DNA of 64,000 nucleotides from Zeus faber (Eukaryota; Chordata; Actinopteri; Zeiformes; Zeidae): contig OY482860.1 in assembly GCA_960531495.1 (NCBI GenBank), positions 2,004,622 through 2,068,621 on the forward strand, written 5' to 3'. The notes below the pieces were generated by a model. It had not been told where the DNA came from. It was given only the letters and a program-made list of their open reading frames with translations, and ran no database searches. The position numbers and the translations under genes were made by a program. Below, piece by piece: positions 1 through 64,000 of this stretch (its first letter is position 1; every line of letters begins with the position of its first letter).

Positions 1-1035
1 CCACCAGATGACATCAGAAAACAGTGAGCCCATTGGCATAATACCTAAAATCAAAAATGACAGGCAGCCACAGCTGTGGGACCCTCAAGTAAACATTGAC
101 CACCTCACAGATGCCCAACAGGAAGCTACAAAACAAATGAATGCCAGGCCTTTGCATTCGACGTTGATGACGTTGGTTGCATTCCATCTCTCAAGATGCA
201 CATAACCCTTCATGAGTACCAGTTCAGTGCAGAAGACATACAGTTCTGTCCTAAAACCCCTCCACAATGAAGTTAAAGAATATTTACAGGATTTGTTAAA
301 CAGAGCGTGATTCACACTGTCCCAATCACTGTATTCCTCTCCACTCTTCTGTGTGCAAAAGAAGGAGGGCAGCTTACGGCTGCGCTGCGACTACAGAGAA
401 TTGAATCGAAAATCACCACACAGGATACTGGACATGCTGGATGCATTGGGTGGGAGCTCATGGTTCTCTATATTTGATCAGGGCAAGGCCTACCACCAGG
501 GATACCTTGAAGAAGATGATGGCCACTACCAGTGGGTGTGCATATCCTTTAGCTTGAGATCATTCCCTTTGGAATTCCCAGAATTCCAAAGGAGCATGGA
601 ACACTGTCCAGCTGTATTGAGGGGCACCATTTGTTTGCCATACTTAGATGACAACTTAGTACACAGCAGCAGTTTCGAGACCATCTTGAACATGTCCGTG
701 CAGTGCTCCAGCGGTATAAGGAACATGGAGTAAAGCTCACTCCAAAGAAATGTGAGTTATTGTAATGCAGAGCGGTTCCTTGGGAAGATGGTGACAGAGC
801 AAGGGTATATGATGGACTGGCTGCTCTGAAGGCTTACTACCAGTCCTTTATTCCTTACTTCTTGAGGGTTGCCCAGCTGTATGAGTTATTGACCATTCCA
901 CACGTGATAACATCAAGCCAGACCCTAGCTTCAGGAAGCATAAGACAACAGAAAACACAAAGAAAGGACACCTACCTTCACAACTAACATCACTAGTCTT
1001 CACCAAGATGTTCTGAACCAGCTGATAGATGCTCT
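1..1035 (+). pseudogene. Ty3/gypsy retrotransposon pol remnant (reverse transcriptase)
   Basis: This is a decayed piece of an LTR-retrotransposon polyprotein, cut by the window edge. The best stretch (353-733) reads as a gypsy RT: LRLRCDYRELNRK is the palm entry motif, DALGGSSWFSIFDQGKAYHQ contains the first catalytic Asp, and LPYLDDNLVHSSS is the YxDD box in the form YLDD. A separate frame at 8-205 shows an upstream segment. After 733 the coding sense continues in other frames to about 860 (for example a GKMVTEQGY-like stretch), so there are several frameshifts. No LTR belonging to it is recognised. The family call rests on motif order and is firm at the Ty3/gypsy level; the lineage is not resolved. 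Confidence 0.85.
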
Positions 1036-1094
1036 CATGAAGCCTCCAGTCCTGGATTAAAAGTCTTAATATTAATCAATAATGACAATCATAA

Positions 1095-1822
1095 TTATTT
1101 ACCTCAGCAGAATTTTTGGTATGTATTTGTGGCAGTTCTGCCTGTCAGAGGCAGACTGGAGATCAATCAGTTCCAATTGTAATTCCTGCGGTGCTGCCGC
1201 ATAATCTATTGACAGGGGACATGACACCAGCTGAAGTGACTTCTCAAACTTTTCAAAATCAGAGAATCGACGGCAGGTTGTCCAGTGATTTACTGTATTT
1301 GCTCACATGTTGGGGGGCTTCTTTCAGCGACGCTAGCGTGGGGAAATGCGCAAATGATTTATTTGTCATTTGTTTAGAGACCAAAGTCAATTTTTCTGTG
1401 AAGGCTTTCACGTTTGAATACATGTCGTATACAAACTGATCTTTTTCTTGTAGCTTCACATTCAGCTCATTCATGTGTGCCTGTGATCGTTATTCAGTAA
1501 AAAAATATTTTGCGATCCAATCTTTGTTGAAAACCTGACACTCGGTCAATTTAGTACTTTTTTTGTCTGCTCATTTTGTTATGGGTGATACATATAGTAC
1601 GTGACGATCAAGTAAAGTGAAGAAGAGTGACTTAACATCAGAGAAGGCCCGGGAATGCGCCATCTGGTGGTACCATTAAATATTAGAGGAAAATTACAGT
1701 GAAATGAATGCTACAAATTTAAATATATTATAGGATTGTTGTCAATGTAAATGCCTCGCAGGCCGGATTAAACAACGCCATGGACCTGATATGGCCCATG
1801 GGCCGTAGATTGCCCACCCCTG
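1095..1822 (-). mobile_element. hAT DNA transposon remnant with transposase C-terminus
   Basis: On the minus strand the reading frame at 1474-1259 gives MNELNVKLQEKDQFVYDMYS, typical of hAT-derived transposases (the GTF2IRD2/ZBED-like group). Further 3' another frame gives QELQLELIDLQSAS, matching the conserved LQLELIDLQ block near the C-terminus of that group. The outer end at 1811-1822 is the terminal inverted repeat, CAGGGGTGGGCA when read on the minus strand. It is followed by ATCTAGAT, a plausible 8-bp target duplication. The other terminus is not recognisable and most of the transposase is missing, so this is an immobile fossil. Confidence 0.8.
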
Positions 1823-1880
1823 ATCTAGATTCAGGTCAGGTGTGGCTGCTCAAACCATCCCATCCCCACACCACAGTACT
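1823..1880 (-). repeat. LTR fragment similar to the solo LTR near 56200
   Basis: The sequence from the putative hAT target duplication through the CCACACCACA at about 1877 closely resembles 56193-56248 (both share GGTCAGGTG and GGCTGCTCA). The 56 kb copy looks like a minus-strand LTR, so this is probably the terminal piece of a related LTR into which the hAT jumped. Confidence 0.55.
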
Positions 1881-2640
1881 TAATGTTGCATTCAACTCCT
1901 TCAAAACCTTTTATTTAGTATATGTTAGGAGGTAGGACGTTTAGCCTAGCTGTATTTTAAAATTGAGAAGAATTTAAACGTGTGGTCTCGGATAGAATTA
2001 TGTGGTCAATACTGATTGTCAGTCGGATAAAACATTCTTTCATATTAAAAAGTAAATTCTGTAAGACACATACCGTACGTTGTGGTCTACACACTTTTGC
2101 AGATTGTGTGGACACAACTGCATTGGTGTATATTGGATTGCAAGCCATATGGACTTAATGTTGTGACTGGGGCAGCACAAGTGGCATGTAGATAACACAG
2201 ATTTTCTCATGACTCTTTCATGTTTTTCTTGTGTTGAGTGAATGGGTGCTGGATCTGAAGATCACTCTGGGTGATCCGTTGATGATCAGTTCCAGTGTTC
2301 CATTGTGTACATCTCCTGGTTTCGTTCCTTAAAGATCATTTCTGCATTCTTCTGGTCCATAAGAAGAAACAGATTATTGGCTTATACAGCTGAGAGTTCT
2401 TGTAATTGAAGAGACACAAGTGGGGCAAATATTAAGAATGGTGTATTCACATCTCTTGAGCTCTGGCAACTCAACTATCACCCCTGATCGAGTGCAATAT
2501 TCTTTTTGGGCAGACTTCATGTTCCAGATGGATTGGATATTGAGTTTAGACAATAGATTTAACTGAAAGCTTAACTCAGGGCAGAAGAGAAGACTAAATA
2601 TGACCATTTAGACCACTGGATTGAAAAGCTAAGGAGGACC
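1881..2640. other. Anonymous non-coding DNA
   Basis: I see no convincing coding potential or named repeat here. The reading frames present are short and lack family motifs. Confidence 0.5.
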
Positions 2641-2785
2641 AGTGTTGGGCTTGTTACTCAAAAAATGTAATTTATTACTCATTTCTCTTTTCAAAAGTAA
2701 TGTTATAACTTTACTTATTACTCCCTGCCAACAATAATTTGTTATACTGTTAAAGAAAGAAATTAAAGGGTCGCTTTAATCTGTA
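2640..2785. repeat. MITE-like repeat fragment
   Basis: The stretch begins CAGTGTTGGGCTTGTTACTC, continues with several TTACT/AGTAAT words, and is AT-rich. This composition is common in fish non-autonomous DNA transposons. No second terminus was identified, so the call is tentative. Confidence 0.3.
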
Positions 2786-2792
2786 GTTTGTC

Positions 2793-2836
2793 AACTCACT
2801 CACTCACTCACTCACTCACTCACTCACTCACTCACT
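2793..2836. repeat. (ACTC)n microsatellite forming the 3' tail of a LINE
   Basis: About eleven ACTC units adjoin the 3' end of the minus-strand LINE. Read on the minus strand the element ends in (GAGT)n, as expected if the microsatellite is the LINE's terminal repeat and not an unrelated neighbour. Confidence 0.8.
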
Positions 2837-3421
2837 CATCCCATGGCCTAGAGGGCCGTAGGGGTGACATGTTGGAAGCTTGGGCTGTCAGGGATCTCCA
2901 GCGCTCATGGTCTTCTGCTGTACGAAGCAGGGTTTGGAAGCTGCAGCCAGTCCATTCTTTGATGTTGTCTATCCAGGACTTTCTCTGCCTGCCTCTTCTT
3001 CGTTTCCCCTCTACTGTCCCCTGTAAGATGGTCTTTGACAGGGAGGTGTATCTTGTGACATGGCCAAACCAGGCCAGTTTGCGACGTTTCACTATTGAGA
3101 GTACAGGTTCTTGTTGTCCAGCATAGGTGGTAACTTACTGCCTGACGTAGTCGTTTGTCCGGTGTTCATTGTAGGAAATGTGTAGCATCCTTCTATAGCA
3201 CTTGTTTTCGAAGGACTGTATCCTGCGTTCGGTGTCGCTTTGAGTGTCCAGCTCACACAGCCATAAAGTAGGGTGGATAGTATGAGAGTGTTATAGAGTC
3301 TGACCTTCACCGGGAAGCTGATGGTGTTGCTTCTCCATATTCTGGTCAGTCTTGTCATGGCTGAAGTTGCTATGCCAATTCTTGTTTTTATTTCTTTTGT
3401 GGAGCTGCCATCTTCACTCAC
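2832..3421 (-). pseudogene. LINE C-terminal domain
   Basis: This is the conserved C-terminal part of the same LINE protein in two frames. 3421-3092 includes YNTLILSTLLYGCVSWTL, and 3092-2832 includes KLAWFGHVTR and GKRRRGRQRKSWIDNIKEW. Such WFGH...RGRQ blocks follow the RT in this LINE group; their exact role is unclear. It ends at the (GAGT)n tail, which fixes the 3' end of the element. Confidence 0.8.
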
Positions 3422-3429
3422 AAGGGACC

Positions 3430-5067
3430 CTATTTGAAGTCCTTTACTTCTTCCAGTGTTTGCCCGTTCATTGTGATGTTGGTTGGTGTTGGATGGTTAT
3501 GGCTGTTGACCAGGATCTTGCTTTTCTCTTCGCTTATCTCCATTCCGTATCTTCTCGCTACCTGCTCCAGTCTGGTGGTGAGATCCTGGAGTTCAGCTTC
3601 GCTTTTCCCTATGAGGTCGATGTCATGAGTGAAGTGGAGGTTGGAGATGGGTCTTCCTCCAATGGATATGGAGGTGTGGAACTCTTGCAGGCCTTCTTCC
3701 ATGATGTTCTCCAGGAAGATGTTGAATAGGACCGGGGATAGGAGACAGCCTTGACGGACATCTATTGTTGTTTTAAAAGGTTCTCCTAAGCTGTTATTGA
3801 TGAGAACTGCGCTGCTTGAGTAGGTGTAGAGTGCTTGTGTGACCTGTATGAGGTTATTGTCGGGGGGGATGGTAGCTCAGAGCTGGTGGTCTAGTGATCC
3901 AAAGGTTGCTGGTTCAATCCCAGGCTCCTCCTGCTAGCATGCTGTAGTGTCCTTGAGCAAGACACTTAACCCCTAATTGCTCCTGATGGCTGCGTCCGTC
4001 GGTCTTTGAACAATTGTAAGTCGCTTTGGATAAAAGCGTCTGCTAAATGACTAGATGTAAATGTAATATTGTCAAAGTTGTAGTTTCTGAGAACCTGCCA
4101 CAAGCCTTCATGCCAAACACGATCAAAGGCTTTTTTAAAGTCAATGAAGTTGTGATATAGCTTGTGTTGATGCTGAAGGTGCTTCTCAATCAGTAATCTG
4201 ATGTTGAAGATTTGCTCAGTGGTGCTCCTTCTTGGTCTGAATCCTGCTTGTTCCTCTGCAATGATTTCCTCTGCCTTGCTCTTCAACCTGTTCAGGATGA
4301 TCCGCAGCAGTACTTTGCTCGCATGACAGATGAGGCTGATGGTTCTGTACTTTTGGCATTGCCTCGACTTCCCTTTTTTGGGGATGGGGATAATTAAAGA
4401 TTGGGTCCATTTTTTGGGCCACTGCTGGGTTTCCCAGATCCTTTGGCAGATGTGTGTCATTGCTTTTGTCATCTCATGCCCTCCATGTTTCCAAAGCTCT
4501 GCTGGGATGTTGTCGATGCCTGGCGATTTGCCGGTCTTCTGGCTCCTTACTGCCTCCTCCACTTCGGCTTGGAGTATTGGCACATCTTCACATTCCCTGC
4601 TGGACATTTGTAGCATTGGTGAGAATGTTGGGGTCTGGTTTTATTTCGAAGTTGTACAGTTCCTGGCAGTACTCGGTCCATCTCTTGGTTACTGCTACTT
4701 TTTCCGTTAGTAGAGAGCCGTCCTTGTCTTCAATTATTGTGGCTGTGGGTTGCTGTGTCTTTGTCAGTTTCTTTAATGTGGTGTACGCTGCTTTACTGTT
4801 GCCATGTCGCATCCCTTGCTCTATGCTTTCACACTGCTCTGTGTTCCACTTCTCTCTAGCTTCCCTCATCCTCCTCCTGATGTTTTTGTTCACCAGAGTG
4901 TACTGTTTTGCTGCATCTGAGTCACCCTTCTTGGTCTTCTTGAAGGTTCTTCTAAGGTCGCATAGATCTAGGATGTCATCAGTGACCCATGGTGTTTTTT
5001 TCTTCCTGTACTTCCCTAATACGTCCGTTGCTGTTTCTATGAGTGCTTCCTCCATCTTGTCTGTCAA
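3430..5067 (-). pseudogene. LINE reverse transcriptase, interrupted by a SINE
   Basis: The linker and N-terminal part (5067-4588) lead into RT (4616 downward), which shows TGKSPGIDNIPAELWK, IIPIPKKG, EQAGFRPRRSTTEQI and FIDFKKAFDRVWH, the last holding the first catalytic Asp. The frame is then broken by the SINE at 3862-4066. Beyond it (3702-3430) the palm reads FTHDIDLIG, where the family normally has an xxDD pair; the first catalytic Asp of that pair is replaced by His. The interruption, the frame changes and this substitution all indicate loss of function. Confidence 0.85.
3862..4066 (+). mobile_element. tRNA-derived SINE inserted in the LINE RT
   Basis: The head has tRNA-like promoter boxes (GGTAGCTCAGAGCTGG and GGTTCAATCCC). 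The body has GTGTCCTTGAGCAAGACACTT and the tail AAGTCGCTTTGGATAAAAGC followed by GTCTGCTAAATGA, a tail widely seen in fish SINEs. It is flanked by direct repeats TATTGTC at 3855-3861 and 4067-4073, the mark of LINE-mediated insertion. Removing it restores the surrounding LINE sequence. The second copy of this family, at 57850-63182, is split by another LINE. Confidence 0.85.
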
Positions 5068-5150
5068 TGTGTCTATGTCTTATAGTAGGTTAAGTGTTGC
5101 GAATTTACCCCCTATGTTTGCCTCAAATACTATTGCTACTTGTGGGTCTT

Positions 5151-5967
5151 TCAGCTTGTCTGCATTAAATCTGATGCAGGGTTATTGTGTTTCTTTTGTG
5201 TCTTCAGTCTAAGTCTGAGTGTCAACAGTACCATATCGTGGTCACTTCCAATGTCCACCCCAGGAAAGGTTCTGGTTTTGGGGTTTGTTGATGCTCGACT
5301 TGAACCTTTATGGGAAGTGTACGTAATCGATTTGGTTATGTGTCTTTCCATTGGAGCGTGCCATATTGTTCTGCGGGAGATTTTGTGTGGAAACAGCGTG
5401 TTGGCTAGAGTGAGCTTATGGCTTCTAGCAAAGTCCAGAAGTCTCACTCCTCTGTCATTTGTTTCACCTAGTCCAAAGCGGCCTGCTGTTCCTCCCAAAT
5501 GTTCGTAGGCATCTGTGTCAATTTTGGCATTCCAGTCTCCTTTGATGACCAGAAAGTCCTTCTTGGGTGTTGCCTTGATGCTGTTCTCTAGCTCCTCATA
5601 GAAAGTTTCAACTGCATCATTGTCACAGTCCGTCGTTGGGGGCATACACTTGAATGATTGTTATATTCATGGGCCGCGCAGCGATCTGGATGCTGATGAG
5701 GCTGCTGGATATAGGCATGCAGCTGATGACTGAATTTGTTTTGCTTTTGTTTACAATAAAGCCAACTCCATGCTGGTGTTTAGAATCATCTCCACTAAAC
5801 CATATCTTGTGGCCTTCTTCTGTAGCAGTTTCGCCACAGCTGGTCCATCTGACCTCGGCCAGTCCCAGAATGTCCCACCTATATCTGTCTAGTTCATGGG
5901 TCAGCTCCCTGACTTTTCCCACAGGCATACAGTGTGCGAACATTCCATGTCCCAATAATGGTGTCAA
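5151..5967 (-). pseudogene. LINE endonuclease domain (AP endonuclease-like), frameshifted
   Basis: In the LINE this domain would nick target DNA to prime reverse transcription. The first part (5967-5623) has the LAEVRW metal-ligand motif and IIQVYAPN. The second (5645-5151) has GDWNAKID, with the catalytic Asp and Asn, and the terminal GSDHDMVL motif containing the SDH signature. A frame change at about 5630 separates the halves. All recognisable catalytic motifs remain, so inactivation is by frame and not by loss of residues. It is followed by the RT of the same element. Confidence 0.85.
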
Positions 5968-6448
5968 GCTTTGGGAGGTTGTGTGTTGGTGATAATCTTA
6001 TCCCAGTAGCAAACTTGTCGCCCCCACTCTGGGGCAAGACAGTGGGTAGCGCGGTCGTTGTTTTTCCGGGCCTGACCGATCCGGCATGTAGATTCCTGAC
6101 TGTTTATCCATCATGACATTTCGTTAGGCAAATAAGCTTGGTGGTGCCTATCTCCTCTCCAAGCTCTTCACCAGGAGGGCAAAGACCCCCTGGCTACCCT
6201 TGTCTAGTTTAGCCTTCCGGTCAAAGCAGTTTACTGTGGTGTGGCCGCAGAAACTCTGCTACTTGGAGCCATATACAAGAGCTGGGTGCTGGTGAGGTCC
6301 AGTAAGGTTTCAACCAGCACTAGTGCAACCGGCACTAGCAAACCAGCTGCGACCGTATCAACCTTAAAGGTAGTACCCCTCCCTTCCACACCCCATACAC
6401 CACAGTTTGTCAGTTGGTGGTTTTAAATAAAGAGGCTGATAGACGCTG

Positions 6449-6857
6449 GTTTTAACTTGTTCAAGGGTCGGGTCAGAGATGAGAGAAGGAGCAGCTCTCT
6501 GAGTCGAACAGTTTATTTTCAGGTAGTCAGAAAATATATGGTCGGTTTGACATCACAGATTCATACATTTTCAAGATAAGATACATCAAGAACAGTGAGG
6601 TGTGTTCTTGCTCTTGAAGCTGCATCGATGGGGGGAGGCCGAAAAGACGATAGCATACAGACTATACTCCCATTTGTACGGTTTGGAAAACCATGGGAAA
6701 ATAAAGATATGTGACTGAGGATATATGAGGTTGTGTTCTTCATTATGTGTGTGCATATATGTTTATGTGATTACATAGATTTAGATATATTGGTACAAGT
6801 AGTTTCTTGATGAATTTGATGTGTTGGGACGCCAAATATTCCAAGACACTTCATTAC
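6449..6857 (-). repeat. ERV LTR fragment (ERV-C-related)
   Basis: Read on the minus strand it starts TGTAATGAAG, immediately after a polypurine tract (AAAAGGGTGGAA, 6859-6870), so it is a 3' LTR. It aligns with parts of the ERV-C LTR at 51311-51558 (shared AGCAGCTCTCTG, AACAGTTTATTTT and GATTACATAGATTTAGATAT), and an AATAAA signal is present on the minus strand. The LTR's 3' end is missing, cut at about 6449 next to the LINE 5' leader. Confidence 0.75.
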
Positions 6858-8260
6858 ATTCCACCCTTTTAATCATATAAACATAAGGATAATAAAACTA
6901 TGGTAAATGTAAATACTAAAACATGAAAGGTAAAACATCAAAATACAATGCTGGAAATGAAGCACACATACAGGGAACAAAATATATACGTAAAGCACCT
7001 CACAACAGAAAACAAACCAACAACCAACCTCAAAACATGAAACCAAAACTAAAAAACAAAACCAAAGCAAGACGGAAAGAAACCTCAAACCAAACTAACA
7101 ACAATAGATACATGTAAATGTATACTAAGAATAAAGCGGGAACAAATGCAATAAAATAAATGATCGTTACACAAGAAATAAACGGTATGTCAACAAATAA
7201 CACGTTGTATATGGTTATCAGAAAAAACCTAGCCCTTGACGTCTGGTAAAACCCAGTGGGAAACCCAGGAAGTTCTTTTGATGGAGGGGTGAAGGAAAAA
7301 GATGACCATATAACAAGGTGGGGAGTGGCCAGGCTAGAGGGGGATCGGACTGAAGGGCCATGGGGTCCAAGGGTCATCTGGTGGAATGTTGAGTTCTTCA
7401 CCACCTCTATATCTAACTCTGAGGAGCTCCATGCTTACAGTGGACCTGTCTCATAGAGGGACCATGGACCACAGCCCACAGCCAGATCTCCATTTCCAGC
7501 TCAGCCACGGTTGAAGGCGTATCTAAGGAGGGAAGCAAAGAGGAAAAGTCAGGTTGTGCCAAAGTTGCATCTAGCTGCTCACAGAAGGCCTCAAACAATT
7601 GAAACGTGTAACTGGCAAAGCGTTGTTGATTATAATAGATGTAGTTCACCCAATCAACATTTTTGTCAATTGTTCACCAGGGATAAAGTATAGACGCAAA
7701 TCCACCTGAAATTTGGTTTTGTGCCTTCAATTTGTGAGGGGACCCCCCTTGGAACTCCGAAGGCATCTATATAGACACAGGGGGCATTTACAGATTGTGT
7801 TTTTTTTCAGTTGCAGTGTATCATGCAGTCCCAGACTTATGGCCATGTGTACTCCATTGGGTGTGGGGTCATAGGTTTGAGGACCCCATTATCTTTTAGT
7901 GGTTGAACATAATGCCACAGTATCGAGATATTAATAATGTTATGATTAGTATGAGTACTAGGGTCCCTCTAGACCCTGCGGTGTCGTTTTAATGGTTTAA
8001 ATGGATGCAATGTACTGGGTGTGAGTATTTAGCTTTTGGCATTGCCGTTGGCTTCCTTGGTGGATGCAGAGCTGATGGCGTTGGTATCGTTTTGTCCACA
8101 GGTTGGCAGGGATGTCAGGGAGTGGGGGAGACAGTTCTGGTGGTTCAGTTGGGGTCAGTTGGGTTCAGTCGTGGTTATATATGGGTTTTAGTTTATAATC
8201 AGCGCTATTATCTATGCTAAATGTGTGTAGCTTGGAGTGGGTGGAACTCAGTGTTATAAT
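6858..8260 (-). pseudogene. ERV env fragment upstream of the 3' LTR
   Basis: On the minus strand the frame at 7649-7413, with a few codons upstream, reads NYIYYNQQRFASYTFQLFEA, then FCEQLDATLAQ. This resembles the helical heptad region of a retroviral transmembrane subunit. Further upstream (about 7960) is a hydrophobic run LVLILIITLLIS. The frames are broken and the 7230-7030 stretch is very hydrophobic and AT-rich. Its place directly before a polypurine tract and LTR supports env. The identity of individual segments is uncertain. Confidence 0.5.
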
Positions 8261-8303
8261 CTTGTTTTGTGGTGGCTAATCTTTGGATCCTAGGTGGGGT
8301 TAG

Positions 8304-8407
<104 letters not shown>

Positions 8408-8409
8408 TC

Positions 8410-9230
8410 ACATGTCATCAACAAAGCGCATGCAGTTGGAATCTCTTCCAGAAACTTCTTTCAGTACGCTCCAACCCTCTAACCGTTCACTTCCTCCTAT
8501 CTCTCCTCCTATTTCTCATCCACTTTTCCATGTCGTTCTATTTCCTTCACAATACAATAATATTTCCGTCATCTTTATTCTAACAGCACTCAAACACATT
8601 AATTTCAGCAATAATGCTGCAACACAAAGTACAGTGCACACGAGGAGGAAACACACATTCTACAACTACCAAAGTCTCACCATGTCCCAGACATTCAACA
8701 CTAATACAGATTTTTAAAATGGCTCTGCGCACCTTAGTTTCTATGGGCCCTGTTGACTGGCCGAGTCGTGGGTCGGACGATGGTCTGCAGTTTAGACCAT
8801 ACAACAAACCTTGATACTCTCACACATTCCGTTTACAAACAAACACAACAATGAATTATACAGCACTTAACACACACATTCTAACACACAACAGAACACC
8901 GCAATTCAAACATTCGAAACCACAGCCGCTAAATGGTCCTGCATGTGCTATTGGTGTCCATCATTAAATGGCGCTTGGATCAAGTTACTGGAGAAACTTG
9001 TATGTACTTACGCCAACCCTCACAGTCATTAAGACCCATCATTAGGTGGAAAGCCGGCAGGGATGTATGACTTTGAATCTGAAGATTGCAGGGCTCAATC
9101 AGTGCGTGCAAGCTGGCTCTGGAGCAACAAGTAAACATGTAAGATAGAGAAATTAATGAAAGACACAAATTAATGAAATGCTAGTAATAATCACAAAATA
9201 AAGATGCAAATATGATATGTGAAACAACAA
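8410..9230. other. Anonymous non-coding DNA
   Basis: A- and C-rich sequence with many ACACA words. I see no coding motif or recognisable element. Confidence 0.5.
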
Positions 9231-9231
9231 T

Positions 9232-9310
9232 GTGTCAAGTCAAGGCACACTTAATTTGTAAAGCACATTTCATACCAGGGCAACACAATGCTCTTTACAA
9301 AGAAATGCTA
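9232..9310. repeat. Dispersed fish repeat (LINE-tail-like)
   Basis: The stretch contains GTAAAGCACATTTCATACC followed by GGGCAACACAATGCTCTTTACA, a motif common in teleost dispersed repeats. The sequence at 13180-13680 may be the other half of the same repeat, with the RLE-type LINE lying between them. Confidence 0.4.
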
Positions 9311-9529
9311 TCAAAGAAAATACATAAAATGTCTGTGCAATCATAAGAACAGTCAGTAAGTAATAAACAGATCTCACAGCACACAGAGCACACACACAAT
9401 TCCCACAACATAGACAACACACACATATAGTTAAATATACATCTATTTATGCACCTAGACACATCATCAGTGATGGAACCTGGGGTCATTGGGTGTTTCG
9501 GGTCTTTCAACATCATACACCCTTACCCA

Positions 9530-10359
9530 GGCGACCCAGCCGGGATTGATCAAGTCCCGACTTGTGTCTAGGTAGCATGTGCCCACGGATCACCCCTCTT
9601 GATCCACAGCCATCTAAAGGCCTTCTCAGCTGCCTCTGTTGTAGTTTTGATGGCCTTTCTCTGCTGTGCCCCTGTGATGCCAAGCAGGCTGTAGGCTTTG
9701 CAGAGAGATCATGCTGCGAAGCCTCTACAGCCCACCTCGATTGGCACACACCGGGCACGCCACCCCCGTCTGCGGCGCTCCTCCGCTAAGTCGCCGTACT
9801 TGGCACGCTTCCTCTCATTGGCCTCTTCCATACGTTCCTCCCAGGGGACTGTCAGCTCCAGAAGAACCACCTGCTTTGTTGAATCTGAGAAGAGAACTAT
9901 GTCTGGTCTCAGGGTGGTTTCCACCATGTGCTCTGGGAATCTGAGCTGCTTCCCCAGGTCGGCCTTCATCTGCCAGTCCGGCGTGGTATCAAGGAGTCCA
10001 ACTGCTCCCCTTTGCTGGGGCTTAGGCTTCTCCCCTGCTCGGACGAAAGCAATCGCCTGCCTTGCTGGTCGGAGAGGATTGTTCTTGGTGATGCTGATGA
10101 AGATGGCTTCTGCTATCGCCTTCAGCACCTGGTCGTGGCGCCAAGTGTAGTGTCCTTCTCCCAGGGCTTTTGGGCAACAGCTGAGGATGTGCTCTAGCGT
10201 TCCTCTTCTGAGACACAAGGGACATGATGGTGTGTCAACCTTGCCCCAGCAGAAGAGGTTGGATGGGCTGGGTAAGACGTCATAGACGGATACGATCAGG
10301 AACTTGATCCAGTAAGGCTCAGCTTGCCAAAGCTCGGACCAGGAGATCTTGCGGTCCAC
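9530..10359 (-). pseudogene. RLE-LINE C-terminal zinc motif and restriction-like endonuclease
   Basis: In the 216-codon frame 10359-9709 there is CPLCLRRGTLEHILSCC, a Cys-Cys-His-Cys metal site typical of the region after RT in R2-like elements. It is followed by a PD-(D/E)xK-type nuclease core: RPDIVLFSD, then VVLLELTVPWEER, giving the PD and ExT spacing. The conserved coding sense continues past the stop to about 9530 in another frame (LCKAYSLLGITGAQQRKA). This domain would cut the target site. Its motifs look intact although the RT is gone. Confidence 0.8.
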
Positions 10360-10747
10360 TGTCTGTTCCCATCTCGTCCATGTGCCTTGCTGTCACATTC
10401 CCACCATCTGGCCTCCACGCCAGCTCCCACCTCCTCTTGGACCAGTCGGCGTCTGTCTTTGCCCAGGGCCTTGTCGTAGCACGTGGTTGGAACGCTACCA
10501 AGCCCTGCTCGTCCAGATGCCAATGGGCATCTGAACGCTGTGACGCAAGCGTGACTCAGCCTGCTCGACTGCTTCCCTTGCCCTCCACTTCCTCCCAGTC
10601 CTGACTACGATGCCAGCCTGGGAGACTTTTGGGTCACTGGATTCCCTGTACTGCAGCACCTCTCTTGCATGAGTTACAATAAACTATTCCTTGAGGTCCC
10701 TGATTTTACCTGGGACATGGTGTCGATCCAGTGCTGTTTCCACCAGC

Positions 10748-11198
10748 TTATGTGGAATGCTCGAGGCATCCTGGAACCTTTGGGATTCCACCCTTCTGTA
10801 CAGAGGTATCGATGTACTCATTCTTCAGGAGGAACTCCGTCAACCTACGGGATAGGATGGCGAAGAATATTTTCCCCTCAACGCTGAACTGCTCGATGTT
10901 CTTAGCATTTTCCTCCTTGGGAATCCAGACACCTTCTGCAAATCTCCATTGTTGGGCTACCTTTCCCCTCCTCCAGATAACTGTCAGGTTCTTCCACAGC
11001 CGGTGAGGGAGTCTGGGACACCTCTTGTACACTTTGTAGGGCTCTCCACTTGGTCCCGGAGCAGAACTGGCTCTGGTTGCCTTGACGACCTCTTGAATTT
11101 CCTTCCAACTGGGCTCCTTGCTGTTGAAGTCAGTGGTGGGTCCTGGGGGGTCTATCAAAGGTCTATAGGGACCTAGGTCTCCCTCCCAAGCAGCATCA
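10748..11198 (-). pseudogene. RLE-LINE reverse transcriptase, N-terminal motifs only
   Basis: The frame at 11158-10748 shows ASSAPGPSGEPYKVYKRCP, then WRFAEGVWIPKEE and SVEGKIFFAILSRRL, the early RT motifs of R2-like elements. The following ILSRRLTEFLLKNEYIDTS and QKGGIPKVPGC agree. Soon afterwards the sequence passes into the region upstream of the zinc motif without any FADD/YADD palm box or the LDL motif, so the catalytic core has been deleted. It cannot polymerise DNA. Confidence 0.8.
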
Positions 11199-11709
11199 CT
11201 GTAGGTCAGGCCTGGCCAACCCGCGGCTCGCGAGCCTCATGCGGCTCTTTGGCTGGTTTCATGCGGCTCTTAAGGGGCTTTCACATGACAAGCGTCAAAA
11301 ACTCAGAAAAAAAAAAAAGCGCAGCCATTCATTCCCTATTATGATTATAAAATCGCTATGATGTATCACTCGTTTTCAACCGCGGATCACTTCCTCATTT
11401 ACTCAAAGCGGAGAGCAGCAGGAGTCATGTCCCATTAACGCCTGTTTTATTAGACCTAATGCCGCGTTTACACCAAAAGCGCCGGGGCGGCGCGCCTCCA
11501 TACAAAGTCAACATATAGACGCGTTCCAGTCGCCTGGAACGCGTCTAACGCGGCATTAGGACTAATAAAACACCAAATAAGATTCCAAAAGCTTTGGAAG
11601 TTTATTTTCAAAACTATTGACATGGTTAGTCGTCAACATATAAGATGGATCGGCCGGTGAATTGCGTTGCGTATCGGACATGTCCGATGGAGAACTGTGA
11701 AGGCTGGAG

Positions 11710-11769
<60 letters not shown>

Positions 11770-11770
<1 letters not shown>

Positions 11771-12080
11771 GCGACTCGCGAGCTGCAGGAGGAGGACCGA
11801 CTGAAAGCTGCTTTAAGGGAAGGGACCATTGAGTTCTGGAAAAGTGTGCCAATGGAAAAATGCCCCAATGTCAAACGGGCTGCGCTTAAGATACTGTCAA
11901 TGTTTGGGTCAACATACGTCTGCGAGTCTGTGTTTTCTACCCAAAAACATGTGGAAACCAAAGCATCGATCTGTTCTGACTGACACCCATGTGAAAGAAT
12001 TGCTTCGAGTGGCAACAACGGAATACAAGCCAGATTTGAAGAGGATTGTTCAAGACAAGGAATGCCAGAAGTCCCACTAA
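11770..12080 (+). pseudogene. hAT transposase C-terminal (dimerisation) remnant
   Basis: Two overlapping frames (11645-11983 and 11829-12080) carry the C-terminal hAT dimerisation region. ALKILSMFGSTYVCESVFST is the conserved block with the aromatic/Cys-Glu-x-x-Phe-Ser motif, followed by HVKELLRVATTEYKPDLKRI to a stop at 12080. A one-base shift near 11960 separates the frames. The catalytic Asp/Glu region upstream is absent. Confidence 0.85.
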
Positions 12081-12186
12081 GCAACATGCATAGTAAGAGA
12101 AAAACGCTATTGTTAATTATTATATTTTTGTTTGTGGACTTTGTTGAACTGAGAGGTATACCGCGGAAACGCAGTACTTTCATTTA

Positions 12187-12260
12187 GGAGTCCTGGCTCA
12201 ATGGTAGCGGCTTTGAACTCGAGCTCCGATAGCGGGTTCGATCCTCGTAACCAGGGCTCC
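12187..12260 (+). other. tRNA-like segment (74 nt) within the hAT
   Basis: It is bounded by a 10-bp stem, GGAGTCCTGG at the 5' end and CCAGGGCTCC at the 3' end, with one G-T pair. It contains box-A-like TGGCTCAATGG and box-B-like GGTTCGATCC, and its total length equals a tRNA. The arms do not fold into a regular cloverleaf with correct spacing, so I do not call a functional tRNA. A SINE head or decayed tRNA gene is more likely. Confidence 0.35.
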
Positions 12261-12721
12261 GGAACACCTAGTCCCAGGTATATGTGGATGGCCAAAGCAT
12301 CGGATCGTGTATGGTAGGCAAGAGCCAAAACTGATTCTTAAAGGTTAGGGTTTAAGGGACACTATTGAATAAATTGACCCAACATGAAAAAAATACATCC
12401 TTATCATTAAACTCGAAGTCCAATTCCCCCCTCTATGAATAAATAAACAACAGTACTTTTTGAACTGAGAGTTTGTGTGTGTGAGACAGTGCACACAATG
12501 TTATATTTTTGTTTGTGGACTTGGTTGAACTGAGAGTTTGTGTGTGTGAGACAGTGCACACAATGTTAATTGTTGAAAATAACTGGCCTGTGGTCTTAGT
12601 ACTCCATCCATCCATCCATCTTCAACCGATTATCCTTAGTCGGGTCGCGGGGGCTAGAAGTCAATTTCTGTCATTATCATGTTGGTGTGTGACATTTACA
12701 ATAAATCTGGCTGAGCAGAGG

Positions 12722-12744
12722 TCTGTGTGTGTGTGTGTGTGTGT
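12722..12744. repeat. (TG)n microsatellite
   Basis: A short GT dinucleotide run inside the hAT element near its right end. Confidence 0.9.
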
Positions 12745-12824
12745 GAGGAAGGGATGGGGTGATGTTCATGTGTGGCCATGTGTATGATGTGGCTCTTTGC
12801 AGTAACACAGTAAAAAAGTGGCTC

Positions 12825-13175
12825 TTAGTTTCTGACTGGTTGGCCACCCCTGCTGTAGGTGTTTCGGAGATGGTGGTCGATCTCCTCTTTGGGACAGACA
12901 AGGTGGCCCCTTCGTTTCTGCCCAAGCAACTGCTTTGTGACTCCAAATGGGTTTGCGATGAAGGCAGACCGTCTCTTGGCCCTGTCTTTCCCCCGCCGTC
13001 TGTGCCATTCTGCCCTTCGAAGAGTGGTGAGCTTCTTCCTGAGGATGCAGCAAAATTTTGATAGTGCATCCCTTTCCTCTTCTCGCGCTTCCTTGTAATG
13101 CTGCATCCAGACCTGCAGTTCCTGCCTTATCTGGCTGATCTTCTCTGCCCTACGGTTGTTCATATAGGCTGTCAT
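12825..13175 (-). pseudogene. RLE-LINE segment upstream of RT
   Basis: This basic, helical segment (QIRQELQVWMQHYKEAREEE, RRAEWHRRRGKDRAKRRS, FIANPFGVTKQLLG) matches the region just before RT in RLE-type LINEs. The frame continues across the hAT insertion into 11198 and below, where DAAWEGDLGPYRPLIDPPG joins the RT part. No upstream zinc-finger domain was recognised, so the 5' end is truncated. Confidence 0.7.
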
Positions 13176-13179
13176 AGAC

Positions 13180-13680
13180 TGTAGTGAACAGCAAGGTTTT
13201 TAACCTGCTTTTAATGGTTTTGAATGTGGGGGCCTCTCTCAGGTCCTCCGGCAGGGTGTTCCATTTACTTTGAGCATAGATAAGGCAGCCTCCCCTGCTT
13301 TAGAGTTGGTACAAGGGATAGTTAAAAGACTGTGGACTGTGGAGCTGAGAGTTCTTGCTGTTTCATGTATAATTAGCATTTATTTTATTTACTAAGATGC
13401 AAGGCCATTTATAGCTTTATATACAAGCAGAATCTTAAAATAAATCCTAGTTTTAACATGGAGCCAATGTAGAGATCTAAGAACAGGTGTGATGTGTTCA
13501 CACATTTTTTATTTTATTTTTTTTGTCCCAGTAAGAACGTGTGCAGCCGCATTTTGGATTAACTGTAGCTTCTGCACAGCTGATTTCGGGAGGGTGTTGA
13601 ATAGACCATTACAGTAGCCCAATCTAATCATTATGAATGCATGGATACATTTTTCAGAGTTTGCTTTTGACAGGAAGCCT
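13180..13680. repeat. Dispersed repeat, LINE 3' region-like
   Basis: The sequence includes GGTTTTTAACCTGC, TCCGGCAGGGTGTTCCA, TAACATGGAGCCAATGTAGA and GCCGCATTTTGGATTAAC, wording familiar from dispersed 3' regions of teleost LINEs. No ORF is present. It may be continuous with 9232-9310 and have been interrupted by the RLE-LINE. Confidence 0.45.
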
Positions 13681-13683
13681 CTT

Positions 13684-13920
13684 AATACACTTTCAAGATA
13701 AAAAACACCAACGACAGTGAGGTATGTTTTTGCTTTTGCAGCTGAATCGGCAGGGGGAGGCCGAAAGACGATAGCATACAGACTATACTCCCATTTGTAA
13801 AATATGGGAGTATGGGAAAATAAAGATATGACTGAGGATATATGAGGTTGTGTTCTTCTTTATGTGTGTGCATATATGTTTATATGATTACATAGATTAA
13901 GATACGTATATTGTTACAAT
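13684..13920 (-). repeat. ERV LTR fragment related to the one at 6449-6857
   Basis: It aligns along its length with 6565-6795 (shared GGGGGAGGCCGAAA, GACGATAGCATACAGACTAT, GGATATATGAGGTTGTGTTC). It is a partial LTR with no attached coding region, truncated at 13684 where it meets the upstream repeat. Confidence 0.75.
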
Positions 13921-14254
13921 ACCACTCAAACACACAAAATTGGTAATTGTGTCCTTTCTCCTCAAAATTCAGACATTGCATGTGTGCCTGTGAATGTCAG
14001 GGTAATCGGCGATCACGCTAACGGACAACTGCACATAAGGTCCCTCCGCTAAGCTTTGTCATTAATCAGCGGTGTCATAGTGCATTATGTTATCTGCATG
14101 TGGAAGCGAGTGTAAACAAACATGGATGGCGGAATGCTTCTGCAAATGATTCATTGGATGGATCATGGATTATTACAACATTTGCCCGTCTGCTACCGCG
14201 CTGCAGCAACATAATCTGAGGGTTGACGACCAAGCCGAAACATAGCAGCTTTTT
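13921..14254. other. Anonymous DNA left of ERV-A
   Basis: No coding frame or recognised repeat was found in this stretch, which ends at the ERV-A 5' LTR. Confidence 0.5.
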
Positions 14255-14792
14255 TGTCACAATTTAGTACATTTACTATAACATTCAACGATAATATATT
14301 AGTACGCTATATGAATCAAATAAGTGTGGGGAAATATTGAGTAAAGAAGATACCAATCTCCCCCAGTGCTGTTACAGTATGCTACCATTATAGATGATAA
14401 GGGGTGAATGAGTACAGTGGCTTTGTGTAATGTGTAGAGTTAACATGTTCCATATGTGGAGACACAAGCTCAGGTCCGGGAGGAGAACAGGGATCCAGTG
14501 GACAGATTTTCATATGTGGTAACACAAGCTCAAGACCAGGAGGAGTACAGGGCTACAGTGGACAGATTTCCATATAAGGAGTGAAAGTATGTTATGCTAT
14601 GGTGACGTATGGATGATAGAATGGAGCATATAAGCCAGCCTGGGGAGGGGCTCTGGAGTTCTTTGCAAACCAACTCAGGCTTTAATGTTACTGTTTTACA
14701 AGTGATAATAAAAGTCTTTATCTTTCAAACTTCGGCTTCCTCGATCTCTCTCTTATTTTGTCAATGTGTTAGAGTAGAGTTTATCTACCACA
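14255..14792 (+). repeat. ERV-A 5' LTR
   Basis: It aligns with the 3' LTR at 24489-24977 over nearly its whole length (shared AATCAAATAAGTGTGGGGA, GATACCAATCTCCC, CAGTGCTGTTACAGTATGC). It contains a TATA-like TATAA at 14629-14633 and a poly(A) signal AATAAA at 14707-14712, and it ends CTACCACA. It is longer than the 3' LTR because a block of about 60 bases (14451-14510) is repeated at 14511-14570, and a few bases near the start are also extra. Confidence 0.9.
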
Positions 14793-14796
14793 TATT

Positions 14797-14814
14797 TGGC
14801 GTTGTCGCCAGGAT
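14797..14814 (+). promoter_or_regulatory. ERV-A primer-binding site
   Basis: TGGCGTTGTCGCCAGGAT begins four bases after the LTR end, the position at which a tRNA primes minus-strand DNA synthesis. The cognate tRNA was not determined. Confidence 0.65.
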
Positions 14815-15218
14815 TGGAAGAAAAGGGACCACCACCAGCTGCTGTGCTGCGGGACGGGGCCCGGCACGGGTCACACAAAACTGAGTGGCCACTAATTTGT
14901 AAAAGAGGTAAGCAAAATTCTTACTTATTAGTTAGGAAAATTGTGTCATCACCCGGTCCTTACGCTAAGCAGTAAGTAAAGTGTCTCTCCAAATTAATGA
15001 ACCATAGTATAGCCTACATCTGAGAAAAAAGAGAGAGGGAAGCCTGGGATGAATGAATGTGCATGCACTAACCCTAACTGCTCTGTGGTTATATTAAATT
15101 GCTGTTTTTAAAATTCTGTATTCACCGATGTGACAATACAATTAGAGACATACAAAACAGGATTTGAATGAACTATTTGCTTAGATAACGCCTTGCAGAA
15201 GGGTTAGGGTGATTAGTT

Positions 15219-15520
15219 ATCCATTTTTATTTAATTGTTGTTTGCCTTTGGTTCACGAGTATGTGTAAGTCATGTAAAGGTGTAGGGCAGCATTCTGTGT
15301 CTTAAATACATATGGTTAAGTATTTTTATTTTGATTGTTGTTCGCCTATGGTTCACCAGTATTTGTAGGTCCTGTAAAGGTGTAGGGCAGCATTCTGTGG
15401 TTTAAAATACATATGGTTACCTATTTTTATTTTGAATTTTGTTCGCCTATGGTTCACCAGTATTTGTAAGTCAAAGGTGTAGGGCAGCATTTTGTGGCTT
15501 AACATACTGTACATATGGTA
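15219..15520 (+). repeat. Tandem repeat in the ERV-A leader (~100 bp x 3)
   Basis: Three copies of a block of about 100 bases. Each contains TTTTATTT, a GGTTCAC-AGTAT core, AAAGGTGTAGGGCAGCATT and a downstream CATATGG. The copies differ by scattered substitutions and small deletions. It lies in the untranslated leader between the primer-binding site and gag. Confidence 0.9.
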
Positions 15521-15981
15521 ATCCATCTATGTTTAAAATAAATTAATCAAATTGATAAGAGTAGAAGCTTAGGGCAAAGTACCAGAAGCAACAGGTAGAA
15601 GAATACAAGTATAGGTAGACATTCAATAGAGAAGCAAGACACATAGATAACCCAATAAATAAAATAAAATAAAATAAAAAATACGTGGTAAAAAAGTATT
15701 CTGGGAAGAATTAAATAATTAATTGAAGATTATATCATTATAATAAAGTTAGAAAAAAATCATAAAAAATAGTTCAGCAATAGTTTATTCCAAAGTCTAA
15801 GTAGAGCCGCGGCTAGACAGAGAGGAGTTACAAATTGAAAAAATAAAAAACGCGGTCAGAGGAGAAGAGAGGAATCGGATAAGGTGGGAGGGGAGCAGCG
15901 CAGCAGTACATTAAACATAAACTGCAGACACATAACGGAAGGATTTAAAGTAGGAACAACTGCATACACATAAAAACAACC

Positions 15982-17638
15982 ATGTCACCAACAGAGGTAG
16001 AAATTCTGGGTAAAAAGAGTCTGTTAAATAAAGATGAGAAAGGAAAAAGGACAGCTAAGACAGCTACAAAATGGCCAAAAGAGGGAACATTGGATGCGGC
16101 AGTGTGTGAGGAGATGGGGAGGAGACATTAAAGGAGAGGTAGAATTGGACAAAGGGAGAGACAAGGATTGTGCAACACAGAGAGGGAGAGACACACCCGA
16201 GGCACATGGATTGTTACGAAGGGATTAATAAAACAATGAACGAGTGGGATAAAAATAGTGACAGTGAGGAGGGGGATGGTGATCCTTCAAGCAGAAGGAT
16301 TTTATCAGAAAGGAGATCATTTATCATTAGAAGGAGTGAAGGGAAGGAAAGGAAAATGTTTAGAAAAAAGAGGCAGGAGTGAGGGAGAGGAATGCTGCCA
16401 GGAGAGAGAGAGAGACAGGAAGAGAGCGCAGAGAGAAGAGGAGGGGGACCAGCCTGGAGGCAGTAAATCAGGACTAAGCCCCCTAGTACTAGAGCTGCAA
16501 GAAAAACTTAGGAGATATCAGAGGGAGAGAAGAGCGCCAAACAGTTATCCAGGAATTTATCCTATCCTGGTAAAAGGACAACAAGCTCAGTATGTCCCAT
16601 GGGGATCCCAGGATTTGGAGGGATTAGTATGTAAACTACCCAATATAAATGATGGGGCTTCAAAGTGCATTAAGATATTTGAGGAACATACAGTGGGAAA
16701 ATGAATGGCAGTGGGTGACCTGAAAGCTTTGTTGGCCAGAGTGCTAGGGATATCCAAGATGGAGAGCATACTGGAGAACGGGGGTTTGGGCCTGCTGCTG
16801 GATGAGGCTTTGATGGGACTATGTTTGACACATACAGACAAATAACCTGGGGTGTACTCAGAGGCGAGTACCCAACCCATGTGGATCACAAGAGCCTGAG
16901 GGGCCATACAATCGGCGACACAGAGAATCCTGCATCATTCCTGCAGAAACAAGTCATGAGATGGCGCATGGAAACAGAGAAAGATCCGGAGGAGGATCCA
17001 TTGGTCTCTATCTTGTTCAGAACCTCCATAATAGAGACAATGCCTAGCTCAATCAAAAACAAGCTAGAAGATGTGGTGGGACTGATCTCATCAAAATCCC
17101 ATAAAGAGTTCAGTGATCATCTGGTTCACGCAGTGGACAGACATCGTCAAAACGAACAAAGAATCCAAGAACAAAAGTTGTCTCAGCTCCAGTTGGAGGA
17201 GATGACAAAGAAAGATAAGAAAAAACAGGCAGTTGTTGCAGCACCTGCCACAACCACACCTGTTGTCCAACAGGCCCCGCCTCAAGCGTTCCTTCCTCAG
17301 GTTCCACCCCAGGCGTTCTCTCCCCTGGCACAACAGCCTCAGAGCCAAGGGGCACCCACCCCATCTGTTGTTAATGTATACACACATATTAGTGGGAATC
17401 CAAAATTTGGGAACAAACAGAACCAATATAGGGGACCACATGGACAGCCCAAGTATGCTCAGCAGCAGGAATAGCCTAACTATGCTGAGCAGCAAGGACA
17501 GTCTAGATATGCTCAAAAGCAGGGACCCCCTGGACAGCGCAGAGGGCCTATAGTATGTTGGGAATGTAACCAGCAAGGACACTTTAGCAGGAATTGTTTA
17601 ACTAACCCCTACCCACCAAAGCAGCAGGGACAGCAGTG
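15982..17638 (+). pseudogene. gag: ERV-A gag
   Basis: Gag forms the virion core. The likely start is the ATG at 15982, giving MSPTEVEILGKKSLLNKDEK, but a stop at about 16129 ends that frame. Gag sense continues in other frames: 16258-16704 (ending in LPNINDGASKCIKIFEEH) and 16821-17474, capsid-like and followed by a Gln/Pro-rich tail. The nucleocapsid zinc knuckle CWECNQQGHFSRNC (CX2CX4HX4C, about 17556-17597) follows a stop. No PPPY or PTAP motif was noticed. ERV-B gag has the same order. The repeated frame changes mean no full Gag is made. Confidence 0.85.
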
Positions 17639-17764
17639 ACAGGGACAGCAAGGACAGGGAAACGGCCAACAGAGACAGGTAGGAACCTGGATGGGTCAAG
17701 GGTACTAGGGGTGCCCAGAGAATCCACAGGGGGAGGGTCAGCATGTAGCAATTATGAAACAGTA

Positions 17765-18090
17765 TAATAAATGATCGAAGCACACCAATTATGGCTGATA
17801 CTGGAGCAACTTACACATGTGTAGGTTCAAATATGCCTCTCACCTCCCCATGGCAGGAAAATTTGCCAAAACTGTAGGATTCCTCGGGACAAACGCAGTT
17901 AACACCTATGACAGCTCCAGTGACAGTAAAGCTGCATGGACGTGCAGCTACGCTACCCATCTTGGTTTTAGATAACACACCGGTCAATTTAATAGGAAGA
18001 GATGCATTATGTAAATAAGAAACACAAATATTATGCACACCACAAGGCATATTGGCTGAACTTACAGGGATAGTACCTCAAATGGTAATA
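17765..18090 (+). pseudogene. pro: ERV-A aspartic protease
   Basis: The active-site motif MADTGATYTCV has DTGA at 17797-17808. The second conserved block LIGRDALC is near 17995-18012, a normal distance for a retroviral protease that acts as a dimer. A stop lies between them (about 17875) and another just after LIGRDALC. The next domain is in a different frame, so at least one frameshift separates protease from the rest of pol. The ERV-B counterpart is in one open frame with RT. Confidence 0.85.
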
Positions 18091-18113
18091 TCAAACCAGA
18101 CACAGCAAACATT

Positions 18114-18560
18114 TATTGGATAGGTGACATTCAAGAGCAAGTCAATGTAACAATGTGTAAGTGGGGAAGCTACATTAGAGCTCAAATCCCCCAGGCAAGA
18201 GAGTCAAGGACAGGATATCATTGCACCCTAATGTATGATCCACAACAGGACCCACAATTAGAAAAGGAATGGCAAAAGAAAGCTGCAGGGAAAAAAGTAA
18301 TGATAGAATCACAACACATAGTAATTGGACCACAAGGAGCAGCTATGAGAACACAGGATGCAGATCAATCATTAGCAATAAAAAATTGGTTTAGAGACAC
18401 TGACAAAGCACCTCACATTACTCTGCTGATAAACAAGGGTTTTGAAGCTAAACACTTGGGGGCAATGATGTTCTATCAAAAACAACTAAAATGGGAGGGA
18501 ACAGATAACCCATTAATTCTCCAGTCATGTTGTGGAAAGTATTTAAAAAAATTGTGTTAT
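18114..18560 (+). pseudogene. ERV-A extra Pol domain between protease and RT (2H phosphoesterase-like)
   Basis: After the protease the frame reads YWIGDI and then an ORF from 18153. It contains YHCTLMYDP (His-Cys-Thr-Leu at 18219-18230), a helix-like stretch, IVIGPQGAAM, and KAPHITLLINKGFE (His-Ile-Thr-Leu at 18414-18425). Two HxTL motifs 65 residues apart, each in a predicted beta strand, resemble the catalytic signature of 2H phosphoesterases, which cleave cyclic phosphates or 2'-5' linkages. Retroviruses normally have nothing here, or a dUTPase; this lacks dUTPase motifs. The same domain is in ERV-B. A single stop (18690-18692) separates it from RT in the same frame. The existence of a shared domain is clear; the 2H assignment is a hypothesis. 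Confidence 0.6.
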
Positions 18561-18692
18561 ACACACATGACAGGGGTTTTACAAGAAGTGGAAGTGGTCC
18601 AGAAACAACAGGAACCAATGGCAACAGGAAAGCCACACAATGATAGGCAGATGAAGATAGAGACAGAGATGGCAGCCAGAGTACCTGAATAG

Positions 18693-19440
18693 TTATGGTC
18701 AAAGTTTGACACCGATTTAGGATTGGTGCATTCGGCTAACCCAGTTAGAATCCAAACTAGACCAAATGCTAAACTACCATGGCGAAAACAGTACTACATG
18801 AAACCGGAGGCTGAGATAGGAATAGCTCCTACTATAGAAGGTCTAATAGCTGCGGGTGTATTGATAGAAACAAAAAGCGACTGTAACACTCCTTTGCTTC
18901 CAGTACTAAAACCAGACAAGCAAAAATGGCATTTAGTAAATGATCTAAGAGCCGTAATTGACGTTGTAGAAGACATGCAGGCAGATGTTTCGAATCCACA
19001 CACACTGCTGACCAATATTCCTCCTGATGCTAAATATTTCACAGTGATTGACTTATGTGGGGCATTTTTCAGTGTGCCTCTTGCAGAAGAAAGCAGACAT
19101 CTGTTTGCATTTATGTATAAAGGTAAACAACACACATATACAAGAATGCCACAGGGATTTAAACATTCTCCACGTGTTTAACCAGGTACTGAAAAATGAT
19201 TTGGAAGAGCTGGTGTTACACGGGACACTGATACAGTACGTGGATGATCTTCTGATATGCTCTCCCACATTGGAGCAATGTCATGAGGATTCCATGGCTG
19301 TATTAAGCAAATTGGCAATGGGGGGACACAAGGTATCACAGAAAGAATTGCTGTACTGCCAGACAGAAGTAGAATATTTAGGGAGGCTGGTAGCACATCA
19401 AACAAAAACAATAGCACCCAGCCAGTTCGAAGGGATTAGT
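18693..19440 (+). pseudogene. pol: ERV-A reverse transcriptase
   Basis: RT copies genomic RNA into DNA. 18723-19181 shows LPWRKQYYMKPEAE, HLVNDLRAVIDVVEDM, FTVIDLCGAFFSVPL (first catalytic Asp) and RMPQGFKHSP. A frameshift near 19175 moves the sense to the next frame, where QYVDDLLICSP holds the YVDD box (19237-19248), then SQKELLYCQTEVEYLG. Apart from the shift and the stop at 18690 the motifs are intact. Style and order match class-I (gamma/epsilon-like) retroviruses. Confidence 0.9.
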
Positions 19441-20460
19441 AAAGCACCTAAATCAGGGACAGTACGACAAATGATGAGATTCCTGGGGATGACAGGGTTC
19501 AGTTCAGATTGGATAGAGGACTATGCCCTTAAAACCGTGTCGCTAAGAGAGATTATGAAGGCTGCAGGAACAACTAACCTGCAAGCCCAGCTAAGGTGGA
19601 ATGCAGATGCATTGGCAGCATTCGAAGGCATTAACCAAGAGATGCAGGGAGCAAGTGCGTTAGCAATTCCAGACTACACAAAACCATTCCTATTCTATGT
19701 AGCAAATAGGAGTCAGGGGTACACATCAGCGGTGTTAATGCAAGAATCATGTAGTGGGAGGCGAAAACAACCTATAGCATACTACAGCTCCAAGTTAGAT
19801 GCAGTAGCACAAGGCTATCCGCCCTGTTACCAGGGATTAGCTGCGGTACATTATGCTTATGACAAGGCCTCGACCATTACGATGGGATACTCGGTAACTA
19901 TTTTGACGCATCACAAAGTCACTGAATTAATTGAACAAGGGAAATTTGTATTGATTTGTATTGACAACAACTCAAGGTTGTTGGAATATTTGACTTTACT
20001 TACATTTCCAGATGTTACCACAGAGGGTGTTCCACAGCAAATCCAGCAGAAGGAATTCTGCATGATTTTGAAGCAGCACCACATGATTGTGTAGCTGACT
20101 CTCTGACATATACCAAACTGAGGCCAGATCTATTGTCAACACCAATAATTGGGGCAGAGGAAAAGCTGTTTGTGGACGGATCTCGCTACAAAGATAATTT
20201 GGGTAACCATGCAGGGTTTGCAGTGGTAAGACAGAACCCAGACAAAACTTTTGCTGTTATTCAAAGTTCTCATTGTAAACAGCCATGTTCAGCACAGGTA
20301 GCCGAGTTGAGAGCTATTACAGCTGCCTGTCAAGAACGAACAGGTACAACAGCGAATATATACACAGATTCTGCGTATGCACATGATGTATGTCATTTGC
20401 TCGGAGCGGTATGGAAAATTAGGGGATTTAAGAAAACAGGGTTTGCTTATCACTAAAGTG
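19440..20460 (+). pseudogene. pol: ERV-A RT connection and RNase H
   Basis: The connection domain runs to about 20090 in the same frame as the YVDD half of RT (QPIAYYSSKLDAVAQGYPPC, then a TILTHHKVTEL-like strand). After a frameshift, RNase H (20133-20456) shows FVDGSRYKDN, AELRAITAACQ and YTDSAYAHDVCHL, supplying three of the DEDD metal ligands. The frame ends at a stop at 20454-20456 before the C-terminal His/Asp region, which is only weakly visible. RNase H would remove the RNA strand during reverse transcription. Confidence 0.85.
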
Positions 20461-21639
20461 CATGGTTTTGACCATTGCGCAAGGGGCTAAGTAGTGAGAA
20501 GAATCAGAAAACAAGGTTTTTGGTCACCATACCTGCAAACAATGGTTGATAATCAACTTAATGAATGTGAGGTATTTGCAAAAAATAATGTAAGAAAAAC
20601 AATTACTACTTCACTGGGACACATTCCTACAACCTACGGGACCATTTAGACATCTGGTCTTAGACTATGTGGACATGATTAAGAAGGAAGGATGGAAAGA
20701 TGGAAAAACATATATGTTAGTAGTCTTAGACAGATTTAGCAGATGGGTAGAGGCAGTCCCATCAAAATATCAAAGTGCGGCCACTGTAATCAAATTTCTG
20801 ACTAGAGAAGTCATGCCAAGGTTTGGAATTCCGACAGAAATAAGCTCAGACAATGGCTCAGCGTTTATTCAAAAAATAGTAAAACAAGTCATACAGCAGC
20901 TGCATGTCAAACAAAGGTTGGGTTGTGTGTACCATCCTCAGTCACAGGGGATGGTCGAAAGAGTATATGGGACCCTTAAGACAAAAATAAACAAAATTTG
21001 TGCAAGTGCTAAATTGAATTGGTAGATGCACTCCCACTAGCACTAATGAGTTATCGCATGCAAGCTAACAGAATGACACATTTAACTCCGCATGAAATTC
21101 TCATGGGTCGACCCATACCTGCACCTAACATTAGAGGACCCCATAAGGGACCTCCGTTGGAACAATTGCAATTGGAAATAAGGGAATATATTAAACAACT
21201 AACTGCCATACACAAGCGTATATTCCAACAGGAGAAAGACAGAGTTCCAGAGCCAGAAGATGACCCACCAAGGGGGGTGGAGCCCGGTGACCACGTGTAC
21301 CTTAGGGTCTTCAGGAGACGGTGGAACGAGCCCAGGAGAGAGGGACCATACAAATTGACCAGTGCAACACCAACAGCCATCCAGGTGGAAGGGAGCGCCA
21401 CCTGGTACCACCTCAACCACTGCACCAAAGCCGCCCAGCCAAGGATGAGTGAAGAGCGTGAGGAGAACCAGGATGCAGACGTACCCAGCACTGACCAACT
21501 GCCTCAGGACCAGACCCAGCCCAGCCAGGAGCCCCAGCCACAAGGAGAGGCCGAGGATGGTGCTGAAACTGGCGAGCCTGTTCCTGATACTCTACAGACT
21601 GGGGCAGATCCCATGGGCCCAAGGACGGATCCAGAGTAA
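20460..21639 (+). pseudogene. pol: ERV-A integrase
   Basis: Integrase inserts the DNA copy into the genome. The N-terminal zinc domain (20460-20660) is badly decayed. The catalytic core (20669-21025) has YMLVVLDRFSRWVEA (first Asp), SSDNGSAF (second Asp) and HPQSQGMVERVYGTLK (Glu), a complete DDE set, then a stop. The C-terminal part is open from 21019 to 21639 and includes GDHVYLRVFRRRW and REGPYKLTSATPTAIQVEG, a GPY/F-type module, ending in an acidic Gln/Pro-rich tail. Env starts inside this tail in another frame. Confidence 0.9.
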
Positions 21640-24297
21640 GGGGGATGTACCATCAACATGGCAGTCCCGGAATGACCAGATATCGAGAGACAGCACCAAA
21701 GAAAGCATGAAAGTGTTGCAACAACGGCCAATCCTGAGATATTCAGGAAGACTAAACAAAGCAAGAGAAAAGAGTTCGGACAAAATGGTTTTACAAGCTC
21801 AGATACCACCACAAGAATTAAAACTCGCGGACAAACAAGTTACTTTTACTGTCAAGGTAGAAGGAGAACAGCTATGTGGGGAAGCTTTGCACCAGAAACA
21901 CAAACTTCTAACCTGGGGACAAGACCAGTGTAAAATAGATATCCGGAAAGGACAAACCTAATGGTGTTTTAGGGTACAACCACAAAAACAATGGGACCAT
22001 GATAAAAATAAGTATAAATTAGATAAAGAAGAGGTCAGTTTCCGCAAATAAAATGAGAAATAACAGATCTTAAACAAGAAGCAGAAGCCTCTTGTATGAC
22101 ACAAGAGCAAAAAGACAAGGCCTCTCAGTCTGAACAATGTAAGTCGAAAGTAAATGCAACTCCGATTATTGATAAAGTAGACCAAACTCTGATTACTGAT
22201 AAAGTAAACGCAACTTTGATTATTGATAAAGTAAATGCAACTCAGATTATTGATAAAGTAGACCAAACTCCGATTACTGATAAAGTAAACGCAACTTCAA
22301 TTGTTGATAAAGTAAATGCAACTTTGATTATTGATAAAGAAAATGCAACTCTGATTACTGATAAAGTAAATGCAACTCCCATTATTGATAAAGTAAATGC
22401 AACTCCCATTATTGATAAAGTAAACGCAACTTCGATTGTTGATAAAGTAAACGCAACTTTGATTATTGATAAAGTAAATGCAACTCCGATTACTGATAAA
22501 GTAAATGCAACTCCGATTATTGATAAAGTAGACCAAACTCTGATTACTGATAAAGTAAACGCAACTTCGATTGTTGATAAAGTAAACTCAACTTTGATTA
22601 TTGATAAAGTAAACGCAACTCAGATTGTTTATAAAATAGAACTCAGATTATGGGTAAAGTAGGCCCAACCCCAGTTACAAATAAAAAAGATGAAACTTCA
22701 ATAGCCAATAAGCTAGCACAAACTTCGGTTTCTAACAAATTAGAAAGAGCCTCAGTGACAATAGAACCAAGAAAGAACCTAACTACGACTATGAAGAAAA
22801 CAACGGCCGCGAAACCAACAAACGCCTTAAAAACAATTGGTAATGATAACAATGCTAGCCCTACCTTATGGGTTAAAATGTTAACAACAAATGGTACCAC
22901 AGCCACTTTACAGAGTGAAGTAAATTGTACAACAACAATGCAAACAAAGGCAGAGACGAGCCCAACAATGACCCCAAAAGAGAATATACTAAGCACAAAG
23001 GCAACTACGATATCAATGGCCAATGGCCTGAAAATACGGTAAATAAGACGATAATATCGACATTCTCTTATGTGACTACTGTGACTAAAATCATAACAAC
23101 AATTCCAACACCTATATCCGAGATACGTGCAAAATCAGTGTTCAATCCAACTGGGAGTGTTGACCGCCTCTTAACAGCAAGAACCTTAAAACAGTATGAA
23201 CCTGACCCCTATGGACGCAAAATTAGGGTAAGAACAAAAGACCGGTTGTATGAACGAGCAAAAGCAAATAATTGGTATAAATGGGTGGAGTTCACTGGAA
23301 AACAGATAGATGCAGACAGCTGTTATTTATGTAGTACAAATCGTCAAAATGCATTGTACGTAATAAACACTAAATACAATTGGGAATTGTGTAGAGAAGA
23401 GAAGAGACAGCAAATCGGAGGCTTAGAAGAGAAAGAGTTGAGGGAACAGGCCGAACTGAATAAAACAGGAATAACAAGTAATAGATTCTCACATCATAAT
23501 AAGGTAGTAGTGTGTTCAATGCAATGTTTACTGTACCTAGGATCAAGTGAATACAACCAGTATTACAAAACTAAATGGGATGGAAGCCCTATGAACTTAA
23601 TTATGAAAAGATGTCGCGATATGGACATAAATCTATCCAACGCAGTAGGCGAAGTAACATTACGAATAGGAACAGATTTCCAAATAGAGGAGGGATTGGA
23701 GTGTTATCAAAATGACGAAGGAAGCGCAAATGCCTGTGATGTGGGCAGTGTGGAAGAAGCGCAATGTGGGACAATTTGGAATGTCACCAGATATGACAAC
23801 AACCGGATCGCACTACTAGGACAACCACCTGTTCAAACGGCAAAGAAGTCATTTGTGTCATCCCTGTGGGGTGATAGTGTATGTCAAACTCAGGATAAGA
23901 TGAAAATTGGCAGACCAATTTTGGATCTGCGGTAATAGGATTCTTTGCCCTGTACTATCTAAACTGTGGAGAGGTAGATGCACAAGAGTACAAGTGGCTA
24001 CAGCAACAGTACAGTACAAGTGGTTATGCAGGTTATGGAAGAGATTGGTTTGCATGGCTAGATTTAAAAATGGGACGTTGGGGAATGATGTTGACAATAG
24101 GTATAATACTCTTGGTGCTACTAATAATAATGGGTTTAATTTTTTGCTGTTGTATTCCCATAATGAGATCCATGATCGGGTCTAGGCTGAGCAAACAAAT
24201 GATCCTCACGTCAAGAGACACAGTCGAGTCAAAAGGGTTAGAATGGGAACATGTTGGAGACGGAAGCCAGAGTGATGATGTTGGTGATGAGGAATAG
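21557..24297 (+). pseudogene. env: ERV-A env
   Basis: Env is the receptor-binding and fusion protein. The start at 21557 overlaps the pol end by about 80 bases and gives a signal peptide (MVLKLASLFLILYRLG). The first frame stops at 21959-21961. The surface region then contains an 18-copy 9-residue repeat (22153-22638), a Ser/Thr/Asn-rich stretch, and an ORF at 22925-23935 with NNWYKWVEFTGKQIDADSCY and many Cys. A membrane anchor (MMLTIGIILLVLLIIMGLIF) and cytoplasmic tail end at 24297. The fusion-peptide and heptad part of the transmembrane subunit seems largely deleted around 23930. It is frameshifted and non-functional. Confidence 0.8.
22153..22638 (+). repeat. 27-bp tandem repeat coding for a 9-residue N-glycosylation motif
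   Basis: Eighteen in-frame copies of a 27-base unit encode variants of NATxIIDKV. Fifteen copies begin with Asn-Ala/Ser-Thr, an N-glycosylation sequon; three read DQT. In five the residue after Thr is Pro, which would weaken glycosylation. The phase is kept for 486 bases although the flanking env frame is broken, and substitutions are mostly shared between non-adjacent copies, which suggests higher-order duplication. Confidence 0.95.
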
Positions 24298-24488
24298 AGA
24301 CTGACAAAGGCCTAAGCTTTGAAAGGCCATGATGAATCAATGCATGTTGAAACAAATTGAATGGTCAAGTTTTTTTTAGTTTTTATATAGTTATCCTTAG
24401 CATTATGACTAGCACATTGAAAATTGTAAATTGACAAATATATGTTAATTGATTTTTGGGACTTAGTAAGCCCCAAAGGGGGGATATA

Positions 24489-24977
24489 TGGGAGAATTTA
24501 ACTATAACATTCAACAGTAATACATAAGTTTTATCTTGCCTACACACAATATGAATCAAATAAGTGTGGGGAAATATTGAGTAAAGAAGATACCAATCTC
24601 CCTCAGTGCTGTTACAGTATGCTACCATTATAGATGATAAGGGGTGAATGAGTACAGTGGCTTTGTGGAATGTGTAGAGTTAACATGTTATATGTGGAGA
24701 CACAAGCTCAGGTCCAGGAGGAGTACAGGGATCCAGTGGACAGATTTCCATATAAGGAGTGAAAGTATGGTATGCTATGGTGACGCATGGATGATAGATG
24801 TGTAGAATGGAGCATATAAGCCAGCCTGGGGAGAGGCTCCGGAGTTCTTTGCAAACCAACTCAAGGCTTTAATGTTACTTGTTCACAAGTGATAATAAAA
24901 GTCTTTATCGTTCAAACTTGGGCTTCCTCAATCTTTCTTATTTTGTTAAAGTGTTAGAGTAGAGTTTATCTACAACA
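24489..24977 (+). repeat. ERV-A 3' LTR with preceding polypurine tract
   Basis: It starts TGGGAGAATT directly after the tract AAAGGGGGGATATA (24475-24488), which primes plus-strand synthesis. It ends TACAACA and has AATAAA at 24894-24899. It carries one copy of the block that is doubled in the 5' LTR. The two LTRs differ at a moderate number of sites, so the insertion is not recent. Confidence 0.9.
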
Positions 24978-25387
24978 ATAGAAGACACAGGTACCATCAG
25001 TACAACTTATTTTGTCTTTTAGTACAGTGTTCACCTCATGCAAAAATATCATGCATTTTTTTTCACAGCAAAGCAAGTAGCTCCTTTTACTGCCTTTTTG
25101 AGGCAACTTATTGTTTTTCTGATTCCGACTATCTGATCAAGACTACTGGGGTACATTTTACATATACAAATCCGATTACGGCTATCATGTGATCAGCCCA
25201 CCCCTAGTAATGAGGTTTTTTTTTGGGTGTGGTAACTGTAATATTATAACTGAAATGTTATTAGTAATTCGTTAAACTACTCATTACTAGGGAAAGTAAT
25301 ATTATTGCTGTACTATTATTATTGTATTATTACCTTATTAAATGGGTAACCCTTTTTCATATGCTCAGTGGAAATGACACATGCAAG
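24978..25387. other. Spacer between ERV-A and ERV-B with a foldback repeat
   Basis: Non-coding, AT-rich. It holds perfect 13-base inverted arms CCCTAGTAATGAG (25202-25214) and CTCATTACTAGGG (25280-25292), resembling a small MITE. Nothing here reads as the missing part of ERV-C. Confidence 0.6.
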
Positions 25388-25850
25388 TGGGGTGTCTGGA
25401 AGGTTTGAGGTAAATAGGTCACTGAGCTCCCAAAGCTGAGATATAGTGTGGGAATAATAGTAACTTAGTAAAGTATGTTACTATTAGATTAGATTGCCTT
25501 TATGTCATACGGAGAATGAAAACAACAACGGGCTATTCAGAGGCCCTCTGGGAAAGGGAATTGTGTTGATTCTTCGAGTTTGACCAGAGGAGGAAATCTT
25601 TAGATTTATGGCAAGACAGAGGCTGAGCGGGCACCTATGGGTTGGAACTAGATGTGGTATGTTATCTCTGTACAGCTTTAAAAGTGAGTGCAGAGCGTCG
25701 CTTGGCAGAGATTCCATCCGGCTCAGTTCTCTCCTGGATGTCAAGTCTGGTTTGATGCTGATTTGTGTAATAAAACTATTATTTTAATCAAGTCAGCGTC
25801 CGCGGTCACTCCTTCATTCATCAACACATCACATTCATCAAGAAACTACA
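25388..25850 (+). repeat. ERV-B 5' LTR
   Basis: It starts TGGGGTGTCTGG, has a poly(A) signal AATAAA at 25769-25774 and ends AACTACA, as does the 3' copy. Divergence from the 3' LTR is considerable, including indels, implying an old insertion. Confidence 0.85.
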
Positions 25851-25853
25851 AAG

Positions 25854-25870
25854 TGGCGTCACGAATCAGG
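25854..25870 (+). promoter_or_regulatory. ERV-B primer-binding site
   Basis: TGGCGTCACGAATCAGG starts three bases after the LTR end, where the primer tRNA would bind. The tRNA species was not assigned. Confidence 0.65.
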
Positions 25871-26079
25871 ATCTGTTGGGCCTCATTTGCCGATGCTGCC
25901 TGCTCCAGCGAACTGCCGCTCTCAGGGTGAGTAACCTCTCACAAAATTGAGCTGTTATGCGGTCTGGAGCAGTTGCGTTTTTGGCAAAGAGACCACACTG
26001 ACAAGAGCAGATTATGCGGAGATGGAGATGGTGTGTTGATGTGTGAAGTGAGTTTCCGTCTAAATTGCGGTTAATTAAG

Positions 26080-26720
26080 ATGTAAAAGAGGTAAATAAGG
26101 GGAATAAGAGAATAATAAATGAAGAGAATTAAGTTGAAATAGAGAATAGAGATGAGAGAAATAAAAGATGAAGTTAAAAGTAAAAGTTAAAGGCTTAAAG
26201 GGTGTGGAGAAAGAGGAAGTAAAAAGTAATTGTAGAATGGCAGAACTAGTAGCCAAAAGTTATTTAAATAACCATGCAAGATTAACGAAGACAGGGCCTG
26301 TATCTCGTTAAACAGTAAGACATGTGTACATAAAAGGCTGCGCGAAAGTTGGCCGAATGAAAATATAATATAGTCAAATCTAGGTAGGAAAAACAAGATG
26401 AAAAATGAAAAAGAGATAAAAGTCAAAAGTCGAAAGTAAGATGAAAAAGATAAAAAGTGAAAATGAGATAAAAGTTAAAATCCTAAAGTAAGATGAAAAA
26501 GATGAAAAGTGAAATAAAAAGAGTTACAAGTTAAAGGCTCAAAAGATGAAAAATAGTTTGAGAAGAAAAGTGGGGAAAAACAGGGCAGAACCCGCCCTGG
26601 AGAACTAGTGAACATGCATGATGAGAGAATCTGATTAAAAAGAATTTGTTAAAAGTTTGGCCAAAGAAAAAATTCTGAAGTCTGGCCAAAATGAAAATTT
26701 TGATGAAATTACAAAAGTAT
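26080..26720 (+). repeat. Purine-rich low-complexity leader segment of ERV-B
   Basis: Much of this stretch consists of degenerate repeats of words such as AAGATGAAAAAGATAAAAAG and AGTTAAAAG, and is poor in C on this strand. No ORF of note is present. It is part of the untranslated leader before gag. Confidence 0.7.
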
Positions 26721-26984
26721 AAATGAGTCGACGTGAAAACATAAAGCTAAGCGCTGTTGAAGTCTCTGGGGGATTAGATGTCCTGCGGGACAGACATATC
26801 TTTTTCTTTTTTTCTTTTTGTGTGTGTGAGTGTGAAAGTGCTGCGGCTACAGATGTGGAAAAGCTTTGTGCAATGTTTTGTGTATGTATAAGTGATATAT
26901 TGAATATATGTGTTATTAAATAGGTATACATATGTGGTGAGCAGTTGAATAATACATAAAGAGAAACATTTCTTGCCCCTTTAG

Positions 26985-27210
26985 TGATAAACATATATGA
27001 GCCTGTTTACGGACTTTGTAAAGTTGATAAAAATGTATGAGCCTTTCTTTAAGGACGTTTGATAAGTATATATGAGCCTTTTTCTCTAAGGACGTTTGAT
27101 AAATATATATGAGCCTTTTTTCCAAGGACGTTGGTACATTTGATAAAGGATATGAACCTTTACAGGACTTTTTATATTTGATAACAAAATGAGCCTTCTG
27201 AAGGACTAGA
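26985..27210 (+). repeat. Tandem repeat in the ERV-B leader (~40 bp, five to six copies)
   Basis: Degenerate copies of a unit with the core TTTGATAAATATATATGAGC followed by CTTTT and AAGGACG. The central copies are the most alike and the outer ones are shortened. Confidence 0.85.
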
Positions 27211-27305
27211 GCCACAGTCTGCCAACACATACATGTACACATCCAGAAAAGAAAAGAAAATCTCACGCTCTGAATTGGAAGTAGGATTTGTGAATTGTTT
27301 GATTA

Positions 27306-27638
27306 GTGTGTGGGTTTTTTCTTTTTCTTTTTATGCTTGGGGTGTGTGTGGTGATGATTTCTGTGAGTCCTGTCTGGTTAAAAGATGGTCTTGTTGGGGT
27401 GAAGGGAGACGCCGGTTCTAGATGCAAGAAAAGAGGTTTTGGGCTTTGGCTGCTGAGAGAAAACAGCTTTGATTTACGACTGGACGTAACTGCATTGAGC
27501 TGGGCTGTTTCTACGGGAGCCAAAACAAGATGTTCACTCGTTGACGACCAGTTCATACTGGAAGTCTTTGCTAAATTTAAGAGGTGGAGCAAGGGGTGGT
27601 GCTTCACACAAGAGTGGAATTTAGTTAACTCCTCCTGA
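27306..27638 (+). CDS. Leader ORF of ERV-B (110 codons), uncertain
   Basis: An uninterrupted frame lies between the primer-binding site and gag. Its N-terminus is strongly hydrophobic (FFLFLFMLGVCVVMISVSPVW), like a signal or membrane segment, and the rest is mixed with Lys/Arg clusters. No family is recognised. Epsilonretroviruses of fish are known to carry an accessory gene in this position, but I see no motif that links this one to it, and a frame of this length can arise by chance in 2.8 kb. It is listed so that it can be tested. Confidence 0.2.
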   Translation: MCGFFLFLFMLGVCVVMISVSPVWLKDGLVGVKGDAGSRCKKRGFGLWLLRENSFDLRLDVTALSWAVSTGAKTRCSLVDDQFILEVFAKFKRWSKGWCFTQEWNLVNSS

Positions 27639-28710
27639 CAAGAGGGGCTGTCTTGAGCCCCCCCTACTCTTTTCTCTCAGTAGTTAGAAGAAAAAACAAG
27701 ATAAAATAAAATTAAATAGATATATAGAATAAAAATAATAAATAAAATAAAAATAAATAGATAAATAGAATAAAAATAATTAATTAAAAGTGATATCAGG
27801 TTGACTAATATACTCTTTGGACTTTAAATGCATTGCATGATTAAAAGTAACCATTGCTTTATTTCAAGTGCGCGCAAAATTAAAAAAGCTGATAATGTAT
27901 GTCACACTGAATTGTATTACAGTGTGTATAAGAATTTAGAGTGAGCCTAAGACACTGAACTCTGTTGTTGTTCTTTTTCTTTTTTCTCTCTTCCTCTCTT
28001 TTACTATGCTGAGTGAAAGCAGGGGGAAAGACAGAGAAGATGGAATGAGTCTGAATTGAATCATCCAAAGGGCAGATGACAATACATCTGGCAGATCTTC
28101 ACAGACACTGAGGCTTGCGGATGACAACGTTCTGGAATCCTCAATCCATCTAAACCAATTAAAGGCCAGTACAGTTTTATCCACAAACTCTTTCAACAGA
28201 CCTCACCTGCATTTACCTAAAAGCCTATACATTTAGTTATAATATAGGTGTTTAGCTTGTTTTCACAGATGGGTTTGTAGTAGTTCTTTTTCATACATTG
28301 CATTTGCAATTATTTAGTGAGAAGACTTGGCAACGGACTGACTAATTAAGGCATTTGCCTAATTAATGGTATTATTGATTGATTGATTGATCACATGGGG
28401 AAAAGCTGATTTGATTGAAATACTGTTGAGTTCTGTGAATATTGATTTCATTATCTGAGTATGGTTTATCTATGCTGTTTTGAGAATGAACACTGATATA
28501 ATTTTGATAATTTAACATAAATGAGTGTGATCAGATGAATCAGATGGTGAACAAGTGAATTGGCTTTCAAAAGTGGGAAGCGATTGGTCTCCTTTGGGGT
28601 TGGCAAATTCAGCTGTTTTTGTTTGAGTGTGATTACACAGGGCTTTATAAACACATTTTAAGATAATTCAATTCAATTTACAATAAAAGAAAAACAAGAG
28701 GGTCATTAGG

Positions 28711-30796
28711 ATGTCAAAAACGGATCCTAAAATTGCAAAAGTAATCTCCTATTGAGGTAGTGCAAAAGAATAATCCCCTTATTAAAGATATTGCAAAAAT
28801 ATCAGGAAAATGGAGCAAGCGTTGGCCTGACATTGAACAACCATAGCCAGTTGAAGGAACTCTTAACCCGGATATGATTAAAACAATGCAGGTGCTTGTG
28901 TCCACATATAAAGTAAATCAAAAGAAAGGCATGAAAGGAAAGAGAGGCACGGAGAAAAGACAAACAGAACTTGGCATTCTGCAACTGTTCGCAAAGGACA
29001 GACATGGTTCGAAGCTGCAAAGGAAAAAAGAGAACAAAGTAGACAAGAAATAAAGAGAAATTAAAAGGAAACAGAAAAATTGATGGAGAAGATGACCGCA
29101 CCCTTCTCACATACAGCATCTGTAAAGAAGCCCCCGCCTTATGAGAAGGTGAAGTTCACTGATGTTTATCCCCAGCTCCCAGTGATTACATAGGAAGGCA
29201 ACTATCTCTTTAAAGATGACGATGAGCAAATAATAGAGATGGGCAAGGCTAAAACAACCATCAAGATGTATCCGAGCTCCAACATTACCAAGAGAAGGAA
29301 TCATTTGGGAAGCAGACAACGAGTCAGAAGTTTGGAAATAGGAGAAGAGATTGGGAGTGACTCTGACGAAGCTATTGGAGGATACGACCCAGCAGTCAGA
29401 CGGATGTTGGCTAAAGCGGAGAAAAAAGGAGCTCGACCAGTGAGGAAAATGGCACCAGGAACGGACGACACAGATGAAAGTGAACAGGGTGAAAGCGATG
29501 AAGAATCGGAGAAAGAAGATCCTTCCTGGTTTCAACCGTTAGCAGCCAGCACTGGCATAGGAGATGACAGACGTATGGTTTTAAGAGAGATTGAGAGGAG
29601 TATAGACAGATGCCTGGAGGACATGAGTGACTCCACCTGTCCAGAAGTATTGGAAAAACAATTACACAAATTGCAAATAACAGAGAAGAAACTCCAGAAG
29701 AAAAAGCCTCAAAAGCCAGACACGTTGAGGTATGGGCTACGTCCAAGAAAAGGAAAGAGACCCGACAAAATGTGTCCAGTGAAAATTCAAGGACAAAATT
29801 TAGAATACAAGCCTTGGCAGAACACAGACATGTCTAGCATACTTGAAAGTTACCCACTCTTCATGATGGAGCACATCCGTGGATCTCAAAGCTGGAAGAG
29901 GTTTTGGTGGGAACACAGCCTGCCATGGGAGATATTAAGAGACTTCTGGCTCGCCTTATTGGAGTCCCAGCGACGGAGGAGATCCTGCAGGCGGCAGGCA
30001 TTAACAGATATGTGGCAACTGCAGAATATGACCCAGAATTGTTTGCTGCAAGCTGAGGTCGGTTGTGGAGAGCATTGAAAGATGCATTTCCAACAAACAT
30101 ACACCCGGACATCATCTTTATCAAGGCATTGGGCCCACAGGAAAATCCAAGAGCTTATGTGTCAAGGGCTCATCAAGTGTGGAGAAATGTCACAGGAAAT
30201 GATCCAGAACTGAATCAAATGGAGAAATCAATTCTCTAAGCCAAAATGCAGAAGGGGCTGCCTCTACAAGTGAGGAGCAAATTGGCAATGGTTGGTCTTG
30301 GAAACATGACCAAAGGTGATTATACGGATCACATCAAGTGGAGCTATATTGGAAAAAGGAGCATGACCAGAAGGAACAGGACCAGGAGACTATCAGAAAA
30401 CTCAACCAAATACAGTTGGTGGATAACAAGAAGAAGGAAAAAAAACCTGCTGTGGTTATGCAGAGCCAGTCACAACCAAATCAATTACCACCACAACCAC
30501 AGCAAGAAAAGATTCAGGTTCTACCACCTGTGGTCCCCACTGTGTCCTTTCCACAGCCAGTTTTTGACCAACCACAAACATGGAGAGGAAGTGGTCAAGG
30601 AAATATAGGAAGAGGAGGAAATTTCAAACAGTCTCAAGGAGCGTGTCATAATTGTGGACAACTAGGTCATTTTGTATGTGACTGCTACAGGTTCATAGGA
30701 GGCTTCAGAGGAGGCTTCAGAGAAGGCTTCAGAGGACAACTACAGCCACCCAGGGGACTGGCGAACCCTTACAGGGGTCCGGAACCTGGTTTCTAG
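28711..30796 (+). pseudogene. gag: ERV-B gag
   Basis: The likely start is the ATG at 28711 (MSKTDPKIAKVISY, then a stop). The next parts recall the ERV-A start (KWSKRW, then EGTLNPDMIKTM). A late-domain motif KKPPPYEKV sits at 29125-29148; PPPY recruits cellular ESCRT-linked ubiquitin ligases for budding. The long frame 29239-30078 covers an acidic linker and capsid-like sequence. After frame changes, 30338-30796 has a Gln/Pro-rich tail and a zinc knuckle [14 protein letters not shown] (CX2CX4HX4C), then Gly/Arg/Phe repeats. Several stops break it. Confidence 0.85.
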
Positions 30797-30868
30797 GGGT
30801 GCCCAGAAGACTCGAAAGGGAGGTGTCAGCTGGTAGTATCACGGCCGGAGCAAGATCCAAAAATAGAG

Positions 30869-32473
30869 GTGAAAATAAATGATAAGCCATTGGAAGTAAT
30901 GGCAGATTGCGGAGCAGCTTTCACCTGTGTTCGGCCTAATTATCTCCCCATGTCTGACCAATTGGTACGGACAATCGGGTTTGAGGGTGTGAAACAGCTG
31001 ATTCCTCTCACAAAACCAATTGAGCTCTGCTGTAGAAATCGGAAAATCACACTACCTATTTTGGTGTCAGAACATACGCCCATTGCACTCTTGGGAAGAG
31101 ATGCTATGTGCAAACTAAATTGTACAATACGGTGTACACCGGACGGCTGTCTGGTGGATGTGCCACCTGATGTCTACCACCAATTATCTATGGCACCAGT
31201 GGCCGAGACTTCTTCAGTATATTGGATTGGAAATCTTAGTCCAGAGCTATTAGAGCCAGCCAAGATGTGGGAGAAGTTCATTGTGGCAAATATGCCTGAT
31301 GCTAAGCCCCCTGAGTATCCACATCAGTGCACGCTGAAATATTTCAAGAAAGCTGGCCATTTGGATCCGGAAGAATGGTTGAGTTGTCAACCCAAGCATG
31401 TTCAGCTGACATCATGTTGTATAATTGTGGGACCACAAGGAGCAGCTATGAAGATAAACACGAATAAGTATCTTGAGAAAGAGTACGACATTGAGAAAAG
31501 TGTGCCACATGTCACTTTAATGGTGGCTGAAGGATTTGAGCAGAACCATATAGGAGAAATGATGGCAGAAGATGAGGAAGCCATTTTTTCACCAATAAAG
31601 GAGAATCTTGCTATCTGGATGAGTGAAGAACAGAAGTTCATGAAAATCATGATTTCAGCTCAAGAACAACGACAACCACAAGTGGTACAGATGACACATG
31701 AGTCAATGTTCAGCGCTAAATTGGACTCAGACAGCATGAGAGAGGAGATGCTGCAACAAATTCCAGAATGTTTGTGGTCACGACATAGTACTGACATCGG
31801 ACTTGTGAAGTCAGCCCAACCGGTGAAAGTTGAACTGAGACCAGGAACCAAACCTCCTTGGAAGAACCAAAACCCACTCAAGGAGGAGGCAATCAAAGGG
31901 ATTGAACCACAAATTGAAGGACTGTTAAAAGCAGGTGTTGTGGAAATATGTTTTGATCCTCAGAGCAATACGCCTATATTGCCTTTAAAGAAACCAGATG
32001 AGTCCTATCGCTTGGTACATGATTTAAGAGCGATAAATGAAGTGGTGCAGGATTTTCCAGCAGATGTACCAGATCCACATACCTTGTTAGCCCAAATTCC
32101 TCCAGAGGCTATACACTTCATAGTGTTGGATTTGTGTGGAGCATTTTTCAGTGTTCCACTGAGCGAAGAAAGTCAAGGATTGTTTGGATTCACATACAAA
32201 GGACAAACCTTCAAGTATAAGAGGCTTCCTCAAGGATTCAAACATAGCCCGCACATTTTCAATAAAGTGTTGCAGGGTGACTTGGCTGTGATGGATCAGA
32301 TCTTGAAAAGTACTGTCATTCAGTATGTGGACGACATCGTCATCTGTTCACCAGATAAGGAAACGTGCCATGAGGACTCAATCAAACTGTTACAGCTACT
32401 GGCAGACAAGGGACACAAGGCCTCTCAGAAGAAGCTACAGTATTGTCAAAAAAAAGTTGTTTATTTGGGTTAA
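30869..32473 (+). CDS. pol: ERV-B protease, extra domain and RT in one open frame (534 codons)
   Basis: This is the best-preserved retroviral frame here. Residues 10-80 are protease, with the active site reading DCGA (13-16) where DTGA or DSGA is usual, and LLGRDAM at 74-80. Residues 118-232 are the extra domain: VYWIGN, PHQCTLKYF (152-159), IIVGPQGAAM (185-194) and SVPHVTLMVAEGFE (211-224). Residues 301-534 are RT: LVHDLRAINEVVQDF, VLDLCGAFFSVPL (catalytic Asp 421), RLPQGFKHSP and QYVDDIVIC (YVDD 486-489). A stop at 32471 follows VVYLG, and the same frame continues with pol-like sequence, so this is probably a nonsense mutation. RT motifs are intact; the Cys in the protease site would probably impair cleavage. 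Confidence 0.9.
   Translation: MKINDKPLEVMADCGAAFTCVRPNYLPMSDQLVRTIGFEGVKQLIPLTKPIELCCRNRKITLPILVSEHTPIALLGRDAMCKLNCTIRCTPDGCLVDVPPDVYHQLSMAPVAETSSVYWIGNLSPELLEPAKMWEKFIVANMPDAKPPEYPHQCTLKYFKKAGHLDPEEWLSCQPKHVQLTSCCIIVGPQGAAMKINTNKYLEKEYDIEKSVPHVTLMVAEGFEQNHIGEMMAEDEEAIFSPIKENLAIWMSEEQKFMKIMISAQEQRQPQVVQMTHESMFSAKLDSDSMREEMLQQIPECLWSRHSTDIGLVKSAQPVKVELRPGTKPPWKNQNPLKEEAIKGIEPQIEGLLKAGVVEICFDPQSNTPILPLKKPDESYRLVHDLRAINEVVQDFPADVPDPHTLLAQIPPEAIHFIVLDLCGAFFSVPLSEESQGLFGFTYKGQTFKYKRLPQGFKHSPHIFNKVLQGDLAVMDQILKSTVIQYVDDIVICSPDKETCHEDSIKLLQLLADKGHKASQKKLQYCQKKVVYLG
31220..31600 (+). other. ERV-B copy of the extra Pol domain (2H phosphoesterase-like)
   Basis: This domain lies inside the open frame above and aligns with the ERV-A copy through YWIG, CTLxY, IVGPQGAAM, PHxTLxxxxGFE and the H-L/I-G-x-MM block. 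The second His motif (HVTL, 31508-31519) is kept. At the first, the aligned position is Gln (CAG, 31325-31327) with a His one residue earlier, where ERV-A has HCTL. That pattern needs two single-base changes, so one of the copies has probably lost or shifted the catalytic His. Confidence 0.6.
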
Positions 32474-33745
32474 ACAGTAACCCATGGACACACACGCATC
32501 TCTGAGAGTCATTTGGAAGCCATTCGAACGGCACCAAAGCCTAGAACAATCAGTCTTGGCATTGCAGGATATCCTTCAGCCTGGGTAGAAGATTATGCCT
32601 GCCTAACAGGGCCTTTGAGAGCCATGATAAAAAACACTGGGAATGCTCAACTCCATTGTAACCTCACCTAGACGCAGGAAGGTCTTATGGAATTTGAAAT
32701 GATCAAACAGAGGCTAGCGCTGCCAGACTACTCTAAGAACTTTTTGCTGTATGTGGCTACGTCCGCTGGAGGCAAATATGCATGTGCAGTTCTTTGTCAG
32801 CCCACAGGTACAGGGACAAGCCCTCAACCTGTTTCGTATTATTCTACTGCCTATTCAGAAGTAGAATTGGGGCTACCACGGTGCTACAGAGCAATGGTGG
32901 GAGTTTATCTCATGTATGAGAAAGTATCATATAGTAACTATGGGTTACCCAGTGACAATTCTTACCCATCATAGTCTCAGAAATCTTTTGAACTTCGGTA
33001 AATGTACATTGACTATGTCTAGGCTAAGAGACTATCATAGGCTCTTAGAGCAGGAACATGTCACCTTAGTAAGGTGCGTCATGGTAAATCCAGTTGAGAA
33101 TTTACCAACACCAGAGGATGGAGAGCCACATGATTGTGTTCAGGAAGTAGAGAGATATGCAAAGCTCAGATCAGACTTGTAAGCTCTCCCACTGCATGTG
33201 TCAGATGTGGAGTATTGGACTGATGGGTCCTGCTATCGAAAAGGAGACACAATGAGTGCTGGTTATGCAGTAGTCAAAGCCCAGGGAACTGAATTTGTTG
33301 TTGAGAAAGCAGAAGTAATACTACAACCTGCTTCTGCACAGCTTGCTGAACTTGTGGGCCTGACTGAAGCTTGTCTATTGGCCGAAGGCAAGCGAGTGAC
33401 AATATATACAGATTCTGCATATGCACATAATGTGTGTCATTTATTTGGATCAGTGTAGAAAAATCGAGGATTTAAGAAAACCGATGGTTATCGGATACAA
33501 CATCATGCTCAAATAATGTATTTGTTGCATGCAATGATGAAGCCAAAGGAAATAGCTGTAGCGAAGTGTGCAGCACTCAAAATGGACACATCAGGGGTTA
33601 CACAAGGTAATAAAGCGGCTGATGAGGCTGCAAAAGCAGTGACAGGAGCAAACAAAGCAGGCAAGGTTCTTCTGGTCACCCATGATGTGGACTTGGAAGA
33701 TAAAAATCATGCTCAGAGATGTGGTCTAGATGGAAGAAGCTGGGT
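32474..33745 (+). pseudogene. pol: ERV-B RT connection and RNase H
   Basis: After the stop at 32471 the connection continues in the same frame and then others (32687-32974, 32916-33182). RNase H (33198-33458) shows YWTDGSCYRKGD, AELVGLTEACL and YTDSAYAHNVCHLF, giving Asp-Glu-Asp. A TAG at 33456-33458 interrupts it. The next frame holds the C-terminal GNKAADEAAKAV with the last Asp. All four metal ligands can be placed, but the gene is broken by at least two stops and a shift. Confidence 0.85.
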
Positions 33746-34450
33746 CAGCCATAGATAAACAATTATGGTTGGACCAAGGGGCCACTGAAGATTCTACTGG
33801 TCTGTGGAGAAATCATGAAGGACTAATAGTAGCACCCCCCCACCAACTAGGTCTGATGATTCAGGAAGCCCATGGGTTAGCCCATGTTGCAAGTGTGGAA
33901 GTAAGGAGAAAAATCACAAAAGAGTATGGTTTTTGGGCACCGTACTTGCTTGAGCAAATTGATTATGTCAGAGGCAGATGTACAATCTGTCTTAAAAACA
34001 ATAATTGGAGTGGTGTGATGGGTCCACCCAGTCACATTCCAACTCGTGAGTTGGTTGTGGATTTTGTTGACATGATAAGACCAGTAGGAGGTAAAAGATA
34101 CATGTTAGTCGTTGTGGATAGATTTTCAGAGTGGCCTGAGGCAAGTCCAACCAAGCGTAAAGACACTCAGTCAGTTGCCAAGTTTTTGTGTCGTGAGGTC
34201 ATAAGCAGATGGGAACTTCCAGATCGCATATCCTCAGATAATGGGAAAGAGTTTGCGGATAGAACAGTCAAATTAATTCTGCAAAAATTGGGAATTTAAC
34301 AATGTCTAGGAGCTGTTTATCATCCGCAAAGCCGTAAAATTGTAGAAAACGCGGTTGTTAAAGAAGTAGGAAAATTGACAACTGAAGTATCAACTCTCCC
34401 ACCAACTGAAAAAATAAAGCAGACGTCCACCTCTTTAGGTCTGAAAGTCA
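33730..34450 (+). pseudogene. pol: ERV-B integrase, truncated
   Basis: The 189-codon frame has an HHCC zinc domain (EAHGLAHVA with His 48 and 52; CTIC with Cys 84 and 87), then YMLVVVDRFSEW (Asp 130) and SSDNGKEF (Asp 170). A stop at 34297-34299 is followed, in another frame, by YHPQSRKIVENAV with the Glu. Soon afterwards the sequence becomes Ser/Thr-rich and env-like, without a GPY/F module, so the integrase C-terminus and the start of env are deleted. The gypsy is inserted right after, at 34456. Confidence 0.85.
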
Positions 34451-34455
34451 CTAAA

Positions 34456-34852
34456 TGTCACGACCAGAACTGGGAGAGACCCAAACGCACGACACAGGGA
34501 GACAGAAGGCAGGCAAAGGATGTTAATTCGCCGGGACGGTGGAGCTGGCAGGGGGGACCCAGTCCGGTAGGGATGGAGCAGGGCAGGGCAGGGATGATGA
34601 TGTCCAGGAGATGGGGTCCAGGATCCGGGTGGAGAGACGGGGAACCAGGCTGGATGGAGATGGACGGGCAGCCTTGATCGACGAGCGGAGACAGGCAGGT
34701 AAACCGGGCTAGCTGGCAAGGAATGACTAGAAAGCTGGGACTAAATACTGTGCAGGTAATTGATCCCAGGTGTGTGCAATCGGGCTTGAGTAGGGAGCTG
34801 CAGATGGGGCAAGGGTGGCCTCTAGTGGCGCTGGGAGGCCGTGTGCCTAACA
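34456..34852 (-). repeat. Gypsy 3' LTR with internal deletion
   Basis: It is 397 bases against 538 for the partner. It lacks the block between GGGCTAGCTGG and CAAGGAATGACTAG. The deletion borders share CTGGC-like microhomology with the intact LTR. Confidence 0.9.
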
Positions 34853-36030
34853 GTACCCCACTCTCTACGGACGCCCCTTGGCGGACACCTGGAGGCAGAA
34901 GGGTGAGTTCGGTTGAAATGGATGAGGGAGGCATCCAGGATCTGTCTCCGGGGGACCCAGGAGTGTTCCTCCGAGCCGTATCCCTCCCAGTCCACAAGGT
35001 ACTGGAAGCCCCTCCCCCGGCGCCGCACATCCAGCAGACGCCGCACTGTGTAGGCCGGGTGGCCGTCGATGGTGCGGGGGGGTGGTGGGGCCTCAGCGGG
35101 GAGGGAGAGAGGGCTGGAAACCACTGGCTTAAGCAGGGATACATGGAAGGTAGGGTGGACACGGAGGGAGGGAGGGAGACGGAGGCGTACGGCACAGGGG
35201 TTGATGATTGACACAATGGGGAAGGGGCCAACAAACCGGGGAGCGAGTTTTCAGGAGTCCACCTTGAGGGGCAAGTCCTTTGTGGAGAGCCATACCATCT
35301 GGCCGGGGACGTATGTGGATGCGGACGCACGGTGCCGGTTCGCCTGCCGCTGGGACCTGGCAGAGGCCCGGAGTAGGGCAGAGCGGGCCCTCCTCCACGT
35401 CCTCCGGCAGCGACCAATGTGGGCCTGGACGGAGGGAACGGCGATCTCTCCTGGGCCGGGAACAGCAGGGGTTGGTAGCCCAGAGAGCATTGGAAGGGCG
35501 ACAGGCCGGAGGAGGCGTTCACCAGGGTGTTGTGGGCGTACTCGGCCCATGGCAGCCTCTCGCTCCAGGAGGTGGGGCTGGTGGTTGTCAGGCAGCGGAG
35601 CATGGCCTCCACCTCCTGGTCTGCCCGCTCCGTCTGGCTGTTGGTCTGGGGGTGGAAACCGGAGGAGAGACTGACCTGTGCCCCCAGGGCCGAGCAGAAG
35701 GTGCGCTAGACCTGGGAGGTGAACTGGGGTCCTCTGTCCGACACCACGTCTGCCGGGATGCCATGGTGGCGGAACACCTCGGTCACCAGCAGGTCTGCGG
35801 TCTCCCTCGCCGATGGTAGCTTGGGCCGGGCGAGGAAGTGGGCCGCCATAGAAAAGCGGTCCACCACCGTGAGGATGGTAGTGTTGCCCCGGGATGGTGG
35901 AAGACCGGTGACGAAGTCCAGGGCCATGTGGGACCAAGGACGAGTCGGGATGGGCAATGGGTGGAGGAGCCTCGACTCGATCTCCCAGGTGTGTGTGGCG
36001 GCAAGGCACAGGGGTGGAAGGATGGGTTCA
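34853..36030 (-). pseudogene. pol: Gypsy integrase with C-terminal chromodomain
   Basis: After RNase H the sequence goes almost directly to the integrase core, so the N-terminal zinc domain is missing. Core motifs are [15 protein letters not shown] and [13 protein letters not shown] (Asp), [12 protein letters not shown] (Asp) and, after a frame change, the region preceding [20 protein letters not shown]. The chromodomain at the C-terminus (about 35052-34920) reads [20 protein letters not shown] followed by [18 protein letters not shown]. Chromodomains bind modified histones and guide integration, which places this in the chromovirus branch. Confidence 0.88.
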
Positions 36031-36900
36031 GGATCCCCTGTCTTCTCCTCTGGCGCGAACACATGGGACAGGGCGTCAGGTTTGGTGTTCTTGGTTCCTG
36101 GGCGGTAGGATAGAGAGAAGTTAAACCGGCCAAAAAACAACGCCCACCTGGCCTGCCGGGAGTTGAGCCGCTTCGCCGTCCGGATATAGGCCAAGTTCTT
36201 ATGATCGGTCCAGACGACGAAGGGGTGGATTGCTCCCTCAAGCCAGTAAAGCCATTCCTCCAGGGCTAGTTTGACGGCCAGTAGTTCCCGGTTACCCACG
36301 TCATAGTTGCGCTTGGGTGGGGTGAGCCTGCGGGACAGAAAGGCACAGGGGTGGAGCATACCATCGGTTGGGGAGCGCTGAGAAAGTACTGCTCCTACCC
36401 CCGTGTCTGAAGTGTCCACCTCTACCACAAACTGGAGGTTGGCGTCGGGCTGGGCCAGGACTGGGACCGAAGAAAAGCGGCTCCACCGTTGCGGAGGTCG
36501 AGCTTAGAAAAATGGGTGGCACCCCGGATGGGGACGAAGACTGAATCCATCAGGGGCAAGGGGTACTTGTCTTTGATAGTGATGTCGTTAAGTCCCGTGA
36601 AATCAATGCAAGGACGGAGGGTCTTGTCCTTCTTAGCCACAAAGAAGAACCCTGCGCCTAGCGAAGAAGACGAGGGGCGAATAATCCCGGCAGCGAGAGG
36701 GTCGCGGATGTAAGTTTCCATGGCCTCCTTTTCGGGCCGGGAGACGTTATACAGGGGACTGCAGGGGAGGGGGGCGCCTGGCAGGAGGTTGATTGCGCAG
36801 TAGTAGGGGCGATGAGGTGGTAAGGATAGCGCCCCCTGCTTGCTGAAGACCGGGGGCCAGGTCCAAATTTTGCGATGGGACCGAGGGCAGGTCAGGGTTC
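36030..36900 (-). pseudogene. pol: Gypsy RT (core deleted) and RNase H
   Basis: RT begins in the frame at 36961-36422 with [37 protein letters not shown] and [11 protein letters not shown] (first Asp). There the sequence jumps to the end of RT; the YxDD palm region is absent, a deletion of roughly a hundred codons. RNase H then follows (36428 down) with [29 protein letters not shown] and VVWTDHKNL, supplying Asp-Glu-Asp. The deletion makes RT inactive. Confidence 0.88.
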
Positions 36901-36949
36901 TTGGGGGCCCCCAGCGGCGCGCCCGGCGGCGGGGTTGAGGCCGAGCGGA

Positions 36950-38344
36950 GGCAGTGGGCATGACAGTGTGTGCTCCAGGACCTCACGCCGCCCGAGCGCC
37001 AGTCCATCTGAGGGTTGTGGGTCTGGAGCCAGGGGTACCCCAGAACCACGGGGTTCAGTGGGGAATCAATGAGGAAGAACCTTGAGGACTCACGGTGGCT
37101 GCCGGAGAGTAGCAGCTTGAGGGGAGCTGATTGGTGGGTAATCCGGGTCAGATGTGACCCGTTCAGCCCCTTGACCTTGAGCGGTGCGGGGAGAGGGATG
37201 GGTGTCAGCCCTAGCTGGCGTGCTAGTCCATGGTTGAGAAAACTCGCATCCGCCCCGGAATCTAGGAGAGCGGTGGAAGAGCGTGTTATATCTCCCCACG
37301 AGAGGGTAACTGGGAGCAGCGGACGGGAGAGAGGGTTGGCGCTGGAGCGACCGGAACTTAACCCTACCGAGGAGTCGCCCTCTCGTGGCGGGACCCGGCA
37401 GGTGGCTCGGAGGTGTCCCAGCTGGACGCAATACAGACAGGCGCCGGCGTGCTCGCTCCTTGGGGGAGATCCGGGAGCGACCAAGTTGCATTGGCTCGGC
37501 ATCGGAAAGAGTCGGGGGACTTCTGAGGCGCCCAAGAGTAGCGGGCGCTTGAGTGGAGCTGGCGTGGCCGCCCAGGCGGGAGGCACGGACTGGAGTTTCG
37601 CCCCCTCCCTCTCACGCTGGCGCTCCCGTAGCCGGTTGTCCAGGCGGATGGCGTTCTCTACTAGTTGGTCCAGGTCCGTGGGCTCATCCCGCTGCGCCAA
37701 CTCGTCCCGCAACTCGTCGTTCAGGGCGCGCTGAAACACGTCCTGCAGGGCTCCGTCTATCCAGCCGCTTTCTGTGGCTAGAGTCTGGAACTCGACGACG
37801 AGTGAGGCGACGCTACGGGAACCCTGGCGGAGGGAGAGGAGTCTTCTGGCGGCCTCCTTGCCGCAAACTGGGTGGTCGAAGACTCTCCTCATTTCGCGGA
37901 TGAACAGATCGTAGGAGAGACTCACGGGGCCCCCCTGACTCCAAACCGCGGAACCCCAGCTGAGAGCCGCCCCTCTCAGGCAGGAGATGAGGAACGCGAT
38001 GCTGGCACTATCGGAGGCGTACGACGACGGCCGCTGTTGAAAAACCACCGCGCACTGCACGAGGAAGGCGCGGCAGGGGCCGAAATCGCCGTCGTAAGGC
38101 GCTGGAGCCGGAACGTGGGGCTCAGGGGGGACGAGAGAGGCGCTGGGAGCCCTGGTGGGGGAAGAAGGGCGGGTCGGAGGAGCAGGGGGGGCCACGGGGG
38201 CCGGAGGACCCTGCAGGCTGCTGACGGCTGCCGAGATGTCCGGAGGTGTTCCGCGATGTCCCGGAGGGCCTGGTCATGTTGCCCAAGCAACACTCCTTGG
38301 TCCCGGAGTGCGCATCGGAGCCCTTCTGTGTCAGCTGGGTCCAT
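36950..38344 (-). pseudogene. gag: Gypsy gag and protease
   Basis: Gag starts at 38344 (MDPADTEGLRCALRDQGVLL) and shifts frame near 38190 into a 482-codon frame ending at 36747. That frame has capsid-like sequence (FLISCLRGAALSWGSAVWS, FDHPVCGKEAARRLLSLRQG), a zinc knuckle CLYCVQLGHLRATC (residues 253-266) and the protease site ALLDSGADASFLN (309-321). One frameshift separates the first 50 or so codons; the rest is open, which is unusual among elements in this window. Confidence 0.88.
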
Positions 38345-38365
38345 GTTTTCCTGGCCAGAATGTAC

Positions 38366-38903
38366 TGTCACGACCAGAACTGGGAGAGACCCAAACGCAC
38401 GACACAGGGAGACAGAAGGCAGGCAAAGGATGTTTACTAGCCGGGACGGTGGAGCTGGCCGGGGGGACCCGGTCGGGTGGGGATGGAGCAGGGCAGGGAT
38501 GATGATGACCAGGAGATGGGGTCCAGGATCTGGGTGGAGAGACGGGAAACCAGGCTGGATGGAGATGGACGGGCAGCCTTGGTCGACGAGCGGAGACAGG
38601 CAGGTAAACCGGGCTGGCTGGATTTGGAGAGACAGACTTGGTCGACGAGAGGAGACTAGCAGGTAAGGGGAAGACGAGACAACGAGACATGAACTAGGAA
38701 CTAGGAATAGGCACTAGGAAGGGAGCCAATAGCGATACAAATCGGGGAAAGCTAGTTTACGGTCTGGCAAGGAATGACTAGAAAGCTGGGACTAAATACT
38801 GTGCAGGTAATTGATCCCAGGTGTGTGCAATCGGGCTTGAGTAGGGAGCTGCAGATGGGGCAAGGGCGGCCTCTAGTGGCGCTGGGAGGCCGTGGGCCTA
38901 ACA
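38366..38903 (-). repeat. Gypsy 5' LTR
   Basis: It is 538 bases and nearly identical to the 34456 copy outside the deleted block and to the solo LTR at 40396-40942, so the family was active fairly recently. It ends directly before the gag leader (ATG on the minus strand at 38344). Confidence 0.92.
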
Positions 38904-38974
38904 CTAATGTTGCAGAGGTATTGCGGTTAACTACTGCTGCGCCTCAGATGATTTCTACAACTCCAATTTCTGCA

Positions 38975-39232
38975 AATACTGTGATTAGAACTAAATTAGG
39001 AAATGCAGCTTACCTTCCATGTAAATGTAGTAAATGGAATTCTAGTGGGAATATTTCCCCTAAATGGAAAAATGTGTGTGAAGACATCGTGCTAACAGGA
39101 CCTGATGTTAGCAGCGTGCCTCGCGATCAACGAAAGTATATGTTGTATAATGACAGGAGATGGGTTAAAGTTCAAGATGACTGTTCACTTGTCGTAAATA
39201 ATGTCTTATGGGAAGATCAAGGAGAATATACA
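38975..39232 (+). other. Ig-V-like segment in ERV-B Env
   Basis: The stretch has an Ig-V-like pattern: GNAAYLPCKC (first Cys 39020-39022), a Trp in SPKWKN, then DDCSLVVNNVLWEDQGEYTF, which matches the D-x-L-x-I...D-x-G-x-Y strand. The second canonical Cys, expected after DQGEY, is Phe here (TTT, one base from TGT). Such domains occur in host receptors and some viral glycoproteins. The call rests on pattern only. Confidence 0.45.
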
Positions 39233-40395
39233 TTTGGATCCAAAGTTTAAATATATCCCAAGGCAAAATTATTGGGAAGCGGGATACAGAACTCATAAGA
39301 TAATGCTTGCCGTAAAAGGTCTGGTTACTAAAGAAATAAGTACGATAGCTCAAGAAGTTCAAAAGCAACTAGTCACACCAAGGGTGACTGTTGAACCGAT
39401 GACATCTATTATCTTAGCTCGGGGAATAACTAGTAGTATTAACGTATCATCATCAGTTACTACTCTAGCTACAACATTGGCAGAAAAGATGTTACAACAA
39501 CGATGATGACAACTTCTACGTCTGTAACTCCTGGGAATCATACAAGTGAGGTTGTGAGGATGAGATCCACTACCAATAAAACAATGATGACTTTTTCGGT
39601 GTCTACAAAGTGTGTAGACGTTGACACCTATCACTACATCCCCATCATTTAAGAAGTTGGTAAATATAACTCAGAAGCCTATGGTGAAGTTGGAAATTAA
39701 TTTGAACAATAACAAGGAGAGCTCTGTAATTAGAGAGCCAATTGCTGAGGAGATTGATAGGGATTCAGGTGAAATAGTTCAGATGACTATGTCGGATGTG
39801 GTCAATGATTTTCTTGATGCTGAGTGGACATCAAAAGACACGACTGAACATCTTCATGCTTTACAGAAGCGAGAAACCCTGTGGAAAGCATATGGGTTTG
39901 ATTCCTCGGTGCTGCAAATAGCAGACCCGTGGGCAAATAGAAATCTAATAAAACTAATTTGAATTGTCCGTGTGTGATGAGAGTTCCAGCTCCAGGCACG
40001 TGGCTTTATATTCTAGAGACGGTACCGGAAACTTTGATGCCGAACAAAGTAATGCGTTATTGTGGCTATTTTCAAACAACAAGCAGCGAATGAAACATGG
40101 ATGGCCGTGTAGGTCCATCAATTTAGACCTGGACGTAGGTGTTCCTGGTTGAAAGAATTATCATATTTAAATCTTCTTGATAAGTATGAAGACATTAAAA
40201 CAGCAATAGCTGATGCTATGGAAGACACCTGCGAAAGGTAGAGCTTGTTTTTGTTCAAATGATACTCATGGTGAAGATGGTATGTTTATGGGAATATCAG
40301 ATTGTGAAAGCGACATGATGCAATTTGGACAAAGTGTACAAAGGACGGTTGATGACACATATACAGTGACCTTTTATGCACCACATCGTCAACAG

Positions 40396-40942
40396 TGTTA
40401 GACCCACGGCCTCCCAGCGCCACTAGAGGCCGCCCTTGCCCCATCTGCAGCTCCCTACTCAAGCCCGATTGCACACACCTGGGATCAATTACCTGCACAG
40501 TATTTAGTCCCAGCTTCCTAGTCATTCCTTGCCAGACCGTCAACTAGCCTTCCCGAGTTGTAGTGCTATTGGCTCTCTTCCAAGTTCCTAGTGCATATTC
40601 CTAGTTCATAGTTTATGTCTCCTTGTCTCGTTTTCCCCTTACCTGCTTGTCTCCTCTCGTCGACCCAGTCTGTCTCTGCAAATCCAGCCAGCCCGGTTTA
40701 CCTGCCTGTCGCCGCTCGTCGACCAAGGCTGCCCGTCCATCTCCATCCAGCCTGGTTCCCCGTCTCTCCACCCGGATCCTGGACCCCTTCTCCTGGTCAT
40801 CATCATCCCTGCCCTGCCCTGCTCCATCCCTACCCCACCGGGTCCCCCCGACCAGCTCCACCGTCCCGGCTAATAAACATCCTTTGCCTGCCTTCCGTCT
40901 CCCTGTGTCGTGCGTTTGGGTCTCCCAGTTCTGGTCGTGACA
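40396..40942 (+). repeat. Solo gypsy LTR in ERV-B env
   Basis: It is 547 bases, TGTTAGACCC to GGTCGTGACA, and is the reverse complement of the LTRs at 34456 and 38366, so it is in the opposite orientation to the full element. Flanks AACAG and GACAG form a 5-bp target duplication with one mismatch. It was left by LTR-LTR recombination. Confidence 0.93.
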
Positions 40943-41822
40943 GACAGAGTAAAACTTTAAGCGTAAAGAATCAAACTTTACCGGGTAATGTGACTATAGG
41001 AACATTTAAGATATTTGGTGGGTATGTGATGATAAAGCATACTTATTTCTGCTGTATGGGTGGATTGGATGTTGCTATATGGCACAGTTGAAACTTCCTT
41101 ATGATATTTTTGTTATCCGGAGCCAGATGAGGGTAACTTTACGAAACTGCCGAAAGTAGGAAAAAAGAGACTTGGCACAGTCTCATAATTTGGAGTCTTA
41201 TCATTGGAGGATATCTTCAGGAGAAAAATGGGCCATAGGATTGTTCCATGGTATAGGGTCACGTTCTTAGCTGATCATATTGATAATATCACATATACCC
41301 TACAAGGTATTGCAAATGAGACCATAAGAGGTTTTGAATATTTGTCAAACACCCAGAGGAGTCATCGATTGACGTTGCTGAAACACAACATGGCTCTTGA
41401 TTATATCTTGGCCAAACAAGGTGGCCTCTGCGTGGCTTAAATCCAACCGGAGATACCTGTTATACGTTGATCCCTGATGTCACCGATAACATGATTAATG
41501 TCATAGATGCGTTGAAACTTATAAGGGATGCTTTTGGGCCATCAGAAGGAGCTGGGTGGTCAGCTAATGCTTGGTTGCAAGATAAATTAGGACCACTAGG
41601 AGCTATAGTAGTTCAGATTCTGGGGGCTGCTCTTCTATCACGGTGTGTTTTTGTACGGTGTTGTTGACCTGTGCTAAGGCCATGATATTGAGATGGGTAG
41701 GAGTTGTAATGCCGGGAGAAAAGGTTCAGATGCCACTATTGGGTGGTAATGATGTCAGTGAAGATGAGGAGGAAATAGTGTTGAAGGAGGAGCTCACACT
41801 AGTCGAGAAATATCCAATCTGA

Positions 41823-42563
41823 ATATCTGATTCCAAAGCGGGGAAATGGAAAATGTTATTCATATTTTGGAATAATGTTAAAGTATAATGCAAAAGTGAA
41901 ATTATTATACTGTATTTGATGTTTGTACAAGATACTGGCTGGTGATTTTTTCTTCCAGGACCAGTCAGAGGGTGGCTGTGTCCAGAGATCCTAACAGCCT
42001 AATGGACTTGAACACTCACACATGGATATTCAAAAATGGAGGATGAAAATGGACGGCAGACTCTGAATGAGGACATCATGATCAGGGGTGTCGAGTAAAA
42101 TATCATTAAAAGTTGATGGTGTTAAAAAGCAACAGTTCAATACATAAATATGTGTCCTGCATGTTTTTATAATATTGGAGTTTGTTTATTACAATGTAAC
42201 CTGTATTATTTATCAATATTCTGTACTCTACACTAGATATTTTTAGCAAGACATATTACTTTGATTTAGTATTGTTTCTTTAAGGTTTCTGGTGACAGGG
42301 TGAAGTGAATACATTGGGACCTCAGGTGTTAGGGTTAGGCTTTTTTTTTGTGGTCTTGAGGGACATTGGTGATAGGCAGGGAAAGGTCCACTGGAAGGTC
42401 CGATGGCTCGACCAGCCTGACTTTGGACAAATTTTTTGATTTATTTCTGAGGTTCTAAATGTATGCATTTATATGTAACATCCTATACAGTTTTCTAACC
42501 CCTTCTTCTTTTTCTGTTAATTTATTTGGAGTACAATAGGTGGTCGCCTGGGGCAGAGGGACC
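41823..42563 (+). other. ERV-B region between env and 3' LTR
   Basis: Mostly AT-rich with no long frame. A pyrimidine-rich stretch and CAATAG/G near 42535-42541 look like a splice acceptor just before the small ORF at 42564. Confidence 0.4.
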
Positions 42564-42695
42564 ATGAGAGAATTTTCTTGTCTAGATTGTTTGATGGATG
42601 TACTACGAAAGGAAGCTGCCAGATGGGTTTTTCGCTCTCACACTCAAATTTATTGTATTGCTACGACTAAGCATGGTCAGAAGGGTACATTATAA
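42564..42695 (+). CDS. Candidate small accessory ORF of ERV-B (43 codons)
   Basis: The frame starts MREFSCLDCLMDVLRKEAAR and has a CLDC pair, a further Cys and a basic C-terminus. It lies between env and the polypurine tract, where complex retroviruses keep accessory genes or exons, and has an acceptor-like sequence about 25 bases upstream. It is short enough to be chance and I recognise no family. Confidence 0.25.
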   Translation: MREFSCLDCLMDVLRKEAARWVFRSHTQIYCIATTKHGQKGTL

Positions 42696-42781
42696 TCATT
42701 TTGTTTGTTATTATTTTATTTATATTAAGCCAATTAACATCATAAGTTCATCTTCTCTCTTTCGACACTTTGCGTAGTCTC

Positions 42782-43282
42782 GAAGGGGGGAAATATGAGG
42801 TGTCTGTAATGTTTGGAGTGAAGAGGGCACTGGGTTCCCAAGAAAAGAGCCCATTTTATAATGTAAGTACTAACATATGTTGCTTCTGATATGGTGCTTC
42901 TATTGTTACACAGAGAATGTCAACACTAGAGTGTCTATTTAGGGATCCCTGTGAGAAGGGAAGTAGAAGGGGCCTTTGGAGAAGAGAATGGGAAATGTTT
43001 AGATTTATGTCAGACAGGTGCTGAACTGTGACCTATGTAATGGAACCAGATATGTGATGTTATGTCTGTAGAGGTATTTAAGACAATCTCTGGCTCCATT
43101 TGAGAGAGACTGCATTGGCTCCATTCAAGAGAGACTGCATTGGCTCCCTTCTCTCCCAGATATCCATGGCAAGTCTGGTTTGATGCTGTTCTTCATTGTA
43201 ATAAACGTAATATTATAATCAAGTCAGCGTCAGCGGAGATTCCTTCTTCATCTGCACATCATCGACAACAAAAAAAACTACA
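42782..43282 (+). repeat. ERV-B polypurine tract and 3' LTR
   Basis: The tract GAAGGGGGGAAATA (42782-42795) is followed by the LTR start TGAGGTGTCTG and the LTR end AACTACA at 43282. A poly(A) signal AATAAA is at 43200-43205. A stretch near 43110-43145 (TGGCTCC, AGAGAGACTGCAT) is locally duplicated. Confidence 0.9.
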
Positions 43283-44594
43283 TAATGTCATCTGTCCCTT
43301 TCATATGTGCTGCACATTTACAAATGCATTACAAAAGCATTGCTACTTTTGTAGGCAGAAGGACGGCATCTAAAAGATGTAGTATGAGATCTTTGTGGAG
43401 GATTGGTTTTCCTGTCGACGTTACCATTCCCCTATTTTTCCATTGGGCTGCAAACACATGAATGGTAGCGAAGGCATATGCACTATCTGTATGAATTGTC
43501 ACTCATTTCCCTTTTCCCAGTTTGCATGCTTCGGTGAGCGCAATAAGTTCAGCGGCTTGGGCAGAGTAGTATGATGGTAATGATTTGGCTAATAATACAT
43601 CTGTTTTGATCACCACCGGAAAAACCTGATTTGTTGGAGCAATCTGGGTATTTTTGACATGAGCCATCAACATACATTATTAGATCGAGATTTATCTAAT
43701 GTTGTGTCTTGTAAGTCTGTTCTGGGAATAAATACGTTATCTATCACCGTCATGCAGTCATGTGGTACACCATCATGGGCTGTAGGCAATAGTGTAGAGA
43801 GGTTCAGAGCAGTCCACCTTTCTATGACCATATTAGGTTGTGATAACAATACTGTCATGCAAGGCAAGTGTCTCGCTGGTGAGAGGTATGACAGTTTGTG
43901 CTGCAATAATACTACTGATACAGCGTGTGGTACTTTTAAAGTTAATGGTCGGTACAAGATGATGGTAGCAGAGGATATTTCTGCTAAGGCTGCCACTATT
44001 ACAGCTACTAAACAGGGTGGTAAGGCCCTAGCTACTGCATCGAGTTAGGTAGAGTAGTAAGCTATTGGTCTTTGTTTGCCGCCATGTTCCTGTAACAGCA
44101 CCGATGCCATGAAACCTTCTTTGAAGTCACAAATGTTTTTTTGAATTTGGCAGGGCTAGCATGGTTGAGGACACTAAGGCCTGTTTTAGTTTTGTGAAGG
44201 CCATCTCTGCCTCTTCAGTCCATTTTATCTTTTCCTGTGCTGCCATTGGGTTCCCATAGATTAAATTGAATAGTGGTTTGGAGGTTTCAGCATAACCAGG
44301 GATCTATTGTCTACAGAAATTTTTCATGCCTAGAAACTGCATCATGTGCTTTTTCATCACAGGTTTTAGTGTGTGTAGGATGGCTTTTTTTCTACCGCCA
44401 TTGAGCTGTCTCCCCTCCTGACTGATATAATAGCCCAAGTATCGCACCTCCTTTCTGCAAAATTGTAATTTATTTTTACTGGCCTCATGCCCTTGTTCAT
44501 TTAGAAATTGCAACAGAGCTACAGTATCTGTTTCACAGTCTGATTTAGTTATACACATATGCAGTGAAATGTAATGCAACGCACCCGGTGACAC
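43283..44594 (-). pseudogene. pol: ERV-C RT end and RNase H
   Basis: From the LINE junction the frame 44594-44304 reads CITKSDCETDTVALLQFLNE and KLQFCRKEVRYLGYYISQEG, the thumb region of RT. The connection (43996-43667) reads ILYRPLTLKVPHAVSVVLLQ. RNase H follows with VDGS near 43660 and IHTDSAYAFATIHVF near 43480, then KPILHKDLILHLLDAV. It runs with stops up to 43283 and stops abruptly at the ERV-B LTR. Confidence 0.85.
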
Positions 44595-45295
44595 AATGTG
44601 TCCTAGGGAAAAATTTCTTTATAATTGACCAACTAACTGATTCCTAAAACGTAATACAGTAAGTCGAATAATACTTAAAAATATCGAATAAAATAAAAAT
44701 ATATAGAATAAAATAAAATAAAATTAAATAAAATAGATAAAGGGAATATGCTTATGTATATGGAGTAGGCAATTATGTATATACAGATATGTGCATTAAA
44801 GTGGCATGTGAATGAAGTGAGTTAGTGTTAGTGGGATAATACAGCACAGTATACAACAGTACAGCGCAGCAATACGGCATCACCGAACAACCCTGAACAA
44901 TGACACAGTATGCGGTACAGTATACTTAATACAGTACAGTAAGGTAGTGGAGCCTATGTGTGTGGCTCAGTGAGGACCCCTGGTGAGGTCAGCATTGACA
45001 GTTCTTATGGCTTGCGGGAAAAAACTCTGTCTCAGTCTCTCTGTTCTCGCTGTGTGACTGCGGAGGCGCTTGCCTGACCGCAGCAGCTGGAACACTCCGT
45101 TGTTGGGGTGATGAGGATCCTTCATGATCCTGCGGGCTCTGCTACTACACCTCCTGGTGAATAAGTCCTGCAGGGAGGGGAGTGTAGTTCCAGTGGTACT
45201 TTCAGCTGAACGCACCACCCTTTGCAGTGCTATGCTTTAGGCAGTGCAGTTCCCAAACCAGGCAGTGATGTTGCCTGTCAGGATGGTCTCCACTG

Positions 45296-46105
45296 CTACA
45301 CAGCAGAAGGACATGAGACCCAGAATTTCCTCAGCTGCCTGAGGTGGTAAAGAAGCTGTCTTGCCTTTCTCACCAGAGTGTCTGTTTGTATAGTCCATGT
45401 TAAGTCCTCTGTGATGTGGACTCCCAGGTACTTGAAGCTGCTCACCCTGTCAACAGAAGTCCCATTAATCACCAAGGGCATGAGCGTCCTCGATTGTAAT
45501 CCTCGCCTAAAGTCCACAATCAGCTCCTTGGTTTTGCTGACGTTCAGTTGTAGGCTGTTGTCCTGGCACCGGAGTGACAGGTCAGCCACCTCCTCGCAGT
45601 AGGCCTTCTCGTCGCAGTCGGTGATCAGGCCCACGACAATGGTGTCGTCAGCAAACTTGATGATGGTGTTGGAGCTGGACCTGGCCACACAGTCATGTGT
45701 GTACAGGGAGTACAGTAGGGGGCTGAGGACGCAGCCCTGAGGGGATCCTGTATTCAGGGTGAGGGAGCTGGACATGTGCTTCCCCACCCTAACCACCTGG
45801 GGCCAGGCTGTGAGGAAGTCCAGGATCCAGGCACACAGCAGAGTATTCACTCCGAGCTCCTTCAGCTTGACAGCCAGACTGGTGGGGACTATGGTGTTGA
45901 AAGCTGAACTGTAATCGATGAACAGCATTCTCACATAGGCCCCCTTCTGGCCATCCAGGTACGTGAACGTGGTGTGCAGTACCTGGGAAACAGCGTCATC
46001 CGTGGATCTGTTCTGCCAGTACACAAACTGCAACTGGTCCAAGGTGCGGGGGAGGGAGGCGCAGATATAATCCTTAATCAGCCTCTCGAAACACTTCATG
46101 ACCAC
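45296..46105 (-). pseudogene. LINE reverse transcriptase (copy in ERV-C)
   Basis: A 269-codon frame with RT fingers and palm: [33 protein letters not shown] (first Asp), [18 protein letters not shown] and [17 protein letters not shown] (FADD), then [15 protein letters not shown] and [13 protein letters not shown]. Catalytic residues are intact, but the frame is separated from the endonuclease by shifts near 46110 and 46540. Confidence 0.9.
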
Positions 46106-47290
46106 CGAGGTGAGGTGGACCTCTTGAAGCAGGACGGGACCACTGATTCAGCCAGGGAGATGTTGAATATTGTAGTGAACATGGGAGCTAGCTGGTTAGC
46201 ACAGGTCTTCAGTACCTGCCCAGATATGCCTTCTGGGCTCGCAGCTTTCCTGGTGTTCACCCGCCTCAAAACGTTCCTGACCTTGTGCACGGACACTGAG
46301 AGTGCGCGCTCATCCCCAGCGGTGTAATTCCAATTAGCCAGCGAGCTAGTGGTGCTGTTGCCAGACTCAAACCGTGCATAAAAGGAGTTCAGTTCATTGG
46401 CTAGGGAGGCGTCCACACTCGTGGCTGGGGAGGAGCTGCTCTTGTAGTTTGTCATCGCCCGCAGCCCCTCCCACAAGCGTCTGGTGTCCCCTCGCTCCAT
46501 CTGTAGCTCCACATTCTCTCTGTACGCCTGTTCATTATTTCACCACCCTCCGCAGATTGTACGACGTCGCTTTGTAATTGTCATATTTCCGGATACGAGA
46601 CCGTCATCATAAGCGGCCGTGCGAGCATTCAGAGCGCAGCGGATGGATTTATCAACCCATGGCTTCTGGTTTGGAAATATCCAAACTTTCACCGTGGGTA
46701 TGATGCTATCTGCTACCGTAGTCACAAAACTCACTGCCACCTCCGTAAACTCGCTGACGTCACTTGAACTTGATTGGAACATGTCCCAGTCCACGTCAGC
46801 AAGCGCGTCCTGAAGCGCAGCCTCTGATTGCTCCGTCCACCGCTTCACTTCCCTCATCACCAACAGTTCTCGCGCGATCAAAGGCCTGTAAACGGGAACC
46901 AGCGAGTTTGTGGCGTGGTCAGATTTCCTGAATGCAAGGAGCGAGACGGTCTTGTATCCATTCTTGTAAGGTGTGTAGCAGTGGTCCAAAGTTCTATCTC
47001 CCCTGGTGGCACACGTGATGTGTTGATGGAAATTAGGCAGAACTTTTTTAAGGTTGGCCCTGTTAAATTCCCCAGTCACCACGACAGCCGCGTCGGGATG
47101 TTTATTTTGAAATCCGCACAACACGTCGTACAGGTCTGATAGTGCTGCGTCGGTGTCTGCTTGTGGTGGGATATGAATGGCTGTGATGATGACCGTGCTG
47201 AATTCCCGGGGAAGATAAAATGGACGACATGAGATAGTCAGCTGTTCCAGGTTCGGCGAGCAGGAGCGGGAGAGAAACTTGGTGTTTCAC
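46096..47290 (-). pseudogene. LINE endonuclease and linker (copy in ERV-C)
   Basis: 47124-46540 includes AAVVVTGEFNRANLKKV, where the intact copy has GDFN, so the catalytic Asp is replaced by Glu, and RKSDHATNSL with SDH. 46512-46096 is the linker before RT (ERGDTRRLWEGLRAMTNYKS). Frame breaks at 47100 and 46540 inactivate it. Confidence 0.85.
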
Positions 47291-47900
47291 TAGCGGTTGT
47301 TTACCATTAGGCAGACGCCTCCACCTTTGGATTTCCCTGACTCCCCCGATCTGTCGCCGTGGAACACGGAGAAGGCCTCGGCTGGACGTATGGCTTCATT
47401 CGGCACCAGTGGGTTCAACCATGTTTCCGTCAGACAGAGGACGCAACAGTTCCTCGTGTCTCGTTGGAATTTTCATCCTTGCTCGAAGTTCATCCATCTT
47501 GTTCTCCAGGGACTGAACGTTGGCAAGAAGGATGCTTGGCAGGGGCGGATGGTAAGGTTATGTCCTCATTCTGACCCGAATGCCGCCTCGTTTACCTCGG
47601 TGCTTCCTCCGTGGGCCCACTCGTGGAACAGCGGCTCCATTTTTGTAGTTGTTGTTGAGCGTCTTCCCGCGTAGGATTTCCGCCAGCCACTCTGCTTCCA
47701 CGGATAAAAAGTCCCAAAGTTGTTAGTTTAGGGAAGTTTTTATATCCATGAGTGCATCGCAGTAGTAAGAGGTAACTGCCAATGCTTTTTTGGCAGACAT
47801 TATGATAAAAAACAAAAATATGAAAAAAATACTAAAATGTGCAAAAGTCGACCGGAGCGCCGGCGCAGGCGACCGCAAGGGGCGGCGCCACTATTGCCAC

Positions 47901-48900
47901 TGCATGAGTGCTGATTTGCACTCATTGCCATGGAAAATATAGTTGGACTTTCAGTATATCCTTGTGCCAATCTGGTCCAAGTCCACCTTTTTCCCTGACA
48001 GGAAAATGCAAACCAGAACTGTGAGGCTTTCTCAATTGGTATAGAAAAGAACACATTTGCTAAGTCGATTACAGTAAAATTCTTCTGTCCTGGATCGATA
48101 TTGTTAAGTAGCGTGCAAGAGTCTGGAGTGTTGGGATTCTCTAGGTATGATGGCTTTATTCACCGCCTGTAAATCTTGTACTATCCTCCAGTCAGTAGAT
48201 GGTGCAGCCTTCTTAACAGGAAACATGGGTGTATTACAGGGCGAATCATCACATTGTATTTTAACGCCCTTCTGTCACAGTGAGTCAAAAATCGGTCTAA
48301 CGTCCTCGATGGCCTATGGTTTTAGGGGATATTGCCTGGCAGATTTTGGTGTTATCCTTACTGGTTCTACTCTGTTTATTAGTCCCACATCTGCTGGCTC
48401 TAAAGACCATAAGGAAGTTGGAACCTCCCTTATCAGGTCTTCTTCCTCAACCGTTAAGTTTAGAATCTGTCACCGCCTTTCGGTTGTGCCTGCAATATGT
48501 GTTCTTTCCTTGTTATAGTGGCCCAGTTTAGTCGTTGCTTGTATTCCTTGGCCTTGTTGCTGTAATAAATTTGCTCCCTTGAGTCTGCCAGCTTCCAATC
48601 AGTGAGCATTTCTCCTTCTGTTACCAACATACCAATGTCCCTCCAGCGCTTTTTTGTCTGTTTGGACAGTGAAACGTTTGAGATAACTGGGTAGCCTCGG
48701 TATAGCTTTTTTTCTGGCGCTATCAGCTGGCATGCCTCCCCACTATCATTATGCTGTCCCAATAGAGATATGTCAGACACACCCTGCTACATTTGTCTTT
48801 ATAGAACGCCTTCTCGTATTCCGGGTCTGGCCCTGGAGTATTTGAACCACATTGTACAATGCCTGTCCTCTGGATTCTGTAGGTTTGTGTCTTTATTAGT
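47901..48900 (-). pseudogene. pol: ERV-C reverse transcriptase, N-terminal half
   Basis: 48780-48460 covers the region before RT (EKKLYRGYPVISNVSLSKQT, WKLADSREQIYYSNKAKEYK). RT sense continues in other frames. 48054-47901 reads VFFSIPIEKASQF-like palm sequence and WTWTRLAQGYTESPTIFSMA. The LINE interrupts just after this, before the YxDD box. Between protease and RT I found no paired HxT motifs, unlike ERV-A and ERV-B. Confidence 0.75.
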
Positions 48901-48954
48901 TAGGAGTTCCGCTTTTTGAACTCCTTTTATATCATTCTCACTGGGCGCATGCCC

Positions 48955-49347
48955 TCAGAGGTTGGTATTATGCAGATTTTTTATTTGATCATCACATCTC
49001 TTTCTAATAGATTGGCGGGGCATGACCCAGATATAAGGATTTTTGCTTTTACAAGAGAGGTTTAATTCCTCATCGAGGAAATGGATGGGGTTGGTCAATT
49101 TTTCACTTGACTGATGTACGGTTGCTGGTTTGACTGTTATTTCCTCTATTGAGTAGGTGACTCCACTGTGTTTATTTGCTGCCGTTATCACAGTTTTACA
49201 TGCCCCTGAATCACACAAGAACACTATGTCCTCCCCATTAGCCTTTAATGTTACAGTTGGTCTGTCATAACTCTCCCTGGCACTAGCAAATATTTCCTCC
49301 AGATCTAGAACTTCCTCCTCTTCCTTTAATTCATAATAAGGTGTCAT
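48955..49347 (-). pseudogene. pro: ERV-C protease
   Basis: A 130-codon frame: VFLCDSGACKTVITAA holds the DSGA active site, followed by beta-rich sequence. The expected second protease block is not clear. It lies directly after the gag zinc knuckle in an overlapping frame, the normal gag-pro order. Confidence 0.75.
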
Positions 49348-50583
49348 GACCTGTATTTTTGTCCTTGCAGTCGGTCAGTCGCGCAGTGTAGGTCTGGTTG
49401 CCTCTCCCTCCTTTATTCCGAGATCCATTCCTACTTTGTGGGCAATCAACGGCCCAGTGATCCCTCTTTCCACAAATGAAACATCCGTCTGTATTTTTGT
49501 TGCCTCGGAACATGACAGAAGAAGAAGAACCTCACAAACCATCATTGTAGACTTCCAAACAACTTGAATCTTTTAGGACAAATACCTTAGTTGTCGGTCT
49601 CTTGCTCGCTTCTAGTTCTTCAGCATGCATTGCGTAAGTTTTAATGTTAGCGAGAGCGCACGTTTTCCATCCCACCAAGTTCTTTTTCACAAAACCAAAC
49701 ATGTTGGGCCTTGACCCGTTTAAGAATTAGTTTTTTAACTGTTGGGCATATGGCCCATTGTCATCATAAGGTTCAGATGCCACCTGGCCGCTATTGGTGT
49801 CAAAGATAAGGCGGGCATAGTAGTGGTTGACCACTTCTTCTTTGTTTTGTGTAGTTTCTCTGATTTTTGAGTAGTCTGCCCTGCTGGCATAATGATTTTA
49901 ATTCTGCTTCGGTTATCTCATGGATGTGGTTTACCGGCAACAGCTTTATTTACATCAGTCATATTCCAGGGCCTATACACATACACTGTTTGAGGCTGGT
50001 TGTCTTCTCCAGCATTTGGATTTGGCATTGCTATCAGAGGATACTGTTCTGCACCGCTTTTTGTCCAGTCCGCTAATTTTGGTGTTCAAAGGATTATAGA
50101 ATATTTTACCTGATTGCGTTTGGGGTGGGCTGAGTGTTGACGTGGCCATCGGGATCTTGGCCACATAGTCTTGTAAGTCCGTTGTAAGTATTGATGGAGT
50201 TGGAGGGTCTGGTCCCTGGCGAGGAGGGAAACAGGAGGGCGCTGAGGGAGTGAGGAGTGACAGATCTGGGTATGGAGGAGGATCGGGCTGTGGTCCGAGT
50301 TGTTGTCTCCATCTGTAAAATACCTCATTGTCTCCAGTATGCATAAAAGCGTTAGTTTCTGTTTTTCCATGTTTTTAATTTGTGTCCTTTCTCTTGCTAG
50401 CTTCTTCCGGCCATCGTCTTGCTTCCTAAAAACCTTACTTTTCTTTATTTTTTTCTCTTTTGCCTCCTTTGCAATATTAGCCACTAGCTGGTTACGTTCA
50501 TCCACATTCAACTTCCCTCTGAACCCATATTTCTTACTCCCCTTATAATAGTATTTTGAATTTCTATTGTTTTTAACATGCAT
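49331..50583 (-). pseudogene. gag: ERV-C gag
   Basis: The start MHVKNNRNSKYYYKGSKKYG (50583) opens a very basic matrix-like region rich in Lys. After a frame change, 50344-49973 has QPDPPPYPDLSLL, a PPPY late domain (50281-50270). The capsid region is short and broken. The zinc knuckle CFICGKRDHWAVDC (CX2CX4HX4C) is at about 49484-49443 in the frame 49513-49331. The shortened capsid suggests an internal deletion. Confidence 0.8.
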
Positions 50584-50676
50584 AAATTTAAGGTCTCCTT
50601 TGAGATCGCTTTTCGCAATTTTTCTGTTGATGTTACCAATGGTTATTTATCCTGACTATCTTCGCTGTCCCTCGTG

Positions 50677-50955
50677 TCTTTAAGATAAGGCTAAGTCTCC
50701 AAGACTATTATCACCTTTACCTTCTTAAGTACCCAAGGTACTTTTAAAACAGTTCCAAACTGTCTCAGTCCCAGACTGATTTTCTTTAAGATAAGGCTAA
50801 GCCTCCAAGACTATGATCACCTTTACCTTCTTAAGTACCCCAAGAACTTTTAAAACAGTTCCAAACTGCGTCAGTCCCGGACTGATTTTCTTTAAGATAA
50901 GGCTAAGTCTCCAAGACTATTATCACCTTTACCTTTTTAAGTACCACAGGTAATT
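50677..50955 (-). repeat. Tandem repeat in the ERV-C leader (~106 bp x 2.7)
   Basis: Two full copies and one partial copy of a block containing TCTTTAAGATAAGGCTAAG, CTCCAAGACTAT and AAAACAGTTCCAAACTG. It lies between gag and the 5' LTR. Confidence 0.9.
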
Positions 50956-51559
50956 TTCCTTAGGTCCCTGACCTGTAAGAGTGGACAGTTTAGTTTGTAA
51001 GTACAACAGCCTAGTTAACTATTTAAAGCGAGAATTATTTTTGATGAGAATTATTTTAGATAAGAGCATACCTTTTCCTCTGGGTTGGTTCGCAAAGGAC
51101 TACGTCACCTGGTTCTCCTCCAGTGAGAGTTTTCCTCCTTATTTCCAGATCCCTTTAATTGAGAAAAAGAGGTGGAGGTTTTTGCTTCCTGGAAGAAAAT
51201 CGAGGATGTTGGTGCCAGGTTGTTAGAAAGATTATTTTGCTGAATGCCCTGTTTTCTAATTAACAATGAAGAGGAAAACGTTTTTGGTCTCAAAGTGAAT
51301 TTATTATCTTGTACAAGAGCTGGTTTTACAAGGGTTGGAACAGAGATGTGCTTAAGAGCAGCTCTCTGGGATCAACAGTTTATTTTGGGGAGTCAGAGAA
51401 TATATGATCAGTTTGGCGTCACAGATTCGTATGCAAACTCTATGAAGGTCGAAGGAATGAATGAATGTACAGTTTATCTCTTGATGTTGGTTCACAGTGC
51501 ATACTGTCTGCGGGAATGAACACTGTGTGCTGATATGTGATTACATAGATTTAGATATA

Positions 51560-52417
51560 CAGTGGTACCTTGAGTTACGAGTGCAATAACATAGGAGTTT
51601 TCCGAGTTACGAGCTGTTGTTCCGTCGATTTTTTGTATTGATTTGCGAGCAAAAATTTGAGTTACGATGGGCGAGCTTCAGGTGCCGCCGCTGGTGGGTG
51701 TGGCGAGCGAACGCGGCCAGCATCCCGCGTCTCACTCCTTCACTTCACGTAGTTACCTGAGCGTGGAAGCATCGCTTTTGTGGTTTGTGCTGGCGATTTG
51801 TGCTTTTTGTGAAGTTATTTTGCCAATTTTTTTTTCGAACCATGGGTCCGAAAAAAAAAGTGCTGAGAAGAAGAAGTGGATGATGTCCATTGACTTAAAG
51901 CGCAAAATAATAGAAAAACATGAGCGAGGTGTGCGTGTGATGGAATTGGCGAGGCAGTACGAGCGTAGTAATTCTATGATATGTACCATACTGAAGCAGA
52001 AGGAGACGATAAAGGGTATTACGCCAGCCAAGGGCGTTAAAATAATGTCTAAGCTGCGGACCGCTGTCCATGAAAAGATCGAGCATCTGCTGTTGGTGTG
52101 GTTGATGGAGAAGCAGCTCGCAGGAGATAGCGTGACGGATGGTATCATCTGCGGGAAGGCAGAAGAGAAGAGAGATCTACACATTCTCTTTTATAGTGTT
52201 TTATTATGTTTTTAGACAATATTTGTTATTTATAAATACATTTTTCTTATTCAAAAACAAAACACGTAACAAAAAAAATGGGGTGTTTTTTGGGGCCTGG
52301 AATGGATTAATGGAATTTCAATTAATTTCAATGGGGAAAATTGATTTGCTATACGAGCAGAGTGAATTACGAGCTCTGTCACGGAATGAATTAAACTCGT
52401 AAGTCAAGGCACCACTG
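51560..52417 (+). mobile_element. Tigger (pogo/Tc1-mariner) transposon, internally deleted
   Basis: It begins CAGTGGTACCTTGAGTTACG and ends AAGTCAAGGCACCACTG, inverted repeats of Tigger type, with TA on both sides (51558-51559 and 52418-52419). The 858-base element keeps only the start of a transposase. Removing it with one TA restores the LTR reading ...GATTTAGATATTGTTACA, like that at 13918. Confidence 0.92.
51667..52215 (+). pseudogene. Tigger transposase N-terminal fragment
   Basis: The C-terminal two thirds of this frame reads MSIDLKRKIIEKHERGVRVM, ELARQYERSNSMICTILKQK and HEKIEHLLLVWLMEKQLAGD, the CENP-B/pogo-type helix-turn-helix DNA-binding region. The DDE catalytic domain is missing, and the frame then runs into non-coding sequence. 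Confidence 0.85.
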
Positions 52418-52490
52418 TATTGTTACACACACAACTTTATATGGTCATGGTTACGTAACATAGCAAAGTAATTCATACAATTCCCACCAA

Positions 52491-52498
52491 ATAATAAC

Positions 52499-52546
<48 letters not shown>
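52491..52546. repeat. (TAA)n microsatellite
   Basis: An almost perfect trinucleotide tract just beyond the ERV-C LTR. Confidence 0.97.
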
Positions 52547-52547
<1 letters not shown>

Positions 52548-54341
52548 TTGACTAACATTGAAATGTTAATCAATTTCATTTTTGACATTGCAGGATCACA
52601 ATCATTCTTCAGCGAATTATTTTAAATCAATAATATTAATTTATTTCTCTCTGATTATTACTCCTGAACTACTCCAAGCAATTCTCAAATAATTTTCAAA
52701 TTATCCTGCGATCATCGGTCACAGATCACATACACATACGTTACACATGTAAATGATTGTAATGTGATGTAATTATTGTACGATCATGCAAAGAATGTCA
52801 CTACTTATTATGTGCTTGTTTTAACTTACGTACTTCTGGTAATGATGACGTGTAATGACCATCTTTTAAGTAGAAAAGCCTAACCAGGGACAGGGGTCGC
52901 AAATTAGCCTCGGCTGGAAATCCTATATGCAACACATCTGTTTTATGTTTTTGTAACCTGTTTCAATGTTTTTTGCATTGTCCCTGACAAATAATTTAAT
53001 AAATAAATAAAAATTATTCTCAAAAAAGGCCTCGGACACAAAAAATTGCCTTTTCTGTCGTCCTGTTTCACATATGTTGTAGGTTACAGTGTTATATTGT
53101 AGGCTTTAAGTATATTGACAGCATATAATGCATATAAATAAACTGTTTACACCTGTATCTACTTTTTACCTCATACTATATTCTATATTACATTGAAATA
53201 TAGCTCTGTGATATTTTCTCTGCTGGGCGTCTTGTGGTCCTACTGTGTATCTCCTGGTGGTTTCATGGTCCTGAACTTGATGGAAATCCCTCTAAACCCT
53301 TTCCTTCTTTTCACCTCGATGTCTATTGATCTCTCTGATCTCCATTAAAATTAAAATCCTGCTTTGGAGCCGTGCCTGTGATTGATCATCTTACACACCA
53401 TGCACGGGCTTTCTGTGGTTGGAGAGACTGACAGACTGGTGATTTAAAGTTGATGTTATTGAGAAAGCTCGCTCTTAAAATGTACTCACTATGAACACAC
53501 ACATATACAATTTGATCCATTTGATGAATAGTTTCTCATTGATCTGTCTGTGGATAAATGTTATGATATCTCACAGTAGAACAGAGCCAATTATTTTCCC
53601 CGCCCAGCGCTTGCTCTCCTCTGGAGATGCGCTGATGTTATATTGTACAAACTATGTACTGGAGGACATTGATGGTGAGTCCAAAGTGTGCTTTCTATTC
53701 TTTGCTTGGGCTTAATTGGACCTGTTTGCCGCTATTCTTCCGCTGCATCTATGGCTGTCTTCAATCACTTGATGTCCGTGCACCGGATTCATCAAAACAA
53801 CACCGAACTGAAATTAAATTTAAGTAATAACCTTTTTCTAACTACCTCTCGGAATCTTCATAATAAAGGAGCGAGAAGCAACAAATACTCTGTTACTGTG
53901 CTCATATCGATAACCAACGAACATCCCTCTAATACCCAGACCCAGATTGAATGGGATGTGGAACCGACTCAAACGGAGGATTTGTGGTGGGGAGGAAAAA
54001 AGCAATCAGCGGCCAGACACAGAGAGGGCAGTCAGAGTTGGATTGAGGAGAGCCTAAAGAGTCTGGGGCAAAGTCTGAGGCAAGTAATACAGATAGAGTG
54101 AGGATGTTTAATTTGGCATGGGGCTCCGCCGAGACACTTAATCTCCTTCAATCTCTTTAGGGGCCGAGGGATGGAGTACTGAGGGCGTGAGGGGCCGGGG
54201 AGGGCGGGAGAGACGGGTGACGAGGACACAAATCCCACAAAGCGCCCGTTGATAAACCAGAGTCTGTTTTCTACCACGGCCCGATGCTAATCTCCCTGTC
54301 AACCCAGAGAATTCACTGACGGATGGCTGGATTATGGTTTA

Positions 54342-54343
<2 letters not shown>
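52547..54343. other. Anonymous, possibly single-copy DNA
   Basis: AT-rich at first, with more balanced composition after 53200. The frames at 53491-53715 and 53688-54101 show no family motif. A stretch 53576-53672 is bounded by CACAG and GTGAGT and could be an exon, but support is weak. Confidence 0.4.

Positions 54344-54379
<36 letters not shown>
54344..54379. repeat. (GT)n microsatellite
   Basis: A perfect dinucleotide tract. Confidence 0.97.
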
Positions 54380-54380
<1 letters not shown>

Positions 54381-54634
54381 AGGTTTCTGGTTTCTCTGGT
54401 TCCTTCCAGTTACATGTTAAGCGCCGGCGTGAGTTTGTAGGATAAAAATAAACGCTGCTATTAGGGATGCCCTATTCTATTTACAATTTTTCACAGGTAA
54501 AATAAATAATAAGCATGGTTTATTTCTCTGTATGTTTAGAAACTGAAAATGCAGTATTCAGACATCAGAGCAAACCTTTCAATGGTTAAGAGAACTGACT
54601 CCAGTCAAGACATTGATGATAGCAGTGCTTACCA

Positions 54635-54996
54635 TAAAGTTGCAGTGTGTAGAATTTACCGAAAGGATATGGCAGAAATGGAATATAATATTCATAAGTA
54701 TGTTTTAATGGCTGTATAATCCTCGTTGTGTTAACGTTACCTTTGAATGAACCATTTTTATCTACATAGGGAGTGGGTACGCTTCACAGAGGCTGCCATG
54801 TTTCTTCTACAGTTGCCCAGAATGGACAAACTAAACACTGGCTCTAGAGAGGACCTTTCACATTTTTCAAGAGTTTCTTGGCCACCGTCTCTTCCACTGA
54901 GCTCACCAGGTTGCCCCGCCATGGGGAGAAATTAGTTTGGTTACGGTCTGCAACCTCACAGCTAGATGCCACTAAATTCTACACACTGTACCTTTA
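54635..54996. mobile_element. Non-autonomous DNA transposon (MITE)
   Basis: It has terminal inverted repeats: TAAAGTTGCAGTGTGTAGAA at the left, and TTCTACACACTGTACCTTTA at the right. It is 362 bases long with no coding sequence. The superfamily cannot be set from the target site seen here. Confidence 0.75.
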
Positions 54997-55861
54997 AAAA
55001 AAAACAGTAAAAAAAACCAATGTTAAATATCACAAAAAAATGCATTTCTGTTAATTTATATAGTTCTCCCTTTCATCGACACCCATTTTGTCAGTCTTGG
55101 CAACCTACAGCTGATTAGTGGTTGCCAACTTGCCGACCACTTGTAAAGGTTAGTGTCAAGCCCTGCTCACCCTGAATGATTGCAGATGCCAATACCGATA
55201 TGATTTGAAAAGTAGGGCACTTTTATTGATTTTTTTTACTGTGCTTTTATTGAGAGTGGTTTAACTTTTGGCAACCATTTTGCCGTTTGGCAATGCAACA
55301 TAAAGACAAAAAACACTTTGCATCAAGGCACTTACGATTTTATTTTATTATTTTTGCGACTAATTTTAGTTCATACAACAAATGCAATAATGAGACGTGA
55401 TTGTATCATCTATTTTTAATAACTGACGTACAAACAAACCGACGGAAGAACGAACAGTAAATAAATCTATATGGGATAGAATGGAAGAGGAGAAACGGGT
55501 GAGCAAGACGCACACACTTGTACTCATGGCCCTTCAAGCCATTTATTTTAGCACAAGCCTTTAATGACGATTAGTGGCCAATAATAACTTTAATTAAGCA
55601 GTGTGATCTATTTATTAAGTTGTCTTAATGGTGATGAATAATGGTTTACGTGTTTTCTGCTGAAATCTTGATTAACAATGGCTACAATGGCAATTGAAAT
55701 CAAGTCAGTAACTAAAAGAAGTGATGGATGGGTTAACCTGGGATGAAAGAACAGGAAAGAGCGCAAAGACTGGATGCTAACTTTTAAGTGGAAGAAAATA
55801 AAGTGAAAGATGATGGCTGCCTTGAACTGTGATGAAGGCCATCACAGATGGAGGCCGTGTT

Positions 55862-55865
<4 letters not shown>
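54997..55865. other. Anonymous AT-rich DNA
   Basis: No coding frame or recognisable element was found. Confidence 0.5.

Positions 55866-55896
<31 letters not shown>
55866..55896. repeat. (GA)n microsatellite
   Basis: A perfect dinucleotide tract of about 15 units. Confidence 0.97.
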
Positions 55897-55898
<2 letters not shown>

Positions 55899-55929
55899 CT
55901 GTGTCTCTTTCCCGTGCTGTTCAAATCCC

Positions 55930-56248
55930 TGTTCAGATGCCAGTGTGGCAGTTTCGCCTACCACGCACCACCCAAGTGGCATGTTCAGGGACCTCCGGCC
56001 CAGAGACACAGACAACGGGGTTGTAGAGACCAGTTTATTGTAGAGTGAAGGCTAGCTGGAATTAGCCCAGGAGCAGATGGAGTTGTGTCATGACAAGGGC
56101 TCCTCTCTTGAGTGTGTGTGGGGATGGGGGTTTTAACCTGTTGCTCGTTACACCAATCAACGAGCAACAGGTATGCAGCCACTCTGATCCCAGTTATCTA
56201 GGTCCAGGTCAGGTGAGGCTGCTCATATCATACCATGCCCAAACCACA
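55930..56248 (-). repeat. Putative solo LTR
   Basis: On the minus strand it starts TGTGGTTTGGGCATGG and has an AATAAA signal (CTACAATAAACTGG) followed by ACAACCCCGTTG, ending near CATCTGAACA. An inverted CCTGTTGCTCGTT pair lies at 56137-56173. A related terminal piece is at 1823-1880. No target duplication was confirmed. Confidence 0.5.
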
Positions 56249-57463
<1,215 letters not shown>

Positions 57464-57849
57464 TGATCTCTGACAGGAGGTGTAGTTGCATCTCTAACAC
57501 ATGGCTCTTTGCCAGACTTGGCCTAATCTCCAGTGAAACATATGCATCTACTTAGCATGTTCCACATCCAGGGGAGTTGGACTTCCTTTGAAGTTGCACT
57601 TTTTAAAAAGTGCCTCAATTCAAGTATCACCAAAGTCCAACAAATGGAAAGACAGAAGGGGTGAACCGAGCCAGGAGCCAGCCAAAGTCCAGGCTTTTTG
57701 AATGACAGTGGAAATGACAGTTAGAACAGATGTTTTCCATTTTTTTTGTGTTTGTTGGCAAGTCAGTCCTCTGCGAGTCAGATTTTGACTCAGTGATTTG
57801 ATCTGCTGACCATCTGCCCCCCCTGACTCATCAGACCGCCAAACTGGAC

Positions 57850-57910
57850 AGACGTTTGATTCACCCGGTCAGAGGGGAGACCTTCCTAATTCGATCCCCA
57901 GCTCCTTCTG
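57850..57910 (+). mobile_element. SINE, 5' part (split by a LINE)
   Basis: It ends TTCGATCCCCAGCTCCTTCTG, matching the box-B region of the SINE at 3862-4066 (GGTTCAATCCCAGGCTCCTC). It continues beyond the LINE at 63040. The start of the head is decayed. Confidence 0.55.
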
Positions 57911-57972
57911 ATTCAAGATTCAAGATTCAAGATTTTTTATTTGTCACATACATATACATACTTTCATACATA

Positions 57973-59576
57973 CAGTGGGGCAAAAAAGTATTTAGTCAGC
58001 CACCAATTGTGCGAGTTCTCCCACTTAAAAAGATGAGAGAGGCCTGTTATTTTCATCATAGGTTCACCTCAACTATGAGAGACAAAATGAGAAAAAAAAA
58101 TTCAGAAAATCACATTGTCTGATTTTTAAAGAATTTATTTGCAAATTATGATGGAAAATAAGTAATTGGTCTATAACAAAAGTTCATCTCAATACTTTGT
58201 TATATACCCTTTGTTTGCAATGACAGAGGTCAAACGTTTTCTGTAAGTCTTCACAAGGTTTTCACACACTGTTGCTGGTATTTTGGCCCATTCCTCCATG
58301 CAGATCTCCTCGAGAGCAGTGATGTTTTGGGGCTGTCGCTGGGCAACACAGACCTTCAACTCCCTCCAAAGATTTTCTATGGGGTTGAGATCTGGAGACT
58401 GGCTAGGCCACTCCAAGACCTTGAAATGCTTCTAACGAAGCCACTCCTTCGTTGCCCGGGCGGTGTGTTTGGGATCATTGTCATGCTGAAAGACCCAGCC
58501 ACGTTTCATCTTCAATGCCCTTGCTGATGGAAGGAGGTTTACACTCAAAATCTCACGATACATGGCCCCATTCATTCTTTCCTTTACACGGATCAGTCGT
58601 CCTGGTCCCTTTGCAGAAAAACAGCCCCCAAGCATGATGTTTCTACCCCCATGCTTCACAGTAGGTATGGTGTTCTTTGGATGCAACTCAGCTTTCTTTC
58701 TCCTCCAAACACGACAAGTTGAGTTTTTACCAAAAAGTTCTATTTTGGTTTCATCTGACCATATGACATTCTCCCAATCCTCTTCTGGATCATCCAAATG
58801 CTCTCTAGCAAACTTCAGACGGGTCTGGACATGTACTGGCTTAAGCAGGGGGACACGTCTGGCACTGCAGGATTTGAGTCCCTGGCAGCGTAGTGTGTTA
58901 CTGATGGTAGCCTTTGTTACTTTGGTCCCAGCTCTCTGCAGGTCATTCACTAGGTTCCCCCGTGTGGTTTTGGGATGTTTGCTCACCGTTCTTGTGATCA
59001 TTTTGACCCCACGGGGTGAGATCTTGCGTGGAGCCCCAGATTGAGGGAGATTATCAGTGGTCTTGTATGTCTTCCATTTTCTAAAAATTGCTCCCACAGT
59101 TGATTTCTTCACAACAAGCTGCTTACCTATGCAGATTCAGTCTTCCCAGCCTGGTGCAGGTCTACAATTTTGTTTCTGGTGTCCTTTGACAGCTCTTTGG
59201 TCTTGGCCATAGTGGAGTTTGGAGTGTGACTGTTTGAGGTTGTGGACAGGTGTCTTTTATACTGATAACGAGTTCAAACAGGTGCCATTAATACAGGTAA
59301 CGAGTGGAGGACAGAGGAGCCTCTTAAAGAAAAAGTTACAGGTCTGTGAAAGCCAGAAATCTTGCTTGTTTGTAGGTGACCAAATACTTATTTTACCGAG
59401 GAATTTACCAATGAATTCATAAAAAATCCTACAATGTGATTTCCTGGATTCTTTCCCCCCATTTTGTCTCTCATAGTCGAAGTGTACCTATGATGAAAAT
59501 TACAGCCCTCTCTCATCTTTTTAAGTGGGAGAACTTGCACAATTGGTGGCTGACTAAATACTTTTTTGCCCCACTG
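57973..59576 (-). mobile_element. Tc1-like transposon in the LINE 3' tail
   Basis: It has inverted repeats CAGTGGGGCAAAAAAGTATT and AATACTTTTTTGCCCCACTG with TA duplications (57971-57972, 59577-59578). It is 1604 bases, the usual Tc1 length. The ends match well, so it is fairly young. It holds a defective transposase gene. Confidence 0.95.
58189..59210 (-). pseudogene. Tc1 transposase, two or more lesions
   Basis: The start MAKTKELSKDTRNKIVDLHQ is at 59210. A stop/frameshift near 59130 precedes the long frame 59112-58432, which contains the second helix-turn-helix and [13 protein letters not shown] (Asp) and [11 protein letters not shown] (Asp). A TAG at about 58432 ends it. The same frame resumes with [15 protein letters not shown] (Glu) to 58189. 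The DD34E set is therefore complete, but the gene is broken in two places. Confidence 0.92.
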
Positions 59577-60170
59577 TATATGCAGTGAAATGTAGTGCAG
59601 TGATAGCACACAATATGTCCTAAGAAAAAATAAAAAATAAAATTAAAAGTAGAAAATTCCTTTCATAGACCGACTAACTGACTCCTAAAACGTAATACAG
59701 TAAGTGGAATACTTATAGAATAAGATAAAAATATATAGAATAAAATACATTAAAAATAAATTGAAATAAAATGGAATAGATAGAAGAAATATGCCTATGT
59801 ATATACAGATATGTGCATTTAAAGTGGCATGTGAATTAATGTGAATTAAAGTGGCATGTGAATGTGAATAGAGTGAGGTAGTGTTTGGGATAATACAGCA
59901 CAGTATACAACAGTACGGCGCAGCAATACGGCATCACGAAGAACCCTGAACAGTGATACAGTATGTGGTACAGTATGCTACATACAGTACAGTAGGTAGT
60001 GGAGCCTAGTGCATGGCTCAGTTAAGACCCCTGGTGAGGTCAGCGTTGACAGTTCTAATGGTGTGCGGGAAAAAACTGTCTCAGTCTCTCTGTTCTCGCT
60101 GCGTGACTGCGGAGGCGCTTGCCTGACTGCAGCAGCTGAAACAGTCCGTTGTTGGGGTGATGAGGATCCT

Positions 60171-62942
60171 TCATGATCCTACGGGCTCTGCTACTACACC
60201 TCCTGGTGTATAGCTCCTGCAAGGGGGGAGGGTAGTTCCAGCGGTACGTTCAGCTGAACGCACCACCCTCTGCAGGGCCTGCCTGTCCTGGGCAGTACAG
60301 TTCCCAAACCAGGCAGTGATGTTGCCTGTCAGGATGCTCTCCACTGCTCCAGAGTAGAAGGACTTGAGGATCCTCACCGAGACCCGGAATTTCCTCAGCT
60401 GCCTGAGGTGGTAGAGACGCTGCCTCCCCTTTCTCACCAGAGTGTCTGTGTGAACAGTCCATGTTAAGTCCTCTGTGATGTGGACTCCCAGATATCTGAA
60501 GCTGCTCACCCTGTCAACAGAAGTCCCATTAATCCACAAGGGCGCGTGCGTCCTCGATTGTGATCCACACCTAAAGTCCACAATCAGCTCCTTGGTTTTG
60601 CTGACGTTCAGGTGGAGGCTGTTGTCCTGGCACCAGAGTGACAGGTCAGCCACCTCCTCGCGGTAGGCCTTCTCATCGCAGTCGGTGATCAGGCCCACGA
60701 CCACGGTGTCGTCAGCAAACTTGATGATGGTGTTGGAGCTGGACCTGGCCACACAGTCATGTGCGTACAGGGAGTACAGTAGGGGGCTGAGGACGCAGCC
60801 CTGGGGGGATCCTGTATTCAGGGTGAGGGAGCTGGACATGTACTTCCCCACCTTGACCACCTGGGGGCGGCCTGTGAGGAAGTCCAGGATCCAGGTGCAC
60901 AGCGGACCATTCAATCCGAGCTCCTTCAGCTTGACAGCCAGTCTGGTGGGGACTATGGTGTTGAAAGCTGAACTATAATCGATGAACAGCATTCTCACAT
61001 AGGCCCCCTTCTGGCCATCCAGGTGCGTGAGCGTGGTGTGCAGTACCTGGGAGACCTCGTCATCCGTGGATCTGTTTTGCCGGAACGCGAACTGCAACGG
61101 GTCCAAGGTGCGGGGAAGAGAGGCGCAGATGTAGTCCTTAATCAGCCTCTCGAAACACTTCATGACCACCGAGGTGAGGGCCACCGGACGGTAGTCATTC
61201 AGGCAGGTTGGAGAGGCGATCTTCGGGACAGGAACGACGGTGGACCTCTTGAAACAGGACGGGACCACTGATTCAGCCAGGGAGATGTTGAATATTGTAG
61301 TGAACACCGGAGCTAGCTGGTTAGCACAGGTCTTCAGTACTCGCCCAGATATGCGATCTGGGCCCGCAGCTTTCCTGGTGTTCACCCGCATCAAAGCCCT
61401 CCTGACCTCGTGCACGGACACTGAGAGTGCGCGCTCATCCCCAGCGGTGTAACTCCAATTAGCCGGCGAGCTAGCGGTGTTGCTGCCAGACTCGAACCGC
61501 GCATAAAAGGAGTTCAGTTGGTTGGCCAGGGAGGCGTCCACACTCGTGGCTGGGGAGGCGCTGCTCTTGTAGTTTGTTATTGTTCGCAGCCCCTCCCACA
61601 AGCGTCTTGTGTCCCCCCGCTCCATCTGTAGCTCCACGGTCTCTCTGTACGTCCGTTTGGCGTCCCTCACCGCACTCCGCAGATTGTACGACGCCGCTTT
61701 GTAATTGTCCATGTTACCAGATACAAGACCGTCGTTGTAAGCGGCCGTGCGCTCATTCAGAGCGCAGCGGATGGATTTATCAACCCATGGTTTCTGGTTT
61801 GGAAATATCCGAACTTTCACCGTGGGAACGATTTCATCCGCGAGCGTAGCCACAAAACTTACTACAGCCTCCGTAAACTCGCTGACGTCACTTGAACTTG
61901 TTTGGAACATGTCCCAGTCTACGTCAGTCAGAGCGTCCTGAAGCGCAGCCTCCGATTGGTCCGTCCACCGCTTCACTTCCCTCGTCATCACCAGATCCCG
62001 CGCGATCAGAGGCCTGTAAACAGGAAGCAGCGAGATTGCGGCGTGATCTGATTTCCCGAAAGCAGGGAGCGAGACGGGCTTGTATCCGTTCTTGTAAGGA
62101 GTGTAACAATGGTCCAGAGTTCTGTCTCCCCTGGTGGCACACGTGATGTGTTGGTGGAAATTCGGCAGAACTTTTTTAAGGTTGGCCCTGTTAAAGTCCC
62201 CAGTCACCACCACAGCCGCGTCGGGATGTCTGTTCTGAAATCCGCACAACACATCGTACAGAACCGACAGAGCTGCGTCGGTGTCCGCTTGCGGTGGGAT
62301 ATAAACGGCTGTAATGATGACCGTGCTGAATTCCCGGGGGAGATAAAATGGATGGCATAGTATGGTCAGCTGTTCCAGGTTCGGCGAGCAGGAGTGGGAG
62401 AGGAATTTGGTGTTGTTGGCGTTACACCAGCGGTTGTTTACCATTAGGCAGACGCCTCCACCTTTGGATTTCCCCGACTCTCCCGTTCTGTCGCCGCGGA
62501 ACACGGAGAAGGCCTCGGCTGGACGTTTGGCTTCATCCGGCACCAGTGGGTTCAGCCATGTTTCCGTCAGGCAGAGGACGCAACAGTTCCTCGTGTCTCG
62601 CTGGAATTGAATCCTCGCTCGAAGTTCATCCATCTTGTTCTCCGGGGACTGGACGTTAGCAAGAAGGATGCTTGGCAGAGGTGGACGGTAAGGTTGCGTC
62701 CTCATTCTGACCCGAATGCCGCCTCGTTTACCTCGGTGCTTCCTCCGTGGGCCGGCTCGTGGAACAGCGGCTCTATTTTTGTTGTAGTTGTTGTTGTTGC
62801 GAGTGTTCTCGCGTAGGATTTCCGCCGGCCACTCTGCTCCCACTGATAAAAAGTCCCAAAGTTGTTCGTTTAGGGAAATTTTTATAGCCATGAGTGCATC
62901 GCGGTCGTATGAGTTAATTGTTGATGTTTTTTTGGCGAACAT
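60171..62942 (-). CDS. LINE ORF: endonuclease and reverse transcriptase (923 codons)
   Basis: The protein nicks DNA and reverse-transcribes the element's RNA at the nick. The endonuclease (about residues 85-310) has LANVQS (Asn 96), TETWL (Glu 127), GDFNRANL (Asp 249, Asn 251), TLDHCY and KSDHAAI (Asp 299, His 300). RT (about 560-850) has [54 protein letters not shown] (FADD 742-745) and [12 protein letters not shown]. No internal stop occurs. The last 20 or so residues (from about 60233) are out of frame relative to the other copy, which continues LQDLFTRRC, so a small indel truncates the C-terminus. Confidence 0.93.
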   Translation of the reverse strand: MFAKKTSTINSYDRDALMAIKISLNEQLWDFLSVGAEWPAEILRENTRNNNNYNKNRAAVPRAGPRRKHRGKRGGIRVRMRTQPYRPPLPSILLANVQSPENKMDELRARIQFQRDTRNCCVLCLTETWLNPLVPDEAKRPAEAFSVFRGDRTGESGKSKGGGVCLMVNNRWCNANNTKFLSHSCSPNLEQLTILCHPFYLPREFSTVIITAVYIPPQADTDAALSVLYDVLCGFQNRHPDAAVVVTGDFNRANLKKVLPNFHQHITCATRGDRTLDHCYTPYKNGYKPVSLPAFGKSDHAAISLLPVYRPLIARDLVMTREVKRWTDQSEAALQDALTDVDWDMFQTSSSDVSEFTEAVVSFVATLADEIVPTVKVRIFPNQKPWVDKSIRCALNERTAAYNDGLVSGNMDNYKAASYNLRSAVRDAKRTYRETVELQMERGDTRRLWEGLRTITNYKSSASPATSVDASLANQLNSFYARFESGSNTASSPANWSYTAGDERALSVSVHEVRRALMRVNTRKAAGPDRISGRVLKTCANQLAPVFTTIFNISLAESVVPSCFKRSTVVPVPKIASPTCLNDYRPVALTSVVMKCFERLIKDYICASLPRTLDPLQFAFRQNRSTDDEVSQVLHTTLTHLDGQKGAYVRMLFIDYSSAFNTIVPTRLAVKLKELGLNGPLCTWILDFLTGRPQVVKVGKYMSSSLTLNTGSPQGCVLSPLLYSLYAHDCVARSSSNTIIKFADDTVVVGLITDCDEKAYREEVADLSLWCQDNSLHLNVSKTKELIVDFRCGSQSRTHAPLWINGTSVDRVSSFRYLGVHITEDLTWTVHTDTLVRKGRQRLYHLRQLRKFRVSVRILKSFYSGAVESILTGNITAWFGNCTAQDRQALQRVVRSAERTAGTTLPPCRSYTPGGVVAEPVGS

Positions 62943-63035
62943 TATGATAAAAAAGGAAAAAAATACTAAAAAGTAAGAAAGTAACCGGAGCGCCGGCGCA
63001 GGCGACCGCTAGGGGCGGCGCCACTATCGCCACTA

Positions 63036-63182
63036 TCTGGTAGCACGTCAAAGTGTCCTTGAGCAAGACAACGAACTAACAAACTTCTGTGAATGAGCAG
63101 GTGTGGGAATGTGAATGGGTGATTGTGAGGTATGTATTTTAAAGAGCTTTTAGATATATAAATTGCAGTCCATCTACCATTT
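63036..63182 (+). mobile_element. SINE, 3' part
   Basis: It contains GTGTCCTTGAGCAAGACA, as in the 3862 SINE, then GTGTGGGAATGTGAATGGGT and GCAGTCCATCTACCATTTA. It is the continuation of the sequence ending at 57910. Confidence 0.7.
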
Positions 63183-63219
63183 ACGATAAATGGCAATAAT
63201 TATTCATTTATCGTAAATG
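63178..63219. repeat. Perfect 15-bp inverted repeat
   Basis: CATTTACGATAAATG (63178-63192) and CATTTATCGTAAATG (63205-63219) are exact reverse complements around a 12-base loop. It begins at the SINE end. No terminator role is implied. Confidence 0.9.
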
Positions 63220-64000
63220 GTATCGTATTGTGTGATAAATTGACAATATACTGTATACCACTTGTCTATGAAATTACTGAGAAAACATTGCAACGTTCCA
63301 GCTTCAGGAACTAAATGCATAAATTGGTTTAAGATGAAAAGCACAAGTACAGAATCCATAAAGCTCTAATTTAAAACAACATATGTATTCAGCAAGCGGG
63401 ATGTGCTATAAACACCGACCATTACAATCCACTTGACAATGGCCAATATGATGGTAAGAAAGATTATAATTCATGTTGATTTTATGACTCCATTAAACCA
63501 TTTATACAGCTTTCTGAAGGGTGCTCTCATATTGAGTTTTATTGCAAGCAGTTTGAAGCCACATTAAATCTCCACATTCTCAGATATTTGGGAACTTCTG
63601 ATGAAGGCCTAATGAAGAGGTTGCAAACAGTTTATTTCTGTGGCTTCGACTTGGACTGGGGCTGCGCTGTCCGACCAGGTCCTTTTCATGTGAAATTGGC
63701 ATGTTTTCCACACAGAAATATATATCCTGCCTTTGCCCTTGTGAAACGCACCGGCCTTAGAACTGCACTTGGTCCATGGGCGCGGCACTCTAATGGTAAT
63801 TAGGAGGGATTGAAAATCCTGGGGTTATGCCAAATGTCGGCCCACAAAGCAAAATAAAATGATTGTTGCTTTAAGTCTCAAAACAGCCCAACAACATGCA
63901 ATTACAACTAATTTGAAGTAAAATTTTAAATTTAAATCAAAAATATCTATCAAAAAGTAAAAGTAATTATTTTTAAGTTGACTCAATTTAAAATGATAAT
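63220..64000. other. Anonymous DNA
   Basis: The frame at 63588-63803 shows no family motif. The stretch 63590-63810 has balanced composition and could be conserved non-coding DNA, but this cannot be judged from one sequence. Confidence 0.4.

What the first reader, a model, noticed from the sequence alone, without database searches (positions are those of the whole stretch)
18114..18560. Extra Pol domain with two HxTL motifs between protease and RT (ERV-A)
Seen: a domain of about 115 residues starting YWIGD, with HCTL (18219-18230) and HITL (18414-18425) 65 residues apart and IVIGPQGAAM between, in the same frame as RT. Known: 2H phosphoesterases carry two HxT/S motifs in beta strands, and members in some RNA viruses cleave 2'-5' oligoadenylate and blunt the OAS/RNase L response. 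Inference: these fish ERVs may have acquired a 2H-like enzyme as a Pol domain. The motif spacing is a little short for the family (often about 75-90), so the assignment is tentative, but the domain itself is real because ERV-B shares it.
Basis: partly seen in the sequence, partly recalled or inferred. Interest (0 to 1): 0.85.

Follow-up and report, generated by a model that had tools for sequence, protein, structure and literature searches.

The report
Two-histidine enzyme-like domain in fish retroviruses
Fossil retroviruses in this genome, probably a fish's, carry between their protease and their reverse transcriptase an extra protein domain that looks like a small two-histidine phosphate-cutting enzyme; such domains in fish retroviruses have been noted in print before, but I saw no report of what this one does.

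Summary
At 18105-18611 the Pol frame of ERV-A encodes about 165 residues (not 115) with HCTL and HITL 65 residues apart, between protease and RT. ERV-B has the domain in the same place. The genome gives at least 151 matches; relatives occur in five named teleosts. In 60 aligned copies His1 is kept in 59, and His2 in 57 of the 58 with a residue there. Between two ERV-A subfamilies dN/dS is 0.12 for the domain and 0.11 for the RT region, so it was kept as a working part of Pol. A 2H phosphoesterase is the best identification, not a proof: 2H families lead the Pfam matches, in 6 of 11 members and all below cut-off; a profile alignment pairs both histidines with LigT, but 4 of 200 shuffles score as high and the program's own probability is 1.2%; AlphaFold models were too poor. 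The OAS/RNase L inference is not supported. A 2022 review already lists certain fish retroviruses as 2H carriers. A new member of a known kind.

The parts
14272..14792 (+). 5' LTR of ERV-A (edges approximate)
   Evidence: Direct repeat with 24498-24977; 29 substitutions in 457 aligned columns, 87 gap columns left out, K2P 0.066
16806..17474 (+). ERV-A gag piece (capsid-like)
   Evidence: Pfam Gag_p30 E=2.1e-4, 21.3 bits, below the cut-off of 27.4
17791..18090 (+). ERV-A protease remnant (DTGA motif), edges approximate; its start is in another frame than the domain in this copy
   Evidence: Read; matches database protein P0004, which carries Pfam PF00077
18105..18611 (+). 2H-like Pol domain of ERV-A, the finding
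18219..18230 (+). Motif 1, HCTL
   Evidence: His in 59 of 60 aligned copies
18414..18425 (+). Motif 2, HITL
   Evidence: His in 57 of the 58 aligned copies with a residue there
18693..19181 (+). ERV-A reverse transcriptase, first part, same frame as the domain
   Evidence: Pfam RVT_1 E=2.9e-9
19048..20094 (+). ERV-A RT continuation and RNase H-like domain
   Evidence: Pfam RT_RNaseH_2 E=9.2e-16
20594..21639 (+). ERV-A integrase, two open pieces
   Evidence: Pfam rve 3.4e-17 and MLVIN_C 1.8e-11
24498..24977 (+). 3' LTR of ERV-A (edges approximate)
30848..31129 (+). ERV-B protease
   Evidence: Pfam RVP 5.2e-9 at residues 18-111 of ORF 30797-32473
31205..31700 (+). 2H-like Pol domain of ERV-B (first motif degenerate: HQCTL)
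   Evidence: tblastn E=3e-16; translation
31988..32470 (+). ERV-B reverse transcriptase
   Evidence: Pfam RVT_1 4.7e-27 at residues 398-558 of the same ORF

Best explanation
The domain is a 2H-phosphoesterase-type module fixed in the Pol polyprotein of a group of fish class I (gamma/epsilon-like) retroviruses, between protease and RT. It is made as part of Gag-Pro-Pol and was catalytically intact in the lineages that spread. I think most likely that the viral protease frees it, or leaves it joined to RT, inside the particle. There its two histidines would act as general acid and base, without metal, to open or cut a phosphodiester that involves a ribose 2'-oxygen: a 2',3'-cyclic phosphate on RNA ends, or a 2'-5' bond in RNA or in a nucleotide messenger. 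Shown: position, frame, motif conservation, purifying selection about as strong as on RT between two subfamilies, spread. Inferred: 2H fold, catalysis, release, substrate, and the class I and fish assignments.
For: Both motifs are kept in nearly all copies, including an H-C-S-V variant in P0012 that still fits the 2H pattern. Domain dN 0.083 / dS 0.667 = 0.12 over 166 codons, against 0.11 over 449 codons of the RT region, L001 vs L005. Of 11 members scanned against Pfam, 2H-SAK matches 3 (best E 0.0046), LigT_PEase 3 (0.0059) and 2_5_RNA_ligase2 2 (0.0052), in six members altogether; each of the other six families listed matches one member. By coordinates LigT_PEase, which covers a single HxT repeat (recalled), matches the first motif region of P0011 and P0014 and the second of P0006, which puts both histidines near profile position 36 (column inferred by counting). 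The hhalign alignment to 18 LigT/ThpR sequences spans 141 columns and pairs both HxTL motifs; score 18.6, column-shuffle mean 11.6, 4 of 200 reach it. Protease, domain and RT lie in one open frame in ERV-B and in P0012. A review reports 2H domains in certain fish retroviruses.
Against: No Pfam match reaches its curated cut-off (best 17.7 bits against 27), five of 11 members have no 2H match, in P0014 a GNAT family scores better than LigT, and the LigT matches of P0011 and P0014 have no stretch that passes on its own. NCBIfam found no 2H family. In PHROGs the best matches are families without a name (phrog_14095 E=0.00097, phrog_10525 E=0.0072), whose nature I do not know; one named 'RNA ligase' is at 0.23. 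A profile of 11 members and one single-sequence search found no 2H chain in the PDB up to E=10. hhalign's own probability is 1.2%, E=0.043. Both AlphaFold models are poor; only the second was searched, with no hit at E<=0.001 and no named 2H protein in the 50 rows shown of 172 (BFVD) and of 120 (PDB). Spacing is shorter than the family average. Within young copies dN/dS is higher (median 0.35 in A, 0.59 in B).
Confidence: 0.68

Rival explanations
1. The domain is a 2'-5' phosphodiesterase that destroys 2-5A and blunts OAS/RNase L, as coronavirus NS2 and rotavirus VP3 do.
For: Characterised 2H enzymes of nidoviruses and rotaviruses do this (abstracts and passages); the motif type is the same. 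A 2018 study lists fish among animals with OAS genes (abstract), and a review has OAS and RNase L coupled in jawed vertebrates (passage).
Against: No match to that subfamily was seen. Another paper states that genomes of some teleosts show no OAS genes (passage). The search for OAS in this genome did not complete. Pol products are few per particle (recalled), a poor dose for a cytoplasmic messenger (inference).
Confidence: 0.15
2. The domain is an RNA-end enzyme for viral RNA or its tRNA primer: it opens 2',3'-cyclic phosphates left by ribonucleases so that ends can be repaired or extended. (This is one form of the best explanation.)
For: LigT/ThpR, with which a profile alignment pairs both motifs, are annotated as RNA 2',3'-cyclic phosphodiesterases. 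The review offers such a role for a subset of RNA-virus 2H domains. Its place next to RT fits.
Against: No direct evidence; well-studied retroviruses manage without it (recalled).
Confidence: 0.35
3. The domain has no catalytic role: a spacer or RT extension that merely kept two HxTL motifs.
For: The fold was not confirmed. The window's ERV-B copy lost His1 and still has a long open frame.
Against: Histidines and Thr/Ser are near invariant across A- and B-types that are only about 30% identical; purifying selection.
Confidence: 0.1
4. It is not a 2H domain but another fold with coincidental HxTL motifs.
For: All Pfam matches are sub-threshold, hhalign probability 1.2%, the best PHROGs matches are unnamed families, no 2H chain in the PDB searches.
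Against: Three 2H families are the only ones matched by more than one member; the profile alignment pairs both motifs; prior report of 2H in fish retroviruses.
Confidence: 0.14

Closest known systems
2H domain of fish retroviruses, e.g. walleye dermal sarcoma virus (review PMC9503650, citing Mazumder et al. 2002)
   Same: Fish retrovirus; 2H domain. That the 2002 paper places it in polyproteins is my recall of its abstract.
   Different: Their sequences were not at hand, so homology with this domain and identical position are untested.
LigT/ThpR RNA 2',3'-cyclic phosphodiesterase (PF02834, PF13563)
   Same: Two HxTL motifs; the alignment pairs both.
   Different: Stand-alone cellular enzymes; spacing 82 in E. 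coli ThpR (counted) against 61-65 here; similarity sub-threshold.
2H-SAK (PF22547)
   Same: Lowest Pfam E-value seen, 0.0046.
   Different: 17.7 bits against a cut-off of 27; only the first half or so of the domain is matched.
Nidovirus and rotavirus 2',5'-phosphodiesterases (AKAP7-like)
   Same: Virus-encoded, two HxT/S motifs.
   Different: No specific similarity seen; other virus groups; substrate 2-5A.
CNPase-like ORF of teleost retroviruses (Basta et al. 2009, as cited in PMC4977317)
   Same: Fish epsilon-like ERV with a gene for a 2H-superfamily type enzyme (CNPase listed under 2H).
   Different: Described as an additional ORF; the paper was not held, so whether it is this domain is unknown. 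No CNPase family appeared among the Pfam matches.
Retroviral dUTPase (lentiviruses, betaretroviruses; recalled)
   Same: A host-type nucleotide enzyme built into the polyprotein as an extra domain.
   Different: Unrelated fold and chemistry.

Membership tests
2H phosphoesterase superfamily | Two H-phi-[ST]-phi motifs, conserved | tested here: met
   60 aligned copies: His1 59 of 60; His2 57 of 58 with a residue; Thr/Ser 60 of 60 at motif 1 and 58 of 59 at motif 2. Position 2 of motif 1 is Cys in 59 and Ser in 1.
2H phosphoesterase superfamily | Motif spacing, average about 80 residues (passage) | tested here: inconclusive
   Of 56 copies with both histidines: 65 in 23, 61 in 30, and 48, 54, 60 in one each
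2H phosphoesterase superfamily | Sequence profile match above the curated cut-off | tested here: not met
   Best 17.7 bits vs 27 (2H-SAK), 17.2 vs 23.3 (LigT), 17.3 vs 27 (2_5_RNA_ligase2). This is a limit of detection, not a structural feature.
2H phosphoesterase superfamily | Internally duplicated fold, each half giving one histidine | tested here: inconclusive
   LigT_PEase matches one half in two members and the other half in a third, weakly; own half-versus-half comparison reduces to the motif alone, 2 of 100 shuffles; AlphaFold too poor
2H phosphoesterase superfamily | Metal-independent phosphoesterase activity | not testable with these tools
   Needs purified protein
AKAP7-like viral 2',5'-phosphodiesterases | Specific sequence or structural similarity to AKAP7/NS2/VP3 | tested here: inconclusive
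   No such chain among PDB matches up to E=10; no usable model
Retroviral Pol domain | In frame between protease and RT, under purifying selection | tested here: met
   in ERV-A one stop lies between domain and RT, in ERV-B none

The most novel reading that the evidence does not exclude
The domain is a particle-carried enzyme that cuts 2'3'-cGAMP through its 2'-5' bond, so that an incoming fish retrovirus disarms cGAS-STING at the site of reverse transcription: a Pol-borne counterpart of poxin. Nothing in the sequence points to cGAMP in particular; the reading rests on the chemistry of 2H enzymes (recalled) and on the place next to RT.
Probability: 0.1. Interest if true: 0.88.

Novelty: new member of a known kind. 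Interest (0 to 1): 0.45.

Why it matters
Extra enzyme domains fixed in retroviral Pol are few (dUTPase is the usual example; recalled). Here one has been kept under selection about as strong as that on RT, in an ERV group with relatives in percomorph and characiform fishes. If active, it would show which RNA end or nucleotide signal limits reverse transcription in fish cells. The purified-domain assay is simple, so an assignment in print since 2002 becomes directly testable.

Tried and rejected
Structure: two AlphaFold jobs with 12 and 13 sequences gave mean pLDDT 38.9 and 43.0. Foldseek was run on the second model only and gave no hit at E<=0.001 in BFVD or PDB (50 rows shown of 172 and of 120). 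I draw nothing from these. The top BFVD row (Q2VF30_1, 1072 residues, probability 0.13) has no name in the table and was not pursued.

Relatives in virus collections: three scans of IMG/VR with the domain, one with RT and one DNA pattern (51 stretches) gave no relative; the best tblastn among the 51 was E=0.064, taken as chance. tblastn of the ERV-B domain against phages: none.

Profile comparisons: a first hhalign against a narrow LigT set gave 52 columns around motif 1 only, probability 1.3. A home-made profile alignment collapsed to the motif and was set aside (retro vs LigT 0 of 100 shuffles, half vs half 2 of 100). A PDB profile of whole Pol pieces listed RT-bearing chains in the 60 of 417 rows shown. 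The best PHROGs matches, unnamed families, were not pursued.

dN/dS: the rows for L002 and L003 are void, because those loci lie in the opposite orientation; only L001 vs L005 and L001 vs L004 count. The protease stretch there crosses a frame change in the window's copy and is unreliable. In one search, 34 of 48 fetched copies were used (14 dropped for stops, truncation or frameshift), and of 136 pairs per type 91 (A) and 98 (B) passed the dS filter.

Considered and rejected: a chance ORF (at least 151 matches, selection); dUTPase or macro domain (no Pfam match).

Full report
What is there. The window holds two endogenous retroviruses in + orientation. ERV-A has LTR-like repeats at about 14272-14792 and 24498-24977 that differ at 29 of 457 aligned columns (87 gap columns left out; K2P 0.066), a gag remnant, a protease remnant, RT, RNase H-like domain and integrase, in several frames. 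ERV-B (pieces from about 29.2 to 34.3 kb) has one open frame, 30797-32473, with protease, the extra domain and RT. A PDB profile search of the Pol pieces puts p80 and MMLV reverse transcriptases ahead of HIV and Ty3, and ERV-A integrase matches the MLV C-terminal domain family; from this I infer class I (gamma/epsilon-like). All five relatives with a species name are teleosts, so I take it to be a teleost.

The domain. It runs from about 18105 to 18611, not 115 but about 165 residues, with HCTL at 18219-18230 and HITL at 18414-18425. It is in frame with RT, from which one stop (18690-18692) separates it in this copy. The layout would fit a 2H domain: a strand (NIYWIGD), a helix, HCTL; then a second half with IVIGPQ, a helical stretch and HITL, and two or three further strands. 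This is my reading of the sequence and of the low-confidence models, not a determined fold.

How widespread. A search of the window's assembly (803 Mb) with the ERV-A domain gave 151 matches, a lower bound because only 150 candidates were scored, and some rows are pieces of one copy. They fall into A-like (about 40-100% identical) and B-like copies (about 33-38%); one fetched copy, L028, is more divergent. Long open frames around many copies (up to 1,495 residues) suggest recent activity. Protein databases hold relatives in Micropterus dolomieu, Dicentrarchus labrax, Scophthalmus maximus and Mugil cephalus (all Percomorphaceae) and in Prochilodus magdalenae (Characiformes). P0012 has protease, domain and RT in one 642-residue protein.

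Conservation. I aligned the 48 fetched genome copies (ERV-A of the window is one of them), 11 database proteins and the window's ERV-B domain, 60 in all, 58 distinct. Histidine 1 is present in 59 of 60; the exception is the window's own ERV-B (HQCTL). Histidine 2 is present in 57 of the 58 with a residue there; L009 has Pro, L012 is frameshifted and P0004 ends before it. Motif 1 position 3 is Thr in 59 and Ser in 1. Of the 56 with both histidines, spacing is 65 in 23 and 61 in 30; three have 48, 54 or 60. RT pieces of A and B are 57% identical, the domains 31%. The domain thus changes faster than RT between lineages, yet the motifs stay.

Selection. Between ERV-A of the window (L001) and a subfamily with long open frames (L005), dN/dS is 0.12 for the domain (166 codons), 0.11 for the RT region (449 codons) and 0.49 for the protease stretch (119 codons, 14 skipped; unreliable because of a frame change); against L004 the values are 0.14, 0.11 and 0.39. 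Within young copies the ratio is higher: median 0.35 over 91 A pairs and 0.59 over 98 B pairs, at median dS 0.06 and 0.03, ratio of sums 0.21 and 0.65, as expected after insertion. The contrast says that the domain was selected while the virus replicated.

What family. Pfam gives only weak matches. Of 11 members scanned against 24,736 models, 2H-SAK matches three, LigT_PEase three and 2_5_RNA_ligase2 two (six members altogether), best E 0.0046-0.0059; each of the other six families listed is matched by one member, and five members have no 2H match. None reaches its cut-off. LigT_PEase matches the first motif region in P0011 and P0014 (with no stretch passing on its own, and behind a GNAT family in P0014) and the second in P0006. 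hhalign of 39 retroviral sequences (11 after its own filter) against 18 LigT/ThpR sequences (9, the rest) aligns 141 columns with both motifs paired; 4 of 200 column shuffles score as high, and the program's own probability is 1.2%. The PDB searches and NCBIfam gave no 2H match. The best PHROGs matches are unnamed families (E 0.00097 and 0.0072), an 'RNA ligase' family following at 0.23. The fold searches rest on a model too poor to use. Together I put 2H homology at 0.85, resting in part on the literature.

Prior knowledge. [quoted passage not shown] 2002. That paper was not held; from memory its abstract speaks of polyproteins of certain retroviruses. PMC4977317 (passages) cites Basta et al. 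2009 for a CNPase ORF in some fish ERVs; that paper was not held. The 2024 study of captured viral phosphodiesterases (PMC10835031) does not contain 'retrovir' in its held text (find), nor does PMC8406329 (find). A zebrafish ERV survey (PMC8672886) holds none of six related terms (find). My searches for 2H with retroviruses (titles and abstract starts, lists capped) showed no paper that describes this domain, but the library lacks most subscription journals. Whether the domain here is the one found in walleye dermal sarcoma virus I could not test; that is the main gap in the novelty judgement.

How it most likely works. As part of Gag-Pro-Pol it would be packaged in few copies per particle next to RT (recalled for Pol in general). 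Two conserved HxT motifs suggest metal-free acid-base chemistry on a ribose 2'-oxygen phosphodiester. RNA 2',3'-cyclic phosphates are my first candidate, because LigT/ThpR is the known enzyme family that aligns over the whole domain; a cyclic or 2'-5' linked messenger is second. The 2-5A reading is weaker for a fish virus, but open: OAS genes were not found in some teleost genomes (PMC2852836, passage), while another paper lists fish among carriers (PMC6307210, abstract and passages) and a review says OAS and RNase L became coupled in jawed vertebrates (PMC12922763, passages). My own search for OAS in this genome did not complete.

Verdict. Real, conserved and constrained; probably a 2H enzyme; a new member of a kind already noted in print. 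Interest 0.45, because the function is untested in anything I saw and easy to test.

Noticed in passing
22147-22635 (+): In the ERV-A region after integrase an 18-copy tandem array of a 27-nt unit encodes a 9-residue repeat (KVNATPIID type), 15 of 18 units with an N-x-T glycosylation sequon; possibly a glycan-rich N-terminal stretch of Env.
   Followed up: partly
31202-31700 (+): The window's ERV-B copy has HQCTL where the 23 fetched B-type copies keep the histidine: a decayed active site in an otherwise open frame.
   Followed up: yes
34456-38906 (-): A Gypsy-type element (gag and aspartic protease ORF 36747-38273, LTR-like repeats 34456-34855 and 38366-38906) sits right after the ERV-B integrase piece and may have inserted into it.
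   Followed up: no
60171-63008 (-): A 945-residue ORF with endonuclease-like and RT domains and an ALKBH8_N match: probably a LINE-type element.
   Followed up: no
L028 (G000:C21:23586121-23587140): A third, divergent domain type (41% to B) with LHCTL and LHITI motifs, hinting at further ERV families with the domain.
   Followed up: partly
18096-18617 and its relatives (alignment A3): The strongest PHROGs match of any member is to an unnamed phage family, phrog_14095 (E=0.00097), with phrog_10525 next (E=0.0072, two members); what these families are is unknown to me.
   Followed up: no
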